The notes under the pieces are model-generated. The model was not told the origin of the DNA and searched no databases. It saw nothing but the letters and a program-made list of their open reading frames with translations. From Pseudomonas sp. PDNC002 (GTDB lineage Bacteria; Pseudomonadota; Gammaproteobacteria; Pseudomonadales; Pseudomonadaceae), in assembly GCF_016919445.1 (NCBI RefSeq), contig NZ_CP070356.1:2698001-2762000 (forward strand): a stretch of DNA of 64,000 bases, written 5' to 3'. Of the stretch, positions 1-64,000 are shown piece by piece (position 1 is the first letter of the stretch; every line of letters starts with the position of its first letter). The position numbers and the translations under genes are program-made.

Positions 1-504
1 ACCGCACTTTGCCTGCTGTTCTCCAGTGGCCTGGCTTCGGCCGCCCCCTTTACTACGGCTGACCTGGTCAGTTGGCCGCGGATGAATGTCGCCGATTTCG
101 CCTGCCTGCTGGAACAGCGTACCGGTCACGCCGACGCGCAGTTCAGCTGCGCCGCCAGCAAGAAGCTGAGCAACTGGGGTGACGCCTGCCATGACACCGA
201 CCTCAGCTACGCCGGCCCGCAGTTGCCCGAAGCCCTGGCGCGGCAGTTGAGTCCGCACGTCACGGCAGTAGACCTGGACTGGGAGTACGGGCGCCTGCAG
301 TCGGTGAACGTCACCTTCGACAAGATCATGACCGCGGAGGAAGTCGCGGACATCTTCCCGGACGTGAACCTGGAAGATCCGACGTCGCGGGAAAACCTGA
401 GCAACGCCTCGCTGCAGGACTGCGCCGAGGACGCCTCCTGCCTATACCTCGAAGGCTTCGAGCACATGGGTGGCGGGGATGTGGACTGCGAGGGCGCTCA
501 GTAG
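1..504 (+). CDS. Exported protein of unknown function (5' end missing)
   Basis: The reading frame is open from base 1, so the true start lies before the window. The first visible residues (ALCLLFSSGLASA, then APFTT) look like the end of a Sec signal peptide with an A-x-A cleavage site, so the product is probably periplasmic. The mature part is about 150 residues, acidic, with several cysteines (FSCAASKK, DACHD, LQDCAED, ASCLY, VDCEG) that could form disulfides. I recognise no domain. An internal ATG at 82 would lose the signal peptide and is not preferred. It converges on the DUF4349 lipoprotein gene. Confidence 0.7.
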   Translation, partial: TALCLLFSSGLASAAPFTTADLVSWPRMNVADFACLLEQRTGHADAQFSCAASKKLSNWGDACHDTDLSYAGPQLPEALARQLSPHVTAVDLDWEYGRLQSVNVTFDKIMTAEEVADIFPDVNLEDPTSRENLSNASLQDCAEDASCLYLEGFEHMGGGDVDCEGAQ

Positions 505-540
505 GCCTGAGGCAGCCCCACCGAAGGCGGGGAGTCCGTG

Positions 541-1347
541 TCACGCAGCTCGCTTCGTGGCGCGTCGGGTTCCGAGTTTGCGCCACAGCCAGCGCAGGAT
601 CAGCCCCGCGACCAGCAGCACGACCAGTAGTGGCAGGCCGAAGGCGGCCACCTGGATGGCGTTGACGGTGCCGTCGGTGAGTTCGTCCAGCGAATTGCCG
701 AAGGCCTTGCCGATGCGCGACCAGCGCCCGGTCGGCTGGTATTCGCTGGAGAAGTCCAGGGTCAGCAGGTTGGTGGCGATGCGGCGTTGCTGCTGGGCTG
801 CGTCCTGGCGCGCGGCGTGCAGTTGCTGCTCGACTTCGGCGGTGGCCTTGGCCAGCGCCAGCAGGTCGCTGACGCTCATGTCCTTGCGGCCCTGGAAGCC
901 TTGCAGGGTCTGATATTCGCGCTCCAGGCGCTCGCGCAGCTGCTGGTTGTCGCTGACGGCCTGGGCGAGGTCTTCGGCCTGGGTGCGGCGGCTTTGCAGT
1001 TGGCCGCCTTCGGCCGCGAGGGCGACGAGCTTTTCCACACCATCGGGGACGATGCGAACCACAAGATGCGCGTTGCGCATCTGGCTGTCGCCGCTCTGCT
1101 CGATGGCGATCAGCTCGCAGGGGCCGAAGCGGTCCAGGGTGCAGGCATCGCGGGAGGCGGCCAGCTGCGCGTCGATGCGCTCACTGGCCAGGCGGATGCC
1201 GACCTGGTGTTCGTAGGCGAGGAAGGAGCCGGCTTTCGCCGCTTCCCCTTGGAAAGCGGCGCCGGAATTGGCTGCGTGCTCCGAAGAGGCGCCGCAGCCG
1301 GCGAGGGCGGCGCTCAGGGCGAGCGCTGCCCCGTGGTGCAGTTTCAT
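541..1347 (-). CDS. DUF4349-family lipoprotein
   Basis: A 268-residue protein. The N-terminus MKLHHGAALALSAALAGC carries a lipobox (LAGC, Cys18). A central region rich in Gln and Glu (EREYQTLQGFQGRKDMSVSDLLALAKATAEVEQQL) looks coiled-coil, and there is one C-terminal transmembrane segment (about residues 232-252) followed by a basic tail (WRKLGTRRATKRAA). This arrangement fits the DUF4349 family; the role is unknown. The ATG at 1347 is chosen because AAGGAGG lies just upstream and the lipobox follows; an upstream in-frame start would put 29 basic residues ahead of the signal. It follows metG by 25 bp on the same strand, so the two are probably cotranscribed. Confidence 0.8.
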   Translation of the reverse strand: MKLHHGAALALSAALAGCGASSEHAANSGAAFQGEAAKAGSFLAYEHQVGIRLASERIDAQLAASRDACTLDRFGPCELIAIEQSGDSQMRNAHLVVRIVPDGVEKLVALAAEGGQLQSRRTQAEDLAQAVSDNQQLRERLEREYQTLQGFQGRKDMSVSDLLALAKATAEVEQQLHAARQDAAQQQRRIATNLLTLDFSSEYQPTGRWSRIGKAFGNSLDELTDGTVNAIQVAAFGLPLLVVLLVAGLILRWLWRKLGTRRATKRAA

Positions 1348-1372
1348 CGTTGGCCTCCTTGCCGTCCGACGC

Positions 1373-3409
1373 TTACTTGACGCGCTGACCCGGCTTGGCG
1401 CCGCTGTCCGGGCTGAGCAGGTAGATCTCTTCACCGCCGGGGCCGGCGGCCAGGACCATGCCTTCGGAGACGCCGAACTTCATCTTGCGCGGAGCCAGGT
1501 TGGCCACGTACAGGGTCAGGCGACCTTCGAGCTTGCTCGGGTCCGGGTAGGCGCTCTTGATGCCGGAGAACACGTTGCGTTTCTCGTCGCCGATGTCCAG
1601 GGACAGGCGCAGCAGCTTGTCGGCGCCTTCGACGAACTCGCACTTCTCGATCAGCGCGATGCGCAGGTCGACGGCGGCGAAGGCGTCGAAGTTGATTTCC
1701 GCGGCCAGCGGGTCCTTGGTCAGTTCACCGTTGCCGGCGGGTTTTGGGGCGCTGGCGAGAAGGTCTTCCTTGGAGGCTTCGATCATGGCTTCGATTTTCG
1801 CGGGCTCGATACGGGTCATCAGCGGGTTGAACGGGTTCAGTTGGTGATTGGCCAACAGTTGCTCGTGGTCGGCCCATTTCAGCGGGGCGACGTTGAGGAA
1901 GGCTTCGGCGGCAACGGCCAGTTTCGGCAACACGGGCTTGAGGAAGATCACCAGTTGGCGGAACAGGTTCACGCCCAGGGCGCAGATGGCCTGGACCTCA
2001 TCCTGCTTGCCTTCCTGCTTGTTCAGCGACCAGGGCGCCTTGTCGGCGATCCAGGCGTTGGCCTGGTCGGCCAGGGCCATGATCTCGCGCATGGCGCGGC
2101 CGAAGTCGCGGGCTTCGTAGGCGGCAGCGATGCTCGGTGCCGCGTCCTTGAAGGCCTGGGCCAGTTCCGGCGCCGGGTTGGCGTCCACCAGCAGGCCGTT
2201 GTTGCCCTTGTGGATGAAGCCGGCGCAACGGCTGGCGATGTTCACTACCTTGCCGACCAGGTCGGAGTTGACCTTCTGCACGAAGTCCTCGAGGTTAAGG
2301 TCGAGGTCGTCCACGCCGCGGCCCAGCTTGGAGGCGTAGTAGTAGCGCAGGTATTCCGGGTCCAGGTGATCCAGGTAGGTGCGCGCCTTGACGAAGGTGC
2401 CGCGCGACTTGGACATCTTCTGGCCGTTGACGGTCAGGTAGCCGTGCACGTTCAGCGCGGTCGGCTTGCGGTAGCCGGCGCCTTCGAGCATGGCCGGCCA
2501 GAACAGCGCGTGGAAGTTGACGATGTCCTTGCCGATGAAGTGGTACAGCTCGGCGTCGGAGCCCTGTTTCCAGTAGGCGTCGAAGTCCAGTTCCGGACGG
2601 CGCGCGCAGAGGTTCTTGAAGCTGGCCATGTAGCCGATCGGCGCGTCCAGCCAGACGTAGAAGTACTTGCCCGGCGCGTCGGGGATCTCGAAGCCGAAGT
2701 AGGGTGCATCGCGGGAGATGTCCCATTCCTGCAGGCCGGAGTCCAGCCACTCGGCGAGCTTGTTGGCCACCGATTCCTGCAGGGCGCCGCTGCGGGTCCA
2801 CTGCTGCAGCATGGCCTGGAAGTCAGGCAGCTTGAAGAAGTAGTGCAGCGATTCCTTGAGCACCGGGGTGGCGCCGGAGATCGCCGATTTCGGGTCCTTC
2901 AGCTCGGTGGGCGCATAGGTCGCGCCGCAGGCTTCGCAGTTGTCGCCGTACTGGTCGGCGGTGCCGCACTTGGGACAGGTGCCCTTGATGAAGCGATCGG
3001 CCAGGAACATCTGCTTTTCCGGGTCGAAGTACTGGGTCACCGGACGGGTGGCGATGTGGCCGGCTTCGCGCAGCTTCAGGTAGATGGCCGAGGACAGCTC
3101 GCGGTTCTCTTCCGAATGGGTCGAATGGTAGTTGTCGAACTCCACCAGGAAGTCGGCGAAATCGCCCATGTGCTCGGCGCGCACGCCATCGATCAGTTGC
3201 TCGGAGGTGATGCCTTCGCGCTCGGCGCGCAGCATGATGGCCGAGCCGTGGGCATCGTCCGCGCACACGTACACCGCCTGATTGCCACGCATCTTCTGGA
3301 AGCGAACCCAGATGTCGGTCTGGATGTACTCCAGCATGTGACCGAGGTGGATCGAACCATTGGCGTAGGGCAGGGCGCTGGTGACGAGGATCTTGCGGGC
3401 TTCGGACAT
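1373..3409 (-). CDS. metG: Methionyl-tRNA synthetase
   Basis: Class I aminoacyl-tRNA synthetase charging tRNA-Met, cytosolic. The 678-residue product shows the HIGH-type motif HLGH at 21-24, a zinc knuckle with Cys145, Cys148, Cys158 and Cys161 (CPKC...CEAC), the KMSKS motif in the second half of the Rossmann domain ([11 protein letters not shown]), and a C-terminal EMAP/tRNA-binding domain from about residue 575 ([20 protein letters not shown]), as in the long dimeric MetG of enteric bacteria and pseudomonads. Divergent from mrp, an arrangement also found in P. aeruginosa. Confidence 0.97.
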
Positions 3410-3539
3410 GATGATCGGCCGTTCCGGTTAAAACGAGGGAATCGGCAACTATATAGGGCTGGGGCGAAACTTTCACCCGTGGGCCGCCTGGCAGTAGGGG
3501 AGGGGCGACTGCGACGGATTGGCGCCGGAGTCTGCTTTG

Positions 3540-3643
3540 TGTAGGAGCGGAGCTTCTCCGCGAATTCCCGGCATGGCCGGGATGGCATCGTGGGCCTGGG
3601 CACCGGCCTGGCGGCCGGATCGCGGACAAGGTCCGCTCCTACG
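3540..3643. repeat. Inverted pair of REP elements (metG-mrp intergenic)
   Basis: GTAGGAGCGGAGCTTCTCCG begins at 3541, and its near-reverse complement CGCGGACAAGGTCCGCTCCT ends near 3642. These are the palindromic Pseudomonas REP units, here inverted about 55 bp apart. They fill most of the 326-bp space between divergent metG and mrp. The same unit recurs at 23504-23576, 35102-35193 and 44776-44865. Confidence 0.85.
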
Positions 3644-3735
3644 GGAGTGAGACGGCCCTGATGATCCCGAGCAAGGCCGCGACGACAGGCGTAAGATACC
3701 CGCCCATTCTGCTCAGTCTTTCATCGGGAGTACCC

Positions 3736-4830
3736 ATGGGCGCCGCCAACCGAGCCACGGTGGAAAACCTTCTCCGCCAGATCAACGACCCTCACACCGG
3801 CCAGAACCTGCTGGACGCCGGCTACCTGCGCGAGCTGGACATCCAGGGCGGGCGCATCTCGCTGACCCTGGAACTTGGCTACGCCGCCGGCCTGTTCAAG
3901 AACGGCCTGGCGCAGACCGTGCAGTTGGCCCTGGAAGCGCTGGACGGCGTTGACTCCGCGCAGGTCAAGGTGGAAACCCATATCGCCGCGCACAAGGCCC
4001 AGGCCCAGGTGCCGGGCATGAGCAACGTGAAGAACATCATCGCCGTCGCCTCCGGCAAGGGCGGCGTGGGCAAGTCCACCACCGCCGCCAACCTCGCGCT
4101 GGCGCTGGCCCGCGAAGGCGCCAAGGTCGGCATCCTCGACGCCGACATCTATGGCCCGAGCCAGGGCATCATGTTCGGCATCCCCGAAGGCACCCGGCCG
4201 AAGATCCGCGACCAGAAGTGGTTCATCCCGCTGGAAGCCCACGGCGTGGAAGTCATGTCCATGGCCTTCCTCACCGACGACAACACCCCGGTGGTCTGGC
4301 GAGGCCCGATGGTCTCCGGCGCGCTGATCCAGTTGATCACCCAGACGGCCTGGAATGACCTCGACTACCTGGTGATCGACATGCCGCCGGGTACCGGCGA
4401 TATCCAGCTGACCCTCGCGCAAAAAGTCCCAGTGGCCGGCGCGGTGATCGTTACCACGCCGCAGGACCTGGCCCTGCTGGACGCCAAGAAGGGCGTGGAG
4501 ATGTTCCGCAAGGTGAATATCCCCGTGCTGGGCGTGGTCGAGAACATGGCCGTGCACATCTGCTCCAATTGTGGCCACGCCGAGCACCTGTTCGGCGAGG
4601 GCGGTGGCGAGAAGCTGGCCGCGCAGTTCGGCGTCGACCTGCTGGCCTCGCTGCCGTTGTCCATGGCCATCCGCATGCAGGCTGACGGCGGCAAACCCAC
4701 CGTGGTTGCCGACCCGGAAAGCCAGTTGGCGATGATCTACCAGGAAACCGCGCGCTGCGTCGGCGCCCGCATCGCCCTGAGCGAGAAGGCTGCGCCGGAC
4801 ATGCCGAACATCTCCATCAGCGACGACTGA
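3736..4830 (+). CDS. apbC: Iron-sulfur cluster carrier protein ApbC/Mrp
   Basis: Mrp/NBP35-family P-loop ATPase of 364 residues that binds and transfers Fe-S clusters in the cytosol. An N-terminal DUF59/MIP18-like domain (about 1-90) precedes the deviant Walker A motif GKGGVGKST (about 107-115) and the signature DADIYGPSQG. The CxxC cluster-binding motif is CSNC at 276-279. The ATG at 3736 follows GGGAGTACCC and gives the usual family length; the frame stays open upstream, but the extra residues do not look like Mrp. Confidence 0.95.
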   Translation: MGAANRATVENLLRQINDPHTGQNLLDAGYLRELDIQGGRISLTLELGYAAGLFKNGLAQTVQLALEALDGVDSAQVKVETHIAAHKAQAQVPGMSNVKNIIAVASGKGGVGKSTTAANLALALAREGAKVGILDADIYGPSQGIMFGIPEGTRPKIRDQKWFIPLEAHGVEVMSMAFLTDDNTPVVWRGPMVSGALIQLITQTAWNDLDYLVIDMPPGTGDIQLTLAQKVPVAGAVIVTTPQDLALLDAKKGVEMFRKVNIPVLGVVENMAVHICSNCGHAEHLFGEGGGEKLAAQFGVDLLASLPLSMAIRMQADGGKPTVVADPESQLAMIYQETARCVGARIALSEKAAPDMPNISISDD

Positions 4831-4845
4831 TCCGGAAGCTCTGCA

Positions 4846-5460
4846 ATGCGCAAGGATGCAAAAACCGCCGCCGGCTGGCTGCTGGCGGCGTGCATGGGCC
4901 TCACCGGCTCATTGGCCTGGGGCGCCGACGAGGACTCCGCCGACTGGCAGGCCCAGTGCGTGATCGGCGGCAAGCCGGTGACCCTGGACTTCCGCTCCGC
5001 CTCGGGCGATGCCTTCGAGGACGACATGGCCGTGCAGGCGCGCCGCGCCGACGGCGCCGTCGTTACCTTGCCGCTGCCGCCCGCGCTCTACCACGCCAGC
5101 GGGCTGCTCGGCAGCCCGAAGAGCGCCTGCGACCCTGTGCCGCTGCTGGACATGGGCGACGGCCTGGGGCTGATGCTTCTGGTGCGCGACAACCGCCCCG
5201 GACTGCCGGTGGTGGATTCGCTGCTGCTCGACCTCGCCACCCTGCAGGTTGTGGATAAGCGCCTGGGCGACCCCGGCGCCGTGGAAGGCTTGCTGAAAAC
5301 CGCCAGCCTGGTGCTTCGCCAGTCCGCGAATGGCGTCGATCTGCGCCTGGTGCGTGAAGCCGTGCCCGGTGCGGAGTGCGACTGTGCCGACGCTTATGCC
5401 GAGGATTGGCTGCGTTTCTCCGTGGATCAGCGGAAATTGCGCACGACCTGGCTGCCCTGA
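4846..5460 (+). CDS. Exported protein of unknown function
   Basis: A 204-residue protein with a clear signal peptide ([21 protein letters not shown], cleavage probably after SLAWGA), so probably periplasmic. The mature part contains a few cysteines (AQCVIGG, SACDPV, AECDCAD) and no domain I recognise. It starts 15 bp after apbC on the same strand with GGAAG as ribosome-binding site, so it is probably in the apbC operon. A hairpin follows the stop. Confidence 0.75.
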
Positions 5461-5479
5461 GCATCGCCAGCGCTTGACC

Positions 5480-5506
5480 GCCGGCCCTTTGCCCCGAAGG
5501 GCCGGC
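5480..5506. terminator. Hairpin between exported protein and dcd
   Basis: GCCGGCCCTT (5480-5489) pairs perfectly with AAGGGCCGGC (5497-5506) around a 7-base loop. No T-tract follows directly; the nearest is at about 5524. It may be a weak terminator, or a processing or stability hairpin, ahead of dcd. Confidence 0.5.
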
Positions 5507-5554
5507 CCCGGTAAGATTCGCCTTCTTTTTCAACCGCCGCACAGGACACCCGCC

Positions 5555-6121
<567 letters not shown>

Positions 6122-6139
6122 TTCAGAGAGATTCCGGAC

Positions 6140-6727
6140 ATGACCTCGCAAGGACTGCGGGGCCTGCTCTGCGCGCTGTTGCTGGGCGCGAGCGGCCATC
6201 TGGCGGCAGCCGAACTCAGCGTCACGCCCGGTGGCGAGGTGCTCGGCCTCCCATCGAACGCTCCCCTGAAGCAATTCGTCGAACGCCTGGGCGAGCCCAC
6301 CGCGCGCCTGCCCATGCGCGGCGGAGAGCAGGGCCTGCTCTATGGCAATTCCACACTGCTGGTGTTCAAGGGGCAGCGCCTGACGCAGGTGCGCTGCTGG
6401 CTGCATAGCCGATTCACTCCGTCGCTGTTCCTCGGTTGGCTCGACCAGGTCGAGCCGGGCAAGGACCCGCTGACCTTTGCCGTGGACGGCAAGGTGCATC
6501 TTGGCCAGGAGCGGGGCGAAGCCTCCGCGTGGCTGAATGGCCTGGAAGGGGACGGCGATGAGCTGTCGGATGTCCGCATGCGCGGCGACAGCGAAATCTG
6601 GCTGGGCTATGGAAACTCCGACGACTACGGCATCCAGGGCGAAAGTCACCAGATCGTGGTGTCCCTCAGCGTGAGCATTCCCGAGCCGCCCGCCGCTTCA
6701 ATGGGTGTCATGGGCGGGCGTCCGTAA
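6140..6727 (+). CDS. Exported protein of unknown function
   Basis: A 195-residue protein with signal peptide MTSQGLRGLLCALLLGASG, cleaved probably after HLAAA. The mature part begins ELSVTPGGEVLGLPSNA and has no domain I recognise; the phrase GLPSNAPLKQFVERLGEP recalls small SmpA/OmlA-like exported proteins but is too weak to name. It starts 18 bp after dcd on the same strand. Its last 30 bp overlap the end of the converging kinase gene. Confidence 0.7.
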   Translation: MTSQGLRGLLCALLLGASGHLAAAELSVTPGGEVLGLPSNAPLKQFVERLGEPTARLPMRGGEQGLLYGNSTLLVFKGQRLTQVRCWLHSRFTPSLFLGWLDQVEPGKDPLTFAVDGKVHLGQERGEASAWLNGLEGDGDELSDVRMRGDSEIWLGYGNSDDYGIQGESHQIVVSLSVSIPEPPAASMGVMGGRP

Positions 6728-7259
6728 GGCTTCCAGCACGAAGGCCGCTCGCGCTTCCAGATCGGCGCACGGCAGCTGCAGCACGCGATATCCCAGCTCG
6801 TCGTACACCTCGGTCATGATCGCCGCCGTTTGCTGCGCTTCGGCGAAGTCCTGCCGGCGTTCGGCATCGTTGAGGTAGATGGCTTCCCAAGCTGGCGCCA
6901 GGAGCACGGTCTGCCCGTAGCGCAGTTCCCGCGCGGCGATTTGCAGCTCTTCCGGAACCGCTAGGCCGCAGAGCCTCGCATACCCCAGCACATCCGGCAG
7001 GCCGCGATCGAACAGCCACAACCCACCCGCATTGAGCGCGCGCTCGCGGGTCGTCAGTGCGTGCTCGAACATCGCCTGGCAGAAAGCCCCCCCGGTTTGC
7101 CCACGGCAGCGCGTCGCCGCCCCTGGCCAGTTGCTCGCGAATGATGGCGCGGCCGCCTTCCTCGACGACGTTCAGGCCGTGATGGCGATGCAGATGGTCG
7201 AGCAGCGTGCTCTTGCCGGCGCCGGGGCTGCCGGTAATGACGATGAGGGATTCGGACAT
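6698..7259 (-). pseudogene. P-loop AAA-type ATPase/kinase, frameshifted at a G7 tract
   Basis: Reading from 7259, the protein begins MSESLIVITGSPGAGKSTLL, with Walker A GSPGAGKST at residues 9-17 and the segment NVVEEGGRAIIREQ typical of small AAA_28-type P-loop kinases. After ALPWANRG the frame runs into unrelated sequence. The expected continuation (AFCQAMFEHALTTRERALNAGGL, then LFDRGLPDVLGYARL) is intact in the next frame and ends at 6698. The switch sits on a run of seven C on the + strand (7087-7093; G7 in the message); six G would restore one frame of about 186 codons. This could be a true frameshift, a length-variable tract or a sequence error. Confidence 0.75.
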
Positions 7260-7342
7260 GGCGATGACTCCTGAAGGAAAGGATGCAGGGGAGTACCAGC
7301 CGGGGAAGGTCTTGCAGGAGGGTGGTGCGGCGGAAGCGGGGC

Positions 7343-7375
7343 GGGGAAAAAAAGAAAGGCACCCAAGGGGTGCCT
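7343..7375 (-). terminator. Rho-independent terminator of quiP
   Basis: On the minus strand the stem AGGCACCC/GGGTGCCT with a 3-base loop (7357-7375) is followed by TTTCTTTTTTT (7346-7356). This is a canonical intrinsic terminator 84 bp after the quiP stop. Confidence 0.85.
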
Positions 7376-7458
7376 GAATATGATCATGGAGTAAGTCGAC
7401 AATTCTGATTCCGGGGCGGGAAGCAAGTTCCCGACTCCCGGAAATATTTTTCAGATCA

Positions 7459-9999
7459 TCACTTTTCCGGCACCAGCGTCAGGCGTTTCACGCCGTAGAC
7501 CTTCTCCAGGTTCTGCGACTGGAACGGGAAGCTCATGTAGTTGCCCTTGAGCCAGGCGTCGATGCCGTCGGCGTAGTGCGGGCTGGCCGGGTTGCCGGAC
7601 TGGCCGCTGCTGTTGAGGCCGATCATCGGTTCGCTCTGGCCAAAGTCGACGACGATGCGCATGGCCGGGATCAGCCAGGTGTCGAAGTCCTGGCCCCAGT
7701 GGTAGGCGGACACGTTCAGCGTCGTGTGGTCGCCGCCGGCCGGGTAGGGGCCGCGGTCCAGGTAGCCCTTGATCGCGCCGAGGCTGGCGCGTTCGCCAGC
7801 GCTGAGATTGGGCGCCATCTTGGTGCTGTCGCTGACCCACTCGTAGGTATGCAGCTTGCCCCACTGCCAGGCGTGGCGGTCGCTGCCCAGCTTCTGCTCG
7901 CAGAACGCGGTGGCAGCGGCCAGGCTTCGGGCGAGGATCGCCGGCTTGTCTTCCTTCTGCGGGGTGCGGGTGTCATCCCAGAACGGGCTGTCATCGCGGC
8001 CCAGCAGGTGGTCGGCCTGGGCCGAGTAGGACAGGTTGGCGGTCTCGACGAAGGCCTTCCAGGACGGGCTGTCCTCCGGGCCGAGCTCGTCGAGGAAGAT
8101 CTGCTTGGTGCTCTCTTGCAGGAAGGCTTCGTACAGCGCGGCGTCGCCGGAGGTGGGCGAGAGCTTGCCGTCGAACGCCATGATCCGGTCCAGCGCTTCG
8201 CGGGCGCGGGCGCGCTGATCGGCGGGCAGGGCGTCGATGGCTTTCTTCAGCGGCTGCGCCATGCCCGGAGCATCGAACATCGTCTGCAGCTTGCCGGCGA
8301 AGGGCGTGGTCTGGTCGTACTGCATGGCGATCATGCTGCGGTAGTCGTGGCTCTTGCTGCCGCCAGCGAGCTGGGCGATGCGCTCGTAGCGCTCCGGGTA
8401 GTACCAGGAGCTGGACAGCTGCGCGCCGTAGCCCGGTTGCACGCTGCGGTGGTTGGCGGTGCCCAGCCAGCCCTGCGCCGGGTCCTGGTCGGACGGATGC
8501 AGGATCGGGTCGGCGAAGCCATCCCAGTCATAGCGCCCATCCCAGCCAGGGGAGGGCAGCAGGCCGCGGCCTTCCTTGCGGTTGGGGAAGCGCCCGGTGA
8601 CCTGCCAGCCGATGTGCTTCTCGTCGGCGAACACGATGTTCAGCGCCATGGCGCGGACGTCGCGGGTGGCGTCGAAGGCCTGCTCGACGTTCTTCGCGCG
8701 GGACAGGTCGAAGAAGGCGTCGAGGGTGCGGTCGGTCTCGCCCTGGATGCTCTGGTAGGCGATGCCGTAGCCGCTGGACAGCTCCAGCGGTTGCAGCTCG
8801 TGCTTGCGCGGGCCCAGCGCGCTGTTGAGCAGCGGGCCGTGGCGGGTTTCGTAGATGACCTCGCGGACCGGGCTCTGGCCCTTGATGAAGAAGGTCTCGT
8901 TGCGCTCGATGGCCGGCTTCCACTGGCCGTCGGCGAGGTAGTAGAGCTTGCTGCCCTGGCGTTTGACCTGTTCGAGGAAGAGGTCCTGGTTGTCGCCCAT
9001 GACCATGGTCATGCCCCAGGCGAGCTTGCCGTTGAAACCGGCGACCACGCCCGGTACGCCGGCGATGGAGACGCCCGCGGCGTTGTACTTGGGCGAGCGG
9101 ATCTGCACGTAGTTCCACACCGAGGGCATGGACAGCGGCAGGTGGGTGTCGTTGGCCAGGATGCTCTTGCCGCTGCGCGTACGCTGCGGGGCGATGGCCC
9201 AGTTGTTGGAGGCGGCGACGCCCATCATCTGCAGCGCGGCGATCTGTCCGGCGGCCTTGTCCAGTTGCTCGAGCCCCGCGATCTTGCCGTCCAGGCGCAG
9301 GCCCTTGAGCTTCTCGGCTTCCTCGAAGGGCAGCGCTTCATCCGGGTAGATCGGCGTCAGCCAGGGCAGCTTGTCGGCGCCGACTTTCTGCGCGAGCACC
9401 AGCGAGGCGATCTCTTCCTGCAGGTTCACCGCCAGGCCGAAGTTCAGCAGGCTGAAGACCAGCGCGGAGTCTTCCGGCTTCCAGTATTCGGGCCGGTAGC
9501 CGGACTCGGCCAGGTCCATCGGCAGCTTGTCGCGGTAACGGTACAGGTAGGCGTTGACACCGCGCGCGTAGGTCTCGAAGAAGCGCTTGAGGCGCGGCGA
9601 GGCGCCGGCATAGAGGGCGTCAGCAGCTTTCTTCAGGTTCACCGTGCGCATGAAACGGTCAGTCTCCAGCGCGCCGGGGCCGACCATTTCCGACAGACGC
9701 CCCTGGGCCATCAGGCGCAGGCCGACCATCTGGCTGATGCGGTCGCTGGCATGCACGTAGCCCAGAGTGAACAGGGCGTCGTGGAAGGTGCTGGTTTCGA
9801 TCAGCGGCATGCCCAGGCTGTTGCGGCGGATCGATACGTTGTCGGCCAGGCCCTTGATCGGCTGCACGCCGTAGCTCGGCGGCAGGCTGTCGGAATAGCG
9901 GTCATTCAGCCAGCCCTGGCAGCCGGTAAGGCTGACAGCGGCAGTGACGGTGGCGGCAAGGCCGAAGCTGGGAAGCCGGCGGAAGGCACGCGGGGCCAT
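7459..9999 (-). CDS. quiP: Acyl-homoserine lactone acylase QuiP (Ntn hydrolase)
   Basis: Penicillin-acylase-family enzyme of 846 residues that in P. aeruginosa (PA1032) cleaves the amide bond of long-chain acyl-homoserine lactones, a form of quorum quenching. The sequence matches QuiP throughout as I remember it (for example [33 protein letters not shown]). The autocatalytic cleavage site and nucleophile lie in [11 protein letters not shown], with Ser264 becoming the beta-chain N-terminus. The N-terminus has a signal region ending SLTGC (Cys27), so it may be lipid-anchored. ATG 9999 is preferred over an upstream GTG because AGGAG sits 9 nt before it. No luxI/luxR gene is in the window. Confidence 0.93.
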
Positions 10000-10122
10000 G
10001 GGGATGTGCTCCTGCACAAAGTGGGTCGCGGAAAAGGCGCTACGTTAGTGAGCCGAGGATAGCTGTGCAAGCCGCGCGGAGCGGGATTTTCAGCAGCCGA
10101 CGAATAGTTGGGCCAGACAGCA

Positions 10123-10147
10123 GAAGGCCCGCGCTCGGCGGGCCTTC
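10123..10147. terminator. Hairpin after SEC-C gene
   Basis: GAAGGCCCGC (10123-10132) pairs with GCGGGCCTTC (10138-10147) over a 5-base loop, 22 bp past the stop of the minus-strand SEC-C gene. The following T content is low (TTCTGCTGT), so termination may be partial. Confidence 0.6.
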
Positions 10148-10169
10148 GGGGCAGTGCTCGAAGCCTGGG

Positions 10170-10370
10170 TCAGGCGCCGTGGCACTTCTTGTACTTGCTG
10201 CCGCTGCCGCAAGGGCAGGGGTCGTTGCGACCGACGTCCTTGAGCGGGTTACGCGCCGGCTCATGGCTGTGGTTGCAGTGCGGGCCGTGCACGTGACCGT
10301 GGTCATGATGATGATCGTGATCATGGTCGTGGTTGCAGTTCGGACCGTGTACGTGGGGTTCCTGGCTCAT
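10170..10370 (-). CDS. Small histidine-rich SEC-C zinc-motif protein
   Basis: A 66-residue protein. The first half is a run of His/Asp/Gly ([19 protein letters not shown]), likely metal-binding; the second half is a SEC-C zinc motif ([19 protein letters not shown]) as found at the SecA C-terminus. The function is unknown; metal or ribosome/SecB-type interaction is possible. ATG 10370 lies 8 nt after the stop of the upstream lipoprotein gene, so translation is probably coupled. An in-frame TTG 12 nt upstream is less likely. Confidence 0.85.
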
Positions 10371-10378
10371 GGTGACAC

Positions 10379-10864
10379 TCAATCGGGGATGAAATCGCCG
10401 GGAATTATCTCGCCATTGCGCGCAATGTGCACGCTCTGTCCGAACAGCAGCCCGGTCTTCACTTCGCCCTCAAGGCGATAGCGGATCGGCTTGTCCGGAT
10501 CTTCCAGCAACTTGACGATGTACTTCATGTGCCGCCAGAGGTTGGTGGTCACCGGTACTTCAAAGGTTTCATGGCCGTTGGCCGGCACTGTGAACCAGTT
10601 ATTCGACTCACCTTCGGCCAGGTCGATATCGTTCAGCTTGACCTTGTAGGCCAGGCCGCGAACCGGGAGGCTGAAGTCGTTCGGATTGTCGATGCGGAAG
10701 TGCAGGGTGAATTCCTGCTCCAGCAAGCGTGCCTTGACGACGTTTACCTTGACCAGTTTCACGTCCGGCTGCTGGAAATCGCCTGTGATCCAGCTGCAGC
10801 CTGAAACCAGGCTGAAGAACCAGATCAGGCTGATAATTCTTATCATTTGCGCCTGATAATTCAT
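10379..10864 (-). CDS. LEA type 2 / WHy-domain lipoprotein
   Basis: A 161-residue protein with an N-terminal hydrophobic segment and lipobox (SLVSGC, Cys23). The rest resembles the LEA_2/WHy (water-stress and hypersensitive response) domain: [24 protein letters not shown] is the usual NPN signature strand. In pseudomonads these are small periplasmic or outer-membrane-anchored proteins of unknown role. ATG 10864 has AGGGG upstream; a second ATG at 10846 is possible. It overlaps the regulatory space shared with the divergent gene at 10987. Confidence 0.8.
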
Positions 10865-10986
10865 GTCTATCCCCTAAGACGCCTCAGTGTACCAAGCACC
10901 TGCTCGGCCGCAAGTTGTTGTTACGTTAAAAGAAGCTGCACCATACTGGCCGAATGTAACCGGCGGGTTAACACAGGAGAGTGAAG

Positions 10987-11544
10987 ATGAGCCGCTATGA
11001 GATCGCCTTCTCGGGGCAAACCGTCCCCGGGGCGCAACTGGAGACGGTGAAGGCCAACCTGGCCAAGCTGTTCCAGGCCGACGCCCAGCGTATTGCGCTG
11101 CTGTTCTCCGGGCGGCGCATGGTCATCAAGAACAACCTCGACGCCGAGGCCGCGGAAAAGTACCGCAGCGTACTGGAGCGTGCCGGCGCCATCGTCGACG
11201 TGGTCGACATGGATGCGCAGATCGAGGAAATCGAACTGGCCCCGCCCCCAGCGGCCGAGCCTGCTGCGCCGATGCAACCGGCAGCGTCCGGCGCGTCGTC
11301 GCAGGGGCGCCTGAAGGTCGCTCCGCGCGATGAGTACATGGCCGCGTTCGCCGATGTCGATGCCCCGGATTTCGGCCTCGCCCCGGTAGGCGCCGACCTG
11401 CAGGACGAGAAGCCCGAGGCCCAGGCGCCGCGCGTGGACCTCAGCCAGTTCAGCGTGGCCCCGGTGGGCAGCGACATGGGCCAGGCCAAGCCTTCGCCGG
11501 CGGGACCTGCGCCAGATACCAGCCATCTGAAATTGCAGGACTGA
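10987..11544 (+). CDS. Protein with N-terminal L7/L12-like small domain, unknown function
   Basis: A 185-residue protein. Residues 1-75 (YEIAFSGQTVPGAQLETVKANLAKLF...ALLFSGRRMVIKNNLDAEAAEKYRSVLERAGAIVDV) form a small domain that recurs in proteobacterial proteins, often ahead of membrane domains; the fold seems similar to the L7/L12 C-terminal domain. The remainder is low-complexity Pro/Ala with two related segments (FGLAPVGADLQDEKPEA and FSVAPVGSDMGQAKPS). ATG 10987 is chosen because AGGAG lies 8 nt before it. The stop abuts the converging TRIC gene without a spacer. Confidence 0.7.
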   Translation: MSRYEIAFSGQTVPGAQLETVKANLAKLFQADAQRIALLFSGRRMVIKNNLDAEAAEKYRSVLERAGAIVDVVDMDAQIEEIELAPPPAAEPAAPMQPAASGASSQGRLKVAPRDEYMAAFADVDAPDFGLAPVGADLQDEKPEAQAPRVDLSQFSVAPVGSDMGQAKPSPAGPAPDTSHLKLQD

Positions 11545-12171
11545 TCAGTCGCCCTGGTGCGGGTCGTCCTTGTAGACGAACTTGGGCATTTCCCAGCGGA
11601 AACGGATCGCCAGCATGCGGAACAGGAAGCCGGCAGACAGGGTGATCAGCATGGCCTGCTCCTTGGGCAGGTCGATCTGCAGGCAGATCAGGTAGCACCA
11701 GGCGCTGGCGAAGGACACGCTGGCGTACAGCTCGCGGCGGAAGATCAGCGGTACGTCGTTGCAGAAGATGTCCCGCAGGATGCCGCCGAAGACCCCGGTG
11801 ATCACCCCGCTCACCGCGGCGATCAACAGGCTGTGACCCATTTCCAGGCTGACCTGGCAACCGATCAGGGTGAAGGCCACCAGGCCGACGGCGTCGAGCG
11901 CGAGGAACAGCGAGCGCAGGTGGCGCATCAGTGGTGCGATGAACACCGTCACCAGCGCGGCTGCGGCGGTGAGCGCCAGGTATTCGGGGTGACGCACCCA
12001 GGTCAGCGGATAGTGCCCCAGCAGCATGTCACGTACCGAGCCGCCACCCAGGGCGGTAACGCAGGCCACCAGCACGACGCCGAACAGGTCCATGCTGCGG
12101 CGTCCGGCGGACAGCGCGCCGGTCATGGCTTCGGCGGTGATGGCGATGATGTAGAGAACGGTCAGCAGCAT
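11545..12171 (-). CDS. TRIC-type (UPF0126/YadS) cation channel family membrane protein
   Basis: A 208-residue integral membrane protein with about seven hydrophobic helices in two repeated three-helix units. Each repeat carries the glycine-rich signature (ALGGGSVRDMLLG near residue 40; GVFGGILRDIFCND near 130) of bacterial TRIC channels (trimeric K+/cation channels). The ATG at 12171 starts directly with the first helix; an open upstream extension of 30 residues is GC-shadow-like. Ends head-to-head with the previous gene: the two stop codons share the palindrome CTGATCAG. Confidence 0.88.
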   Translation of the reverse strand: MLLTVLYIIAITAEAMTGALSAGRRSMDLFGVVLVACVTALGGGSVRDMLLGHYPLTWVRHPEYLALTAAAALVTVFIAPLMRHLRSLFLALDAVGLVAFTLIGCQVSLEMGHSLLIAAVSGVITGVFGGILRDIFCNDVPLIFRRELYASVSFASAWCYLICLQIDLPKEQAMLITLSAGFLFRMLAIRFRWEMPKFVYKDDPHQGD

Positions 12172-12279
12172 GGCGAGTTCCGGCAGGGGTAGCCGGTGCG
12201 GCGAATGGCCGCCGCCCCGGAAAAAAGCGCGGATTCTAGCCCACGCACCTGCCGCCCCCAAGTGGTGTGCGTATGGACA

Positions 12280-12753
12280 TTATTCGATCCACGGTCCGCA
12301 GCATTTCTTCAGCTTGCCACCGGCGCCACAGGGGCAGGGATCGTTGCGTCCGAGTTTCATCGGCACGGTCGGGTCGAGGAAGTACCAGCGGCCGTCGCGC
12401 TGGACGAAGCCCGAGCACTCGCGATGGCTGTGTTCGCCGCTGGCATCGTGCCAGCGCGCGATGAAGGTCACCCGCGCGTGCTCCGGCTGGCCGCCGAGCA
12501 CTTCATGGTTTTCCACTTCCAGGCCCAGCCAGGTGCTGCCCAGGCTCCACGCGCGGATGGCGTCCAGGTCCAGGCCGTCCTGCTGGGCGGGTAGCGTGGT
12601 AGCGCGCAGGTAATCCACCAGCCCCAGCGCGTAAGCGCTGTAGCGCGAGCGCATCAGCGCCTCGGCGGTGGGGGCGGCGAGCCCGGCGTGAAAGCGCCCG
12701 CAACAATCGGGTAGCGGGTGGCCGCTGCCGCAGGGACAGGTCGGTTCGATCAT
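12280..12753 (-). CDS. YchJ family (UPF0225) SEC-C motif protein
   Basis: A 157-residue protein with SEC-C zinc motifs at both ends ([13 protein letters not shown] near residue 5 and [18 protein letters not shown] near 140) flanking an NTF2-like YchJ domain containing [12 protein letters not shown]. The function is not established; the family is widespread in proteobacteria. ATG 12753 lies 2 nt after the stop of the upstream gene, so the two are translationally coupled. Confidence 0.9.
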
Positions 12754-12755
12754 GG

Positions 12756-13244
12756 TTACCACCAGTACTTGCCGAAGTTTTCCGGATTGGCCCAGAACTT
12801 CGCGTTGAGCCAGTCCGGGACCTGCTTGTATTCGCGCAGGTCGTAGGTGAACAGGGTGAGCACCTGCGCCTCGCGCTGGAAGCGTTCGCTGGCCTGCATG
12901 GCCAGGGCGTAGAAGTCGGCGTCGCGAGCCTGTGCAGCGTCCAGGTCGACCAGCACGGCGACACGGTTGCTGTTCAGGTTGCGGATGCCACCCACCAGTT
13001 GTTGCGCCTCGCGCCGGGGCAGGTGTTCCAGGCAGTCGGCGAGCAGCGCCAGGTCATAGCGCTTGGCGGCCAGTTCCGCCGGCAGCGCGCCGGCGTCGGC
13101 GTGGGACAGTTCGCAATCCGGATGCGCCGCGAGGAAGGCCTCCACCGCCGGCATCTGGCTGGCGCCCACCAGCAGCAGGCGCTGCGGTGTGTAGCGGTCG
13201 AGCAGGGCGGCAAGGGCCTGTTGCGGTGTGCGTGTCGAAATCAT
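12756..13244 (-). CDS. DUF6231-type protein, methyltransferase-like fold
   Basis: A 162-residue protein. The pattern [16 protein letters not shown]...[22 protein letters not shown] resembles the Rossmann core of class I SAM methyltransferases, but the canonical E/DxGxGxG loop is degenerate (LVGASQM), so catalysis is uncertain. The C-terminus is Trp-rich (PENFGKYWW). ATG 13244 is used; an upstream TTG is unlikely. It is the first gene of a two-gene unit with ychJ. Confidence 0.75.
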
Positions 13245-13384
13245 GGGACTCTTCGAATGCAAAAAATAATGAACGAAGACTAGCGTGTGACACCCATATG
13301 GCCTAGTGCTGGCGCATTCTGTCAGTCACGTCTTTACTCGGTAATTGTCGGTCAAGACCCGATCATTAGAGGAGACTTAACTTT

Positions 13385-14017
13385 ATGAGCATCACAAGGA
13401 CCGCTTTACCCCTGCTGCTGGTAAGCACGTTGCTCACCGGTTGCGCAGGGTTGCAGAAGTCCGACTGGCCGACTTGCGCCGTGGTTGGCGGTGTCGGCGG
13501 CGCCGGTCTGGGTTCCATTGAAAGCAGCGCATGGGCTGGCTGGGGCGCCTTGATTGGTGGTGTGCTGGGGGCATCCTACTGCTGGGTACATGGTGCTGAA
13601 GAACAAGTGGCTGAGGTTCCGCCGCCTGCGCCGGCTCCTGAGCCCGCTCCGGCACCGCTGCCCAAGGAAGAGACCATCGTCGTGCGTGACCTGCACTTCG
13701 CCTTCGACTCGTCGAAAATCGATGCGCAGGACAAGGACAAGCTCGACACCATCGCTACCCGCCTGAAAGGTGAGGCCGCGACCACCGAGCTGAACATCGG
13801 CGGTCATACCGACAGTATCGGTACCGATGCCTACAACCAGAAACTGTCCGAACGCCGCGCCAATGCCGTGTCCAACTACCTGATCGACGCTGGTGTACCT
13901 GCCAGCAGCATCAAGTCGGTGGTCGGTTACGGTGAAAGCCAACCGGTTGCGGACAACAAGACCAAGGAAGGCCGCGCCGAGAACCGTCGCACGGAAATCA
14001 AGATCACTCGTCAGTAA
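13385..14017 (+). CDS. OmpA-family peptidoglycan-binding lipoprotein
   Basis: A 210-residue outer-membrane lipoprotein. Signal peptide with lipobox LLTGC (Cys20), a glycine-zipper-like segment (VVGGVGGAGLGSIESSAWAGWGALIGGVLG), a Pro/Ala linker (about 78-95), and a C-terminal OmpA domain (about 98-210) with the diaminopimelate-binding pattern GHTDSIGTDAYNQKLSERRA and TKEGRAENRRTEI. It anchors the outer membrane to peptidoglycan. AGGAGA precedes the ATG; a strong hairpin terminator follows. Confidence 0.93.
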   Translation: MSITRTALPLLLVSTLLTGCAGLQKSDWPTCAVVGGVGGAGLGSIESSAWAGWGALIGGVLGASYCWVHGAEEQVAEVPPPAPAPEPAPAPLPKEETIVVRDLHFAFDSSKIDAQDKDKLDTIATRLKGEAATTELNIGGHTDSIGTDAYNQKLSERRANAVSNYLIDAGVPASSIKSVVGYGESQPVADNKTKEGRAENRRTEIKITRQ

Positions 14018-14035
14018 TCCTGGCGTGATGTGTAC

Positions 14036-14060
14036 AAAGGGGGCCTTCTGGCCCCCTTTG
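14036..14060. terminator. Terminator after OmpA-family gene
   Basis: AAAGGGGGCC (14036-14045), loop TTCT, and GGCCCCCTTTG (14050-14060) form a strong stem 18 bp after the stop; the A/T ends could act in both directions. Confidence 0.8.
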
Positions 14061-14136
14061 TCATTCCGGGCGGCCACTGGCATCGTCCGGGACAGAGGCG
14101 TATGTTCCCCGGCAAAGAAAAATACGGGGGCACTTC

Positions 14137-14424
14137 ATGAAAGCGTTGTTGGGGCTGGGCAAGCTGGTTGCCCTGTTGTTCTGGCTGGCGGTGCTGGCCA
14201 ACCTGATTCAACCCTTCGCACATCCCTTCGGCCTGCTGCTCAACGCGGCGGGCGCGCTGATCCTGCTGATCCATATCGTCGAGGTCCTGGCCCTGCGCAA
14301 GCGCCTGCAAGGCCGCCCGCATCCGGGCATGGACCGCCTGCAGATCCTGCTGTTCGGCGTCTTCCATTTCGCCACTCTGCCGCAACCGGCATCCGCAAAC
14401 GTAGAAGGAGATACCCATGCGTAA
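14137..14424 (+). CDS. DUF1145 inner-membrane protein
   Basis: A 95-residue protein with two or three membrane helices (LGKLVALLFWLAVLANLIQP; LLNAAGALILLIHIVEVLAL), matching the DUF1145 family. Function unknown. Its last 8 bp overlap the start of the next gene (ATGCGTAA), which suggests coupled translation and a shared job at the envelope. Confidence 0.8.
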   Translation: MKALLGLGKLVALLFWLAVLANLIQPFAHPFGLLLNAAGALILLIHIVEVLALRKRLQGRPHPGMDRLQILLFGVFHFATLPQPASANVEGDTHA

Positions 14425-15181
14425 GTCGTTGCTGGGCGTGGCACTGTTCGTGCCGCTGGCGTGTTCCGCCGCCGGATCTGTATCGGTCGAGGCTAATACC
14501 GTGCTGCGCCTGCCGGTGAAGGGCGACAGCCTGACCCTCGACCGCGTCACGGTCGGCCCGGAAGGTGCACTGCTGATCCCGTCGCGGGTGAAGGAACTGA
14601 AGATCGGCGAGCTGGACCTGGCGAAGAACGCTCGGCTCGGCGTGTTTCCTGGCAGCGATGTGCTGCAGATCGACGTACAGCACGGCAACCTGGCCGACGG
14701 CAGCGTGATCGCCGCGCAGGGCAGTTCGGGCAGCTTCGAGAAACCCGCCAGTGGTGGCCGCAACCTGGTGCTGCACCTCCAGGACGTGCAGGTGCAGAAC
14801 CTGCTGATCGACGTGCGCGGTGGCGTTGGCGCGCCGGGCTACGACGGATTGGACGGCGGTAGCGCGCAGACTTCCGGTTGCCTGTGGGGTGGCGGCCGCT
14901 CCGCCGGTGACGGCCAGAATGGTGCCGATGGCCAACAAGGCGCGGCCGGTGGCGTGGTGCGCCTGGAAGTGCCGGAGCACTTCGATGTCGAACGCGTCAA
15001 GGTACGGCTGGAAGGTGGCGCCGGCGGCGCGGGCGGCAAGCCCGGCAAGGCGGGTGCGCGCAGCGGCGAGAAAGGCTGCTGGTTCTATTCGGTGGCGGGC
15101 GAGCAGCCCGGCTCGGAAGGCAAGGGCGGTGCGGAAGGAGCGAAGGGCAGCGAAGGCCGCCTGGAAGTGAAACGCTTCTAA
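14417..15181 (+). CDS. Exported protein with collagen-like Gly-rich segments
   Basis: A 254-residue protein with signal peptide (MRKSLLGVALFVPLACSAAG). The N-terminal half is beta-rich and resembles a bactofilin or auto-transporter passenger rung pattern. The C-terminal half contains irregular collagen-like G-x-y stretches ([58 protein letters not shown]) interrupted by a beta segment. There are two cysteines in this region (SGCLWGG, KGCWFY). Function unknown; probably envelope or surface. It starts inside the DUF1145 stop region and ends at a bidirectional terminator. Confidence 0.75.
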   Translation: MRKSLLGVALFVPLACSAAGSVSVEANTVLRLPVKGDSLTLDRVTVGPEGALLIPSRVKELKIGELDLAKNARLGVFPGSDVLQIDVQHGNLADGSVIAAQGSSGSFEKPASGGRNLVLHLQDVQVQNLLIDVRGGVGAPGYDGLDGGSAQTSGCLWGGGRSAGDGQNGADGQQGAAGGVVRLEVPEHFDVERVKVRLEGGAGGAGGKPGKAGARSGEKGCWFYSVAGEQPGSEGKGGAEGAKGSEGRLEVKRF

Positions 15182-15197
15182 GGCGCCTTGGCCGAGC

Positions 15198-15231
15198 AAA
15201 AAGCCCGCCTGGCATCCAGGCGGGCTTTTTT
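15198..15231. terminator. Bidirectional intrinsic terminator
   Basis: AAAAAGCCCGCCTGG (15198-15212) pairs with CCAGGCGGGCTTTTTT (15216-15231). The A-tract and T-tract flank a GC stem, so it can serve both the + strand gene ending at 15181 and the − strand gene ending at 15235. Confidence 0.92.
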
Positions 15232-15234
15232 GTT

Positions 15235-15699
15235 TTACCAGTGCGGGCGTGCCGCGACGAAGGCCACCAGCGCCAGGCCGATGATCAGGTTCAGGCCAAC
15301 GGTCTTGCGGATCTTGCCCAGCGCGGCGCCGCCGGCCGGCCAGTCCTCGGCCCCGACCGCATTGCGCAGTTCCGGCAGCTGCAGCGCCTGGATGCGCAGG
15401 AACAGCGCGAGCATCGCGACATACAGCCCCATCATTACCTGCACGTAACGCGGCGCACCCGCCATGCCGTTGTAGCTCAGGTGCATCATGCCGATGCCGG
15501 TCACCGGCAGCAGGATCACCGCGGCCCATACCCAGCGGAAGAAACGCGGGAATACCTGCAGCCACAGCTTCAGCCTTGCTGGCGGCTCCAGCGCGGCGAC
15601 GGCGGCCGGGCGCAGTACCATCCAGGCGAAGAACATGCCGCCAACCCAGACCAGGGCGGCCAGGACGTGCAGGGCATAGACGAAGGCAAAGGGTGTCAT
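15235..15699 (-). CDS. CopD-domain integral membrane protein
   Basis: A 154-residue protein with four membrane helices and the CopD/DUF2214-like pattern: HVLAALVWVGGMFFAWMVLRPA in helix 1 (His11), FRWVWAAVILLPVTGIGMMHL in helix 2, and C-terminal RKTVGLNLIIGLALVAFVAARPHW. The conserved histidines could bind heme or copper. It is a stand-alone member without CopC nearby, so a copper role is only a family-level guess. Divergent from dinG. Confidence 0.8.
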   Translation of the reverse strand: MTPFAFVYALHVLAALVWVGGMFFAWMVLRPAAVAALEPPARLKLWLQVFPRFFRWVWAAVILLPVTGIGMMHLSYNGMAGAPRYVQVMMGLYVAMLALFLRIQALQLPELRNAVGAEDWPAGGAALGKIRKTVGLNLIIGLALVAFVAARPHW

Positions 15700-15821
15700 T
15701 CGGACGATCTCCGCTGGCGGTTGTGGACAAGCGCGTTATCATAGCCGCCCCATCGAACCACTGAAAATTTATCCAGCATCCGGATGTGTCCACCGAGACC
15801 CGTCCGGGGTCCGGGAAGTCC

Positions 15822-17966
15822 ATGCTCAGCACCGAACTCAAGGCCACGATCCAGGGCGCCTACTCGCGCTTCCTCGAGGCCAAGGAACTCAAGCCGCGCT
15901 ACGGCCAGCGCCTGATGATCGCCGAAGTCGCCAAGGTCCTGGGGACCATCGCCAGCGACGAGGAAGGCCATCGCCTCGGCGATGCCGCCGTGGTCGCCGT
16001 GGAAGCCGGCACCGGCACCGGCAAGACCGTCGCCTACAGCCTTGCCGCCATCGCCTGCGCCAAGGCCGCCGGCAAGCGCCTGGTGGTCGCCACCGCCACC
16101 GTCGCGCTGCAGGAGCAGATCGTCCACAAGGACCTGCCCGACCTGCTGCGCAACTCCGGCCTGTCGTTCAGCTTCGCCTTGGCCAAGGGGCGCGGGCGCT
16201 ACATGTGCCTGTCCAAGCTCGACCACCTGCTGCAGGAAGGCCAGGCGCAGAGCGCCACCGCCCAACTCTTCGAGGAGGAAGGCTTCCGCATCGACGTGGA
16301 CGAGACCTCCACCAAACTGTTCAACCAGATGATCGAGCGCCTGGCCGGCAACCGCTGGGACGGCGACCGCGACTCCTGGCCCGAGGCCATCGAGGACGCA
16401 CACTGGGCGCAGGTCACCACCGACCACAGCCAGTGCACCAACCGCCATTGCCCGAACTTCCAGCAGTGCGCCTTCTACAAGGCGCGCGAAGGCATGACCA
16501 AGGTCGACGTCATCGTCACCAACCATGACCTGGTGCTGGCGGACCTCGCCCTGGGCGGCGGCGCGATCCTGCCGGACCCGCGCGAGACCCTCTACGTGTT
16601 CGACGAAGGCCACCACCTGCCGGACAAGGCCATCGGCCACTTCGCGCATTTCACCCGCCTGCGCGCCACCGCCGACTGGCTGGCCCAGGTGGACAAGAAC
16701 CTGACCAAGCTGCTGGCGCAGAACCCGCTGCCGGGCGACCTCGGTCGCTTGATCGAACAGGTGCCGGAGCTGGCCCGCGAGCTGCGCACGCACCAGCAGT
16801 TCATGTTCACCGCCTGCGAGGAGATCGGCGATTTTCGTGCCGGCGAGGACATGGAAGGCCGCGAGCGGCCGCGCCACCGCTTCGAGGGCGGGGTGATTCC
16901 CGAACACATCCGCGAGATGGGCATCGAGTTGAAGAAGGGCTTCTCCAAGCTCACCGACCTCTTCACCCGCCTGACCGAATTGCTCAAGGAAGCCATGGAC
17001 GGGGAGGGCAGCGTCGGCATTGCCAGCTACCAGGCCGAGGAGTGGTATCCGCTGTTTGGCAGCCTGCTGTCCCGCGCCCAGGGCAACTGGGAGCTGTGGA
17101 CCGCCTTCACCTGCGAAGATCCCGAAGACAGCCCGCCGATGGCGCGCTGGCTGACCCTCGCCGAGAGCGGCACCTTCTACGACATCGAAGCCAACGCCAG
17201 CCCGATCCTTGCCGCCGAGACGCTGCGCCGCAACCTGTGGAACGTCGCCTATGGCGTGCTGGTGACCTCGGCGACGCTTACTGCGCTGGGCACCTTCGAC
17301 CGTTACCGGATGCGCGCCGGCCTGCCGCGCGCCGCCGTCACCGCCGTGGTGCCGAGCCCGTTCCACCATGCCGATGCCGGCGTGCTGCGCGTGCCGGACC
17401 TCAAGGCCGATCCGCGCGATGCCGCCGCGCATACCGCCGCGATCATTCGCGAGTTGCCGGAGATAGTCGAAGGTTCGCGCGGTTCGCTGATCCTGTTCTC
17501 TTCACGCAAGCAGATGCAGGAGGTCTTCGACGGCCTGGATCGCGACTGGCGCAAGCGCGTGCTGATCCAGGGCAACCTGTCCAAGCAGGAAACCCTGAAC
17601 AAGCACCGCTCGCGTGTGGACGATGGCGAGCCGAGCGTGCTGTTCGGCCTGGCGAGCTTTTCCGAAGGGGTGGACCTGCCCGGCGCCTACTGCGAACACG
17701 TGGTCATCGCCAAGATTCCCTTCGCGGTGCCGGACGATCCGGTGGAGGCGGCGCTGTCGGAATGGATCGAAGCGCGCGGTGGCAACCCGTTCATGGAAAT
17801 CGCCGTGCCCGACGCCTCGCTGCGGCTGGTGCAGGCCTGCGGACGCCTGCTGCGCACCGAGGAAGATCGCGGCACAATCACGCTGCTCGATCGGCGCGTA
17901 GTGACGCAACGCTACGGTAAGGCCATCCTCAACGCACTACCGCCATTCCGCCGCGAAATAGCTTGA
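15822..17966 (+). CDS. dinG: ATP-dependent DNA helicase DinG
   Basis: XPD-like SF2 5'-3' helicase that unwinds R-loops and damaged DNA; 714 residues. Walker A EAGTGTGKTVAYS (GTGTGKT about 63-69), the Fe-S cysteines C-x-L...CTNRHCPNFQQC (first near residue 128, the others near 205-217), Walker B VFDEGHH (Asp261), and C-terminal motifs FGLASFSEGVDLPG and QACGRLLRTEEDRG are all present. ATG 15822 gives the family start MLSTELKATIQGAY; an in-frame GTG at 15786 is less likely. Promoter space is shared with the CopD gene. Confidence 0.96.
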   Translation: MLSTELKATIQGAYSRFLEAKELKPRYGQRLMIAEVAKVLGTIASDEEGHRLGDAAVVAVEAGTGTGKTVAYSLAAIACAKAAGKRLVVATATVALQEQIVHKDLPDLLRNSGLSFSFALAKGRGRYMCLSKLDHLLQEGQAQSATAQLFEEEGFRIDVDETSTKLFNQMIERLAGNRWDGDRDSWPEAIEDAHWAQVTTDHSQCTNRHCPNFQQCAFYKAREGMTKVDVIVTNHDLVLADLALGGGAILPDPRETLYVFDEGHHLPDKAIGHFAHFTRLRATADWLAQVDKNLTKLLAQNPLPGDLGRLIEQVPELARELRTHQQFMFTACEEIGDFRAGEDMEGRERPRHRFEGGVIPEHIREMGIELKKGFSKLTDLFTRLTELLKEAMDGEGSVGIASYQAEEWYPLFGSLLSRAQGNWELWTAFTCEDPEDSPPMARWLTLAESGTFYDIEANASPILAAETLRRNLWNVAYGVLVTSATLTALGTFDRYRMRAGLPRAAVTAVVPSPFHHADAGVLRVPDLKADPRDAAAHTAAIIRELPEIVEGSRGSLILFSSRKQMQEVFDGLDRDWRKRVLIQGNLSKQETLNKHRSRVDDGEPSVLFGLASFSEGVDLPGAYCEHVVIAKIPFAVPDDPVEAALSEWIEARGGNPFMEIAVPDASLRLVQACGRLLRTEEDRGTITLLDRRVVTQRYGKAILNALPPFRREIA

Positions 17967-18048
17967 GTTGTGTGCGGGAGCGAGTTCCCGCGCTTGCTGT
18001 CAAACGAACGCCTGCCGCCCGGCGGGCGTGCTGCAAGGACAAGAACAC

Positions 18049-20331
18049 ATGACATCGATGCGTTGGCATCTGCCTCTGCTGCTCAGCCTGGCCATCGCCA
18101 GTGCTCCGGCCTGGTCGGCTGGCGGCAATGAAACCCTGTTCAACTTCATCAAGCCGATGGCCGTGGTTAGCGTCACCACGCAGAACGCCGACCTGCCCAG
18201 TTCCACCGCGGAAGCCACGCCCGAGGGTGAAATCCTGCGGCGGGTGAACTTCAACCCGGCGCCCCAGCCAACCCTGCGCCTGGCGCCGTCCAGCGGTAGC
18301 TGGGACTGGTCCCAGGCGGACAGCATCAGCCTGCGCATCCAGAACGCCATGGACTGGGCGATCACCCTGGAGGTGGAGATCGAGGGTGTTGCCGGTGCCC
18401 CCGGTCTGCATGCCAGCATCGCGCTGCCGGCGGGGCCCGCGCAGACCCTGGTGATTCCCCTGCAAGCCATGACGCCGGAGAACTTCGGCATGCGTGCCGG
18501 CGTGCCGATGCCGATCACCCAGGATGGCCAGCGCCTGCTGTTGGCGAGCAAGGTGACCGGCGAGCTGAACCGCAGCCAGGTCGGCGCGGTGAAGCTCTAC
18601 CTGAACGCGCCCAAGGCGGCGCAGGACATCCTCGTTGGCCGCTTCGGCACCCGCGCCGGCAACGACGAGTACCACAAGGCCTACACCGGCATCGTCGACG
18701 GCTTCGGACAGTCCACCCGCAGCGAGTGGCCGGAAAAGGTGAAGAGCGCCGAGCAATTGGCCAGTGCCTGGAAAACCGAAGGCGAGCAGTTGAAGAAGTG
18801 GCAGCCCGCGCCCGGCCGTGATGCATTCGGCGGCTTGCTGGATGGACCGGCCTTCGAAGGCACCGGCTTCTTCCGCATCGAAAAGCGCAACGGCCGCTGG
18901 TGGCTGGTGACGCCGGAAGGACATTCGTTCTGGTCCATGGGCGTCAACGCGGTCAATGCCGACAGTAGCCAGACCTACGTGGAAGGCCGCGAGTACATGT
19001 TCGCCACCCTGCCCAAGGAAGACGATCCGTTGGCCGCCTTCTACGGCCAGCGCGACGACCGCAGTGGCGTCGGCGCCCAGCAGGGCCGCGCCTTCGGCAA
19101 TGGCCGCTGGTACGACTTCTACGCCGCCAACCGCTTCCGCGCCGACGGCGGACTGACCGGCGACGCCGCGGCCACCGCCTGGCGCGAGCGGACGCTGCAG
19201 CGTCTCGGCGCCTGGGGTTTCAACACGCTGGGCGACTGGAGCGACCCGGAGTTCGCCGCCGATCCGCACATGCCGTACAGCGTCCCGCTGTCCATTAGCG
19301 GCGACTACGCCACCGTCAGCACCGGCTACGACTGGTGGGGCGCCATGCCCGATCCGTTCGATCCGCGTTTCGCCATGGCCGCTGAGCGCGCCATCGCCAT
19401 CGCCGCCCGCGATCACCGCGAGGATGCCTGGCTGCTGGGTTACTACGCGGACAACGAGCTGGCCTGGGCCGGTCGCGGCGATGACGTGCAGTCGCACTAT
19501 GCGCTGGTGTTCGGCACCTTGAAGCTGTCCACCGACAGCCCGGCCAAGCGCGCTTTCATCAAGCAGCTCAAGGATAAGTACACGGAACACGAAGCCCTCG
19601 CCGAGGCCTGGGGCGTGCAACTGGGTGCCTGGGAAGACCTCGACGCGCCGGGCTACCAGGCCCCGCTGCCGAGCGAGGCGCACCCGGCGATCGTCCAGGA
19701 CTACAGCGCCTTCCTGCGCCTCTACGCCGACCAGTATTTCAAGACGCTGAAGGACTCGCTGAAGTGGAACGCGCCGAACCATCTGCTGCTCGGCCCACGC
19801 TTTGCCGTCAGCACGCCGGAGGCGCTGGCCTCCTGCGCGCAGTACTGCGACGTGCTCAGCTTCAATCTCTACGTCCCGCTGCCGCAGCAGGGCTATGACG
19901 CGAACTACGTACGCAGCCTGGACAAGCCGGTGTTGATCACCGAGTTCCACTTTGGCTCGCGCGATCGCGGGCCGTTCTGGGGCGGCGTCGCCGAGGTCTA
20001 CAACGAGCAGCAGCGTGGCGAGGCGTACCAGCGCTTCCTGGCCGATGCGGCGAAGGAGCCGAACATCGTTGGCGCGCACTGGTTCCAGTACCTCGACCAG
20101 CCGGTGACTGGCCGCCTGCTCGACGGCGAGAACGGTCACATCGGCCTGGTCGGCATCACCGACCTGCCGTTCACCGGCTTCGTCGATGCCGTGCGCAAGG
20201 CCAACCAGCAAACGCTCAAGGCCATCGACGAGCAGGCTCGCGCGGCTGCCAAGGCGCCTGCGGAGCCGGGGCCGAAACCGGCGTCGGACGATGACGACAG
20301 CAACGACGAGCAGCCGTCTTCGGAGCAATGA
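18049..20331 (+). CDS. Exported GH50 (beta-agarase-like) glycoside hydrolase
   Basis: A 760-residue protein with signal peptide (cleavage about 23, PAWSA). An N-terminal carbohydrate-binding-like beta domain (about 25-210) precedes a TIM-barrel domain (about 270-730) like GH50 agarases: GFFRIEKRNGRWWLVTPEGHSFWSMGVN, GAWGFNTLGDWSDPE, and candidate catalytic glutamates Glu470 (YYADNELAW, acid/base) and Glu632 (ITEFHFG, nucleophile). The tail is acidic and disordered (SDDDDSNDEQPSSEQ). The natural substrate is unclear; a non-marine Pseudomonas is unlikely to use agar, so an exopolysaccharide is possible. Monocistronic, followed by a terminator. Confidence 0.82.
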   Translation: MTSMRWHLPLLLSLAIASAPAWSAGGNETLFNFIKPMAVVSVTTQNADLPSSTAEATPEGEILRRVNFNPAPQPTLRLAPSSGSWDWSQADSISLRIQNAMDWAITLEVEIEGVAGAPGLHASIALPAGPAQTLVIPLQAMTPENFGMRAGVPMPITQDGQRLLLASKVTGELNRSQVGAVKLYLNAPKAAQDILVGRFGTRAGNDEYHKAYTGIVDGFGQSTRSEWPEKVKSAEQLASAWKTEGEQLKKWQPAPGRDAFGGLLDGPAFEGTGFFRIEKRNGRWWLVTPEGHSFWSMGVNAVNADSSQTYVEGREYMFATLPKEDDPLAAFYGQRDDRSGVGAQQGRAFGNGRWYDFYAANRFRADGGLTGDAAATAWRERTLQRLGAWGFNTLGDWSDPEFAADPHMPYSVPLSISGDYATVSTGYDWWGAMPDPFDPRFAMAAERAIAIAARDHREDAWLLGYYADNELAWAGRGDDVQSHYALVFGTLKLSTDSPAKRAFIKQLKDKYTEHEALAEAWGVQLGAWEDLDAPGYQAPLPSEAHPAIVQDYSAFLRLYADQYFKTLKDSLKWNAPNHLLLGPRFAVSTPEALASCAQYCDVLSFNLYVPLPQQGYDANYVRSLDKPVLITEFHFGSRDRGPFWGGVAEVYNEQQRGEAYQRFLADAAKEPNIVGAHWFQYLDQPVTGRLLDGENGHIGLVGITDLPFTGFVDAVRKANQQTLKAIDEQARAAAKAPAEPGPKPASDDDDSNDEQPSSEQ

Positions 20332-20352
20332 TCCAACATTCGTGATGTCCAT

Positions 20353-20371
20353 CCCCGCCTTTGGCGGGGTT
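20353..20371 (+). terminator. Hairpin after GH50 gene
   Basis: CCCCGCC-TTT-GGCGGGG (20353-20369) followed by TT lies 21 bp after the stop; a short, strong stem with a poor T-tract. Confidence 0.6.
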
Positions 20372-20434
20372 CCCAGGGGCGGGACGCGCTGAAAGAATGG
20401 CGCCTTCCGCCCCTGTGCATTTCCGGAGCTTGAG

Positions 20435-21580
20435 ATGACCCTGAACGGCCACTGCGATCCGCGTTTCACCCCCGTTGCCGATGCCTTCAACGCGCTGTTC
20501 GAAGACCCTCAGGAACGCGGCGCCGCGCTGTGCATCCAGGTCGACGGCGAGACGGTGGTCGACCTCTGGGCCGGCAGCGCGGGGAAGGAGCCGGGCCAGG
20601 ACTGGCAGGCCGACACGCTGCTCAACCTGTTCTCCTGCACCAAGACTTTCGCCGCCGTTGCCGCGCTGCAACTGGTGGGCGAGGGCCGGCTGGAGCTGGA
20701 CGCCCCGGTGGCGCGCTATTGGCCGGAGTTCGCCCAGGCCGGCAAGCAGGACATCACCGTTCGCCAATTGCTCTGCCATCGCGCCGGGCTGCCGGCGATC
20801 CGCGAGCCGCTGGCGCCGGAAGCGTTGTACGACTGGGACACCATGACCGCCGCGCTGGCTGCCGAAACGCCCTGGTGGGTGCCCGGCGCCGAGCATGGCT
20901 ATGCGCCGATCACCTACGGCTGGTTGGTAGGGGAAGTGATCCGCCGCGTCGATGGGCGCGAGCCGGGAGCTGCCATCGTTGCGCGCACCGCCGCGCCGCT
21001 GGGGTTGGATTTCCACATCGGCCTGGACGACGCTGAGTTCCACCGCGTGGCGCACATCGCCCGTGGCAAGGGCAGCCTCGGTGATGCCGCCGCACAGCGC
21101 CTGCTCAAGACCATGATGACCGATGCGGCGGCGCTCTCCACCCGCGCCTTCACCAATCCGCCATCGGTGCTCACCGGCACCAACAAGCCGGAATGGCGGC
21201 GCATGTCGCAGCCGGCGGCCAACGGTCACGGCAATGCGCGCTCGCTGGCCGGCTTCTACAGCGGTCTGCTGCATGGCAAGCTGCTCGACCCAGCGCTGCT
21301 CGCCGAACTCACCCGTGAGCATGCGGTGGGCGAGGACCGCACCCTGCTGACGCGCACACGTTTCGGCCTGGGCACCATGCTCGACCAGGCAGAGGTGGCC
21401 AACGCTACCTATGGCCTGGGCCCGCAGGCCTTCGGTCATCCGGGCGCGGGCGGCTCCATCGGCTTCGCCGATCCGCAGCGCGAACTGGCCTTCGGCTTCG
21501 TCGTGAACACCCTCGGCCCCTATGTGCTGATGGACCCGCGCGCGCAGCGCCTGGCGCGTATCGCCGGCGAGTGCCTGTAG
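20435..21580 (+). CDS. Family VIII serine esterase (beta-lactamase fold)
   Basis: A 381-residue enzyme with class C beta-lactamase/DD-peptidase fold. The nucleophile motif SxxK is SCTK (about residues 69-72) and the YxN-position motif is TYGWLVGEV (about 168), as in EstB-type esterases. LLCHRAGLPAI and GHPGAGGSIGFADP are further family signatures. There is no signal peptide, so it is cytosolic and unlikely to be a resistance beta-lactamase. GGAG lies before the ATG; a hairpin terminator follows. Confidence 0.88.
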   Translation: MTLNGHCDPRFTPVADAFNALFEDPQERGAALCIQVDGETVVDLWAGSAGKEPGQDWQADTLLNLFSCTKTFAAVAALQLVGEGRLELDAPVARYWPEFAQAGKQDITVRQLLCHRAGLPAIREPLAPEALYDWDTMTAALAAETPWWVPGAEHGYAPITYGWLVGEVIRRVDGREPGAAIVARTAAPLGLDFHIGLDDAEFHRVAHIARGKGSLGDAAAQRLLKTMMTDAAALSTRAFTNPPSVLTGTNKPEWRRMSQPAANGHGNARSLAGFYSGLLHGKLLDPALLAELTREHAVGEDRTLLTRTRFGLGTMLDQAEVANATYGLGPQAFGHPGAGGSIGFADPQRELAFGFVVNTLGPYVLMDPRAQRLARIAGECL

Positions 21581-21586
21581 CGACGG

Positions 21587-21608
21587 GCGGGAGGAACCTT
21601 CCTCCCGC
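21587..21608 (+). terminator. Hairpin after esterase gene
   Basis: GCGGGAGG (21587-21594) pairs with CCTCCCGC (21601-21608) around AACCTT, starting 7 bp past the stop. Confidence 0.6.
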
Positions 21609-21825
21609 TGCGCCTTCTTAAGGTCGTCCGCAATCGCTGTCGGCCAGTTTCGCGACGACGTTCCTCTCCGGGCGCCGATGAGCGCCGCTCGTCAGTTCGA
21701 GATTAAAATCTCGTTCCAACTGAGTAAGTTATGTACAACTCTTAAGCTGATTGCTGAAGTCAGGGTGCGACTGCCTGTTTGCCGCGCCCGGCCTCCCGTC
21801 AAATTCCGACTTATGGAATCGCCCC

Positions 21826-22617
21826 ATGAATCTGTTGAAAGTCTCTACCCTCGCACTCTGTGTCGGTCTTTCCGCCTGCAGCCAGTTCCAGTCCAAGGAC
21901 CCGGCCCAGGCCCCGGAAAACACCGCTGCTACCGCCAAGCCTGCCGCCGGCACCAGCCACTGGTGGTGGCCCTTCGGTGGCGACGAGGAAGTGACCGCCG
22001 CCGCGCCCGCGCCGGAGCAGAAGCCCGTGGAAGCGCCCAAGGTAGCCGAGGCGGGCAGCAAGCAGCCCGGTGGCCACTGGTGGTGGCCGTTCGGCGTGAG
22101 CGAGAGCAAGCCGGGTGCCGACCAGGCCGCCAAGCCGCAGACCGTACAGGTCAGCAAGGAATGGCTGGACCAGCATGAGAAGTCCCTGCGCGCCGCTGTG
22201 GCGGGCAGCAAGTTCACCGTCGAGCGCCGCGAAAACGCCCTGGTGCTTATCGCCCCGGTGGAAGGCTCCTTCAACCCCAAGCGTCCTGAACTGCTGCTGC
22301 CGATCACCCTGGCGCCGCTGGGCAACGTGGCGAAGATGCTGCAGAACGATCCGGAAAGCGGCGTGCTGGTCCTCGGCCACAGCGACAGCTCCGGCGACAA
22401 GGCGACCAACGACAAGGTCAGCCTGCAGCGTGCCCAGGCGGTGTCCTCGATCTTCCGCCTGAGCGGCCTGGGTGCCGATCGCCTGCGCCTGAAGGGCGTC
22501 GGCTCCAGCCTGCCGCGCGCCGACAACGCCAGCGCCGAAGGCCGTGCGCTGAACCGCCGCGTCGAAGTGCTGCTGACCCAGCGCACCAGCCTGCTGGCGC
22601 TCGCCCAGGCCAACTGA
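21826..22617 (+). CDS. OmpA-family lipoprotein with duplicated HWWWPFG motif
   Basis: A 263-residue lipoprotein (lipobox GLSAC, Cys18). The linker region contains two copies of HWWWPFG (near residues 45 and 85), separated by a Pro/Ala stretch. The C-terminal part is an OmpA-like peptidoglycan-binding domain (VLVLGHSDSSGDKATNDKVSLQRAQAV; NASAEGRALNRRVEVLL). ATG 21826 is used because the signal peptide begins there; the ribosome-binding site is weak (GGAA). Confidence 0.9.
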   Translation: MNLLKVSTLALCVGLSACSQFQSKDPAQAPENTAATAKPAAGTSHWWWPFGGDEEVTAAAPAPEQKPVEAPKVAEAGSKQPGGHWWWPFGVSESKPGADQAAKPQTVQVSKEWLDQHEKSLRAAVAGSKFTVERRENALVLIAPVEGSFNPKRPELLLPITLAPLGNVAKMLQNDPESGVLVLGHSDSSGDKATNDKVSLQRAQAVSSIFRLSGLGADRLRLKGVGSSLPRADNASAEGRALNRRVEVLLTQRTSLLALAQAN

Positions 22618-22632
22618 TCTTTCCTGCCGACG

Positions 22633-22656
22633 GCGTCATTTCGTGCGGAATGACGC
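22633..22656 (+). terminator. Hairpin between OmpA lipoprotein and pdxH
   Basis: GCGTCATT (22633-22640) pairs with AATGACGC (22649-22656), loop TCGTGCGG. No strong T-tract, so termination may be partial. Confidence 0.5.
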
Positions 22657-22725
22657 TTGTCGTGGATCAAGCGCGAAGGCGCAACTCTGGATAAGCTTAG
22701 GGACTTCTTCCGAAGGAGAATTGCG

Positions 22726-23373
22726 ATGGCCCAGACCCTGGCCGATATGCGCCGCGAATACACCCGTGACGGACTGACCGAAGCCCAGGCGCCCGCCGAG
22801 CCGTTCAGCCTGTTCAACCAGTGGTTCGAGGACGCGGTGAAGACCGAGCAACTGCCGGTCGAGCCCAACGCGATGATGCTCGCCACCGTGGACGCCGACG
22901 GCCAGCCGCATTGCCGCGTGCTGCTGCTCAAGGGCCTGGACGAGCGTGGCTTCACCTTCTTCAGCAACTACGAAAGCGCCAAGGGCCAGCAGCTCGGGGA
23001 AAACCCGCGCGCGGCCATGACCTTCTTCTGGCCGGCCCTGGAGCGTCAGGTACGCATCGAAGGGCGCGTCGAGAAAGTCTCCGCCGAGGAATCCGCCGCC
23101 TACTACCGGGTGCGCCCGCTGGGCAGCCGTCTGGGGGCCTGGGCGTCACCGCAGAGCCGGGTGATCGATGGCCGTGGCGAGTTGGAACAGTTGCTGGCCG
23201 AGACCGAACAACGCTTCGCCGACACGGCGCCCACCTGCCCGGAATTCTGGGGTGGCTTCCGCCTGCTGCCCAGCCGCGTCGAGTTCTGGCAGGGACGTCC
23301 GAGTCGCCTGCATGACCGTCTTAATTTCCGCAACGAAAACGGTGCCTGGGTCCGCGAGCGCCTCGCGCCCTGA
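22726..23373 (+). CDS. pdxH: Pyridoxamine 5'-phosphate oxidase
   Basis: FMN-dependent oxidase making pyridoxal 5'-phosphate from PNP or PMP, cytosolic; 215 residues, the usual length. Conserved blocks: [66 protein letters not shown] and the C-terminal [14 protein letters not shown] and [16 protein letters not shown] lies 6 nt before ATG 22726. A REP pair follows. Confidence 0.97.
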
Positions 23374-23503
23374 TCTGCGGATGGGGCTTTCGTAGGAGCA
23401 ACTGTCTTTCCCGGGTAGCCCGTGCCGATGCTTTTCCTCACCGCAGCCCTGGCTGCGCGCTCCACTCCTGAGGAAGAGGGTCAGGCTGAGGGGCTGTTGA
23501 TCG

Positions 23504-23576
23504 TGTAGGAGCGGACCCTGTCCGCGATGGGCATCCGGCACCTGCGGAAATCATCGCGGACGGAGTCCGCTCCTAC
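23504..23576. repeat. Inverted REP pair (pdxH-glycerate kinase)
   Basis: GTAGGAGCGGACCCTGTCCG at 23504 and CGGACGGAGTCCGCTCCTAC ending 23576 form an inverted pair about 27 bp apart. Same unit as at 3540, 35102 and 44776. Confidence 0.88.
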
Positions 23577-23634
23577 GTGGCCCCCCGTGGCGGTGTAGGA
23601 TGCCCAGCATCCTCCCGCACAACGGACCCGCCCC

Positions 23635-24774
23635 ATGAAAGTCGTCATCGCCCCTGACTCCTTCAAGGAAAGCCTTTCCGCCCCCGAGGTCGCGGAGGCC
23701 ATTTCCCGTGGCTGGCTGCGCGCCCGGCCCGGCGACGAAACGTTGCTGCGGCCAATGGCCGATGGCGGCGAAGGGACGGTGGACGCGGTGTTGGCGGCGC
23801 GGCCGGGAGAGCGCCGCGCACTGGATGTCTGTGGCCCGCTGGAGCTGCCGGTAAAGGCGCACTGGGGCTGGCTGGACGACGCCACCGCAGTGATCGAGAT
23901 GGCCGCCGCCAGCGGCCTGCACTGGGTGCCCGAAGGCCAGCGCGACGCCACCCGCACCACCAGTCGCGGCACCGGCGAACTGATCCGCGCGGCGCTGGAT
24001 GCCGGCGCGAGGAAGATCATCATCGGCCTGGGCGGCAGCGCCACCAATGATGGCGGCCTGGGTCTGCTACAGGCGCTGGGTGCGAGTTTCCTCGACGGCC
24101 AGGGCAACGAACTCGGCGCCGGCGGCGCGCAACTCGCGCAGCTCGAACGGATCGACCTGTCGAACCTCGACCCGCGTCTGGCCGAGGTCGAAGTCGACGT
24201 GGCGGCTGATGTGAACAATCCCCTCTGCGGTCCCCACGGCGCCTCGGCGGTGTTCGGTCCGCAGAAGGGGGCCAGTCCCGCGCAGGTGCAGCAACTGGAC
24301 GCGGCGTTGGCGCGTTATGCGCAGGTGGCGGCCCGTGCACTGGGGCAGGATCACAGCCTGTTCCCCGGTGTCGGTGCGGCGGGCGGCCTGGGCTTCGCGT
24401 GCCGGGCTTTTCTCAAGGCGCGCTTCCGTCCGGGCATCGAGTTGATCGCCGAGCTCTCCGAACTTGAATCGGCATTGGCGGGTGCGTCGCTGGTCATTAC
24501 CGGTGAAGGTCGCCTGGATGGCCAGAGTCTGCACGGCAAGACACCGGTAGGCGTGGCCCATGTGGCGCGGCGTGTCGGTGTGCCGGTAATCGCGCTGGCC
24601 GGCAGTGTCGGCGAAGGCCTGGCGGAACTGCGGGACGTGGGTATCGAAGCCGCGTTCAGCCTGGCGCCGGGGCCGATCACCCTGGCCGATGCCTGCGCAC
24701 GGGCAGCGGTCGAGTTGGAACGTCGCGCCGAGGCGCTGTCGCGATTCTGGTCCCTGGCTCAGGCGGCGCGGTAG
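23635..24774 (+). CDS. Glycerate kinase (GlxK/GarK type)
   Basis: Phosphorylates D-glycerate (usually to 2-phosphoglycerate) in glyoxylate/hydroxypyruvate metabolism; cytosolic. The 379-residue sequence matches the family throughout: MKVVIAPDSFKESLSA, RPMADGGEGTVDA, GLGGSATNDGGLGLLQALG, GAAGGLGF, and LVITGEGRLDGQSLHGKTPVGVA. Its last 16 bp overlap the end of a converging small gene. Confidence 0.94.
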   Translation: MKVVIAPDSFKESLSAPEVAEAISRGWLRARPGDETLLRPMADGGEGTVDAVLAARPGERRALDVCGPLELPVKAHWGWLDDATAVIEMAAASGLHWVPEGQRDATRTTSRGTGELIRAALDAGARKIIIGLGGSATNDGGLGLLQALGASFLDGQGNELGAGGAQLAQLERIDLSNLDPRLAEVEVDVAADVNNPLCGPHGASAVFGPQKGASPAQVQQLDAALARYAQVAARALGQDHSLFPGVGAAGGLGFACRAFLKARFRPGIELIAELSELESALAGASLVITGEGRLDGQSLHGKTPVGVAHVARRVGVPVIALAGSVGEGLAELRDVGIEAAFSLAPGPITLADACARAAVELERRAEALSRFWSLAQAAR

Positions 24775-24995
24775 TCGTCCGCTGCGCGCTGCAACCAGTC
24801 GGGCAACTCGCGGCGCTTCACCTTCTGGCGCTTGGCATCGTCCAGGCGCTGCAGCAGGTAGGTGCGCTTTTGCGGATCGTCGCCCGCCATCGACAGGGCC
24901 AGGTCGCGGTCCATCCAGCGGCGAATACGCCAGTAGATCCACCAGTGGAAGTACAGGCCGGCGGCGGTGGTAGCGACGATGATGAAGTAGTCCAT
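24759..24995 (-). CDS. Small membrane-anchored protein of unknown function
   Basis: A 78-residue protein with one N-terminal helix (MDYFIIVATTAAGLYFHWWIYWRI) and a basic, charged cytoplasmic tail (RTYLLQRLDDAKRQKVKRREL). I recognise no family. It converges on and overlaps the glycerate kinase gene by 16 bp. Supported by the start codon, the helix and a typical GC3 pattern rather than homology. Confidence 0.65.
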   Translation of the reverse strand: MDYFIIVATTAAGLYFHWWIYWRIRRWMDRDLALSMAGDDPQKRTYLLQRLDDAKRQKVKRRELPDWLQRAADDYRAA

Positions 24996-25186
24996 GTGGG
25001 CTCCATGTTGCGGTCGTCAGGCTAACCCATCCATACGCACAGAAAACTGAGCCATGACAGGCGTTTTCAGCGGATATGGCTCAAACTGTACGAAAGCTGA
25101 ACTCGAACGAAGATGTTGCAAGGCCTGGCGTGACAGTTGGGCTGCCGTCGGAGTCTAATAGCCGTTGCCCTATCCGGAGGTTCCCA

Positions 25187-25651
25187 ATGCGTAAAACTGC
25201 CCTGATCGCCGTGACGTTCGCTGCCCTGGCCATGACCCTCGGTGGTTGCCAGTCCAGCCTGACTGGCGATACCTATACCCGTGAAGAAGCACGCACCGTG
25301 CAGAACGTTCGCATGGGTACCATCCAGGCCCTGCGCCCCGTGAAGATCGAAGGCACCAAGACCCCGATCGGTTCGGTTGCCGGCGCCGCAGTCGGCGGTA
25401 TCGGTGGCAGCGCCATCGGTGGTGGCAAGGGTAGCTACGTCACCGCCATCATCGGCGCCGTGGCCGGCGGCCTGCTCGGTGCGGCCACCGAGGAAGGCCT
25501 GACCCGCACCCAGGGTGTGGAAATCACCGTTCGTGAAGACGACGGCAGCACCCGCGCCTACGTCCAGCAGGTCGATGAAGGTGCCGTGTTCCGCGTTGGC
25601 GAGCGCGTGCGCATCCTCACCGTCAACGGTACCAGCCGCGTCGCTCACTGA
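25187..25651 (+). CDS. slyB: SlyB-type glycine-zipper outer-membrane lipoprotein (copy 1)
   Basis: A 154-residue lipoprotein: signal peptide with lipobox LGGC (Cys21), then a glycine-zipper 2TM domain (GAAVGGIGGSAIGGGKGSYVTAIIGAVAGGLLGAATEEGL) and a C-terminal beta domain. In enteric bacteria SlyB stabilises outer-membrane proteins under LPS stress. A close paralogue is at 38371-38835, with identical blocks such as VQNVRMGT and IEGTKTPIG. CGGAGG precedes ATG 25187. Unlike copy 2, no GTTCAG array is visible upstream, so the two copies are probably controlled differently. Confidence 0.85.
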   Translation: MRKTALIAVTFAALAMTLGGCQSSLTGDTYTREEARTVQNVRMGTIQALRPVKIEGTKTPIGSVAGAAVGGIGGSAIGGGKGSYVTAIIGAVAGGLLGAATEEGLTRTQGVEITVREDDGSTRAYVQQVDEGAVFRVGERVRILTVNGTSRVAH

Positions 25652-25691
25652 CCGGCACCTGGCTGCCCGTGCGTGGCAGCCATCGAAAACC

Positions 25692-25724
25692 AGCGCGCGA
25701 CAGTCACCCCGACTGTCGCGCGCT
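25692..25724. terminator. Perfect 14-bp hairpin after slyB copy 1
   Basis: AGCGCGCGACAGTC (25692-25705) pairs exactly with GACTGTCGCGCGCT (25711-25724) around a 5-base loop, 40 bp after the stop. ATCGTTT follows; a probable terminator separating slyB from the sha operon. Confidence 0.7.
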
Positions 25725-25909
25725 ATCGTTTGGGGGATCGGAAAATCCGGCGCAGCTCAATGCGGGCGCGGCTCGGGGCTGTATTTTCGTAATACTTCAA
25801 TCCATGACGTGTAATCGATAGATATGGATAATCGTCGCCTTTGCAAGCCGGCCGCCTGTGCGCGGTGTTGTTTGTCCGAACGCCGTCCGGCGGTGAAAAG
25901 GAGTAGGTC

Positions 25910-28705
25910 ATGACGTTGGCGCTGATTATCGCGCTGCCTTTCTTCGGGGTATTGCTGCCATTGCTGGCCGAGCGTTTCGGCCGTACCGCCTGTGCCGCCG
26001 CGACCGGCCTGGTGCCGCTGCTGGGGCTGATCCTGCTGATGGGCCAGCGCTCGGTGCTGGGTTCCGAGGCACAGGTGTATCGCCTGGACTGGTTGCCGGA
26101 GCTGGGCCTGAACCTCAGCCTGCGCCTGGACGGCCTGGGCTTCCTGTTCGCGCTGCTGATCTTGGGCATCGGCCTGCTGGTCATTCTCTACGCGCGCTAT
26201 TACCTCTCCGAGAAGGAGCCCGCCGGGCGGTTCTTCGCCTTCCTGCTGCTGTTCATGGGCGCCATGCTCGGCGTGGTGCTCAGCGAAAACCTGCTGTTGA
26301 TGCTGGTGTTCTGGGAGCTGACCAGCCTGTCGTCGTTCCTGCTGATCGGCTTCTGGGGCCATCGCTCGGATGCGCGCAAGGGCGCGCGGATGGCACTGGC
26401 GGTCACCGGTGGCGGCGGTCTCGCGCTGCTGGCCGGCATTCTGCTGATCGGTCACGTGGTCGGCAGCTTCGAACTCTCCACGGTGCTCGGTGCGCGCGAG
26501 GTGTTGCAGGCCAGCCCGCTGTTCCCGCTGGCGCTGTGTCTGGTGCTGCTGGGCGTGTTCACCAAGTCCGCACAGTTCCCGTTCCACTTCTGGCTGCCCC
26601 ACGCGATGGCGGCGCCGACGCCGGTGTCGGCCTATCTGCACTCGGCGACCATGGTGAAGGCTGGCGTCTTCCTGCTGGCGCGCCTGTACCCGCTGTTGTC
26701 GGGCAACGACCTGTGGTTCTACCTGGTCAGCCTGACCGGCTTGACGACCCTGCTGATGGGCGCCTTCATGGCGCTGTTCCAGAACGACCTCAAGGGGCTG
26801 CTGGCGTATTCCACGATCAGCCACCTGGGCCTGATCACCCTGCTGTTCGGCCTGGACTCGCCGATGGCCAACGTCGCGGCGATCTTCCACATCATCAACC
26901 ACGCCACCTTCAAGGCCTCGCTGTTCATGGCCGCCGGCATCATCGACCACGAGACCGGCAGCCGCGACATGCGCCGCATCAACGGCATGTGGAAGTACAT
27001 GCCGCACACCGCCGTGCTGGCGATGGTGGCGTCGGCGTCCATGGCCGGCGTGCCGCTGCTCAACGGCTTCCTCAGCAAGGAGATGTTCTTCGGCGAGACC
27101 CTGGCGCAGAACATGATGGGCAGCTTCAACTGGCTGATCCCGGCACTGGCCACCGTCGGCGCGCTGTTCTCGGTGAGCTACTCGGTGCGCTTCATCCACG
27201 ACGTGTTCTTCAACGGCGAGCCGATCAACCTGCCCAACCCGCATCCGCACGAGCCGCCGCGCTACATGAAGGTGCCGGTAGAAATCCTCGTACTGATCTG
27301 CCTGTTGGTCGGCATCATGCCGGGGATCATCGTCGGCCCGCTGCTGGCCGGCGCCGCCGCGTCGAGCCTGAACGGCGCGCTGCCCGAGTACAGCCTGGCG
27401 ATCTGGCATGGCTTCAACGCGCCGCTGGCCATGAGCTTTGTCGCCACCGCCGGCGGCGTGCTGCTCTACGTGCTGCGCAAGCCGCTGTTCGACTGGTACG
27501 CCGGGCTGCCGGCGTTGGACGCCAAGCTGGTGTTCGAGCAGCAGGTGCAGCGCGTGGTGCGCTTTGCCGCGCGAGTCACTGGCTACCTGGAGAATGGCTC
27601 GCTGCAACGTTATTCGATGCTGCTGGTGCTGGCCGCCGTGGTCGTAGTGTTCGCCGGTCTTGCGCCGTTGCCCGGGATCCAGGGTGACCGTGCGCAGACG
27701 CCGCTGGATGGCATCACTGCGCTGGGGCTGGTCCTGCTGGTGATCGCCGGGCCGCTCACCGTCTGGTTCCATCGCCAGCGCCTGACTGCGCTGGTCATCC
27801 TCAGCATCGCCGGCCTGCTGGTGGCTCTTGCCTTCGCCCGCTTCGCCGCGCCGGACCTGGCGCTGACCCAGCTGTCGGTGGAAGTGGTGACCATGGTCCT
27901 GCTGATGCTGGCGCTGTACTACCTGCCGGCGCGTACGCCGAAGACTTCCAGCAGCCTGCGCCGCCTGCGCGATTTCGTGATCGCCCTGGGCGCCGGCCTG
28001 ATGGTCACGCTGCTGACCTACGCCGTGCTGACTCGCCCCTACGACAGCATTGCCGGCTACTACCTGGAGAACAGCGTTTCGGGTGGTGGCGGGCACAACG
28101 TGGTGAACGTGATCCTGGTGGACTTCCGTGGCTTCGATACCCTCGGCGAGATCACCGTTCTGGCCATCGCCGCCGTCGGCATCTTCGCGCTGCTCGATGG
28201 CCTGCGCCTGCTGCGCCGCGAGAGCGATGACGAAGGCCGTGCCTGGGCGAAGGATCGCTTCCCGCCGATCCTCGCCACGCTGTCACGCCTGTTGTTGCCG
28301 CTGGCGCTGCTGGTCTCGGTGTTCATCTTCCTGCGCGGGCACAACCTGCCGGGCGGCGGCTTCATCGCCGGGTTGATCACTTCTGTGGCGCTGATCCTCC
28401 AGTACATCGCCTGCGGCAGCCGCTGGGTGAGCACGCGCCTGCCGCTGGACTACAGCCGCCTTGCCGGTCTCGGTGTACTGATCGCCGGGCTGACCGGGCT
28501 GGGCGCCTGGTTCTTCGGCTTCCCGTTCCTTACCTCGGCGTTCGGCCACTTCCACATTCCGCTGGTGGGTGAGATCGAGCTGGCCACCGCCATGCTCTTC
28601 GACCTGGGCGTGTACTTCACCGTGGTCGGCGCGACGCTACTGATTCTTTCCGGGCTGGGTTCGGTCACCGCGCCGCCGGAGCCTCTGACCAAGGAGGCGC
28701 ACTGA
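25910..28705 (+). CDS. shaA: Sha/Mrp antiporter subunit A (with fused B domain)
   Basis: A 931-residue polytopic subunit of the multi-subunit Na+(K+)/H+ antiporter, related to NuoL of complex I. The NADH-Q oxidoreductase core (about 1-500) contains [39 protein letters not shown] and the acidic and His residues of the proton path; it is followed by DUF4040 and MnhB-like domains ([21 protein letters not shown]), so A and B are one polypeptide, as in P. aeruginosa PA1054. GGAG lies before ATG 25910. The stop overlaps shaC by one base (TGATG). Confidence 0.95.
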
Positions 28706-29046
28706 TGGAAGCGCTGTTCGCCATCGCCCTCGGCCTGCTGACCGCCAGCGGCGTCTATCTGCTGCTGCGTGCGCGTACCTTCCCGGTGGTGCTGGGGCTG
28801 ACCCTGCTGTCGTATGCGGTGAACCTGTTCCTCTTCGCCATGGGCCGGCTGGCCGGTGATCCGGCGGTGATTGGCAAGGTCGCCAACGCCGGCGATCCGA
28901 TTCCCCAGGCGCTGGTGCTGACCGCCATCGTCATCGGCTTCGCCATGACGGCTTTCGTCATTGTCCTGGCCCTGCGTGGCCTCGCGGACACCGGCGGTGA
29001 TCACGTCGACGGTGGAGATGGCCACGAAGGAGAGCAGAGCCGATGA
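28705..29046 (+). CDS. shaC: Sha/Mrp antiporter subunit C
   Basis: A 113-residue NuoK-like three-helix subunit; DPIPQALVLTAIVIGFAMTAFVIVLALR is the family signature. Required for assembly of the antiporter. The start overlaps the shaA stop and the end overlaps the shaD ATG (CGATGA), indicating translational coupling. Confidence 0.94.
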   Translation: MEALFAIALGLLTASGVYLLLRARTFPVVLGLTLLSYAVNLFLFAMGRLAGDPAVIGKVANAGDPIPQALVLTAIVIGFAMTAFVIVLALRGLADTGGDHVDGGDGHEGEQSR

Positions 29047-30539
29047 ACCACTGGCTGATCCTGCCCGTCCTGCTGCCGCTGTTCGCCGGTTGCGCGCTGC
29101 TGCTCGTGGGCAATCGCCTGCAGCGCGGTCTGTCGTTGCTCGCCACGCTGGCACTGCTGCCTTTGTCCGCCGTGCTGTTGCAACAGGCCGACAGCGGTGT
29201 GGTGCAGTTCTACGCGCTGGGCAACTGGCAACCACCGTTCGGCATCATCCTGGTGCTGGACCGCCTGAGTGCGCTGATGATTGCCGCCACCGCGCTGTTG
29301 GCCAGCCTCGCGCTGATCTACGCGGTGAGCGGGGACGACAAGCGCGGCAAGCGCTTCCACGCGCTGTTCCAGTTCCAGTTGCTCGGGCTGAATGGTGCCT
29401 TCCTCACCGGCGATCTGTTCAACCTCTTCGTGTTCTTCGAGATCCTGCTGATCGCGTCCTATGCGCTGCTACTGCATGGTGGCGGGGCAGGGCGGGTGCG
29501 CGCGGGCGTGCATTACGTGGTGCTCAACCTGGTCGGCTCGGCGTTCTTCCTGATCGCGGTGGGCACGCTCTATGGCATCACCGGCACGCTGAACATGGCG
29601 CACATGGCCGAGCGGGTGGCGCAGTTGAGCGCCGAGCAGGCACCGCTGGTACGTGTGGCCGCCTTGCTGTTGCTGGTGGTGTTCGGCCTGAAGGCCGCGC
29701 TGCTGCCGCTGTACTTCTGGTTGCCCAGGGCCTACGCCGAAGCCACTGCGCCAGTGGCGGCGCTGTTCTCGATCATGACTAAGGTGGGCATCTACTCGAT
29801 CCTGCGCGTGTACACGCTGATCTTCGGCGAGCAGGCCGGCGAGCTGGCGAACCTCGCGCAGGCCTGGCTGTGGCCGCTGGCGCTGGCCGGCATCGTGGCC
29901 GGTGCGCTGGGTGCGCTGGCGGCGACCACGCTGCAGGGGCTGCTGTCGTACCTGGTCGTGGTCTCCGCCGGTACGCTGCTCGCGGCTATCGCGCTGGGAA
30001 CGCCGGAAGCCTTGTCCGCCGCGCTCTACTACCTGCTGCACAGCATCTGGGTGGCGGGTGGCCTGTTCCTGCTCGCCGACCTGATCGCCCGCCAGCGCGG
30101 CGACAAAAGCGGCCAACTGGTACGAGGCCCGGCCTTGTTGCAACCGCATCTGCTGGGCGGTGCGTTCTTCTTCGGTGCCATCGCGGTCGCCGGCTTGCCG
30201 CCACTGTCGGGCTTCCTCGGCAAGCTGATGCTGCTGCGCTCGGTGAGCGGTGGCAGCGAGGCTGTCGCGCTGTGGAGCGTGGTGCTGGTCAGCGGGCTGG
30301 TGACCATCATCGCCCTGAGCCGCGCCGGCAGCACGCTGTTCTGGCGCACCGGGCTGAGTGTCCTGGGTAGCGCCGACCGTGAGCCGGTGAAGATGCTGGC
30401 GACCTTCGGCCTGCTGGCCAGCGCACCGCTGATGGTGGTCGCGGCGCGGCCGTTGATCGACTACACCCAGGCCGCCGCTGCACAGCTGCTGGATGCCGGG
30501 CTGTATCGTCACGCGATCCTGCTGGGAGGTGGCGCATGA
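29043..30539 (+). CDS. shaD: Sha/Mrp antiporter subunit D
   Basis: A 498-residue NuoM/N-like membrane subunit with about 14 helices. LKAALLPLYFWLPRAYAEATAPVAALFSIMTKVGIYSILR and FLTGDLFNLFVFFEILL are typical of MrpD, including the ion-path Lys and Glu. Overlaps shaC and shaE by 4 bp each. Confidence 0.95.
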   Translation: MNHWLILPVLLPLFAGCALLLVGNRLQRGLSLLATLALLPLSAVLLQQADSGVVQFYALGNWQPPFGIILVLDRLSALMIAATALLASLALIYAVSGDDKRGKRFHALFQFQLLGLNGAFLTGDLFNLFVFFEILLIASYALLLHGGGAGRVRAGVHYVVLNLVGSAFFLIAVGTLYGITGTLNMAHMAERVAQLSAEQAPLVRVAALLLLVVFGLKAALLPLYFWLPRAYAEATAPVAALFSIMTKVGIYSILRVYTLIFGEQAGELANLAQAWLWPLALAGIVAGALGALAATTLQGLLSYLVVVSAGTLLAAIALGTPEALSAALYYLLHSIWVAGGLFLLADLIARQRGDKSGQLVRGPALLQPHLLGGAFFFGAIAVAGLPPLSGFLGKLMLLRSVSGGSEAVALWSVVLVSGLVTIIALSRAGSTLFWRTGLSVLGSADREPVKMLATFGLLASAPLMVVAARPLIDYTQAAAAQLLDAGLYRHAILLGGGA

Positions 30540-31036
30540 TCCGGCGCTTGTTACCGCACCCGTTGCTCAGCGGCGTGTTGCTGTTGAGCTGGCTGCTGCT
30601 GGTCAACGATTTCTCCCTCGGCCACTGGTTGCTGGGCGCCTTCCTCGGTCTGACGATTCCGCTGCTGTGCCGCAACCTGCTGCTGGCCGCGCCGCGCATT
30701 CAGCGGCCAGGCCTGCTGCTGCGCTTTATCGGCCTGGTGCTCTACGACATCGTTGTGGCGAACCTGCAGGTGGCGAAACTGGTGTTGGGGCCGAAGTCGA
30801 ACCTGCAACCAGGCTTCGTCGAAATCCCTCTGGAGCTGACCGACGATCTCGCCATCAGCATCCTCGCCAGCGTCATCACCCTGACCCCCGGTACCTGTTC
30901 GGCGGATCTGTCCGCCGACCGCCGCACGCTGTTGGTCCACGGCATCGATGTCCCCGATCCGCAGGCTCTCGTGGCGGACATCAAGGCGCGCTACGAGGCG
31001 CCGCTGAAGGAGGTGTTCGCATGCTCGGCATCGTGA
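30536..31036 (+). CDS. shaE: Sha/Mrp antiporter subunit E
   Basis: A 166-residue MnhE-family subunit: N-terminal helices (LLSGVLLLSWLLLVNDF) and a cytoplasmic domain with SILASVITLTPGTCSADLSADRRTLLVHGID, the MnhE signature. Starts in the shaD stop (ATGA) and runs 16 bp into shaF. Confidence 0.93.
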   Translation: MIRRLLPHPLLSGVLLLSWLLLVNDFSLGHWLLGAFLGLTIPLLCRNLLLAAPRIQRPGLLLRFIGLVLYDIVVANLQVAKLVLGPKSNLQPGFVEIPLELTDDLAISILASVITLTPGTCSADLSADRRTLLVHGIDVPDPQALVADIKARYEAPLKEVFACSAS

Positions 31037-31290
31037 TCCCGATCTGCCTGGCGCTGCTGGGCGTGGCCGTGCTGCTCACCGTGGCGCGACTAATTCGCGG
31101 GCCGTCGGTGGCGGACCGCATCCTCGCGCTGGATACCCTGTCGATCAAAGCCATCGCGCTGATCGTGTTGTTCGGCATCTGGAAGGGCAGCGGCCTCTAC
31201 TTCGAGGCGGCGCTGCTGATCGCGGTGATGGGCTTCGTCAGCACCGTGGCGCTGTGCAAGTTCCTCCTGCGGGGAGACATCATCGAATGA
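31021..31290 (+). CDS. shaF: Sha/Mrp antiporter subunit F
   Basis: An 89-residue three-helix subunit; LIRGPSVADRILALDTLSIKAIALIVLFG is the MnhF signature. ATG 31021 lies inside the end of shaE in another frame; the shaG ATG overlaps its stop (ATGA). Alternative upstream starts would extend into shaE with non-family sequence. Confidence 0.92.
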   Translation: MLGIVIPICLALLGVAVLLTVARLIRGPSVADRILALDTLSIKAIALIVLFGIWKGSGLYFEAALLIAVMGFVSTVALCKFLLRGDIIE

Positions 31291-31622
31291 CTACTCAGTG
31301 GATCGTCGAAGCGCTGGTTTGCCTGCTGCTGCTGGCTGGCAGCCTGTTCGCCCTGCTCGGCGCCATCGGCCTGTACCGGCTACCGGACTTCTACACGCGC
31401 CTGCACGCGCCGACCAAGGCCTCGACCCTGGGCGTGGGCGGTGTGGTGCTGGCTTCGCTGCTGTACTTCAGCACGCGCGGCGAGGGCGTGAGTCTGCATG
31501 AGGTGCTGATCACCGCGTTCCTCTTCATCACCGCGCCGGTGAGCGCGCACCTGCTGGCCAAGGCGGCGATGCAGCAGCGTGTGCCGGTGGAGCGAGGGAC
31601 CAAGGGAAAGCCCTGGGAGTGA
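31287..31622 (+). CDS. shaG: Sha/Mrp antiporter subunit G
   Basis: A 111-residue MnhG-family subunit with three helices; GLYRLPDFYTRLHAPTKASTLGVGGVVLAS is the family signature. Last gene of the tightly overlapped shaACDEFG operon (25910-31622), which confers Na+ and alkali tolerance and in P. aeruginosa affects virulence. The stop is followed by TTTTTTT but no obvious hairpin before it. Confidence 0.94.
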   Translation: MTTQWIVEALVCLLLLAGSLFALLGAIGLYRLPDFYTRLHAPTKASTLGVGGVVLASLLYFSTRGEGVSLHEVLITAFLFITAPVSAHLLAKAAMQQRVPVERGTKGKPWE

Positions 31623-31650
31623 TTTTTTTGCGGCTTCTGCGCGGGACCTG

Positions 31651-31873
31651 CCCTCACCCTAACCCTCTCCCAGAGGGAGAGGGGACTGATTGGCGCAAGG
31701 ATTGGTTCCGAACCTCCCGGCCAGCGGAGGACAGCTCCCTCTTCCTCTGGGAGAGGGCTGGGGTGAGGGAAAACCAGCAGCGCCCCTCACTGCCTGGATG
31801 ATGCTCGTAGGAGTGAGCTTGCTCGCGAACCGCCTGAGCGATGGAGCCGCCGGCCCGTCTGTTCGCGAGCAAG
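31651..31873. repeat. Repeat-filled spacer: two inverted repeat pairs
   Basis: The 379-bp spacer after shaG holds no gene. CCCTCACCCTAACCCTCTCC (31651-31684) is the inverted partner of CTGGGAGAGGGCTGGGGTGA (31736-31770), a dispersed bacterial repeat. A second pair begins CGTAGGAGTGAGCTTGCTCG (31806-31830), with its inverted arm GTTCGCGAGCAAG (31861-31873), a variant REP class. The remaining 128 bp hold the promoter region of the EamA gene. Confidence 0.8.
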
Positions 31874-32001
31874 GACTGGGCGTCCCCCCTCGGTCCTGCA
31901 AAAAGAGTGTGCCAGCCCATACAGTTTCCCTGCGATTCTGTACCTGTCGGTCCGAACCGCCCGCCTCCTATACTCCGGTGACCTTTTGACTGGAGCGTCC
32001 C

Positions 32002-32907
32002 GTGCAGCAATCCCGGCCGTTCGCCCTCGCGTGCCTGGTGCTGGCCATGGCGCTCTGGGGCAGTTCCTTCATCGCCCTGAAATTCGCCTTCCAGGAAATG
32101 CCCGCCATGTGGGTGATCTTCGCCCGGATGGCGCTGGGCAGCCTGATCTTCCTCGCCGCCTGGCGCTGGCGCGGACGTATCGACTACCGCCCCGGCGACT
32201 GGAAATGGCTGCTGGCGCTGGCCGCCTGCGAGCCCTGCCTGTACTTCATCTTCGAATCCCTGGCCCTGCAGCAGACCAGCGCCGCGCAGGCGGGAATGAT
32301 TACCGCGCTGCTGCCGTTGCTGGTGGCGGTCGGCGCCTTCTTCCTGCTGCATGAAAAGATCGCCCGCAACACCTGGCTGGGCTTTGCCCTGGCGGTACTC
32401 GGCTCGCTCTGGCTGACCCTGGCCAGCGAGCCGGACCGTCATGCGCCCAACCCGCTGCTGGGCAATTTCTACGAGCTGCTGGCGATGCTCTGCGCCACCG
32501 GCTACACCCTGTTGCTCAAGCACCTGTCGGCGCGCTATTCGCCCTTCATCCTGACCGCCATGCAGGCGTTCATCGGTTCGGTGTTCTTCCTGCCGCTGGC
32601 GCTGGCGACATCCGGCCTGCCGTCGGCGCCCGGCCCGACTGGCTGGTTTGCGCTGATCTACCTGGGCAGTGTGGTGACCGTTGGCGCCTACGGCCTGTAC
32701 AACTTCGGTGTCAGCCGCCTGCCGGCGAGCCAGGCGACCGGCTTCATCAACCTGATCCCGGTCTTCACCCTGATCTTCGCCGCGCTGCTGCTGGGCGAAG
32801 TGCTCAGCGGCCAGCAGGCGCTGGCCGCCGGGCTGGTGTTCGTCGGCGTCGCCCTGAGCCAATGGCGCAGCGCGCCGCCCACCACGCCGGCCGGTGTGCT
32901 GGACTGA
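32002..32907 (+). CDS. EamA/DMT-superfamily transporter
   Basis: A 301-residue inner-membrane protein with ten predicted helices in two EamA repeats: first repeat [19 protein letters not shown], second repeat beginning near [22 protein letters not shown]. The family exports amino acids or other metabolites, but substrate cannot be inferred. A GTG start at 32002 follows TGGAGCGTCCC. It lies 37 bp ahead of a PLP enzyme gene, so it may export a product or substrate of that operon. Confidence 0.88.
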
Positions 32908-32944
32908 ATCCACCGAATCGAGAATTGTGCGAGGAGAACCCACC

Positions 32945-34045
32945 ATGTCCGCCCAGGAACGCAACTGGACCCACGAGGCGATCCGCATCATCGAGGCGGA
33001 TTTCCAGCGCAGTGCCGACACTCACCTGATCCCGCTGGACCTGCCCGGCCTGCCGGGTGTCGACCTGTACTTCAAGGACGAATCCAGCCACCCCACCGGC
33101 AGCCTCAAGCATCGCCTGGCGCGCTCGCTGTTTCTCTACGCGCTGTGCAACGGCTGGCTGCGCCCCGGTGCGCCGGTGATCGAGGCGTCCAGTGGCTCCA
33201 CCGCCATCTCCGAGGCCTATTTCGCCCGCTTGCTGGGCTTGCCGTTCATTGCCGTGGTGCCGGCCAGCACCTCGAAGGAGAAGATCGCGCAGATCGCCTT
33301 CTACGGCGGCCAGAGCCATCTGGTGGATGACCCGACGCAGATCTATGCCGAGTCGGATCGCCTGGCGAAGGAAACCGGCGGCCACTTCATGGACCAGTTC
33401 ACCTACGCCGAGCGCGCCACCGACTGGCGGGCGAACAACAACATCGCCGAGTCGATCTTCCAGCAGATGCGCCACGAGCGCTTCCCCACGCCGTCCTGGC
33501 TGGTCTCCAGCCCCGGCACCGGGGGCACACTGGCCACGCTCGGCCGCTTCGCGCGCTATCGCCGCCACGAAACCCGCGTGCTCTGCGCCGACGCCGAGCG
33601 CTCGGTGTTCTTCGATTCCTACCGCACCGGCGATCGCGACCTGACCCTGAACTACGGCTCGCGCATCGAGGGCATCGGCCGGCCACGCGTGGAAGCGTCG
33701 TTCCTGCCCAACGTGCTGGACGCCTGCTGCAAGGTCCCAGACGATCTTTCCCTGGCCGCCATGCACTACCTGGCGCAGCGCCTGGGGCGGCATGTCGGCG
33801 GCTCCAGCGGGACCAACCTGATCGGCGCGCTACTGGTGGCGCGGCAGATGGTGGCGCGGCGCGAGAGCGGCTCGGTGGTGGCGATCCTCTGCGACAGCGG
33901 CGAGCGCTACGAGACCACCTACTACAACCCGCTGTGGCTGATTTCCCAGGGCTTCGACCTCGATCCGCTGATCGACGCGGTGCGCCAGTGCGCCGAACAT
34001 GGCGCGGCGCTTCCCGGTGATCTGCCTTGCATCGGACTGGACTGA
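32945..34045 (+). CDS. PLP-dependent cysteine synthase-family (cysteine desulfhydrase-like) enzyme
   Basis: A 366-residue fold-type II PLP enzyme. The Schiff-base lysine is Lys55 in [32 protein letters not shown] binds the substrate carboxylate, and [17 protein letters not shown] is the phosphate loop. The altered PTGSLK motif and C-terminal extension resemble Cds1-type L-cysteine desulfhydrases more than CysK/CysM. GAGGAG lies before ATG 32945. In an apparent operon with an Asp/Glu racemase and a small protein. Confidence 0.85.
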
Positions 34046-34062
34046 TATTCCTGGAGGGAACC

Positions 34063-34767
34063 ATGAAAACCATTGGCCTGATCGGCGGCATGAGCTGGGA
34101 ATCGACCATTCCCTACTACCGGCAGATCAACGAACGCATCAAGGAAAAACTCGGCGGCCTGCACTCGGCGAAGATCGCCCTCTACAGCGTGGACTTCCAC
34201 GAGATCGAGCGCTTGCAGCACGCCGGTGACTGGGATGCCGCCGGCCGTGTGCTGGCCGGCGCTGCGCGTTCGCTGGCGGCTGCGGGCGCCGACTTCCTGG
34301 TGCTCTGTACCAACACCATGCACAAGGTGGCGCCGGCCATCGAGGCGGCGGTGGACATCCCGCTGCTGCACATCGCCGACCCGACCGCCGAGGCGATCCG
34401 CGCAGCGGGTGTTTCCACGGTTGGCCTGCTGGGGACGCGCTTCACCATGGAGCAGGCGTTCTACAAGGATCGCCTGGTGGACAGGTTCGGGCTGAAGGTA
34501 CTGACGCCGGACGAGGCGGACCGCCAGGTGGTGCACCGAATCATTTATGAGGAGCTGTGCCTGGGGCAGATTCGCGACGCGTCGCGGCAAGAGTACCGGC
34601 GCGTCGTCGCCGCGCTGGTGGAGCAGGGCGCCGAGGCGGTGATCCTGGGTTGCACGGAGATTTCCCTGCTGGTCGGCCCGGCCGACGCCTCGGTCCCGCT
34701 GTTCGATACCACCGCCCTGCACGCCTTGCACGCGGCCGATGCAGCCATCCTGGGAGAGCCGGCATGA
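34063..34767 (+). CDS. Aspartate/glutamate racemase family protein
   Basis: A 234-residue PLP-independent racemase of the YgeA type. The two catalytic cysteines sit in VLCTNTMHK (about residue 86) and ILGCTEISLLVG (about residue 198); MKTIGLIGGMSWESTIPYYRQIN is the family start. It interconverts L- and D-amino acids. Lies 17 bp after the PLP enzyme gene and overlaps the next start (ATGA). Confidence 0.92.
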   Translation: MKTIGLIGGMSWESTIPYYRQINERIKEKLGGLHSAKIALYSVDFHEIERLQHAGDWDAAGRVLAGAARSLAAAGADFLVLCTNTMHKVAPAIEAAVDIPLLHIADPTAEAIRAAGVSTVGLLGTRFTMEQAFYKDRLVDRFGLKVLTPDEADRQVVHRIIYEELCLGQIRDASRQEYRRVVAALVEQGAEAVILGCTEISLLVGPADASVPLFDTTALHALHAADAAILGEPA

Positions 34768-35015
34768 GTTTCATCAGCCTGAAGGTGCGCGCCGCGTTCA
34801 TGGTGCACGGCTACGACGAGCAGAACCGCGAAGTGATCGAACAGGTCGCGGAGCCAGATTTCGTCGAGAAACTGGTGCGCATCGAACGCATCCAGTCGAT
34901 CAGCGAGAAGTACGTACTGGTGACCGCCAGCCCCGGCCGGTTGGCCTACTGGGAGTACGCCGAGGAGTTCGCTGCGCTCAAGGCGCGGCTGATGGCGGCG
35001 GGGCTGCTGGTCTGA
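34764..35015 (+). CDS. Small protein of unknown function, racemase operon
   Basis: An 83-residue charged protein (MSFISLKVRAAFMVHGYDEQ...KYVLVTASPGRLAYWEYAEEF). I recognise no domain; it has neither signal nor helix of membrane type. It starts inside the racemase stop codon (ATGA) and is therefore probably translated with it. A REP pair follows. Confidence 0.65.
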   Translation: MSFISLKVRAAFMVHGYDEQNREVIEQVAEPDFVEKLVRIERIQSISEKYVLVTASPGRLAYWEYAEEFAALKARLMAAGLLV

Positions 35016-35101
35016 ACTGGCAGGACGTGGGAGCGGACGTCGCCCGCGATGGCCACAGGCGCGATTCGAACCTATCGCGCCAGAAGTACTGAAATCGCCC
35101 C

Positions 35102-35193
35102 GTAGGAGCGGACCTTGTCCGCGAACTCCACCCGGCATGCGCCGGATGGCCCAGCGTGAATCGAACCGCTTCGCGGACAAGGTCCGCTCCTAC
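35102..35193. repeat. Inverted REP pair (after racemase operon)
   Basis: GTAGGAGCGGACCTTGTCCG at 35102 and CGGACAAGGTCCGCTCCTAC ending 35193 are perfect inverted copies 46 bp apart, between two converging transcription units. This is the best-conserved copy of the family in the window. Confidence 0.9.
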
Positions 35194-35278
35194 AAGGTCA
35201 AAAGCCTGTCACCTTGGGCTGTTCCTGCGAGTGGTGGCGCTTGGAGTGGAAGCCTGGGCATCAGTGCATAGGGTGCAG

Positions 35279-35947
35279 TCAGTCGTTGCTGGAGCCGCCC
35301 GGATAGGCGCAGCCGCGCATGACCTTGTCGTCCAGGCGCAGCTCGGCCGACAGGTTGCTCAGGGCGCCGCTCATGCTGTCCTGGCAGCGCGCCGGAGCGA
35401 TCCATAGCTCGACCTTCTCGCCGTTGGCTTCGCTGGAGTAACTGGTGCTGCCATCCGGCACACCTTCGGCGATGAAGGGAAGTACCAGCGGCGGCTTGCC
35501 CGGTTGTTCGATCAGCATGCCCTGGTTGTTCACCAGCGCGCTCCAGCCCGGCTCGTTGCCGCTGGCGCGGACGATGGCGCGCTTGAAGTTCGGATCGTCG
35601 CAGCCCGGACCTTCGTTCTGCAGGCGCAGGACCTTGCTCACTTCCAGCTTGCCGTCGGTGGCCTGGGCGGTGCTGCCGCTGAAGTTGCCGCGCAGGTCGG
35701 CGAACAGGGTGGTAGCGCCGTCGTTGAACATTTCCAGCGCGTCGCGGGGCAGGCCGGTGTTGCCGGTGTCCTCGATGCTGAAGCGGCGCTGCTCGGCACA
35801 GCTGCGGAACACCAGTTTGCCGTCCAGCCGGCTCAGCTCGCCTTGCAGGCGGGTGGAGGCGTTAATATCGGTCTTGTTCGGCGTCCACACCTGGCAGGCG
35901 GCGAACAGGGGTAGCAGGCTGAAGATAATGAAACGGCTGGATCGCAT
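35279..35947 (-). CDS. COG3650-type lipoprotein of unknown function
   Basis: A 222-residue lipoprotein (signal MRSSRFIIFSLLPLFAAC, Cys18). The first domain (LQGELSRLDGKLVFRSCAEQRRF) and the second (RASGNEPGWSALVNNQGMLI...WIAPARCQDSMSGALSN) match the uncharacterised COG3650 lipoproteins of pseudomonads; GNEPGW and CxDSMSG are hallmarks shared with heat-shock HslJ-like proteins. Converges on the racemase operon. Confidence 0.8.
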   Translation of the reverse strand: MRSSRFIIFSLLPLFAACQVWTPNKTDINASTRLQGELSRLDGKLVFRSCAEQRRFSIEDTGNTGLPRDALEMFNDGATTLFADLRGNFSGSTAQATDGKLEVSKVLRLQNEGPGCDDPNFKRAIVRASGNEPGWSALVNNQGMLIEQPGKPPLVLPFIAEGVPDGSTSYSSEANGEKVELWIAPARCQDSMSGALSNLSAELRLDDKVMRGCAYPGGSSND

Positions 35948-36032
35948 GGAGTGGCTCCCTCGAAAGTGGAGCCACGTTACCCAGCGACGCCGGTCATCTC
36001 AAGGGCTAAGCCCTGGGTGGGGAGGATTTCGG

Positions 36033-36431
36033 ATGATTCGTTGCAAGCGCGCCTACGAGCCGGCCATGAAAGCGGATGGAGAGCGGGTACTGGTGGACCG
36101 CCTGTGGCCGCGGGGGATTCGCAAGGAAGACCTGTACATGGCGTTCTGGGCCAAGGACGCTGCGCCGTCCAACGAGCTGCGTCAGCGCTTTCATCATGAT
36201 CCGAGCCTGTTCGAGGATTTCCGCAGGGCCTACCACGGCGAGCTGAACGCGCATCCGGAGCATTGGATGGGCCTGCTCGATCTGGCGCGCAAGGGCACGC
36301 TGACGCTGCTCTATGCGGCCAGGGACGAGGAGCACAACAATGCCCGGGTGCTGGCGGAGTTCCTTGAGGATGAGCTGGAGAAACAGGGCGAGGGGAGTTC
36401 CCCGGTCTGTTATGCCGGGAAGACCGAATAG
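36033..36431 (+). CDS. DUF488 family protein
   Basis: A 132-residue cytosolic protein of the DUF488 family: VLVDRLWPRGIRKEDL, WAKDAAPSNELRQRFHHDP and TLLYAARDEEHNNARVL are the family motifs. Function unknown. ATG 36033 follows GGGGAGGATTTCGG; an open frame upstream overlaps the divergent lipoprotein gene and is rejected. Confidence 0.9.
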   Translation: MIRCKRAYEPAMKADGERVLVDRLWPRGIRKEDLYMAFWAKDAAPSNELRQRFHHDPSLFEDFRRAYHGELNAHPEHWMGLLDLARKGTLTLLYAARDEEHNNARVLAEFLEDELEKQGEGSSPVCYAGKTE

Positions 36432-36436
36432 CGGCA

Positions 36437-36589
36437 GTTCGCGAGCTTGTTCGCGAACCCAGGTGAATGGCAGACGCCAAGGCATCAGTCCGACTGTCAG
36501 GATCGTCGGATGGGTAGAACTTGCGATACCCATCGACAATGTCTGTCGGTGCATTGATGGGTATCGCTTCGCTCCACACCATCCTACGC
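36437..36589. repeat. Palindromic repeats after DUF488 gene
   Basis: GTTCGCGAGCTTGTTCGCGA starts at 36437 and extends to an 8-bp-stem hairpin ending 36458; it could terminate DUF488 transcription. Then CGGATGGGTAG...GATACCCATCG (36506-36535) and GATGGGTATCGCTTCGCTCC...CATCCTACG (36556-36589) form two related arms of a repeat commonly seen in Pseudomonas spacers. No gene is seen between 36432 and 36620. Confidence 0.7.
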
Positions 36590-36620
36590 AAAGCCGCTCA
36601 GAGCGCAGCGTGCAGGGTGG

Positions 36621-37220
36621 TCACCAGATCTTGTACACCTGCCCGGTCTGCTTGCCTTCCACGCTGCGGGCGAAGCCCAGCGCGGCGTCGGCGGCGGGGA
36701 CCGGCTTGAAGCCACGGAAGAACGGCGCGTAGCCCTCCATCGATTCCACCAGCACGTTCGGGCTCACCGCGTTGATCCGCTGGCCGCGCGGCAATTCCAG
36801 GGCGGCGCTGCATACGAAGCCTTCCACCGCGCCATTGACCAGGCTGGCGGAGCTACCCAGCACGATGGGCTGTTCGCTGAGGATGCCGGTGGTGAGGGTG
36901 AAGGAAGCGCCGTCGTTGGCGTACTGGCTGCCGATCAGCACCAGGTTCACTTGGCCCATCAGCTTGTCCTTCAGACCGACCGCCATTTCCGCTTCGCCCA
37001 TTTCCGACAGCGCACCGAAGTGCACCTTGCCGGCGGCGCTGACCAGCGCGTCGAAACCGCCGATCTGTTCGAACAGCTTGCGGATCGAGGCGCTGTCGGT
37101 GATGTCCACGCGGTAGTCGCCGCTGTTGCGGCCCACGCGGATGATGTCGTGGCGCGGGCTCAGTTCGTTGGCGACGGCCTGGCCGAGGGTGCCGCTGGCA
37201 CCGATCAGGATGATTTTCAT
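36621..37220 (-). CDS. Short-chain dehydrogenase/reductase (atypical)
   Basis: A 199-residue SDR with the cofactor loop GASGTLGQAVANEL (about 7-20) and NSGDYRVDIT. It is shorter than typical SDRs and lacks a canonical YxxxK: the equivalent region reads SASLVNGAVEGFV, as in the fabG-like short SDRs of the 'YdfG-like 199-aa' group. Divergent from a LysR regulator 97 bp away, which probably controls it. Confidence 0.85.
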   Translation of the reverse strand: MKIILIGASGTLGQAVANELSPRHDIIRVGRNSGDYRVDITDSASIRKLFEQIGGFDALVSAAGKVHFGALSEMGEAEMAVGLKDKLMGQVNLVLIGSQYANDGASFTLTTGILSEQPIVLGSSASLVNGAVEGFVCSAALELPRGQRINAVSPNVLVESMEGYAPFFRGFKPVPAADAALGFARSVEGKQTGQVYKIW

Positions 37221-37277
37221 GAGAAGGCTCCACTGGGTGGTTTGGCTGAAGACCTATCCAGAGTAGTCTGGCAACTT

Positions 37278-37304
37278 GTTGTGATAATCCATCTAATCGA
37301 CAAC
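37278..37304. promoter_or_regulatory. Candidate LysR operator between SDR and LysR genes
   Basis: GTTGTGAT (37278-37285) and ATCGACAAC (37296-37304) form an interrupted dyad inside the 97-bp divergent promoter. The dyad fits an LTTR recognition site, but this is only inferred from symmetry and position. Confidence 0.45.
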
Positions 37305-37317
37305 CTTTGGTTTTCAT

Positions 37318-38247
37318 ATGGAAACAATCGCCAGCGACCTGGAAGACCTTTCCGCCTTTGCCGTGCTGCTGGAATGCGGCAGCTTCACCCACGCTGCGGA
37401 GAAGCTCGGTTGCAGCAAGGGCCAGTTGTCCAAGCGCATTTCCGCGCTGGAGCAGGCGCTGGGCGCGACCCTGGTGCACCGTACGACACGGCGTCTGTCC
37501 CTGACCGCAGCCGGCGCCGCGCTATTGCCCGAGGCCCAGGCGCTCAATGCCCAGGCGGCGCGGGCTCGGCAGGCGGTGCTGGCGTTGCAGGAAGAGGCAC
37601 AGGGCAAGGTGCGGCTGAGCGTACCGGTGTCGCTGGGTGAGACCTTCTTCGATGCCTGGCTGATGGAGTTCTCCCGCCAATACCCGGACATCCGCCTGGA
37701 ACTGGATCTGTCCAACGAGCGCCGCGACCTGGTGGCCGACGGCTTCGACCTGGCGATCCGTTCCGGCAGCCTGGAAGTGGATGACCGCTTCGTCGCCAAG
37801 CCCCTGTTCGCCTTGCAGGAACTGACCTGCGCCACGCCGGACTACCTCGCCGAACACGGTGCGCCGCAGGTTCCGGCGGACCTGACCGGGCATTCCTGCC
37901 TGCAGAACACCCACTATCAGGACAGCGACGTGTGGCTTTATCAGCGCCGCCACGAACTGTTCCGCGTTGCGATCAGTGGCGTGCTGGCGAGCAACCACTA
38001 CACGCTGCTGAAGAAAGCCGCGCTGGCTGGTGCCGGCATCAGTCGGCTGCCGTCCTACATGATTCAGCAGGAATTGGCTGAAGGCAGCCTTGTCTGGCTG
38101 CTCCGTGATTACCAGACTCGCAGCCAGCCGGTGTTCCTCATCCATCCGTACCAGGGTCGCCTGCCGCGCCGCACGCAGCTTCTGGCGGACTACCTGCTGC
38201 GCTGGTTCGAGCGCAGCCGCAGGCAGTTGGTCGCCCTGGAGGGCTGA
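37318..38247 (+). CDS. LysR-family transcriptional regulator
   Basis: A 309-residue LTTR: N-terminal winged HTH (about 10-68, FAVLLECGSFTHAAEKLGCSKGQLSKRISALEQALG), then the two-lobed periplasmic-binding-like sensor domain (about 95-300, GKVRLSVPVSLGETFFDAWL). Closest in style to the AaeR/DsdC-like group regulating adjacent oxidoreductases. Divergent from the SDR gene, the usual arrangement for a regulator and its target. Confidence 0.92.
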   Translation: METIASDLEDLSAFAVLLECGSFTHAAEKLGCSKGQLSKRISALEQALGATLVHRTTRRLSLTAAGAALLPEAQALNAQAARARQAVLALQEEAQGKVRLSVPVSLGETFFDAWLMEFSRQYPDIRLELDLSNERRDLVADGFDLAIRSGSLEVDDRFVAKPLFALQELTCATPDYLAEHGAPQVPADLTGHSCLQNTHYQDSDVWLYQRRHELFRVAISGVLASNHYTLLKKAALAGAGISRLPSYMIQQELAEGSLVWLLRDYQTRSQPVFLIHPYQGRLPRRTQLLADYLLRWFERSRRQLVALEG

Positions 38248-38258
38248 CAGAGGTTTCA

Positions 38259-38316
38259 TTCAGCTTCGTTCAGCTTTGTTCAGTGATGGTTCAGAAAGGG
38301 TTCAGGGGGAGTTCAG
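38259..38316 (+). promoter_or_regulatory. Array of phased GTTCAG direct repeats (PhoP-box-like)
   Basis: TTCAG occurs six times, starting at 38259, 38269, 38279, 38290, 38301 and 38312. The last four are exact GTTCAG-N5-GTTCAG repeats (38278-38316), an 11-bp spacing that puts each on the same DNA face. PhoP-type sites in Pseudomonas are, as I recall, GTTCAG-N5-GTTCAG, and slyB and pagP are PhoP targets in enteric bacteria. The array ends 55 bp before the slyB copy 2 ATG. Confidence 0.75.
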
Positions 38317-38370
38317 GGTTGGCCTCGTAGGCTTTGCCCTATTCTTTCAGCCCCTTCCGAGGTGACCACC

Positions 38371-38835
38371 ATGAACCGTTCTACTCTGCTGCTGACCGCC
38401 CTGCTCACCAGCGCCGCTCTGCTGAGCGGCTGCGCGTCCAACCTGTCGGGTTCTTCCTATTCCCGCGCTGACGCCCGCGCTGTGCAGAACGTCCGCATGG
38501 GCACCGTCGAATCCCTGCGGCCGGTGCAGATCGAAGGCACCAAGACGCCCATCGGCACCCTGGCCGGCGCGGCGGTTGGCGGTATCGCCGGCAACTCCAT
38601 TGGCGGCGGCCGTGGAAAGGCCATCACCACCATTCTCGGCGGCGTGGCTGGCGGGGCGGCGGGCTCGGCGGTGGAAGAGGGCATTACCCGCACCCAGGGC
38701 GTCGAGATCGTGGTCCGCGAGGATGACGGCGGCACCCGCGCCTACGTTCAGGCGGTGGATGCCAACCAGCAGTTCCGGATCGGTGATCGCGTGCGCATCA
38801 TGACCGTCAACGGCGCCAGCCGCGTCACCATCTGA
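38371..38835 (+). CDS. slyB: SlyB-type glycine-zipper outer-membrane lipoprotein (copy 2)
   Basis: A 154-residue lipoprotein with lipobox LLSGC (Cys21), a glycine zipper (GAAVGGIAGNSIGGGRGKAITTILGGVAGGAAGSAVEEGI) and the same C-terminal domain as the copy at 25187. The GTTCAG array upstream suggests control by PhoP under low Mg2+ or peptide stress. It lies 14 bp before a PagP-like gene with a strong ribosome-binding site, so both belong to one envelope-remodelling operon. ATG 38371 follows CCGAGG; an upstream ATG at 38362 is less likely. Confidence 0.87.
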   Translation: MNRSTLLLTALLTSAALLSGCASNLSGSSYSRADARAVQNVRMGTVESLRPVQIEGTKTPIGTLAGAAVGGIAGNSIGGGRGKAITTILGGVAGGAAGSAVEEGITRTQGVEIVVREDDGGTRAYVQAVDANQQFRIGDRVRIMTVNGASRVTI

Positions 38836-38849
38836 ACGGAGGACGCGCC

Positions 38850-39308
38850 ATGCGCCGCCTGCTGATTGCCGCGCTGGCCCTGCTTGGATGTGGCATCGCC
38901 ATGGCTGATGACGGGGGCTTCTGGTACCTGCAGACCAGCGTCTACACGACCCACTGGACCAACGATCCGGAGCACAACAACCACCAGGAACTGATCGGCC
39001 TCGAGCGTAACCGCGCCGATGGCGTGGTGTTCGGCGGTGCGACCTTCAAGAACTCGTTCAGCCAGCGTTCCAACTACGTCTATGCCGGCAAGCGCTTCGA
39101 CTGGGACGGCACGCCGTTCTACGCCAAGGTCACTGGCGGCGCGCTACAGGGTTATCGCGGCGACTACCGCGACAAGATTCCGCTGAACCGCTATGGCGTA
39201 GCGCCGGCAATCATCCCGTCGGTGGGCGCGCACCTGGGGCCGGTCGCTGCGGAGTTCGTGGTGCTGGGGGGATCGGCCGCGATGGTTAACGTCGGCGTGC
39301 GCTTCTGA
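38850..39308 (+). CDS. PagP-like lipid A palmitoyltransferase
   Basis: A 152-residue outer-membrane protein with signal peptide (cleavage about 19, GIAMA) and an alternating beta-barrel pattern ending in Phe (VNVGVRF). It aligns by eye with PagP: His35 in YTTHWT matches catalytic His33 of E. coli PagP, and FKNSFSQRS (Asn68-Ser69) matches FKDSW (Asp76-Ser77), so the catalytic Asp is replaced by Asn. IIPSVGAHLGPVAAEFVVLGG matches the later strand. PagP moves palmitate from phospholipid to lipid A; a P. aeruginosa homologue (PA1343) is reported as PhoP-controlled. Confidence 0.8.
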   Translation: MRRLLIAALALLGCGIAMADDGGFWYLQTSVYTTHWTNDPEHNNHQELIGLERNRADGVVFGGATFKNSFSQRSNYVYAGKRFDWDGTPFYAKVTGGALQGYRGDYRDKIPLNRYGVAPAIIPSVGAHLGPVAAEFVVLGGSAAMVNVGVRF

Positions 39309-39319
39309 TCCTTCACCCT

Positions 39320-39371
39320 GCAGAAACGAAACGGGCCACGATGGATGTTCATCGCGGCCCGCGTCGTTTCT
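39320..39371. terminator. Long bidirectional hairpin between pagP-like and aminotransferase genes
   Basis: CAGAAACGAAACGGGCC (39320-39336) pairs with GGCCCGCGTCGTTTCTG (39355-39371) with a few mismatches, between two converging stops; likely terminator for both directions. Confidence 0.7.
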
Positions 39372-39385
39372 GAAAGACGAAAAAG

Positions 39386-40708
39386 TCAGGCAGTTACTTC
39401 CTTCAGCGCCTTGTCCAGGCAATCGATGAACAGCTCCGCATGTTCCTGCTCGAAGGCCAGTAGCGGGCGAATCTTCAGGATGTTCTCCATCGGGCCGGCC
39501 GCGCTGATCAGCACGCCGCGCTCACGCATCGCGTTCACCACCTGGCGGGTCTGGTTGGCGGCCGGGCTTTTTGCCGCGCGATCCGTGACCAATTCGACGC
39601 CGAGGAACAGTCCCGCGCCGCGCACGTCACCGATCAGTTCGTGCCGGTCGGCCAACTGGCGGATGCCGTCCAGCATGAAGTTGCCGATGCGCTGTGAGCG
39701 CTCCTGCAGTTGTTCATCACGGATGACATCGAGCACTGCCTGGGCCGCCGCGCAGGACACCGGGTTGCCGCCGAAGGTGTTGAAGTAGCGCACCTCGCGG
39801 CCGAAGCTTTCGAGGATTTCCGGGCGCACGACCACGCCGGCGATGGGCTGGCCGTTACCCATGGGTTTGCCGAGGGTGACCAGGTCCGGTTGTACGCCGT
39901 GGCGCTGGAAGCCCCACATGGCGTCGCCGGTACGAGCGAAACCGCTCTGCACTTCGTCGGCGATGTAGAGCAGGCCTTCGTCTTGGGCGACCTTCACCGC
40001 TTCGGCGAGGAATCCGGCCGGATCGGCCAGCACGCCGTCGCTGGCGAAGATGCCGTCGAGCAGCAGCGCGGCGGGCTTGATGCCATTGGCGCGCAGGTCG
40101 GCGATGGCGGCGCGCACGTCATCGGCGAACAGCTTGCCGACGTTCTCCGCACCCAGGCGGTAGGCGTCCGGCGCGCGCAAGGTGCGGGCGTGGGCGGGCA
40201 GGGTGATGCCGGCGCCGAGGGACGGCGACAGCTCGGAGATGGTGCCGGTGACGCCGTGGTAGGCGAAGCGGGTGATGATCACCCCGGTGCCGCCGGTGTA
40301 CTGGCGGGCGATGCGCAGGGCGAGGTCATTGGCCTCGCTGCCGGTGCAGGTGAACATCACCTGGTCCAGCCCGGCGGGGAAGGTGGCGAGCAGGTCTTCG
40401 GCGTAGTCGAGGATGCCTTCCTGCAGGTAGCGGGTGTGGGTGTTGAGCACTGCTGCCTGGCTGGCGATGGCCTGCACCACGCGCGGGTGGCAGTGGCCGA
40501 TGGAGGCGACGTTGTTGTAGGCGTCGAGGTAGCGGTTGCCCTGGTTGTCGTAGAGCCATACGCCTTCGCCGCGCACGGTGTGCAGCGGGCGCTCGTAGAA
40601 CAGCCGGTAGGCCGGACCGAGCAGGCGCGCGCGGCGCTCGATCAGGCGACGTTCCTGTTCGCTCAGGCGCTCGGCGTCGGCGGCGCTGAATCCGTTGGGC
40701 ATGGTCAT
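39386..40708 (-). CDS. Class III aminotransferase-fold PLP enzyme (phospho-lyase type)
   Basis: A 440-residue fold-type I PLP enzyme. Lys281 (TLGKPMGNGQPIAG) binds PLP; Asp251 (YIADEVQSGFARTG) pairs with the pyridine nitrogen; TGSEANDLAL is the phosphate loop. It is the AGXT2L family, whose characterised members cleave phosphoethanolamine or 5-phosphohydroxylysine rather than transaminate. Its gene overlaps the stop of an APH-type kinase (ATGA). GAGGAG precedes the ATG at 40708. The kinase and lyase occur as a pair (or fused) in other organisms, which supports a shared pathway. Confidence 0.88.
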   Translation of the reverse strand: MTMPNGFSAADAERLSEQERRLIERRARLLGPAYRLFYERPLHTVRGEGVWLYDNQGNRYLDAYNNVASIGHCHPRVVQAIASQAAVLNTHTRYLQEGILDYAEDLLATFPAGLDQVMFTCTGSEANDLALRIARQYTGGTGVIITRFAYHGVTGTISELSPSLGAGITLPAHARTLRAPDAYRLGAENVGKLFADDVRAAIADLRANGIKPAALLLDGIFASDGVLADPAGFLAEAVKVAQDEGLLYIADEVQSGFARTGDAMWGFQRHGVQPDLVTLGKPMGNGQPIAGVVVRPEILESFGREVRYFNTFGGNPVSCAAAQAVLDVIRDEQLQERSQRIGNFMLDGIRQLADRHELIGDVRGAGLFLGVELVTDRAAKSPAANQTRQVVNAMRERGVLISAAGPMENILKIRPLLAFEQEHAELFIDCLDKALKEVTA

Positions 40709-41781
40709 TTGCGGGGCTCCTCTTGTTGGGCGCAGGCGGCGAAGATCTGCTCCTGCGCCTGTTCCCGGCTCAGGCGGGCCAGGCCTTGTACGGCCTGCCA
40801 TGCGTGGCCGGTGTTACGCAGGATGTAGTCGCGGTTCTCGGGGTGCAGGCTGGCGCGCCAGGCGGTGATGCTCAGGGTCATGATCAGGCGCGTGGCGATC
40901 AGGTCGGCGAGGATTTCCTGTTCTTCGGCCTGCAGCGGGCAGCGGCGATGGTAGGCGGCGATCATCTCGGAGGCGGTGGCCAGTGGCGCGTCCGGCTCGC
41001 CCACCTGGTAGGCGGCGGCGACGCCCAGGTCGTTGATCAGCGGCGCGTGGACCATGTCGCCGAAGTCGAGGATGTTGCGTACCCGGTCCGGATGCTCGGC
41101 ATCGACGATGACGTTGTGCGGATTCAGGTCGTTGTGGATGACCTGGGCGCGCAGCGTGGTCTGGCGGGGCAGGGCATGGCGCTCGAAGTTGTCGAGGAAG
41201 CGCTCGACCAGGGCGCGCTGTTCGCGGTCCTCGATGTAGGTCAGCAGGTTGCGCAGGCGCGAGGCGTGCTTGAGGTCCCAGAGCAGCTCGTGGTCGGCGG
41301 TGGCCGGGTGTTCGAAACCCTTGAGCGCCAGGCCCAGGCGGGCCAGGTCGTCGCCCAGGTTCTCGCGCAGGGCGCGACTGCGTTGCGGGACGCGGTGCAG
41401 CGGGACGCCGTCGACGAAGGAGAACAGCCGGGCAATCATCGGCTGGCCGTCGACGGTGATGGGAATCTGGTGTTCGCCGTTCAGCGAGGGATAGACGCGC
41501 TGCACTGCCAGAGTCGGGTCCAGGGCCTCCACGCGCAGCAGGGCGCGGGTCTGGAAGTCCACCACCTGCGGGTCTTCCAGCGGGTGCGAGAGCTTCAGCA
41601 GGCGGTCGTCGCCATGGCCGTGGGCGATATGGAAGTTCAGGTCGCGTTCGCCGGCGAGGCGGTGCAGCGTGCCGCGCTGGCCGAAGTATTCCTCGGCGAT
41701 GGCAGCGGCCTGGGCATCGCTCACCTGGGCGGGGGCCGCTTCCAGCAGGTGATCGTGGACGGGAGCGGTATTGAGGGGCAC
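40705..41781 (-). CDS. APH-fold small-molecule kinase (hydroxylysine kinase-like)
   Basis: A 358-residue phosphotransferase. VIHNDLNPHNVIVDAEHPDRVRNILDFGDM contains the catalytic HNDLNPHN loop and DFG. It resembles the hydroxylysine-kinase (HYKK/AGPHD1) branch, which phosphorylates small amino alcohols, not antibiotic-resistance kinases. Start taken as GTG 41781 (MPLNTAPVHDHLLEAAPAQV) with GGAG 8 nt upstream. A perfect hairpin separates it from the binding-protein gene. The substrate is not known; free hydroxylysine or ethanolamine-like compounds fit best. Confidence 0.83.
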   Translation of the reverse strand: MPLNTAPVHDHLLEAAPAQVSDAQAAAIAEEYFGQRGTLHRLAGERDLNFHIAHGHGDDRLLKLSHPLEDPQVVDFQTRALLRVEALDPTLAVQRVYPSLNGEHQIPITVDGQPMIARLFSFVDGVPLHRVPQRSRALRENLGDDLARLGLALKGFEHPATADHELLWDLKHASRLRNLLTYIEDREQRALVERFLDNFERHALPRQTTLRAQVIHNDLNPHNVIVDAEHPDRVRNILDFGDMVHAPLINDLGVAAAYQVGEPDAPLATASEMIAAYHRRCPLQAEEQEILADLIATRLIMTLSITAWRASLHPENRDYILRNTGHAWQAVQGLARLSREQAQEQIFAACAQQEEPRK

Positions 41782-41841
41782 GGGTACATCTCCAGCAGGG
41801 TTCAGCGGTCGTTCTGTATTGCAGCGGCCGGGCGAGGTGGC

Positions 41842-41872
41842 GCGTCCGCCCGGCGCGGGGCCGGGCGGACGC
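41842..41872 (-). terminator. Hairpin between binding-protein and kinase genes
   Basis: GCGTCCGCCCGG (41842-41853) and CCGGGCGGACGC (41861-41872) form a 12-bp perfect stem with a CGCGGGG loop, 7 bp past the stop of the binding-protein gene. There is no T-tract, so it may stabilise the upstream message or reduce read-through into the kinase gene instead of ending transcription. Confidence 0.65.
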
Positions 41873-41879
41873 CATCCAC

Positions 41880-42908
41880 TTACTTGCTTGCCCAGGCGTT
41901 GAAGCGGGTTTCCAGTTCCTCGCCGTGGTCGATCCAGAACTCGGTGTCCATGGCGCGCGCGTTCTCCAGGTTCTGCGGCGCAGTGGGGAGGTTCGGCGCG
42001 ATGGCGGCGTTGATCAGCGGGATGGTGTTCTTGTTGGTCGGGCCGTAGGGGATGGTTTCGGCAAAGACCTTCTGGTACTCGGGTTTGTTGGCCAGGGCAA
42101 TGAACTGCTCGGCCAGCTCCTTCTTCGGACTGCCCTTGACGATAGCCCAGTGGTCGAGGTCGTAGATGCTGCCGTTCCACTGGATGGCGAAGTCGCGGCC
42201 TTCCTTCTGCGCGGTGGCGACGCGGCCGTTGTAGGCCGAGGTCATTACCACGTCACCGGCGGCCAGCCATTGCAGCGGTTGCGCGCCGGCTTCCCACCAC
42301 TGGATGTAGGGCTTGATCTCGTCGAGCTTCTTGAACGCGCGGTCCACGCCTTCCTTGGTGCCCAGCACCTTGTACAGGTCGGCCTGTTTCACGCCGTCGG
42401 CTTCCAGGGCGAATTCCAGGGTGAACTTGGCGCCCCGGCGCAGGCCGCGCTTGCCCGGGTACTTCTTCACGTCCCAGAAGTCGGCCCAGCTGGTGGGGGC
42501 GCTGGCCAGCTTCTTGGCGTCGTAGGTGAGCACCGTGGACCAGATGAAGATGCCTACGCCACAGTCGCTCACGGCGGCGTCGAGGAAGTCGGCCTGCTTG
42601 CCGAGCTTGCTCCAGTCGAGCTGCTCGAACAGGCCTTCGCTGCAACCGCGCATCAGTTCCGGGGATTCCACCTCGACCACGTCCCAGCTGGTCTTGCCGG
42701 TGTCGGCCATGACCTTGATCTTGGCCATCTCGCCGTTGTACTCGGCGCCCTGGACGGTGACCTTGGCCTGCTGCTCGAAGGGTTTGTAGAAGGCCTTTTC
42801 CTGGGCCACCTTGTTGTCGCCACCGAAGGACACCACGGTCAGTGTCTCGGCGTGGAGCTGGGCGGCGCCGCCGGCCAACATCATCAGTGCTATGGCTTTC
42901 TTGAACAT
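41880..42908 (-). CDS. ABC transporter substrate-binding protein (PotD-like)
   Basis: A 342-residue periplasmic binding protein with signal peptide (MFKKAIALMMLAGGAAQLHA). It belongs to the spermidine/putrescine-binding fold: ETLTVVSFGGDNKVAQEKAF, SWDVVEVESPELMRGC and LQWLAAGDVVMTSAYNGRV are typical of the putative-spermidine/putrescine group. No ABC permease or ATPase genes are in the window, so its transporter partners lie elsewhere. AGGAG lies before ATG 42908. Ligand unknown; an amino compound used by the kinase/lyase pair is likely. Confidence 0.9.
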   Translation of the reverse strand: MFKKAIALMMLAGGAAQLHAETLTVVSFGGDNKVAQEKAFYKPFEQQAKVTVQGAEYNGEMAKIKVMADTGKTSWDVVEVESPELMRGCSEGLFEQLDWSKLGKQADFLDAAVSDCGVGIFIWSTVLTYDAKKLASAPTSWADFWDVKKYPGKRGLRRGAKFTLEFALEADGVKQADLYKVLGTKEGVDRAFKKLDEIKPYIQWWEAGAQPLQWLAAGDVVMTSAYNGRVATAQKEGRDFAIQWNGSIYDLDHWAIVKGSPKKELAEQFIALANKPEYQKVFAETIPYGPTNKNTIPLINAAIAPNLPTAPQNLENARAMDTEFWIDHGEELETRFNAWASK

Positions 42909-43132
42909 GCGATGACTCCTGAGCGGGCCAATCCGGCCCATGAATAAGAGGGCAGCTTCAAGAGTGGGGCGATGCGCCGGGCCAAGCTGGAAGGCCGGCT
43001 GGCATTGCCCTCGGACATCAGGGAGAGGAACCGGCGGAACGGGTGAGATCGATCATGTGAAGTTGCTCCGTTTCTTGTTGTTGTTCGGATAGCTCGGTGT
43101 AGGACCAAGCTGGACCGATTAAAACATCTTCC

Positions 43133-43154
43133 AAAACATGATGCATCATGTTTT
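43133..43154. promoter_or_regulatory. Perfect 22-bp palindrome, probable GntR operator
   Basis: AAAACATGATGCATCATGTT(TT), 43133-43154, is an exact dyad in the 332-bp region between the divergent binding-protein and SDR genes; AAAACATC at 43121 is an extra half-site. FCD-type GntR regulators bind such AT-rich dyads, and one is encoded at 44048. The rest of the 332-bp region (42909-43240) holds no gene and presumably the two promoters. Confidence 0.7.
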
Positions 43155-43240
43155 TATTGACGCCATCGCTTCACGGACGTTCATCGATCGCGCGCCCCGA
43201 TGGGGCATAGAAAGCGGCTCAGACTTGAGAGGGAAGCCCC

Positions 43241-43975
43241 ATGAACCAGACCAGAACCTTGCTCCTTACCGGCGCCAGCCGCGGCATCGGCCACGCCACG
43301 GTGAAGCACTTCAATGCCGCCGGCTGGCGCGTGTTCACCGCCTCGCGCCAGGACTGGAGCGCCGAATGCCCCTGGGCCGAAGGCCTGATCAACCACATCC
43401 ACTTGGACCTGGAGGACATCGACAGCGTGCAGGCCAGCCTGCCGATGATCCGCGAGAAGCTCGGCGGCTCGCTGCACGCCCTGGTGAACAACGCCGGCAT
43501 CTCTCCCAAGGGCCCGGAAGGTGAACGCCTGGGCGTGCTGGGCAGCGACTACGCCACCTGGCTGAAGGTGTTCAACGTCAACCTGTTCTCCACCGCGCTG
43601 CTGGCGCGTGGCCTGTTCGACGAACTGAAGGCGGCCAAGGGCTCGGTGATCAACGTCACCTCCATCGCCGGGTCGCGCGTGCACCCCTTCGCCGGTGCGG
43701 CCTACGCCTGCTCGAAAGCCGCGCTGGCCGCGCTGACCCGCGAGATGGCCCACGACTTCGGCCCGCATGGCGTGCGGGTGAACGCCATCGCGCCGGGGGA
43801 AATCGACACGGCTATCCTGTCGTCGGGTACCGAGCTGATCGTCGAACGCGACATTCCCATGCACCGCCTGGGCAAGCCGGAGGAGGTCGCCTCGCTCATC
43901 CACTTCCTCTGCACCAGCGGCGCGTCCTACGTGAATGGTGCGGAAATCCACGTCAATGGCGGGCAGCATGTGTGA
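43241..43975 (+). CDS. Short-chain dehydrogenase/reductase
   Basis: A 244-residue classical SDR: cofactor loop TGASRGIG (about 10-17), NNAG (about 85), catalytic Ser (INVTSIAGSR) and YACSK in place of YxxxK, and C-terminal GGQHV. Cytosolic, NAD(P)-dependent, substrate unknown. GAGGGAAG lies before the ATG. It is read with the GntR gene and divergently from the kinase/lyase/binding-protein genes, so all may serve one catabolic route. Confidence 0.92.
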   Translation: MNQTRTLLLTGASRGIGHATVKHFNAAGWRVFTASRQDWSAECPWAEGLINHIHLDLEDIDSVQASLPMIREKLGGSLHALVNNAGISPKGPEGERLGVLGSDYATWLKVFNVNLFSTALLARGLFDELKAAKGSVINVTSIAGSRVHPFAGAAYACSKAALAALTREMAHDFGPHGVRVNAIAPGEIDTAILSSGTELIVERDIPMHRLGKPEEVASLIHFLCTSGASYVNGAEIHVNGGQHV

Positions 43976-44047
43976 AACCGGCTGGTATTCGGCGCGATCA
44001 GCGACCATCATTCGCGCCCGAATTCCGCACCACGCGATGAGACGGCG

Positions 44048-44734
44048 ATGAACTACCCGATCGAAGGGCTCAATCATTCCTACCTGGGCAGCGGCGTTTA
44101 CGCGCTGCTGCGCGAGGCGCTGATCACCGGCCGCTTCAAGCCGGACGATCGCCTGCGCATCCGCGACCTGGCCCAGCAGTTGGGCACCAGCGTCACCCCG
44201 GTGCGCGACGCCATCCTGCAGTTGGCCAAGGAGCAGGCACTGGTCCTCAAGACCCCGCGCGATATCCGCGTGCCGTTACTGACCCGTGAGCAGTACCTGG
44301 AGATCCGCAGCATCCGCGTAGCGCTCGAAGGCCTCGCCGCCGAGACTGCCGCCGAACGTGCCAGCGACGGGCAGCTCGACGAGCTGGAGACCAATATTCG
44401 CGAGAATCTCGACGCGATTCACGCCGAGGACCTGGTGCTGGCGCTCAAGCTCAACCAGGCCTTCCACTTCGCCCTCGCCGACATCGCCGGCATGCCGCTG
44501 CTGCGCGCCTTCCTCGACAGCCTGTGGATGCGCACCGGCCCGCTGATTGCCCAGGCCTACGCCGACTTCAACGAGCGCATGGCTATCGAGCACCACTGGG
44601 ACGTCCTGCGCGCCCTGCGCGATCGCAACGGCGCCGCCGCCCGCGAGGCGATCCACGCCGACCTGCTGGACGGCAGCGAGAAGATGCTGGAGTTCATCGC
44701 GCAGACCGAAGAGCCGGAGCAGGAAGCCGGCTGA
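44048..44734 (+). CDS. GntR-family (FCD) transcriptional regulator
   Basis: A 228-residue regulator: winged HTH (about 15-75, LREALITGRFKPDDRLRIRDLAQQLGTSVTPVRDAILQL) and an FCD effector domain (about 80-215) with metal-binding histidines (NQAFHFALADIAG, EHHWDVLRAL). Placed 72 bp after the SDR gene, probably in one operon. The palindrome at 43133 is its likely operator. Confidence 0.92.
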   Translation: MNYPIEGLNHSYLGSGVYALLREALITGRFKPDDRLRIRDLAQQLGTSVTPVRDAILQLAKEQALVLKTPRDIRVPLLTREQYLEIRSIRVALEGLAAETAAERASDGQLDELETNIRENLDAIHAEDLVLALKLNQAFHFALADIAGMPLLRAFLDSLWMRTGPLIAQAYADFNERMAIEHHWDVLRALRDRNGAAAREAIHADLLDGSEKMLEFIAQTEEPEQEAG

Positions 44735-44775
44735 CTCACTGCTTTCCTGCTTACCACTTCGGCGGGTGGCGTTTT

Positions 44776-44865
44776 GTAGGAGCGGATCTTATCCGCGACC
44801 CGGCCGCCCGGCCGGAAGTCTTGTCCCGGCTGCGCCGGATTTTCGCGGAGAAGCTCCGCTCCTAC
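44776..44865. repeat. Inverted REP pair (after GntR gene)
   Basis: GTAGGAGCGGATCTTATCCG at 44776 and CGGAGAAGCTCCGCTCCTAC ending 44865 are inverted arms flanking a 44-bp core; it separates two converging genes and may aid termination. Confidence 0.85.
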
Positions 44866-44878
44866 GAAGAGCGAACGC

Positions 44879-46078
44879 TCAGACCGCGCCGTCCTTGCGC
44901 AGCGCGGCGATAGCAGTCGCGTCGTAACCCAGCCCGCTCAGCACCTCATCCGTATGCTCACCCAGCTTGGGCCCGATCCACTCTGCACTGCCGGGCGTGT
45001 CGGAGAGCTTGGGAACGATACCGGGCATGCGAAAGGATTTGCCGTCCGGCAGCTTGGCGGAGAGGAACATCTCCCGTGCCAGGAATTGCGGGTCGCTGAA
45101 CATGTCCTCGGCGGAGAAGATGCGGCTGGCCGGCACCTCGGCTTCGTTGAGCACCTTGAGCACGGTATCCAGCGATTCGGACCTGGCCCAGCGATTGATG
45201 ATGCCGTAGAGCTCATCGCGGCGGGCATCGCGGCCGTCGTTGCTGGCGAGCGTCGGGTCTTCGGCGAGGTCCAGGCGGCCGATGGCGGTCATGAAGCGGC
45301 GGAAGATGGCGTCGCCGTTGGCGGCGATCTGCACATGCTTGCCGTCGGCCGTGGTGTGCACGGAGGAGGGCGTGATGCCGGGCATGATGTTGCCGGTGCG
45401 CTCGCGGATGAAGCCGAACACGTCGAACTCCGGGACCATCGACTCCATCATGGCGAACACCGCTTCGTAGAGCGCCACGTCAACGACCTGTCCTGCGCCG
45501 CCGTTCACTTCACGGTGGCGCAGCGCCATGAGCGCGCCGATCACGCCCCACAGCGCGGCAATGGAGTCGCCGATGGAGATGCCGGTGCGCACCGGCGGGC
45601 GGTCCTCGAAGCCGGTGATGTAGCGCAGCCCGCCCATGGACTCGCCCACCGCGCCGAAGCCCGGCTGGTCCTTGTACGGGCCGCTCTGGCCGAAGCCGGA
45701 AAGGCGCACCATCACCAGCTTCGGGTTCAGCGCGTGGATCACGTCCCAGCCCAGGCCGAGTTTCTCCAGCACGCCTGGGCGGAAGTTCTCGATCAGGATA
45801 TCGGCCTCGGCCAGCAGCTTCTTCAGCACCTCGCGACCGGCCTCGTGCTTGAGGTTAAGGGTCAGCGAACGCTTGTTGCGCGCCTGCACGAACCACCACA
45901 GCGAGGTGCCCTCGTAGAGCTTGCGCCACTTGCGCAGCGGATCGCCGCCATCGGGCGACTCGACCTTGATCACCTCGGCGCCGAATTCCGCGCACAGGCG
46001 CGAGGCGAAGGGGCCGGCGATCAGGGTGCCGAGTTCGATGACCTTGAGGCCGGCGAGGGGTTTGGCGGTGCTGTTCAT
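44879..46078 (-). CDS. CaiB/BaiF class III CoA-transferase
   Basis: A 399-residue enzyme of the formyl-CoA transferase family that moves CoA between acids. N-terminal LKVIELGTLIAGPFASRLCAEFGAEVIKVE and NFRPGVLEKLG are typical. The catalytic Asp position (PxYD in relatives) is Gly142 here (DQPGFGAVGESMGG), with Glu146 nearby; this PGFGAVGE variant is common in one branch whose acyl acceptor is not known. It stands alone, converging on the GntR gene. Confidence 0.9.
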   Translation of the reverse strand: MNSTAKPLAGLKVIELGTLIAGPFASRLCAEFGAEVIKVESPDGGDPLRKWRKLYEGTSLWWFVQARNKRSLTLNLKHEAGREVLKKLLAEADILIENFRPGVLEKLGLGWDVIHALNPKLVMVRLSGFGQSGPYKDQPGFGAVGESMGGLRYITGFEDRPPVRTGISIGDSIAALWGVIGALMALRHREVNGGAGQVVDVALYEAVFAMMESMVPEFDVFGFIRERTGNIMPGITPSSVHTTADGKHVQIAANGDAIFRRFMTAIGRLDLAEDPTLASNDGRDARRDELYGIINRWARSESLDTVLKVLNEAEVPASRIFSAEDMFSDPQFLAREMFLSAKLPDGKSFRMPGIVPKLSDTPGSAEWIGPKLGEHTDEVLSGLGYDATAIAALRKDGAV

Positions 46079-46336
46079 CGGTGGGTCCGAGCAAAGAAGA
46101 GTGGCGGGACTCTAACCCGTGTGCGCGGCTTCGAACAGGCCGCCGGGCAGGCGTCCGGTATCAGCGCTTTGCGACGGCCTTGTGCGCGCGTAGAGTAGCC
46201 TCATTCAGATGCTTCCTACTTAATCTCGCCCGATTTCGGGCAGGTACACTGTGATGCGTTCGTCTTCCTGCAAACAGCCCGATGATCTGGCGGCATTCCC
46301 TGGAGAATGTGCGCCGACGGGTGGCGAGGGGGCTGC

Positions 46337-47515
46337 ATGACGTTGCACCTGCCAACGCTGGTAGTTGTCGACCTGTATGTCCTGACCCTGGTGGGTGTGC
46401 TGATGGCGTTCGCCTGGCACAGCGGTCGTCGCGAGTCGACGCTGGGGTACATGAGTGCGGCGCTGTTGCTGGGCGCCATCGGAACATTCGTCGCGACGCT
46501 GCGCGGATTCGGCATGGATGTGGTGCCGATCCTGCTGGGGAACGTGATCCTGCACCTCTGCTCGGCGATGACCTGGACCTCCATGCGTGTCTTCACCGGA
46601 CGCAAGCCGCACTGGCCGCTGATCGGTGCCGGCGCGGCGTTCTGGGCGCTGCTCTGCCTGGTTCCACCCTTCTACGAATCCCTGGTGGCGCGCATCGCCG
46701 TCAGTACCAGCATCACCGTCATCTATTGCATCGCGGCGATCAGCGAGCTGTGGCGCAGCCGCCAGAAACTGGAGGTGGAACTGCGGCCAACGCTGGCGCT
46801 GCTGCTGTTCCACACCGTCGTCTATGTGGTGCGCCTGGTGGTCGACCGCGGCATGCCGTTCGAGAGCGTGGCCAACAACGGCCAAGGCTCGACCTTCTTC
46901 ACCTTCCTGGTCTTCGAGACCATGCTGTTCGCCATCGGCATCGCCTTCGCTACCCTGGCGATGGTCAAGGAACGCGCCGAGCTGCAGTTCCGCAGCGCCG
47001 CCCTCAGCGATCCGCTGACCGGCGTGGGCAACCGCCGCGCCTTCATGGAAACCGGCGAACGCCTGCTGCGGCTGTGCGCCGATCGCGGGGAACAGGCCTC
47101 GCTGCTGCTCTGCGACCTGGACAATTTCAAGCGCCTCAACGACTCCTTCGGCCATCCCGCCGGCGACCGCGTGTTGGTGGAATTCAGCCGCATCACCGCC
47201 TCGCGGATGCGCAAGCACGACCAGTTCGCCCGCATCGGTGGGGAAGAGTTCGCCTGCCTGCTGGTGGGTGCCGATACTGAGGGCGCCTGCCAGGTGGCGG
47301 AGCGCGTGCGCCGCGAGTTCGCCGAGTTGCCGTTCATGGCCGAGGGCCAGCTGAGCGTGAGCATCGGCATCGCCACCAGCCGCGAGGCAGGCCACGACCT
47401 GTTGCGCCTGCTGTCGTTGGCCGACCAGGCGCTCTACGCCGCCAAGGCCAAGGGCCGCAACCGCATCGAACTGGCCGCGCCGGAGCCGGGAACCGACCGA
47501 CGTCCGCGGAGTTAG
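46337..47515 (+). CDS. Membrane-bound diguanylate cyclase
   Basis: A 392-residue inner-membrane protein: six or seven helices (about 1-205) form a sensor-like region, followed by a GGDEF domain with DPLTGVGNRRAFMETGERLL and GGEEF at 301-305. An allosteric I-site RxxD is present (RKHD, about 291-294). It makes c-di-GMP, favouring biofilm over motility. ATG 46337 follows GAGGGGGC; an upstream start adds 10 residues and is less likely. No EAL domain. Confidence 0.94.
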   Translation: MTLHLPTLVVVDLYVLTLVGVLMAFAWHSGRRESTLGYMSAALLLGAIGTFVATLRGFGMDVVPILLGNVILHLCSAMTWTSMRVFTGRKPHWPLIGAGAAFWALLCLVPPFYESLVARIAVSTSITVIYCIAAISELWRSRQKLEVELRPTLALLLFHTVVYVVRLVVDRGMPFESVANNGQGSTFFTFLVFETMLFAIGIAFATLAMVKERAELQFRSAALSDPLTGVGNRRAFMETGERLLRLCADRGEQASLLLCDLDNFKRLNDSFGHPAGDRVLVEFSRITASRMRKHDQFARIGGEEFACLLVGADTEGACQVAERVRREFAELPFMAEGQLSVSIGIATSREAGHDLLRLLSLADQALYAAKAKGRNRIELAAPEPGTDRRPRS

Positions 47516-47576
47516 TCAGCCGCGCCCGTGCTTTCGCGGTAGACTTGCCGCCTTCGAAAATTCGCCGGGAACGCCC

Positions 47577-48116
47577 ATGGCCCTGTCCGCCACGCCCTAC
47601 AAAGCCGATATCAGCCTGACCGACCTCGACCGTGGGGTCTACGAGACCCTGCGCTTCACCGTCGCCCGCCATCCCTCGGAAACCGAGGAGCGCCTGGCGG
47701 TGCGCCTGCTGGCCTACGTCATCTGGTACAACGAGCAGCTGGCTTTCGGCCGTGGCCTGTCGGACGTGGAAGAGCCCTCGCTGTGGGAAAAGAGCCTGGA
47801 CGACCGCGTGCTGCACTGGATCGAAGTCGGCCAGCCGGATGCCGACCGCCTGACCTGGTGCTCGCGCCGCTGCGAGAAGCTGACCCTGGTGGCCTACGGC
47901 AACCTGCGCGTGTGGACCACCAAGGTGCTCGACAGCGTGCGCCACCTGAAGAACCTCAACGTCGTCGCCATGCCCCAGGAAGCGCTGGAAGAAATCTCCC
48001 GCGACCTGCCGCGCTCGATCAACTGGACCGTGATGATCAGCGAAGGGACCATCTTCGTCACCGACGAGCGCGGCCAGCACGAGCTGCAAGTGGAATGGCT
48101 GATGGGCGAGCGTTAA
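47577..48116 (+). CDS. yaeQ: YaeQ family protein
   Basis: A 179-residue cytosolic protein of the YaeQ family (PD-(D/E)XK-like nuclease fold): YKADISLTDLDRGVYETLRFTVARHPSETEERLAVRLLAY, PSLWEKSLD and WIEVGQPDADRL are its motifs. The family is linked to RfaH-related suppression in E. coli; its exact function is unknown. It precedes recJ by 67 bp. Confidence 0.94.
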   Translation: MALSATPYKADISLTDLDRGVYETLRFTVARHPSETEERLAVRLLAYVIWYNEQLAFGRGLSDVEEPSLWEKSLDDRVLHWIEVGQPDADRLTWCSRRCEKLTLVAYGNLRVWTTKVLDSVRHLKNLNVVAMPQEALEEISRDLPRSINWTVMISEGTIFVTDERGQHELQVEWLMGER

Positions 48117-48183
48117 TCGCCAGCTTTACCCGCTGTAACCAGGGCGCCGGGATCGGCGCCTGAATGAATCGACTGGAACACCC

Positions 48184-49899
48184 ATGCGCATCGAATCCCG
48201 CCCCCTCCCGCAAACCCTGCCCAACCTGGGCGACCTGCCGCCGCTGCTGACCCGCCTCTACGCCGCCCGTGGCGTGCAGAGTGCGGAGGAGCTGGACAAG
48301 GGCCTGGCGCGGCTGATCCCGTACCAGCAGCTCAAGGGTGTGGACGCGGCGGTGGAACTGCTGGTCGATGCGCTGGAAAAGGGCCAGCGGATTCTCTACG
48401 TCGGCGACTTCGACGCCGACGGCGCCACCGCCAGCAGCGTCGGTGTGCTGGCGCTGCGCATGCTCGGCGCGGCCTGGGTCGATTACCTGGTGCCCAATCG
48501 CTTCGAGTACGGCTACGGCCTGACCCCGGAAATCGTCGCCGTGGCGCTGGAGAAGCGCCCGGAACTGCTGGTGACCGTGGACAACGGCATCTCCAGCATC
48601 GACGGCGTCGCCGCCGCCAAGGCCGCCGGCCTGCGCGTGCTGGTCACTGACCACCACCTGCCGGGGCCGGAACTGCCCGCCGCCGACGCCATCGTCAACC
48701 CGAACCAGCCCGGCTGCGACTTCCCCAGCAAAGCCATGGCTGGTGTCGGCGTGATCTTCTACGTGATGCTCGCCTTGCGCGCCCGCCTGCGTGAGCGCGG
48801 CTGGTTTGCCGCACGCGGCATTGCCGAGCCGAACCTCGCCGAATTGCTCGACCTGGTGTCCCTGGGCAGCGTCGCCGACGTGGTGCCGCTGGACGCCAAC
48901 AACCGCATCCTGGTGCACCAGGGCCTCGCGCGAATCCGTGCTGGCCGTGCGCGTCCGGGCCTGCGCGCGCTGCTGGAAGTGGCCGGGCGCGATTGCCGGC
49001 GGATCACATCCACGGACCTCGGCTTCATCCTCGGTCCGCGGCTGAACGCCGCCGGGCGCCTGGACGACATGTCCCTGGGCATCGAGCTGCTGCTCTGCGA
49101 AGACGAAGGCGTCGCCCGCGACATGGCGGTGCAGCTCGACCAGCTCAACCAGGACCGCAAGGCCATCGAGCAGGGCATGCAGCGCGAGGCGCTGGCCCAA
49201 CTCAAGGAACTGCCGGTGGAGGAGATGCCCTTCGGCCTGTGCCTGTTCGACCCCGAATGGCACCAGGGCGTGATCGGCATCCTCGCCTCGCGCCTGAAGG
49301 AGCGTTACCACCGCCCGACCATCGCCTTCGCCGATGCCGGCGACGGTACGCTCAAGGGCTCGGCGCGTTCGGTGCCGGGCTTCCATATCCGCGATGCGCT
49401 GGACGCCGTGGCCGCACGCCATCCGGGTCTGATCAGCAAGTTCGGCGGCCACGCGATGGCGGCCGGCCTGTCGCTGCCGCAGGAAAACTTCGGCGCCTTC
49501 GCCGCCGGTTTTGACTTCGAGGTGCGCCGCCAGCTGGAGGAGGACGACCTGACCGGGCGCCTGCTCTCCGACGGCCAGCTCAGCGCCGAGGAATTCCACC
49601 TGGAACTGGCCCGCGCCCTGCGCCAGGCCGGGCCCTGGGGCCAGCATTTCCCCGAGCCGCTATTCCACGGCATTTTCCAGATCGTCCAGCAGCGCGTCGT
49701 CGGCGAGCGCCACCTGAAGCTGGTGCTCAAGACCGAGTGCGGCTCGCTGCAGCTGGACGCCATCGCCTTCAACATCGACCGCGACATCTGGCCCAACCCC
49801 ACCGTGCGCTGGGCGGAAGTGGCCTACAAGCTGGACGTCAACGAATTCCGCGGCAATGAAACCGTGCAGCTGATGGTGGCGCATATCGCGCCGCGCTGA
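48184..49899 (+). CDS. recJ: Single-stranded-DNA-specific exonuclease RecJ
   Basis: 5'-3' exonuclease of the DHH family, acting in RecF-pathway recombination and mismatch repair; 571 residues. DFDADGA (about 76-82), TDHHLPG (about 155) and GFILGPRLNAAGRLDD are motifs of the DHH core; the DHHA1 domain contains SKFGGHAMAAGLSL (GGHxxAAG). The C-terminal OB fold ends at the stop. Confidence 0.96.
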   Translation: MRIESRPLPQTLPNLGDLPPLLTRLYAARGVQSAEELDKGLARLIPYQQLKGVDAAVELLVDALEKGQRILYVGDFDADGATASSVGVLALRMLGAAWVDYLVPNRFEYGYGLTPEIVAVALEKRPELLVTVDNGISSIDGVAAAKAAGLRVLVTDHHLPGPELPAADAIVNPNQPGCDFPSKAMAGVGVIFYVMLALRARLRERGWFAARGIAEPNLAELLDLVSLGSVADVVPLDANNRILVHQGLARIRAGRARPGLRALLEVAGRDCRRITSTDLGFILGPRLNAAGRLDDMSLGIELLLCEDEGVARDMAVQLDQLNQDRKAIEQGMQREALAQLKELPVEEMPFGLCLFDPEWHQGVIGILASRLKERYHRPTIAFADAGDGTLKGSARSVPGFHIRDALDAVAARHPGLISKFGGHAMAAGLSLPQENFGAFAAGFDFEVRRQLEEDDLTGRLLSDGQLSAEEFHLELARALRQAGPWGQHFPEPLFHGIFQIVQQRVVGERHLKLVLKTECGSLQLDAIAFNIDRDIWPNPTVRWAEVAYKLDVNEFRGNETVQLMVAHIAPR

Positions 49900-49923
49900 T
49901 CACGAGTACGGTGTTTCGTCGAC

Positions 49924-50000
49924 TGTAGGGCGAATAACCTGGAACAGGTTATCCGCCGGCCCCATCGCGGCGGATAACGCTGACGCGTTATGCGCCCTAC
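49924..50000. repeat. Inverted repeat of the GTAGGGCG...CGCCCTAC class
   Basis: GTAGGGCGAATAACCTGGAA at 49924 and the inverted arm ending GCGTTATGCGCCCTAC at 50000 form a long imperfect hairpin. This is a different family from the GTAGGAGCGG REP. It fills the recJ-hutC spacer. Confidence 0.8.
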
Positions 50001-50103
50001 CAAAGCCGCTCACCGGTGCCCGTGGTTCGGCGGCGCGTAGGCGGCAGGCCCGGCGGCGGGTAAACTGGCGGCTAGCCCGCCATCCGCCGATTCAGGAGCT
50101 GCC

Positions 50104-50847
50104 GTGTCCCAAGATCATTCTTCCCTGGCCGCATTCGCGCTGGAAACTCCGGCGCCCCTGTATGCGCGGGTCAAGGAAATCATCCTGCAGCAGATCCGCA
50201 ACGGCGTCTGGAAACCCAACTCCAAGTTGCCTTCGGAGAGCGAGCTGTTCGCCCTGCTTGGCGTGAGCCGGATGACCATCAACCGCGCGTTGCGCGAGCT
50301 GACCATCGAAGGCGTGCTGGTGCGCCTGCAGGGCGTGGGGACCTTCGTCGCCGAACAGAAGGGCCACGCGGCGCTCTTCGAGATCCACAACATCGCCGAG
50401 GAGATCGCCGCACGCGGACATGAACACCGCTGCGAAGTGGTGCTACTGGAGCCGCTGGCCGAGGGTGCGACCCTGGCGATGCCGTTCGAGCTGGAAAACG
50501 TCCAGCGCATCTTTCACTCCATCGTCGTGCACTACGAGAACGAAGTGCCGGTGCAGTTGGAGGAACGCTTCGTCAACGCCGAGGTGGCGCCGGAGTACCT
50601 GCAGCAGGACTTCACCCGCATCACGCCCTACGCCTACCTGATCCAACTGGCGCCGCTGACCGAGGGTGAACATGTGGTCGAGGCGATCAACGCCGAAGCG
50701 GCCGACTGCAAGCTGCTGCGCATCAAGCGGGGTGATGCTTGCCTGCTGATCCGTCGCCGCACCTGGTCGGCGAAGGGGCAGGTGGGTGCCGCGCGACTGG
50801 TCTATCCGGGGTCGCGCTATCGCCTCGAAGGTCGTTTCGGGCAGTAA
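50104..50847 (+). CDS. hutC: Histidine utilization repressor HutC
   Basis: A 247-residue GntR/HutC-family repressor: winged HTH (about 15-82, YARVKEIILQQIRNGVWKPNSKLPSESELFALLGVSRMTINRALRELTIEG) and a UTRA ligand domain (about 95-240), whose effector in relatives is urocanate. GTG start at 50104. It is upstream of and parallel to hutU; the hutU leader has a palindrome of HutC type. The other hut genes (hutH, hutI, hutG) are not nearby, so it may be dedicated to this short module or be a second HutC. Confidence 0.92.
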   Translation: MSQDHSSLAAFALETPAPLYARVKEIILQQIRNGVWKPNSKLPSESELFALLGVSRMTINRALRELTIEGVLVRLQGVGTFVAEQKGHAALFEIHNIAEEIAARGHEHRCEVVLLEPLAEGATLAMPFELENVQRIFHSIVVHYENEVPVQLEERFVNAEVAPEYLQQDFTRITPYAYLIQLAPLTEGEHVVEAINAEAADCKLLRIKRGDACLLIRRRTWSAKGQVGAARLVYPGSRYRLEGRFGQ

Positions 50848-50896
50848 TCGGCTGTCACCCGACGGGGCGAAAAGTCCGCCCCCGCTGTCTCCTTTG

Positions 50897-50934
50897 GTGC
50901 ACCGTTTTGTTACCTCTGTGCACCGCGCTGTTAC
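50897..50934 (+). promoter_or_regulatory. Tandem activator-site repeats (CbrB/NtrC-like) upstream of hutU
   Basis: GTGCACCG-TTTT-GTTAC (50897-50913) is repeated as GTGCACCG-CGCT-GTTAC (50918-50934): a 17-bp unit with three mismatches and a 21-bp period, two helical turns. TTGTTAC is, as I recall, the half-site of CbrB. The repeats lie about 150-180 bp upstream of the sigma-54 promoter, where an enhancer-binding protein would sit. Confidence 0.6.
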
Positions 50935-51079
50935 TTTTCCTCCTTCCTTTCCCGAAGCCTTCTCTCGCTGCCACCCGTGGCGAGGGGCGTCGCCTGTCTG
51001 TGCATAAGATTTCTATCCATTTGAAATAAAAAGACATTCTCATCGCGGAAATGAGCTCCTAGCGCACCGCCAGCTTATT

Positions 51080-51095
51080 TGGCCCTTGCTTTGCA
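51080..51095 (+). promoter_or_regulatory. Sigma-54 promoter of hutU
   Basis: TGGCCCTTGCTTTGCA matches TGGCACG-N4-TTGCA, with the required 12-bp spacing between GG (51081) and GC (51093). The predicted start lies near 51106. Sigma-54 control of hutU by CbrB and NtrC is documented in other pseudomonads. The region 50848-51245 contains no gene. Confidence 0.8.
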
Positions 51096-51098
51096 TTA

Positions 51099-51114
51099 GC
51101 TTGTATATACAGGT
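51099..51114 (+). promoter_or_regulatory. HutC-type operator over the hutU transcription start
   Basis: GCTTGTATATACAGGT contains the palindrome TGTATATACA (51102-51111), matching the CTTGTATATACAAG type of operator known for hutU in P. putida. It covers the predicted transcription start, so binding would block initiation until urocanate releases HutC. Confidence 0.72.
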
Positions 51115-51245
51115 TGATATAAGGTTTTACACATATCAGGTGACAGTAGATGAGTACGGCAGTGCCCGTTGCCCTCTATTCACCCGTTTCCGCCCCGCCG
51201 GACTGCCTTCCAGCGTGGCGCCACCCCTGCATCGAGGAAGTCCAG

Positions 51246-52919
51246 ATGAGCTCCACCGGCCGTTACCGTGATACCGAAATCCGTGCCCCGCGCGGCACCC
51301 AACTGAACGCCAAGAGCTGGCTGACCGAAGCGCCGCTGCGCATGCTGATGAACAACCTCGACCCGGAAGTCGCCGAGAACCCCAAGGAGCTGGTGGTGTA
51401 CGGCGGCATCGGTCGCGCCGCGCGTAACTGGGAGTGCTACGACAAGATCGTCGCCACCCTGAAGGAACTGAATGAAGACGAAACCCTGCTGGTGCAGTCC
51501 GGCAAGCCGGTCGGCGTTTTCAAGACCCACGCCAACGCCCCGCGCGTGCTGATCGCCAACTCCAACCTGGTGCCGCACTGGGCCAACTGGGAGCACTTCA
51601 ACGAACTCGACGCCAAGGGCCTGGCCATGTACGGCCAGATGACCGCCGGCTCCTGGATCTACATCGGCAGCCAGGGCATCGTCCAGGGCACCTACGAAAC
51701 CTTCGTCGAAGCCGGTCGCCAGCATTACGACGGCAACCTGAAAGGCAAGTGGGTGCTCACCGCCGGCCTCGGCGGCATGGGCGGCGCCCAGCCGCTGGCC
51801 GCGACCCTGGCCGGTGCCTGCTCGCTGAACATCGAATGCCAGCAGAGCCGCATCGACTTCCGCCTCGCCAGCCGCTACGTCGACGAGCAGGCCAAGGACC
51901 TCGACGACGCCCTGGCGCGCCTCGCGAAGTACACCGCCGAAGGCAAGGCCATCTCCATCGCCCTGCTGGGCAACGCCGCGGAAATCCTCCCGGAACTGAT
52001 CAAGCGCGGCGTGCGCCCGGACATGGTCACCGACCAGACCTCCGCCCACGACCCGCTCAATGGTTACCTGCCGGCCGGCTGGACCTGGGAGCAGTACCGC
52101 GACCGCGCGCAGACCGACCCGGCCGCCGTGGTCAAGGCCGCCAAGCAATCCATGGCTGTGCACGTCAACGCCATGCTGGAGTTCCAGAAGCAGGGCGTGC
52201 CGACCTTCGACTACGGCAACAACATCCGCCAGATGGCCAAGGAAGAGGGTGTCACTAACGCCTTCGACTTCCCCGGCTTCGTCCCGGCCTACATCCGCCC
52301 GCTGTTCTGCCGTGGCGTCGGTCCGTTCCGCTGGGCCGCGCTGTCCGGCGACGCCGAGGACATCTACAAGACCGACGCCAAGGTCAAGGAACTGATCGCC
52401 GACGACGCCCACCTGCACAACTGGCTGGACATGGCGCGCGAGCGCATCAGCTTCCAGGGCCTGCCGGCGCGCATCTGCTGGGTCGGCCTGGGCCAGCGCG
52501 CCAAGCTCGGCCTCGCATTCAACGAGATGGTCCGCAGCGGCGAGCTGAAAGCGCCGATCGTGATCGGCCGTGACCACCTCGACTCCGGCTCGGTGGCAAG
52601 CCCCAACCGCGAGACCGAAGCCATGCGCGACGGCTCCGACGCCGTGTCCGACTGGCCGCTGCTCAACGCCCTGCTGAACACCGCCAGCGGCGCCACCTGG
52701 GTCTCACTGCACCACGGCGGCGGCGTGGGCATGGGCTTCTCCCAGCACTCGGGGATGGTGATCGTCTGCGACGGCACCGACGAGGCGGCGGCGCGCATCG
52801 CCCGCGTGCTGACCAACGACCCAGGCACCGGCGTGATGCGCCATGCCGATGCGGGTTACCAGATCGCGATTGATTGCGCCAGGGAGCAGGGCCTGAACCT
52901 GCCGATGATCACCGGCTGA
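51246..52919 (+). CDS. hutU: Urocanate hydratase
   Basis: Converts urocanate to 4-imidazolone-5-propionate using bound NAD+ as electrophile; cytosolic homodimer. At 557 residues it equals the P. putida enzyme. Motifs: [15 protein letters not shown] (NAD loop, about 170-185), [15 protein letters not shown], and [15 protein letters not shown] with Cys411, likely the essential Cys410 of P. putida. ATG 51246 follows GAGGAAG; an in-frame ATG at 51150 would add 32 residues not found in the family. First gene of an apparent hutU-CoA-transferase-dehydrogenase operon. Confidence 0.97.
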
Positions 52920-52929
52920 GGAATCGAGC

Positions 52930-54102
52930 ATGAGCAATGTGACTGAACTGCCCACGCCGCAGCCGCTGAATGGCGTGCGTGTACTGGACCTGAGCCGCGT
53001 GCTGGCTGGCCCGCACTGCACCGCGATGCTCGCCGATCTCGGTGCGGAAGTGATCAAGTTCGAAGTGCCGGGGCACGGCGACGACAGCCGCCACCTCGGC
53101 CCGTTCAAGGACGGCGAAAGCGTCTATTTCGGCTTGATCAACCGCGGCAAACGCAGCGTCGAGCTGGACTTCAAGTCGCCGGAAGACCTGCAACGTTTCT
53201 ATGACCTGGTGGCGGACGCCGATGTGGTGGTGGAGAACTTCCGCCCCGGCGTCACCCAGCGCCTGGGCATCGATTTCGACAGCCTCAGGCAGCACAACCC
53301 GAAGCTGATCTACGCGAGCATTTCCGGTTTCGGCCAGAACGGCCCGCTGTCGCGCCGCCCGGCCTACGACATCGTCGCCCAGGCGATGTCCGGGCTGATG
53401 AGCGTCAGCGGATTCCCCGAGACGGGTCCGACCCGCAGCGGCGAAGCCCTTGGTGACCTGTGCGCCGGCGTCTATGCGGCCTGGGCGATCAGCAGCGCAT
53501 TGTTCGCCCGCGAGCACCAGGGCAGCAGTGCGCAATATATCGACGTGGCGATGTTCGACGTGCTGGTCAGCCTGCAGATGACCGGCCTGTCGAACCTGTT
53601 CGCCCACGGCAAGGCGCCGGGCCTGGTCGGCAACCGCCATCCGGTGTCGACGCCGTTCGACACCTACCGCGCCGCCGACGGCCTGGTGGTGATCGCGGTG
53701 GCCAGCGACAAGCTGTTCCGGCGCTTCTGCGAAAGCATCGGCCGCGGCGAACTGGCCGACGATCCGCGCTTTGCCGACGACCCCTCGCGCACCCGCAACG
53801 AGCAGGCACTGCGCGCCGAGATCGAGGCCTGGACCGGTCAGCGCAGCGTCGAACAGGCCTGCGACCTGCTGCTGGATGCCGGCGTGCCGGCCTCGCCGGT
53901 GTGGAACCTCGCCGAGGCCACCGGCAGCGAACAGGCGCAGGTGCGCCAACTGCTGGTGCAACCGGCCGACGACCAGCCGCCACTGGTGCCGCAACCGGTC
54001 TACTTCAACGGGCGCAAGCCCCACGCCGCGACGCGCGCTCCCCGCTTGGGCGAAGCCAACGCCGCGTTCGGCCTCACGAATAAAGCAGGAGCTGTGCAAT
54101 GA
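52930..54102 (+). CDS. CaiB/BaiF class III CoA-transferase in hut operon
   Basis: A 390-residue CoA-transferase: GVRVLDLSRVLAGPHCTAMLADLGAEVIKFE, NFRPGVTQRLG and the catalytic Asp147 in RPAYDIVAQAMSG are canonical, unlike the paralogue at 44879. It starts 10 bp after hutU and overlaps the acyl-CoA dehydrogenase start (ATGA), so the three are translated together. Class III enzymes pass CoA between related acids (for example carnitine and crotonobetaine in CaiB). In this setting urocanate or imidazole propionate are the likely acids; that assignment is inference. Confidence 0.92.
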   Translation: MSNVTELPTPQPLNGVRVLDLSRVLAGPHCTAMLADLGAEVIKFEVPGHGDDSRHLGPFKDGESVYFGLINRGKRSVELDFKSPEDLQRFYDLVADADVVVENFRPGVTQRLGIDFDSLRQHNPKLIYASISGFGQNGPLSRRPAYDIVAQAMSGLMSVSGFPETGPTRSGEALGDLCAGVYAAWAISSALFAREHQGSSAQYIDVAMFDVLVSLQMTGLSNLFAHGKAPGLVGNRHPVSTPFDTYRAADGLVVIAVASDKLFRRFCESIGRGELADDPRFADDPSRTRNEQALRAEIEAWTGQRSVEQACDLLLDAGVPASPVWNLAEATGSEQAQVRQLLVQPADDQPPLVPQPVYFNGRKPHAATRAPRLGEANAAFGLTNKAGAVQ

Positions 54103-55244
54103 ACTTCGACATCGACGCCACCGAACTGGCCATCGTCGACTCCGCCGAGCGGGTCTGCCGCGACGTGCTGGCCGCCAACGCCCAGCGCTATGACGAAGAG
54201 GAATCCTTCTGCGCCGAAAGCCTGCAGGCCCTCGGCGAGCTGGGCTTCATGGGCATCAACCTGCCGGAAACCTATGGCGGCTTCGGCATCGGCAGCCTGG
54301 CCATGAGCCGCGTAGTCGAGGCGGTGTCGGCGGCCTGCGCCTCCACCGCGTCAGCGTTGACCGCACACTTCCTCGCCACCGATTCGATCCTCATCGGCGG
54401 CACCGAGGAGCAGCGCCAGGAATGGCTGCCGCGCTGCGCCAGCGGCGAGCTGCTCGGCGCCTTCGGCCTGACCGAGCCGGCGGCCGGCTCCAACCCGGCG
54501 GACATGCGCACCCGCGCCGTGCGCGAGACCGGCGGCTGGCGGATTCGCGGCAGCAAGCACTACATCACCAATGCCCGCGAAGCCGATTTCATCGTGCTCT
54601 ATGCCAAGACCGACCCGGAGGCCGGCGCCCGTGGCATCAGCGCCTTCCTGATTCCCAAGGGCACCGCCGGCGTCACCTTCGCCAACCCGGAAAAGACCAT
54701 GGGCCTGCGCGGCAGCACCATCTACGAGCTGGCGCTGGACTGCTGGCTGCCGGCGGATGCGCTGCTGGGCGAGGAAAACCAGGGCTTCCGCACCGCCATG
54801 GAAGTGCTGGATCGCGGCCGCGTGGAAGTCGCCGCCATGTCGCTGGGCATCGCCCGCGCCGCCATGGAGTACGCCTTGAAGTGGGTGGATGAGCGGCAGA
54901 TCGGCACCAAGCCGCTGTCGGCCTACCAGGGCACCCAGTGGCGCATCGCCGATATGCACGCGCAGTTCCAGGCCGCGCGCCTGCTCACCCAGCAGGCCGC
55001 CGCGCGGCGTGACAGCGGCGAGCGCTTCAGCCTCGAATCGGCGACCGCCAAATTGTTCGCCGCCGAGGCCTGCGGCTTCATCACCGACGCCGCGCTGCAA
55101 CTGCACGGCGGCTACGGCTACATCCGCGACCTGCCGCTGGAGCGCTTCGTGCGCGACGCCCGGATCCTGCGGATCTTCGAGGGAACCTCCGAGGTGCAGA
55201 AGATCATCATCTCCCGCGCCGTGCTGGATGCCGCCCGCCATTGA
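54099..55244 (+). CDS. Acyl-CoA dehydrogenase in hut operon
   Basis: A 381-residue FAD flavoenzyme of the short/branched-chain acyl-CoA dehydrogenase type. LGAFGLTEPAAGSNPADMRTRA is the FAD/substrate signature, LQLHGGYGYIRDLPLERFVRDAR the second, and the catalytic base is probably Glu361 in IFEGTSEVQKII. It introduces a trans double bond alpha,beta to a CoA thioester. Overlapping the CoA-transferase gene, it is the natural partner: the pair could make an enoyl-CoA such as urocanoyl-CoA. Electron acceptor (ETF) genes are not in the window. Confidence 0.93.
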   Translation: MNFDIDATELAIVDSAERVCRDVLAANAQRYDEEESFCAESLQALGELGFMGINLPETYGGFGIGSLAMSRVVEAVSAACASTASALTAHFLATDSILIGGTEEQRQEWLPRCASGELLGAFGLTEPAAGSNPADMRTRAVRETGGWRIRGSKHYITNAREADFIVLYAKTDPEAGARGISAFLIPKGTAGVTFANPEKTMGLRGSTIYELALDCWLPADALLGEENQGFRTAMEVLDRGRVEVAAMSLGIARAAMEYALKWVDERQIGTKPLSAYQGTQWRIADMHAQFQAARLLTQQAAARRDSGERFSLESATAKLFAAEACGFITDAALQLHGGYGYIRDLPLERFVRDARILRIFEGTSEVQKIIISRAVLDAARH

Positions 55245-55254
55245 CGGCAGGTAC

Positions 55255-55277
55255 GGGGCGGCCTCCGCTGCCGCCCC
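55255..55277 (+). terminator. Hairpin after the acyl-CoA dehydrogenase
   Basis: GGGGCGGC (55255-55262), loop CTCCGCT, GCCGCCCC (55270-55277). It starts 11 bp past the stop and could limit read-through into the permease gene. Confidence 0.6.
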
Positions 55278-55311
55278 GGTGAATCAGGAAACGCTGTGCA
55301 CAAAACCTGTC

Positions 55312-55433
55312 CACGATCTGCTGCGCGTCGGCCGTAGGGCGTTGGAAAGCGCCCTCAGATGCTCAATTACAGCTCGTAAACTCCGCTCTTCGGGTGCTTT
55401 CCGCCTACTACGGCTCTAGCTCGCGAGGTCGTG
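55312..55433. repeat. Long inverted repeat between dehydrogenase and permease
   Basis: CACGATCTGCTGCGCGTCGG...GTTGGAAAGC (55312-55350) pairs imperfectly with GCTTTCCGCC...TCGCGAGGTCGTG (55396-55433). The motif CTACGGCTCTAGCTCGCGAG next to GTGAACAGGCTC is one I recall as a dispersed repeat in pseudomonads. It lies in the 251-bp spacer, with no gene. Confidence 0.7.
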
Positions 55434-55495
55434 AACAGGCTCCATAACAACAACAGCGCGGCTGGGCGAACGTCCGGCGGCGAGGAGAAAGCTTC

Positions 55496-56908
55496 ATGGC
55501 TGGTAAGTCCCTGATCGAAACCCGCTCCATCGATTACATTCCCCAGGCTGAACGGCACGGCCGCCTGTTCAGCCAGTTCACCCTGTGGTTCGGCTGCAAC
55601 CTGCAGATCACCGCCATCGTCACCGGCGCGCTGGCGGTGGTGCTTGGCGGCGACGTGTTCTGGTCGCTGATCGGCCTGCTCATCGGGCAGATATTCGGCG
55701 GCGTGGTGATGGCGTTGCACGGCGCCCAGGGGCCCAAGCTCGGCCTGCCGCAGATGATCTCCAGCCGTGTGCAGTTCGGCGTGTTCGGCGCGGTGATCCC
55801 GCTGGTGCTGGTCTGCGTGATGTACGTCGGTTTCAACGCCACCGGCACGGTGCTGGCGGGCCAGGCCATCGGCCAGTTGGCCCATGTCAGCGACACCGTC
55901 GGCATCCTGGTGTTCGCGGCGGTGATCGTCGCGGTGACGGTCTGCGGCTACCGGGTGATCCATTGGCTCGGCAAGGCCGCCAGCGTGCTGGGCATCGTCG
56001 CCTTCGCCTACCTGTTCGTGCGCCTGCTGTCGGTCAACGACATCGGTGTGCTGCTGGAGAATCGCCACTTCGCCTGGAACACCTTCCTGCTCGCGGTTTC
56101 CCTGGCGGCGTCCTGGCAGATCGCCTTCGGGCCCTACGTGGCAGACTACTCGCGCTACCTGCCCAGCGAAACCTCGTCGCCGAAGACGTTCTTCGCGGTG
56201 GGCCTGGGCTCGGTGCTCGGCTCGCAGACGTCCATGGTCCTCGGGGTGTTCGCCGCGGCGCTGGCCGGTAAGGAGTTCTCCGGGCAGCCGGTGGCTTACG
56301 TGGTGGGCCTGGGCGCCAGCGGCATGATGGCGTCCGCACTGTTCTTCAGCGTGGCCTTCGGCAAGGTCACCATCGCCACCTTGAATGCCTACGGCAGCTT
56401 CATGTGCATCGCCACCATCATCAGCGGCTTCCGTGGCCAGTTGAAGGTCACGCACCTGCAGCGTCTGCTGTTCGTGCTGGTGATCGTCGGCCTGTCCACC
56501 GGCCTGGCGCTGGCCGGGCAGCATTCCTTCCTGGCCGCGTTCAAGTCGTTCCTGCTGTTCCTGCTGGCGTTCTTCACGCCGTGGAGCGCGATCAACCTGG
56601 TGGATTACTACTGCATCACCCGCGAGCGCTATGACATCCCCGCGCTGTCCGATCCCGACGGCCGCTACGGTCGCTGGAACTGGACCGGCATCGGCGTCTA
56701 CTGCTTCGGCGTGCTGGTGCAGATGCCCTTCATCGACAGCGGTTTCTACACCGGTCCGTTGGTGGAGAGGCTCGGTGGCGTGGATATCTCCTGGCTGATC
56801 GGCCTGTTGTTACCAGCGCTGGCCTACTACCTGTTGGCGCGCAACAGCCAGGGCCATGTGCCCGACCGGCTGATCCTGCCGCAGGGTGGCGAGTCGACGG
56901 CGATCTGA
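55496..56908 (+). CDS. NCS1-family permease (hut-associated)
   Basis: A 470-residue nucleobase-cation-symporter-1 protein with about 12 helices. FTLWFGCNLQITAIVTGALAVVLGGD, GPKLGLPQMISSRVQFGVFGA and YVADYSRYLPSETSSPKTFFAVGLGS are NCS1 motifs. In P. aeruginosa an NCS1 permease lies beside hutU (PA5099, by recall). Here it is the candidate importer for urocanate or imidazole propionate. Ribosome-binding site GAGGAG about 7 nt before ATG. Spaced 251 bp from the dehydrogenase and behind a terminator-like hairpin, it may have its own promoter. Confidence 0.9.
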   Translation: MAGKSLIETRSIDYIPQAERHGRLFSQFTLWFGCNLQITAIVTGALAVVLGGDVFWSLIGLLIGQIFGGVVMALHGAQGPKLGLPQMISSRVQFGVFGAVIPLVLVCVMYVGFNATGTVLAGQAIGQLAHVSDTVGILVFAAVIVAVTVCGYRVIHWLGKAASVLGIVAFAYLFVRLLSVNDIGVLLENRHFAWNTFLLAVSLAASWQIAFGPYVADYSRYLPSETSSPKTFFAVGLGSVLGSQTSMVLGVFAAALAGKEFSGQPVAYVVGLGASGMMASALFFSVAFGKVTIATLNAYGSFMCIATIISGFRGQLKVTHLQRLLFVLVIVGLSTGLALAGQHSFLAAFKSFLLFLLAFFTPWSAINLVDYYCITRERYDIPALSDPDGRYGRWNWTGIGVYCFGVLVQMPFIDSGFYTGPLVERLGGVDISWLIGLLLPALAYYLLARNSQGHVPDRLILPQGGESTAI

Positions 56909-56920
56909 GTCATCGCTGAC

Positions 56921-56947
56921 CGGCCCGACGCGCCAGGCGCCGGGCCG
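56921..56947. terminator. Hairpin between converging permease and TonB receptor genes
   Basis: CGGCCCG (56921-56927) and CGGGCCG (56941-56947), with GCGCC/GGCGC pairing inside, make a strong stem between the two stops. Confidence 0.6.
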
Positions 56948-56953
56948 GGTGCT

Positions 56954-59359
56954 TCAGAAGTCGTACTTGACGCTGGTCATCAGGTTGCGCGGTGCGCCGT
57001 AGACACCGTAGGTGCTCACGCTGGTGTAGTACTCGCGGTCGAATACGTTGTTCAGGTTCGCCGCCACCGATAGCTGGGGGGTGAGCTGGTAGCGCGCCAT
57101 CAGGTTGGCCACGTAGTAGCTGTCCTGGGTGTGGTAGCCCAGGTCAGCGCCGGTCTTGCTCTGCCAGTTGAAACCGCCGCCGAGGGTCAGCTTGTCCCAC
57201 TCGCCGGGCATGCGGTAACTGGTGAAGGTTTTCAGGCTGTGGCGCGGCAGGTCGGTGACGATGCGCTCGTCGTCCTTATCGGTGGTCACGCTGTAGGCAT
57301 AGCCACTGGTGAGCTGCCAGCCTTCGGCCAGTTCGCCGTTGAGCTCAAGCTCCACGCCCTTGGTGGTGGCGCCTTGCGCGGCGCTGTAGGCGACGCCGTC
57401 CCAGATCGCCAGGTTGTCCTGCTCAGTCTTGAACAGGGCCAGGCTGGAAGTCAGGCGACCCTCGGCGAAGGCGGCCTTGATGCCGGCCTCGTAGCTGGTG
57501 CCTTCTTCGGGGTCGAGCGGTTGGTTGTTGCGGTCGCGGACCCAGGAACCTTGCGGGTTGAAGATCTTGGTGTAGCTGGCGTACAGCGACCAGATGTCAT
57601 CCAGCGCGTAGGTGATGCCGGTGTAGGGGATGAACACGCCGCTCTCGCGCTCCTTGTTCTTGCTATCGGCGCCGTCGTACGGATGGCTTTCCTGCGTGCG
57701 CTTCCAGTCCACAACGCGACCGCCGAGGATCAGGCTGGCGGCATCGCTCAGGTGGAAGCGCGAAGTCAGGTAGGCGGCGTACTGGTTCTCGCGGCTGTCG
57801 GACTCGCCGTACTTGCTGAAGGTCGGCTTGGCTGCCGAGCCATTCCAGTCGCGGATATTCGGGATCGAGCCATCGTAGCCGTCGTACAGCCAGCCGCCGT
57901 AGTCGGGAGTGTCCAGTTCGCGGATCTGCGACAGGGTCATGCCGCCGATCAGCTCGTGTTCGGCGCCGAACAGCGAGAACGGTCCGGTGAGGTAGAGGTC
58001 GAGGTTGTCCTGCTGCGGCGCGGACTTCCAGCGTACCGGCAGGATCGACAGCCCCGCGCCGCTGGCCTGGTCGGCGCTGCCGGTCATGTAGGTGACCACG
58101 CCGTCGTAGCGGTACTCGGTATGGCTCAGCTCGGCCTTGCCGCTCCAGTCGTTGTCGAAGTGGTGCTCGACCGAGGCGAACACATTCTCCAGCTCGTTGT
58201 TGTAGTAGCTCCAGTCCGGCGCCGAGTTGTCCGAGCGCTTCACGTCCAGCCGCTGGCCGTTGCCGTACTGCAGCGGGAAGCCGCTGCGCATCGGTGTGTT
58301 GACGTCTTCCTTGAGGTAGCTGAAGCCGACGGTCAGCAGGGTGGCGTCGGACAGGTCGAATTCGCTGATGCCGTAGATCAGCCCGGATTGCCGGTCATAA
58401 CGGTCGATCCAGGCGCGCTGGGTCTTGTAGTCCATCACCAGGCGGCCACGGGCGTTGCCCTGGTCGTTGAGCGGCCCGGAGACATCCACGCCGGTGCCGT
58501 AGCGATCCCAGCTGCCGGCTTCCCCGGTGAGGCTGACTTGCGGCTCGAGGGTCGGTCGCTTGCGGATCAGGTTGATGGTCGCCGAGGGATTGCCCATGCC
58601 GCTGGTCAGGCCGGTGGCACCGCGCACGACTTCCACGCGATCGTACATGGCGGTGCTTTGCAGGTGATTGCCGAGCAGCGAGGAGGTCGGCACGCCGTCG
58701 GTTTCAAAGTTGTTGATCAGGAAGCCGCGCGACCAGAAACCCTCGGTGTCGGCGCCCAGTCCGCTGCGAACCACGGTGATGCCGGCGGTGGCTTCCAGCG
58801 CGTCGCTCAGACGGTCGAGTTTCTGGTCGTCGAGGCGTTGGCGGGTCAGCACGGTGACCGATTGCGGGGTCTCGGAGGGCGTCAGGTTGAGGCGGGTCGA
58901 ACTGCTCGACGAATAGGTGGTGTACGAGCCGCTGCCCTCGGTAGTGGAGCCCGGCGCCTTGCCGGAAATGGTCACGGCGGACATTTCCATCGGGCTGTCC
59001 GGTGCCAGGCGCAACTCGTAGTGCCCTTCGGCGGCCTGGATGGCTTGCACGCCAGTGTCTTCCAGTAGCAGTTCGAGCGCCCGGTCCGGGCTGAAGCGGC
59101 CGTGTAGCGCGTTGCTCCGCTTGCCCTGGGTGAGTGTGCTGTCGGCCGCCAGGTAGATGCCACTCTGCGCAGCGAACTGGTTCAATTGCTGGGCCATGGG
59201 GCCGGCGGCAATGTTGTAGTCGCGTACGCCCGCCTGGCCCTGCTCGGTGGCCACGGCTGGTGGAGTGGTAACGGCAAGGCAGGTGCCCAGTGCCAGGGAA
59301 ACGCACAGCGCCAGCTGGCGCAGGGGAACGGGGGAATGGCAGGTCTTGGCGGGTGACAT
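56954..59359 (-). CDS. TonB-dependent siderophore receptor with signalling (STN) domain
   Basis: An 801-residue outer-membrane receptor: signal peptide (cleavage near PAVAT, residue 38), STN secretin/TonB N-terminal signalling domain (about 47-125, YNIAAGPMAQQLNQFAAQSGIYLAADS), plug (about 140-270, TPQSVTVLTRQRLDDQKL and VEVVRGATGLTSGMGNPSATINLIRKRP), and a 22-strand barrel ending in Phe (MTSVKYDF). The STN domain couples it to the FecR/FecI pair encoded upstream. Closest in style to FoxA/FpvA-type receptors for hydroxamate siderophores. AAGGAA before ATG 59359. Confidence 0.94.
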   Translation of the reverse strand: MSPAKTCHSPVPLRQLALCVSLALGTCLAVTTPPAVATEQGQAGVRDYNIAAGPMAQQLNQFAAQSGIYLAADSTLTQGKRSNALHGRFSPDRALELLLEDTGVQAIQAAEGHYELRLAPDSPMEMSAVTISGKAPGSTTEGSGSYTTYSSSSSTRLNLTPSETPQSVTVLTRQRLDDQKLDRLSDALEATAGITVVRSGLGADTEGFWSRGFLINNFETDGVPTSSLLGNHLQSTAMYDRVEVVRGATGLTSGMGNPSATINLIRKRPTLEPQVSLTGEAGSWDRYGTGVDVSGPLNDQGNARGRLVMDYKTQRAWIDRYDRQSGLIYGISEFDLSDATLLTVGFSYLKEDVNTPMRSGFPLQYGNGQRLDVKRSDNSAPDWSYYNNELENVFASVEHHFDNDWSGKAELSHTEYRYDGVVTYMTGSADQASGAGLSILPVRWKSAPQQDNLDLYLTGPFSLFGAEHELIGGMTLSQIRELDTPDYGGWLYDGYDGSIPNIRDWNGSAAKPTFSKYGESDSRENQYAAYLTSRFHLSDAASLILGGRVVDWKRTQESHPYDGADSKNKERESGVFIPYTGITYALDDIWSLYASYTKIFNPQGSWVRDRNNQPLDPEEGTSYEAGIKAAFAEGRLTSSLALFKTEQDNLAIWDGVAYSAAQGATTKGVELELNGELAEGWQLTSGYAYSVTTDKDDERIVTDLPRHSLKTFTSYRMPGEWDKLTLGGGFNWQSKTGADLGYHTQDSYYVANLMARYQLTPQLSVAANLNNVFDREYYTSVSTYGVYGAPRNLMTSVKYDF

Positions 59360-59439
59360 GGAAATTCCTTTGGTGTTTTTGCGCGCGACAAAGCGCTGTT
59401 GTCACCCACTGATTCGAACGAGCGGAAAAAACCGGAAGC

Positions 59440-59458
59440 GCAAACGCGAATTATTTTC
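59440..59458 (-). promoter_or_regulatory. Weak Fur-box-like site upstream of the TonB receptor
   Basis: The minus-strand 19-mer GAAAATAATTCGCGTTTGC matches the Fur consensus at 11 of 19 positions. AT-rich and 81-99 bp before the start codon; a low-confidence call. Confidence 0.35.
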
Positions 59459-59480
59459 AAAAAATGACGGAGGGCGATTT

Positions 59481-60440
59481 CTACGGACGTGGCTCGATGC
59501 TTACCCACCAGGGCAGCGTGCGCTGGATGCGCACCGGCAGGATGCTCGCGAGCATGTCCAGGGCACGGTCGCTGTCGTGCAGGGGGAAGCTGCCCATGAC
59601 CCGCAGCCTGGCTACTTCCGGGCTGACGCCCAGATACCCGCGGCGATAGGGAATCAGCTCGGCGATGAATTCGCTCAGCGACAGGTCGTTGGCCAGCAGA
59701 ACGCCCCGGCTCCACGCCTCACGGGCGGGATCAACCGCTTGCAGCGCACCAATGTGCTGGCCGTCGAAGCTCGTCTGCTGGCCGGCCGGCACGACCTTTC
59801 TCTGGCCGGACAGGGCGATTTCCACCGCGCCTTCGAAGACCGCCAGGCGCGTGGCGGCTTCCTGTTGCGTGACGCTGAAGCGCGTGCCCAGCGCCTGCAG
59901 GCGACCTTGTGCGGTTTCGACGAAGAAGGGCCGGCGATCCTTGGCGGTATCGATGAGGATTTCCCCGCTGCGCAGCAGCAGACGGCGGGAGTCACCGCTG
60001 AAATCCACGTCCAGCGCGCTGTCGCCACCGAGCCAGCAATGGCTGTCGTCGGCCAGGCGGAATTCGCGGATTTCCCCGCTGCCGCTTTGGTAGTCGGCGC
60101 TCCAGCTAGCCCACTGCTCGCGCAACGCGCCGTGGCGCCAGCCGACGAGGCCGAGCAGCGTGCCGCCGGAGAGCACGGCCAGCGTCTGCAACGTGCGGCG
60201 CCGTGACAGGGTGCGCGCCGAGCGCAGTGTCTGCGCGGCCAGTTGGTTGTCATCGAGCAGCGGCTGAAAGCGTTGGCCGATGCGCTCGACGTAACCCCAG
60301 GCCTGGCGGTTCTGCGTGCTCTGCGCGTGCCACTGCTGCCAGCGGGCGTGCAACTGGCGATCCTCGGGATGGGCATTGAGCTGGGCGAACCACTGCGCCG
60401 CCTGCTCCAGCGTCGCATGGTCGGGACGCGTTGCGCTCAA
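59481..60440 (-). CDS. FecR-type anti-sigma/sigma regulator
   Basis: A 319-residue inner-membrane regulator: N-terminal DUF4880 segment (about 10-50, AAQWFAQLNAHPEDRQLHARWQQWHA), one membrane helix (about 80-100, LAVLSGGTLLGLVGW) and a periplasmic FecR domain (about 125-215) with ADYQSGSGEIREFRLADDSHCWLGGDSALDV. It relays the receptor signal to the sigma factor. Start placed at TTG 60440, which overlaps the sigma-factor stop (TTGA), implying coupled translation; an upstream frame to 60482 is also open. Confidence 0.87.
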   Translation of the reverse strand: MSATRPDHATLEQAAQWFAQLNAHPEDRQLHARWQQWHAQSTQNRQAWGYVERIGQRFQPLLDDNQLAAQTLRSARTLSRRRTLQTLAVLSGGTLLGLVGWRHGALREQWASWSADYQSGSGEIREFRLADDSHCWLGGDSALDVDFSGDSRRLLLRSGEILIDTAKDRRPFFVETAQGRLQALGTRFSVTQQEAATRLAVFEGAVEIALSGQRKVVPAGQQTSFDGQHIGALQAVDPAREAWSRGVLLANDLSLSEFIAELIPYRRGYLGVSPEVARLRVMGSFPLHDSDRALDMLASILPVRIQRTLPWWVSIEPRP

Positions 60441-60970
60441 GGCTGCAGCGCCTCGTCCAGTTCCATCTCCAGCAACAGGCACTGGTACATGGCCTGCGCC
60501 ATGTATTTGCAGACGGTTCGTTCGGATACGCCCAGTCGCTCACCTATTTCGCGGTAGCCCAGGCCTTCGAGCTGAGACAGCAGGAAGGCCTCGGCGACGC
60601 GCTCGGGCAGGCGCGCGAGCATGCCGTGGATCTGTTCCAGGGTCTCGAAGATGATCGCCCGCTGTTCTTCCGAGGGCAGGAATGTATCCGGCCGGCAGGC
60701 GAGGGTGTCCAGCCAGGCCTGTTCCAGTTGGCGACGGCGCCAGAAGTCCACGCAGGCGTTGCGCGAGATGGCCAGCAGGTAGGCGCGCACGTGGCTGTCA
60801 CTGTCGAACTGGCGGCGCTGCGACAGCAGCCGCAGGAACACATCGTGCGCCAGGTCTGCCGCGTCGCAGGCGTTGCCGAGCTTGCGCGCCAGCCAGTTGC
60901 GGACCAGACCGTGGTGCTGGCGATAGTACTGCTGCACCTGGAGTTGGTAGGCCAGGTCTGGCGTGAACAT
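60437..60970 (-). CDS. ECF sigma factor of FecI type
   Basis: A 177-residue extracytoplasmic-function sigma factor: sigma-70 region 2 (about 10-80, VRNWLARKLGNACDAADLAHDVFLRLL and ISRNACVDFWRRR) and region 4 (about 115-170, LPERVAEAFLLSQLEGLGYREIGERLGVSERTV). It drives transcription of the receptor gene when signalled through the FecR-type protein. A Fur-like box lies just upstream, so it is made under iron starvation. Confidence 0.93.
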   Translation of the reverse strand: MFTPDLAYQLQVQQYYRQHHGLVRNWLARKLGNACDAADLAHDVFLRLLSQRRQFDSDSHVRAYLLAISRNACVDFWRRRQLEQAWLDTLACRPDTFLPSEEQRAIIFETLEQIHGMLARLPERVAEAFLLSQLEGLGYREIGERLGVSERTVCKYMAQAMYQCLLLEMELDEALQP

Positions 60971-60996
60971 GAACGGGACTGCTCCGCGAATAAAAT

Positions 60997-61015
60997 GAAA
61001 TTGAGATTAATTCGC
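60997..61015 (-). promoter_or_regulatory. Fur-box-like site upstream of the ECF sigma factor
   Basis: GAAATTGAGATTAATTCGC matches the 19-bp Fur consensus at 12 positions and overlaps AATGAAAT and TTCGCATT hexamers around it. It is 27 bp before the sigma-factor start, a proper repressor position. Confidence 0.6.
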
Positions 61016-61079
61016 ATTCTATTTTGGATGTTTCCCCCGGAGCAAGTCCACGATTGCCACGCCAGTATGGACGGTCGAA

Positions 61080-61400
61080 TCAGAGGCTTTTGATTTCGCT
61101 CGGCTCGACCTCCACCTGATAGCCCGGCCCGACATCGAAGAGGATGTAGAAGTCCTCGTTCGGGCGCTTGAAGGTCAGGCTGGAGTCCGCGCCCAGCTTG
61201 CCGGGAATCAGCACCTTGTTGTCGGCGCTCATCACGTCCAGGGTCACGCCCGGTGCGTCGCTGCCGTCGCTGAAGCCGCCCACACAGCGGATGGTCTCGG
61301 CGTCCAGCGCGGTGCATTCGCAGAACGGCGCGTGGGCCAGCGCGCCGGCGCTGGCGCCCAGGGCGAGGAGGGCGGCGGCGGATCGTAGAGTCGTTTTCAT
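61080..61400 (-). CDS. Small exported protein, siderophore-reduction operon
   Basis: A 106-residue protein with signal peptide (cleavage near GALAHA, residue 24). The mature part begins with a Cys cluster (APFCECTALDAETIRC), followed by a beta-sandwich-like segment (GVTLDVMSADNKVLIPGKL). No family name known to me. Its ATG at 61400 overlaps the stop of the preceding gene (TGATG), so it is the third gene of an operon led by a FoxB-like protein. Periplasmic; function unknown, perhaps metal or electron handling. Confidence 0.75.
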   Translation of the reverse strand: MKTTLRSAAALLALGASAGALAHAPFCECTALDAETIRCVGGFSDGSDAPGVTLDVMSADNKVLIPGKLGADSSLTFKRPNEDFYILFDVGPGYQVEVEPSEIKSL

Positions 61401-61921
61401 CATGGGCTCCGGGTCTTTTCCAGCCAGGCCACCAGCGAAGGCGAGGCCTGGTCGAGGGGAATCTGCGTCTGGTGCACGGCGCCATCCCAGCCTTCCACGG
61501 TCAGCCACAGCGCATCGCTGGCGGTGACGCGCGGCGGCACCGTCACTTCGGCGAACTGCTGGTGCGGCGTGCCGGAGAACAGCCCGCCGGCAGCGCGCAG
61601 GCTGCGCGGTTCGCCGATGCGCAGGTAGGCGGCTTTCACCTGGGGATAACAGCTGTCGCAGAAGGCCAGGGTGAACGCCTTGACGAAGCCGGCGCGGCCT
61701 TCGTCTTCCGGCCCGCCGACTTCCCATTCGGCCATGCGCGCGGTCCAGGGGCCGACCTGCACGGCGCCGATCTCGCGTTCGCCCAGGCCACGCAGGCCGC
61801 GATCCAGCTTCGCTTCGTGGAAGTACTGGGGCATGAAGCCCAGGGGAATCAGCACCAGCAGGGCGCTGAGGTGGAATCGCCAGCGCAGCCACTGGCGGCG
61901 CAGTCGGCTCGGGCTGCTCAT
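61400..61921 (-). CDS. Membrane-anchored periplasmic protein, unknown function
   Basis: A 173-residue protein with one N-terminal membrane helix (about 13-32, WRFHLSALLVLIPLGFMPQYFH) and a periplasmic domain containing a CxxC motif (FCDSCYPQVKAAYLR) and WTARMAEWEVGGP. No family recognised with confidence. It starts in the foxB-like stop codon (ATGA) and ends in the next start (TGATG), so it is probably made with the reductase and may assist or be part of the same process. Confidence 0.75.
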   Translation of the reverse strand: MSSPSRLRRQWLRWRFHLSALLVLIPLGFMPQYFHEAKLDRGLRGLGEREIGAVQVGPWTARMAEWEVGGPEDEGRAGFVKAFTLAFCDSCYPQVKAAYLRIGEPRSLRAAGGLFSGTPHQQFAEVTVPPRVTASDALWLTVEGWDGAVHQTQIPLDQASPSLVAWLEKTRSP

Positions 61922-63102
61922 GGGCGGGCCTCCGTGATGGTCGTGGCGATGACCCGCTCGCGGGCTTTCTGCTTCTTCAGTTCCTTGGCGGTGGCGATCA
62001 GGGTGCGCTTGCTCCAGATCATCAGGCCGCTGAGCACCATCATGCTGAGGATCAGGCCGAACACGAACCAGATCAGCTTGATCCACAGCCCGCCGAAGTC
62101 GCCGGTGTGCAGCGGGCGCATGGATTCGGTGACGAACTCCAGGCCGCTGCGGTCGCCCAGCAGGCGCACGGACGGCACGCTGCCGTCGTAGAGATTCACC
62201 GATGCGCTCTCGAACATCAGCGGGTACCAGGATTTGCCACCGACGCTCAGCGGATCGAAGGCATTGGCCGGTAGCACGAAGTAGCGCGCCTCCAGGCCCG
62301 GAATGCGTTCCTGGGCGGCCAGCACGGCGGCGTCCAGGCCGATGCGCGAGGGCGCCGCGCCATTCTCGCCCGGCGGGATCCGGTCACGCTGGATGATGGT
62401 CGGCACGCCTTCGCTGGAGATGGAGATGTTGTTGTCGAACAACACCGCCTGGATCAGGAACCAGGTGCCGGTGATGGAGATCACCGCGATGAACCAGATC
62501 GACCAGATGCCCATCAGCCGGTGCACATCGCCCCAGAAGATGCGCGCGCCCTGGCGCAGGCGCAGGGTCGGCTTGAGGAAGCCGCGCCAGAAGCGCTTGT
62601 ACACCACCAGGCCGGTCACAAGCGAGGCGAGCATCGGCAGGCCCAGCAGCGAGACCAGGTACCAGCCCCAGCTGAAACCATGGGTGAAGGGCACCAGCCA
62701 CCAGCCGTGCAGGGCGCGGGTGAACTGCTGGAAATCGAACAGCGGTGTCTTGCCCTGGATGACCCCGGTGTAGGGGTTGACGTAGAGCGTGGCGGTGCCG
62801 GTGTCCGGATAGGTCACGCGCGCCAGCAGGGCGAAATGCGATTCGCTGGGGACATTGATCATGCGCACGGCGGCCTGCGGCTGCTGCTCGGCGATGGCCG
62901 CGAGCACCTGGTCGTAGCCCAGGCGCTGGGCGTCGTCATCGGGCGCATTGGCACGCACGGCGGGGTCGGCGAGCCAGACGATCTCCTGGCTCACCGTGGC
63001 CAGGGTGCCGGTGATGCACACCAGGAACACGAAGAACCAGATGGGCAGGGCCAGCCAGCTGTGGACCAGGAACCAGAGCCTGGAGCGGGATTTCTTGGAC
63101 AT
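61918..63102 (-). CDS. PepSY-domain membrane siderophore reductase (FoxB-like)
   Basis: A 394-residue inner-membrane protein of the PepSY_TM family with about four helices and two periplasmic PepSY-like domains. His14 (FLVHSWLALPIW), RALHGWW, PFTHGFSWGWY, WGDVHRLMGIWS and MRPLHTGDFGGLW provide conserved histidines for heme b. P. aeruginosa FoxB (PA2465) is such a di-heme enzyme and reduces ferric hydroxamate siderophores to release Fe2+. The location next to a FoxA-like receptor and sigma/FecR pair supports the same role. Confidence 0.88.
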   Translation of the reverse strand: MSKKSRSRLWFLVHSWLALPIWFFVFLVCITGTLATVSQEIVWLADPAVRANAPDDDAQRLGYDQVLAAIAEQQPQAAVRMINVPSESHFALLARVTYPDTGTATLYVNPYTGVIQGKTPLFDFQQFTRALHGWWLVPFTHGFSWGWYLVSLLGLPMLASLVTGLVVYKRFWRGFLKPTLRLRQGARIFWGDVHRLMGIWSIWFIAVISITGTWFLIQAVLFDNNISISSEGVPTIIQRDRIPPGENGAAPSRIGLDAAVLAAQERIPGLEARYFVLPANAFDPLSVGGKSWYPLMFESASVNLYDGSVPSVRLLGDRSGLEFVTESMRPLHTGDFGGLWIKLIWFVFGLILSMMVLSGLMIWSKRTLIATAKELKKQKARERVIATTITEARP

Positions 63103-63335
63103 GGGGAATCACGGCCACGCAAGGACAAGACAAAGGAAAAGGCCCCCGCCGGAGCGGGCCGGCGAGGCGCGAAGACACCCAAGGAGCAGCGGTGTTCTAG
63201 CAATAAGGACGGATGAAACGGAAAAACCGGCCGTTTCCAGTTGCAAATAAATGTTTCGGCGTGGATTTCGCGGTCTTTTCCATTTCTTTACACATTTTCG
63301 GTGCGCGTTTTTCGCTGCTCATCCGTCTTGTATGT

Positions 63336-63374
63336 GAAAGCGATCGATTCGCAACGGAAGCGAATGTCGCTTTC
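63336..63374. promoter_or_regulatory. Imperfect palindrome upstream of the exported protein at 63410
   Basis: GAAAGCGATCGATTCGC and GCGAATGTCGCTTTC face each other around AACGGAA, 36 bp before the ATG at 63410. The 307-bp spacer 63103-63409 between divergent genes holds no gene. The dyad could be an operator or an mRNA hairpin; no known consensus. Confidence 0.45.
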
Positions 63375-63409
63375 TTCAGACAAGCGCCTTCAAGACAGGA
63401 GAACCTCGC

Positions 63410-64000
63410 ATGACCGTGACCCTTCGCCAGCTCTCGCTGCTGGCCGTGGCGCTGAGCTGCGCGCCATTGGCCAACGCGGACTATCTGTGGCTGGAACGCA
63501 ATGCAGGCCAGAGCGCGAAAAGCTACTTCAGCGAACTGCAGCCCGGCGAGCACCTGCCGGTGGCCCAGTTGCAGAATCCGCACGTCGTCCTGGGCGACGG
63601 CAAGACCGCGCCGATGAAGGCCGGCGTCGAGTCCTTCGAGATCGGCAACGTTCCCGCAGGCGACCTGCGCGCCGCCGCCCAGCGCGCGGAAGGCAGCACC
63701 CTGACCATCTATCAGGCACGCGAAGGCCGCAGCGAAACCAACGCGCAGAATGATCTGGAACTGGTGCCCACCACGCCCGGCGGCAATACCTTCGCCCTGC
63801 ACTGGAAAGGCACCGTGGTGCCGGCCTCGCAGGTCAACGTGTACACCTCCGAGCAGTGGAGCCGCAGCCTGAAACCGGCGGCGGACGGCACGGTGACCCT
63901 GGCCACGCCGTTCCCGGCGCGCTATGTGCTGGAGGTCTCCGCCCAGGTCAACGGCGGCGCCAGCGTCGACGGCAAGCGCTATGACAGCGTGATCCACGTT
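63410..64000 (+). CDS. Exported DUF4198-like protein (3' end missing)
   Basis: The frame is open from ATG 63410 to the window edge (197 codons). Signal peptide MTVTLRQLSLLAVALSCAPL, cleaved after ANA; the mature part begins DYLWLERNAGQ and continues GNTFALHWKGTVVPASQVNVYTSE, with the domain style of DUF4198 proteins (periplasmic, often next to TonB receptors and linked with metal uptake). CAGGAG lies before the ATG. Divergent from the FoxB-like operon. Confidence 0.75.
   Translation, partial: MTVTLRQLSLLAVALSCAPLANADYLWLERNAGQSAKSYFSELQPGEHLPVAQLQNPHVVLGDGKTAPMKAGVESFEIGNVPAGDLRAAAQRAEGSTLTIYQAREGRSETNAQNDLELVPTTPGGNTFALHWKGTVVPASQVNVYTSEQWSRSLKPAADGTVTLATPFPARYVLEVSAQVNGGASVDGKRYDSVIHV

Follow-up and report, generated by a model that had tools for sequence, protein, structure and literature searches.

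Several described systems handle acids or CoA esters in ways that bear on the locus reported here. In the CaiB/CaiA carnitine system and in FldA-type aryl-acid systems, the pairing of enzymes lets one CoA cycle; the likeness to FldA that we draw is one of general mechanism alone. UrdA, a flavin enzyme, uses no CoA ester. Degradation of imidazolylpropionate by Pseudomonas testosteroni was reportedly the subject of work by Coote and Hassall in 1973, to judge by its title. In the portion of the source available, the urocanate reductase UrdA links urocanate and imidazole propionate in the direction of urocanate reduction, and imidazole propionate, a microbial product of histidine, is linked to type 2 diabetes (PMC10882135); the available part of a second source links it to cardiometabolic and neurodegenerative disease (PMC13320830). 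Production of imidazole propionate by UrdA has thus been studied, and genes for its degradation were absent from the open-access literature among the matches listed.

We analyzed a 64-kb window, meaning the whole stretch of Pseudomonas sp. PDNC002 DNA under study, and all coordinates refer to it unless marked as genome positions. At 50104..56908, an earlier note had described hutC, hutU, a CoA-transferase gene, an acyl-CoA dehydrogenase (ACAD) gene and an NCS1 permease gene, and all five were found in that order and at those positions on the plus strand. The tight spacing it had pointed out was also present: hutU and the transferase gene are separated by 10 bp, and the transferase and ACAD genes overlap by 4 bp. 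The start of hutU is probably at 51243 rather than at the longest-ORF start, 51150. The features are as follows.

50104..50847, plus strand: hutC paralogue (HutC′), a GntR/UTRA repressor of 247 aa with a GTG start (TIGR02018)
51080..51094, plus strand: sigma-54-like -24/-12 element TGGC-N7-TTGC, before hutU
51102..51111, plus strand: candidate HutC operator TGTATATACA (TGTA-N2-TACA), an exact consensus match
51243..52919, plus strand: hutU paralogue (HutU′), urocanate hydratase (TIGR01228)
52930..54102, plus strand: family III CoA-transferase (CaiB/BaiF type) with Asp147 (PF02515)
54099..55244, plus strand: acyl-CoA dehydrogenase with Glu361 (PF02771/PF02770/PF00441)
55496..56908, plus strand: NCS1-type permease, proposed imidazole-acid importer (PF02133, cytosine/purine-type)

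The absence of hutH, hutI and hutG that the earlier note had emphasized holds at the module but not for the genome, which carries a complete canonical hut cluster at genome positions 587391-604339. The module is therefore not a pared-down hut system but an additional way in, a duplicate that has the CoA-transferase and ACAD pair where hutH would be. Three of its genes are extra copies of genes from that cluster: HutU′ is 98.2% identical to the canonical HutU (96.8% at the nucleotide level), the permease is 75% identical to the one beside the canonical hutU, and HutC′ is 64.5% identical to the canonical HutC. The CoA pair has no second copy, as its nearest paralogues within the genome are only 42% (transferase) and at most 41% (ACAD) identical. 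HutU′ scored 1032 bits against the urocanate hydratase equivalog TIGR01228 (cut-off 375), and HutC′ scored 297.6 bits against TIGR02018 (cut-off 220); against a second HutC model, NF011575 (cut-off 424), HutC′ reached 341.6 and the canonical HutC of the genome likewise stayed below, at 368.3. The permease fell under the TIGR00800 cut-off (115 vs 353).

We propose, with a probability of roughly 0.83, that the module opens the histidine pathway at a second point, under HutC control, and that its starting compound is imidazole propionate (dihydro-urocanate) rather than histidine. By this route, the cluster very probably turns imidazole propionate back into urocanate for ordinary histidine breakdown. 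The NCS1 permease would take up imidazole propionate, the CoA-transferase would form imidazole-propionyl-CoA, and the ACAD would desaturate this thioester to urocanoyl-CoA, with the electrons passing to ETF, then to ETF-quinone oxidoreductase (ETF-QO) and finally to ubiquinone. The transferase would then use urocanoyl-CoA as the CoA donor for a further molecule of imidazole propionate, freeing urocanate, so that CoA is probably recycled; the duplicated urocanase would hand its product to HutI, onward to glutamate. The proposed activities are thus urocanoyl-CoA:imidazole-propionate CoA-transferase and imidazole-propionyl-CoA dehydrogenase. This conversion had been suggested in the earlier note, and it is supported by paralogy, the promoter, ETF and ETF-QO linkage, hut-linked pairs in other bacteria and two genomes lacking a recognizable histidase; its substrate and the recycling of CoA are inferred.

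Both enzymes are members of their families, the transferase by PF02515 and a conserved Asp and the ACAD by three Pfam domains and a conserved Glu. Asp147, to which the earlier note had drawn attention, and Glu361, which we take to be the catalytic residues, each aligned with the same residue in 58/58 module rows, a set that includes the query's own gene twice. The cut-off of no NCBIfam equivalog with a known substrate was reached by either protein, so the substrate assignment rests on gene context. The transferase scored below the models for CaiB L-carnitine CoA-transferase (NF002914, 121.8 vs 413) and YfdE-type CoA:oxalate CoA-transferase (NF008511, 343.5 vs 522) and under the curated cut-offs for succinate-glutarate and mesaconate types. 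The ACAD, whose best NCBIfam match was the acryloyl-CoA reductase AcrC, nonetheless fell short of it (NF042972, 382.3 vs 640), of CaiA (NF002885, 170.4 vs 540) and of the curated cut-offs for cyclohexanecarbonyl-CoA and glutaryl-CoA enzymes. Clade-specific residues were found in the alignments of both proteins; they were not used to identify the acid because there is no substrate-bound structure to read them by.

The same family relationships bear on how CoA is supplied. A tentative alternative keeps the substrate and opens the CoA economy, with acetyl-CoA or succinyl-CoA as donor and urocanoyl-CoA split by a thioesterase encoded elsewhere: the closest solved transferase structure is YfdE, the top-scoring NCBIfam models describe CoA:oxalate and succinate-glutarate transferases, and enzymes of these kinds use metabolic acyl-CoAs. 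However, one CoA-transferase can perform both half reactions, and no CoA ligase or thioesterase was recognized in the neighborhoods read, where many ORFs were judged only by visual inspection of their first residues. These points make the open scheme the less likely of the two, and a closed cycle remains our preferred form of the imidazole propionate route.

The promoter region places the module under putative HutC control. The candidate operator matches the HutC consensus TGTA-N2-TACA, as given in the available part of PMC12977541, and is the sole exact site within the window (0.02 expected); the composite of sigma-54-like element and operator occurred once in the window and in 0 of 100 shuffles. 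By this candidate site, the module would belong to the HutC regulon, with a putative inducer acting through HutC′. A composite of GG-N9-11-GC and the operator was present in 15/16 Pseudomonas loci having at least 1.9 kb upstream. Six loci have no adjacent hutU, and at five of them, all Pseudomonas, it still precedes the pair (L025, L039, L040, L042 and L059; absent at L056). No exact operator was found upstream in the scanned Ignatzschineria, Wohlfahrtiimonas, Paracoccus and two Bacillota loci.

The arrangement is conserved beyond chance. Our sample comprised 47 loci with a transferase more than 60% identical, among 80 loci kept, and the ACAD gene lay downstream of the transferase gene in all 47, within 48 bp in 46; at a broken P. 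stuartii locus the distance was 369 bp. The search of other genomes for hutU beside the pair, suggested in the earlier note, placed the end of hutU less than 400 bp upstream of the transferase gene in 26/32 loci having at least 1.9 kb upstream, with six loci missing an adjacent hutU; on shorter contigs, hutU or its 3′ part was upstream in 14/15. The NCS1 gene was present in 42/45 loci with enough sequence and missing from three. The module is patchy in its distribution (18/348 genomes of the family); among 369 genomes of the class it occurred only in the window's own, and a search for a DNA match to it in E. coli found none.

Similar pairs also occur beside hut genes more widely, in Gammaproteobacteria, Paracoccus and Bacillota. 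A match was found in 58 plasmid records, of which three were examined: in two Paracoccus plasmids the pair sits inside hut operons, which suggests a function for proteins labelled only 'CoA transferase' or 'acyl-CoA dehydrogenase family protein' in these two records, and a Rhizobium plasmid has the lyase/beta-oxidation arrangement. Oceanobacillus-family loci with a transferase at least 58% identical had hut genes alongside in 7/7 cases. As a negative control, 13 loci with distant transferases (L148-L160, at most 48% identical to the Oceanobacillus one) had no hut neighbors by the references used within 1.5-kb flanks, and 49/56 genomes with a match contain such distant transferases only. A label test on 37 chosen rows was compatible with a single origin of the pair in hut operons, and the Bacillota rows are placed differently in two of the trees. 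Sequences containing a stop and duplicates had been removed for tree building (transferase 145 to 116 rows, ACAD 114 to 89).

Two carrier genomes suggest that the pair can occupy the histidase's expected place. G112, a genome 100% complete, has HutU, HutI and HutG over cut-off together with the pair and no HutH match; G1002 has the same set and a HutH homologue that scored 279 vs 539 bits and is devoid of Ala-Ser-Gly, so that neither has a recognizable histidase. A urocanate-importing permease would, however, serve a histidase-less genome equally well. Carriers do not generally lack histidase: the HutH cut-off was exceeded in 49/50 carrier genomes and in 15/17 of another set; the first count leaves out L061 and L062, and L067 and L069-L094 lay outside the hutH search. 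Since the HutH model accepts a MIO-less homologue (552 vs 539), a score over cut-off is no proof of a working histidase.

It is doubtful that the substrate of the pair is instead an N-methylated or thio-substituted relative of imidazole propionate, or some other saturated acid, with hutU present for joint regulation. The protein families do leave the substrate unfixed, and a different azolyl acid is the probable substrate of a related transferase group encoded beside MIO-less lyases and enzymes of beta-oxidation. However, HutU′ is nearly identical to the canonical urocanase and scored below both thiourocanate (ergothioneine) cut-offs (NF058530, 694 vs 930; NF058531, 714 vs 880), and its expected substrate is therefore plain urocanate; the same is expected of HutU in the two histidase-less clusters, which carry HutI and HutG. 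Imidazole propionate thus remains the substrate we favor.

The direction of the reaction is indicated by the electron-transfer genes of relatives. In 16 genomes (2 Citrobacter, 12 Providencia, 1 Ignatzschineria and 1 Wohlfahrtiimonas), etfB, etfA and the ETF-QO gene continue the module beyond the permease gene, and the ETF-QO domains PF05187 and PF21162 were confirmed in 3 of them. Fer4_ETF_QO was found once per genome in the 22 genomes searched, and in the 16 the module-linked copy is that one; that the sole detected ETF-QO follows the module implies oxidation. No ETF genes accompany the module in the window, and it would depend on the ETF-QO encoded elsewhere in the genome. Running in reverse, in which urocanate would be activated and then serve as an electron sink by reduction to imidazole propionate, in the way CaiB/CaiA act on crotonobetaine, is very improbable: AcrC, the NCBIfam model that the ACAD matches best, is a reductase, with CaiA weaker, but an ETF-QO with a ubiquinone-binding domain lies behind the module, and urocanase, in some loci with HutI and HutG, would remove urocanate from within the same gene row.

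Together, these observations incline us, with some reserve, towards a fuller picture: a self-contained imidazole-propionate operon of pseudomonads and Enterobacterales (Providencia, Citrobacter), running a CoA-neutral cycle to glutamate that ends at ubiquinone and replacing histidase in some bacteria, whose pair may have joined hut operons repeatedly. With a defined pair, operator, permease and electron chain, a bacterial sink for imidazole propionate becomes directly testable, and the pair offers a marker to seek in gut metagenomes.

Compared with known systems, the module resembles the Pseudomonas hut pathway (HutC, HutU and the urocanate permease HutTu, as far as the available part of the source describes it) in its HutC-type repressor, TGTA-N2-TACA beside a sigma-54-like site, urocanase and permease, and differs in having a CoA-transferase and ACAD pair instead of a histidase. 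Like the CaiB/CaiA and FldA-type systems, it joins a family III CoA-transferase to an ACAD-fold enzyme, such that one CoA could cycle; unlike CaiB/CaiA, its proteins score far under the respective cut-offs and its direction, as we infer from ETF-QO, is oxidative. It would share bacterial degradation of imidazole propionate, going by the title, with the system of Coote and Hassall. Like UrdA, the module would connect urocanate and imidazole propionate, in the direction opposite to the reduction reported for UrdA in the available text.

In the window (positions 2698001-2762000 of a 6.39 Mb complete genome), the gene row claimed by the earlier note at 50104-56908 was borne out: hutC', hutU', a family III CoA-transferase, an acyl-CoA dehydrogenase (ACAD) and an NCS1-type permease all lie on the + strand (primes mark module copies of duplicated genes), with a 10 bp gap between hutU' and the transferase gene and a 4 bp overlap between the transferase and ACAD genes. 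The transferase Asp147 that it had named is conserved, as is Glu361 of the ACAD.

Upstream neighbour of the module: RecJ-domain gene, seemingly unrelated
51243-52919, + strand: hutU', urocanase
52930-54102, + strand: family III CoA-transferase
54099-55244, + strand: ACAD, with the transferase forming the pair
Downstream neighbour of the module: TonB-dependent receptor gene, seemingly unrelated
595979-597643, same genome: second HutU, inside the canonical hut cluster

The claimed absence of hutH, hutI and hutG held within the module but not genome-wide, since a full hut cluster is present elsewhere. Its profile-confirmed members are HutG (TIGR02017), HutI, a HutH-like protein without the MIO motif, a betaine-type ABC transporter, an NCS1-type permease, HutU, histidase, HutD, HutC and HutF; the histidase (TIGR01225, 677 bits) retains Ala-Ser-Gly, the triad from which the MIO cofactor is made. 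HutU' is 98.2 % identical to canonical HutU (96.8 % in DNA), the permeases share 75 % identity and the HutC proteins about 64 %, whereas the pair has no close second copy in its own genome (best paralogues 42 % for the CoA-transferase and 41 % for the ACAD). Urocanase, permease and repressor are thus present twice and, judged from sequence, the module is an add-on distinct from the histidine pathway, with the pair in the place expected of hutH. The canonical permease is presumably the counterpart of P. aeruginosa PA5099. An excerpt of PMC12977541 names PA5099 as the urocanate transporter HutTu.

We compared window 51243-52919 with G000:C1:595979-597643, and the hutU copies of 15 other genomes. 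For 6 of the 9 Pseudomonas, the two copies were closer to each other than to any same-kind copy from elsewhere (98.7 % within P. arcuscaelestis vs 90.5 %), which suggests gene conversion; the exceptions were P. BN417, ok272, PS723 and all 7 non-Pseudomonas compared. Many draft genomes showed hutU merely as fragments at contig ends.

A GTDB contig scan gave 210 related stretches, of which 80 were kept, 47 with a transferase >60 % identical; the ACAD follows it in all 47. A search of other genomes for hutU beside the pair, as proposed earlier, found it preceding in 26/32 loci where the upstream sequence reaches 1.9 kb; on 14 of the 15 contigs with less, hutU is present, whole or as its 3' part. 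The pair is followed by NCS1 in 42/45 loci with room. Carriers were Pseudomonas (31, two in one strain), Providencia (12), Citrobacter (2), Ignatzschineria (1) and Wohlfahrtiimonas (1). The row of P. schmalbachii and P. panipatensis, hutU-pair-NCS1-hutI-hutG, contains the sole hutU found in those genomes. Distribution is low and patchy: 9/25 in the genus, 18/348 in the family and 1/369 in the class (the window's own), the window's genome being counted each time. The family of a Providencia genome gave 5/246 at ≥72 % (query counted) and 4 more at 48-50 %, all lyase-type loci, and the Citrobacter pair had no match in E. coli DNA (5,426 genomes). In Providencia stuartii NCTC11800 (L068), the module hutU, transferase and ETF-quinone oxidoreductase (ETF-QO) genes and the genome's hutH all appear fragmented, which may be sequencing error.

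According to an excerpt of PMC12977541, HutC binds TGTA-N2-TACA, and its site overlaps the sigma-54 site at hutU. A predicted operator at 51102 is the one such site in the whole window (0.02 expected), with a sigma-54-like element just 5' at 51080; this composite occurred once, vs 0 in 100 shuffles, and is present at the canonical hutU promoter. It recurs in 15/16 Pseudomonas loci whose upstream sequence spans 1.9 kb or more, the remaining one (L020) having an operator with one mismatch. In five loci where no hutU adjoins the pair (L025, L039, L040, L042, L059), the composite still precedes the transferase gene, which ties the pair itself, beyond hutU, to the hut regulon. Exact operators also lie upstream in L043 and L044, and in two histidase-less loci, L173 and L171. 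Counting against this link, the upstream regions of Ignatzschineria L057, Wohlfahrtiimonas L056, Paracoccus L179/L181 and Bacillota L161/L165 gave no exact operator.

Sixteen loci (2 Citrobacter, 12 Providencia, 1 Ignatzschineria and 1 Wohlfahrtiimonas) extend the row with etfB, etfA and ETF-QO, identities that were profile-checked on samples. Fer4_ETF_QO had a single match in each of 22 genomes searched (split in two in P. stuartii), so that match is the gene behind the module in the 16; the 6 Pseudomonas searched have it away from the module. Three Pseudomonas loci (L034, L035, L040) have etfB-etfA without ETF-QO, the window's module has neither, and at Bacillota locus L162 the surroundings of the pair and hutU include etfB-etfA and an iron-sulphur/CCG-domain protein. 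Passage of ACAD electrons to ubiquinone would imply oxidation, so the substrate should be a saturated acid and, with urocanase adjoining, that acid should be imidazole propionate.

Two genomes, G112 and G1002, have the module, HutI and HutG in one cluster with no recognisable histidase, the search using the HutH model alone; their HutU, HutI and HutG all exceed cut-offs. G112 (Pseudomonadaceae, 3.3 Mb, 100 % complete; hutC-hutD-hutU-transferase-ACAD-NCS1-hutG-hutI) had no HutH match. In G1002 (hutI-hutG-hutC-hutD-hutU-transferase-ACAD-NCS1-etfB-etfA-ETF-QO) the one homologue is distant (279 bits vs cut-off 539), with no Ala-Ser-Gly and, by eye, a signal-peptide-like start. Such carriers are exceptional: the HutH cut-off was exceeded in 49/50 and 15/17 carriers in two sets. 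Imported urocanate could feed these clusters, but this would leave the presence of the pair without explanation; gene content suggests instead that the pair replaces histidase. About 4 kb from its module, G1002 encodes an exported-looking flavocytochrome-c-family protein (L178:1449-4080; 261 bits, below cut-off 285), accompanied by cytochrome c3-type and NapC/NirT-type proteins; producer and consumer of imidazole propionate are possibly united in this genome.

The first 'HutH' of the window genome's canonical cluster (G000:C1:589650-591395, L013) scores 552 vs cut-off 539, yet lacks the triad, and is clustered with the proV-type ATPase and OpuAC binding protein of the betaine-type transporter. 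It may be an ergothionase-like lyase for a histidine betaine rather than a histidase. L168, L169 and L180 (Rhizobium), whose gene contents were identified by profile (L168), annotation (L180) and eye (L169), were grouped with it and have an MIO-less lyase. Their related transferases occur with this lyase, 3-hydroxyacyl-CoA dehydrogenase, enoyl-CoA hydratase and an ABC transporter, and probably serve a different azolyl-acrylate pathway, by beta-oxidation. L168, the same place as plasmid match H18 (Sodalis praecaptivus), has an OpuAC-type binding protein.

Plasmids of Paracoccus alcaliphilus and P. aminophilus carry hutI-hutH-hutG-transferase-ACAD-hutU, where the pair and the genes next to it overlap by a few bases. 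In the Oceanobacillus family, transferase-ACAD lies in or beside a hut cluster in 7/7 loci whose transferase shares ≥58 % identity with the O. polygoni one, which is counted; of 13 more distant loci, none showed hut linkage in the short flanks read. A tree of 37 chosen transferases gave well-supported gammaproteobacterial, Paracoccus and Bacillota hut-linked groups, separated by other rows, some also with a hut gene nearby, and may be compatible with a single origin. Among the rows sampled for the ACAD tree, those from Bacillota group with the module clade.

No ligase or thioesterase was recognised in the neighbourhoods read and Asp147 and Glu361 are kept, making a CoA cycle the simplest scheme. 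CoA would move from urocanoyl-CoA to imidazole propionate, and the ACAD would desaturate the resulting imidazole-propionyl-CoA before the cycle repeats; given imidazole propionate as substrate, we consider such a closed cycle fairly likely. Among the open-access matches listed, we did not find the gene module, its regulation or the histidase-less clusters. Degradation of imidazolylpropionate by Pseudomonas testosteroni appears as a 1973 title in the reference list of PMC3953581, and the chemistry, CoA-ester desaturation and hut catabolism, is already of a known kind.
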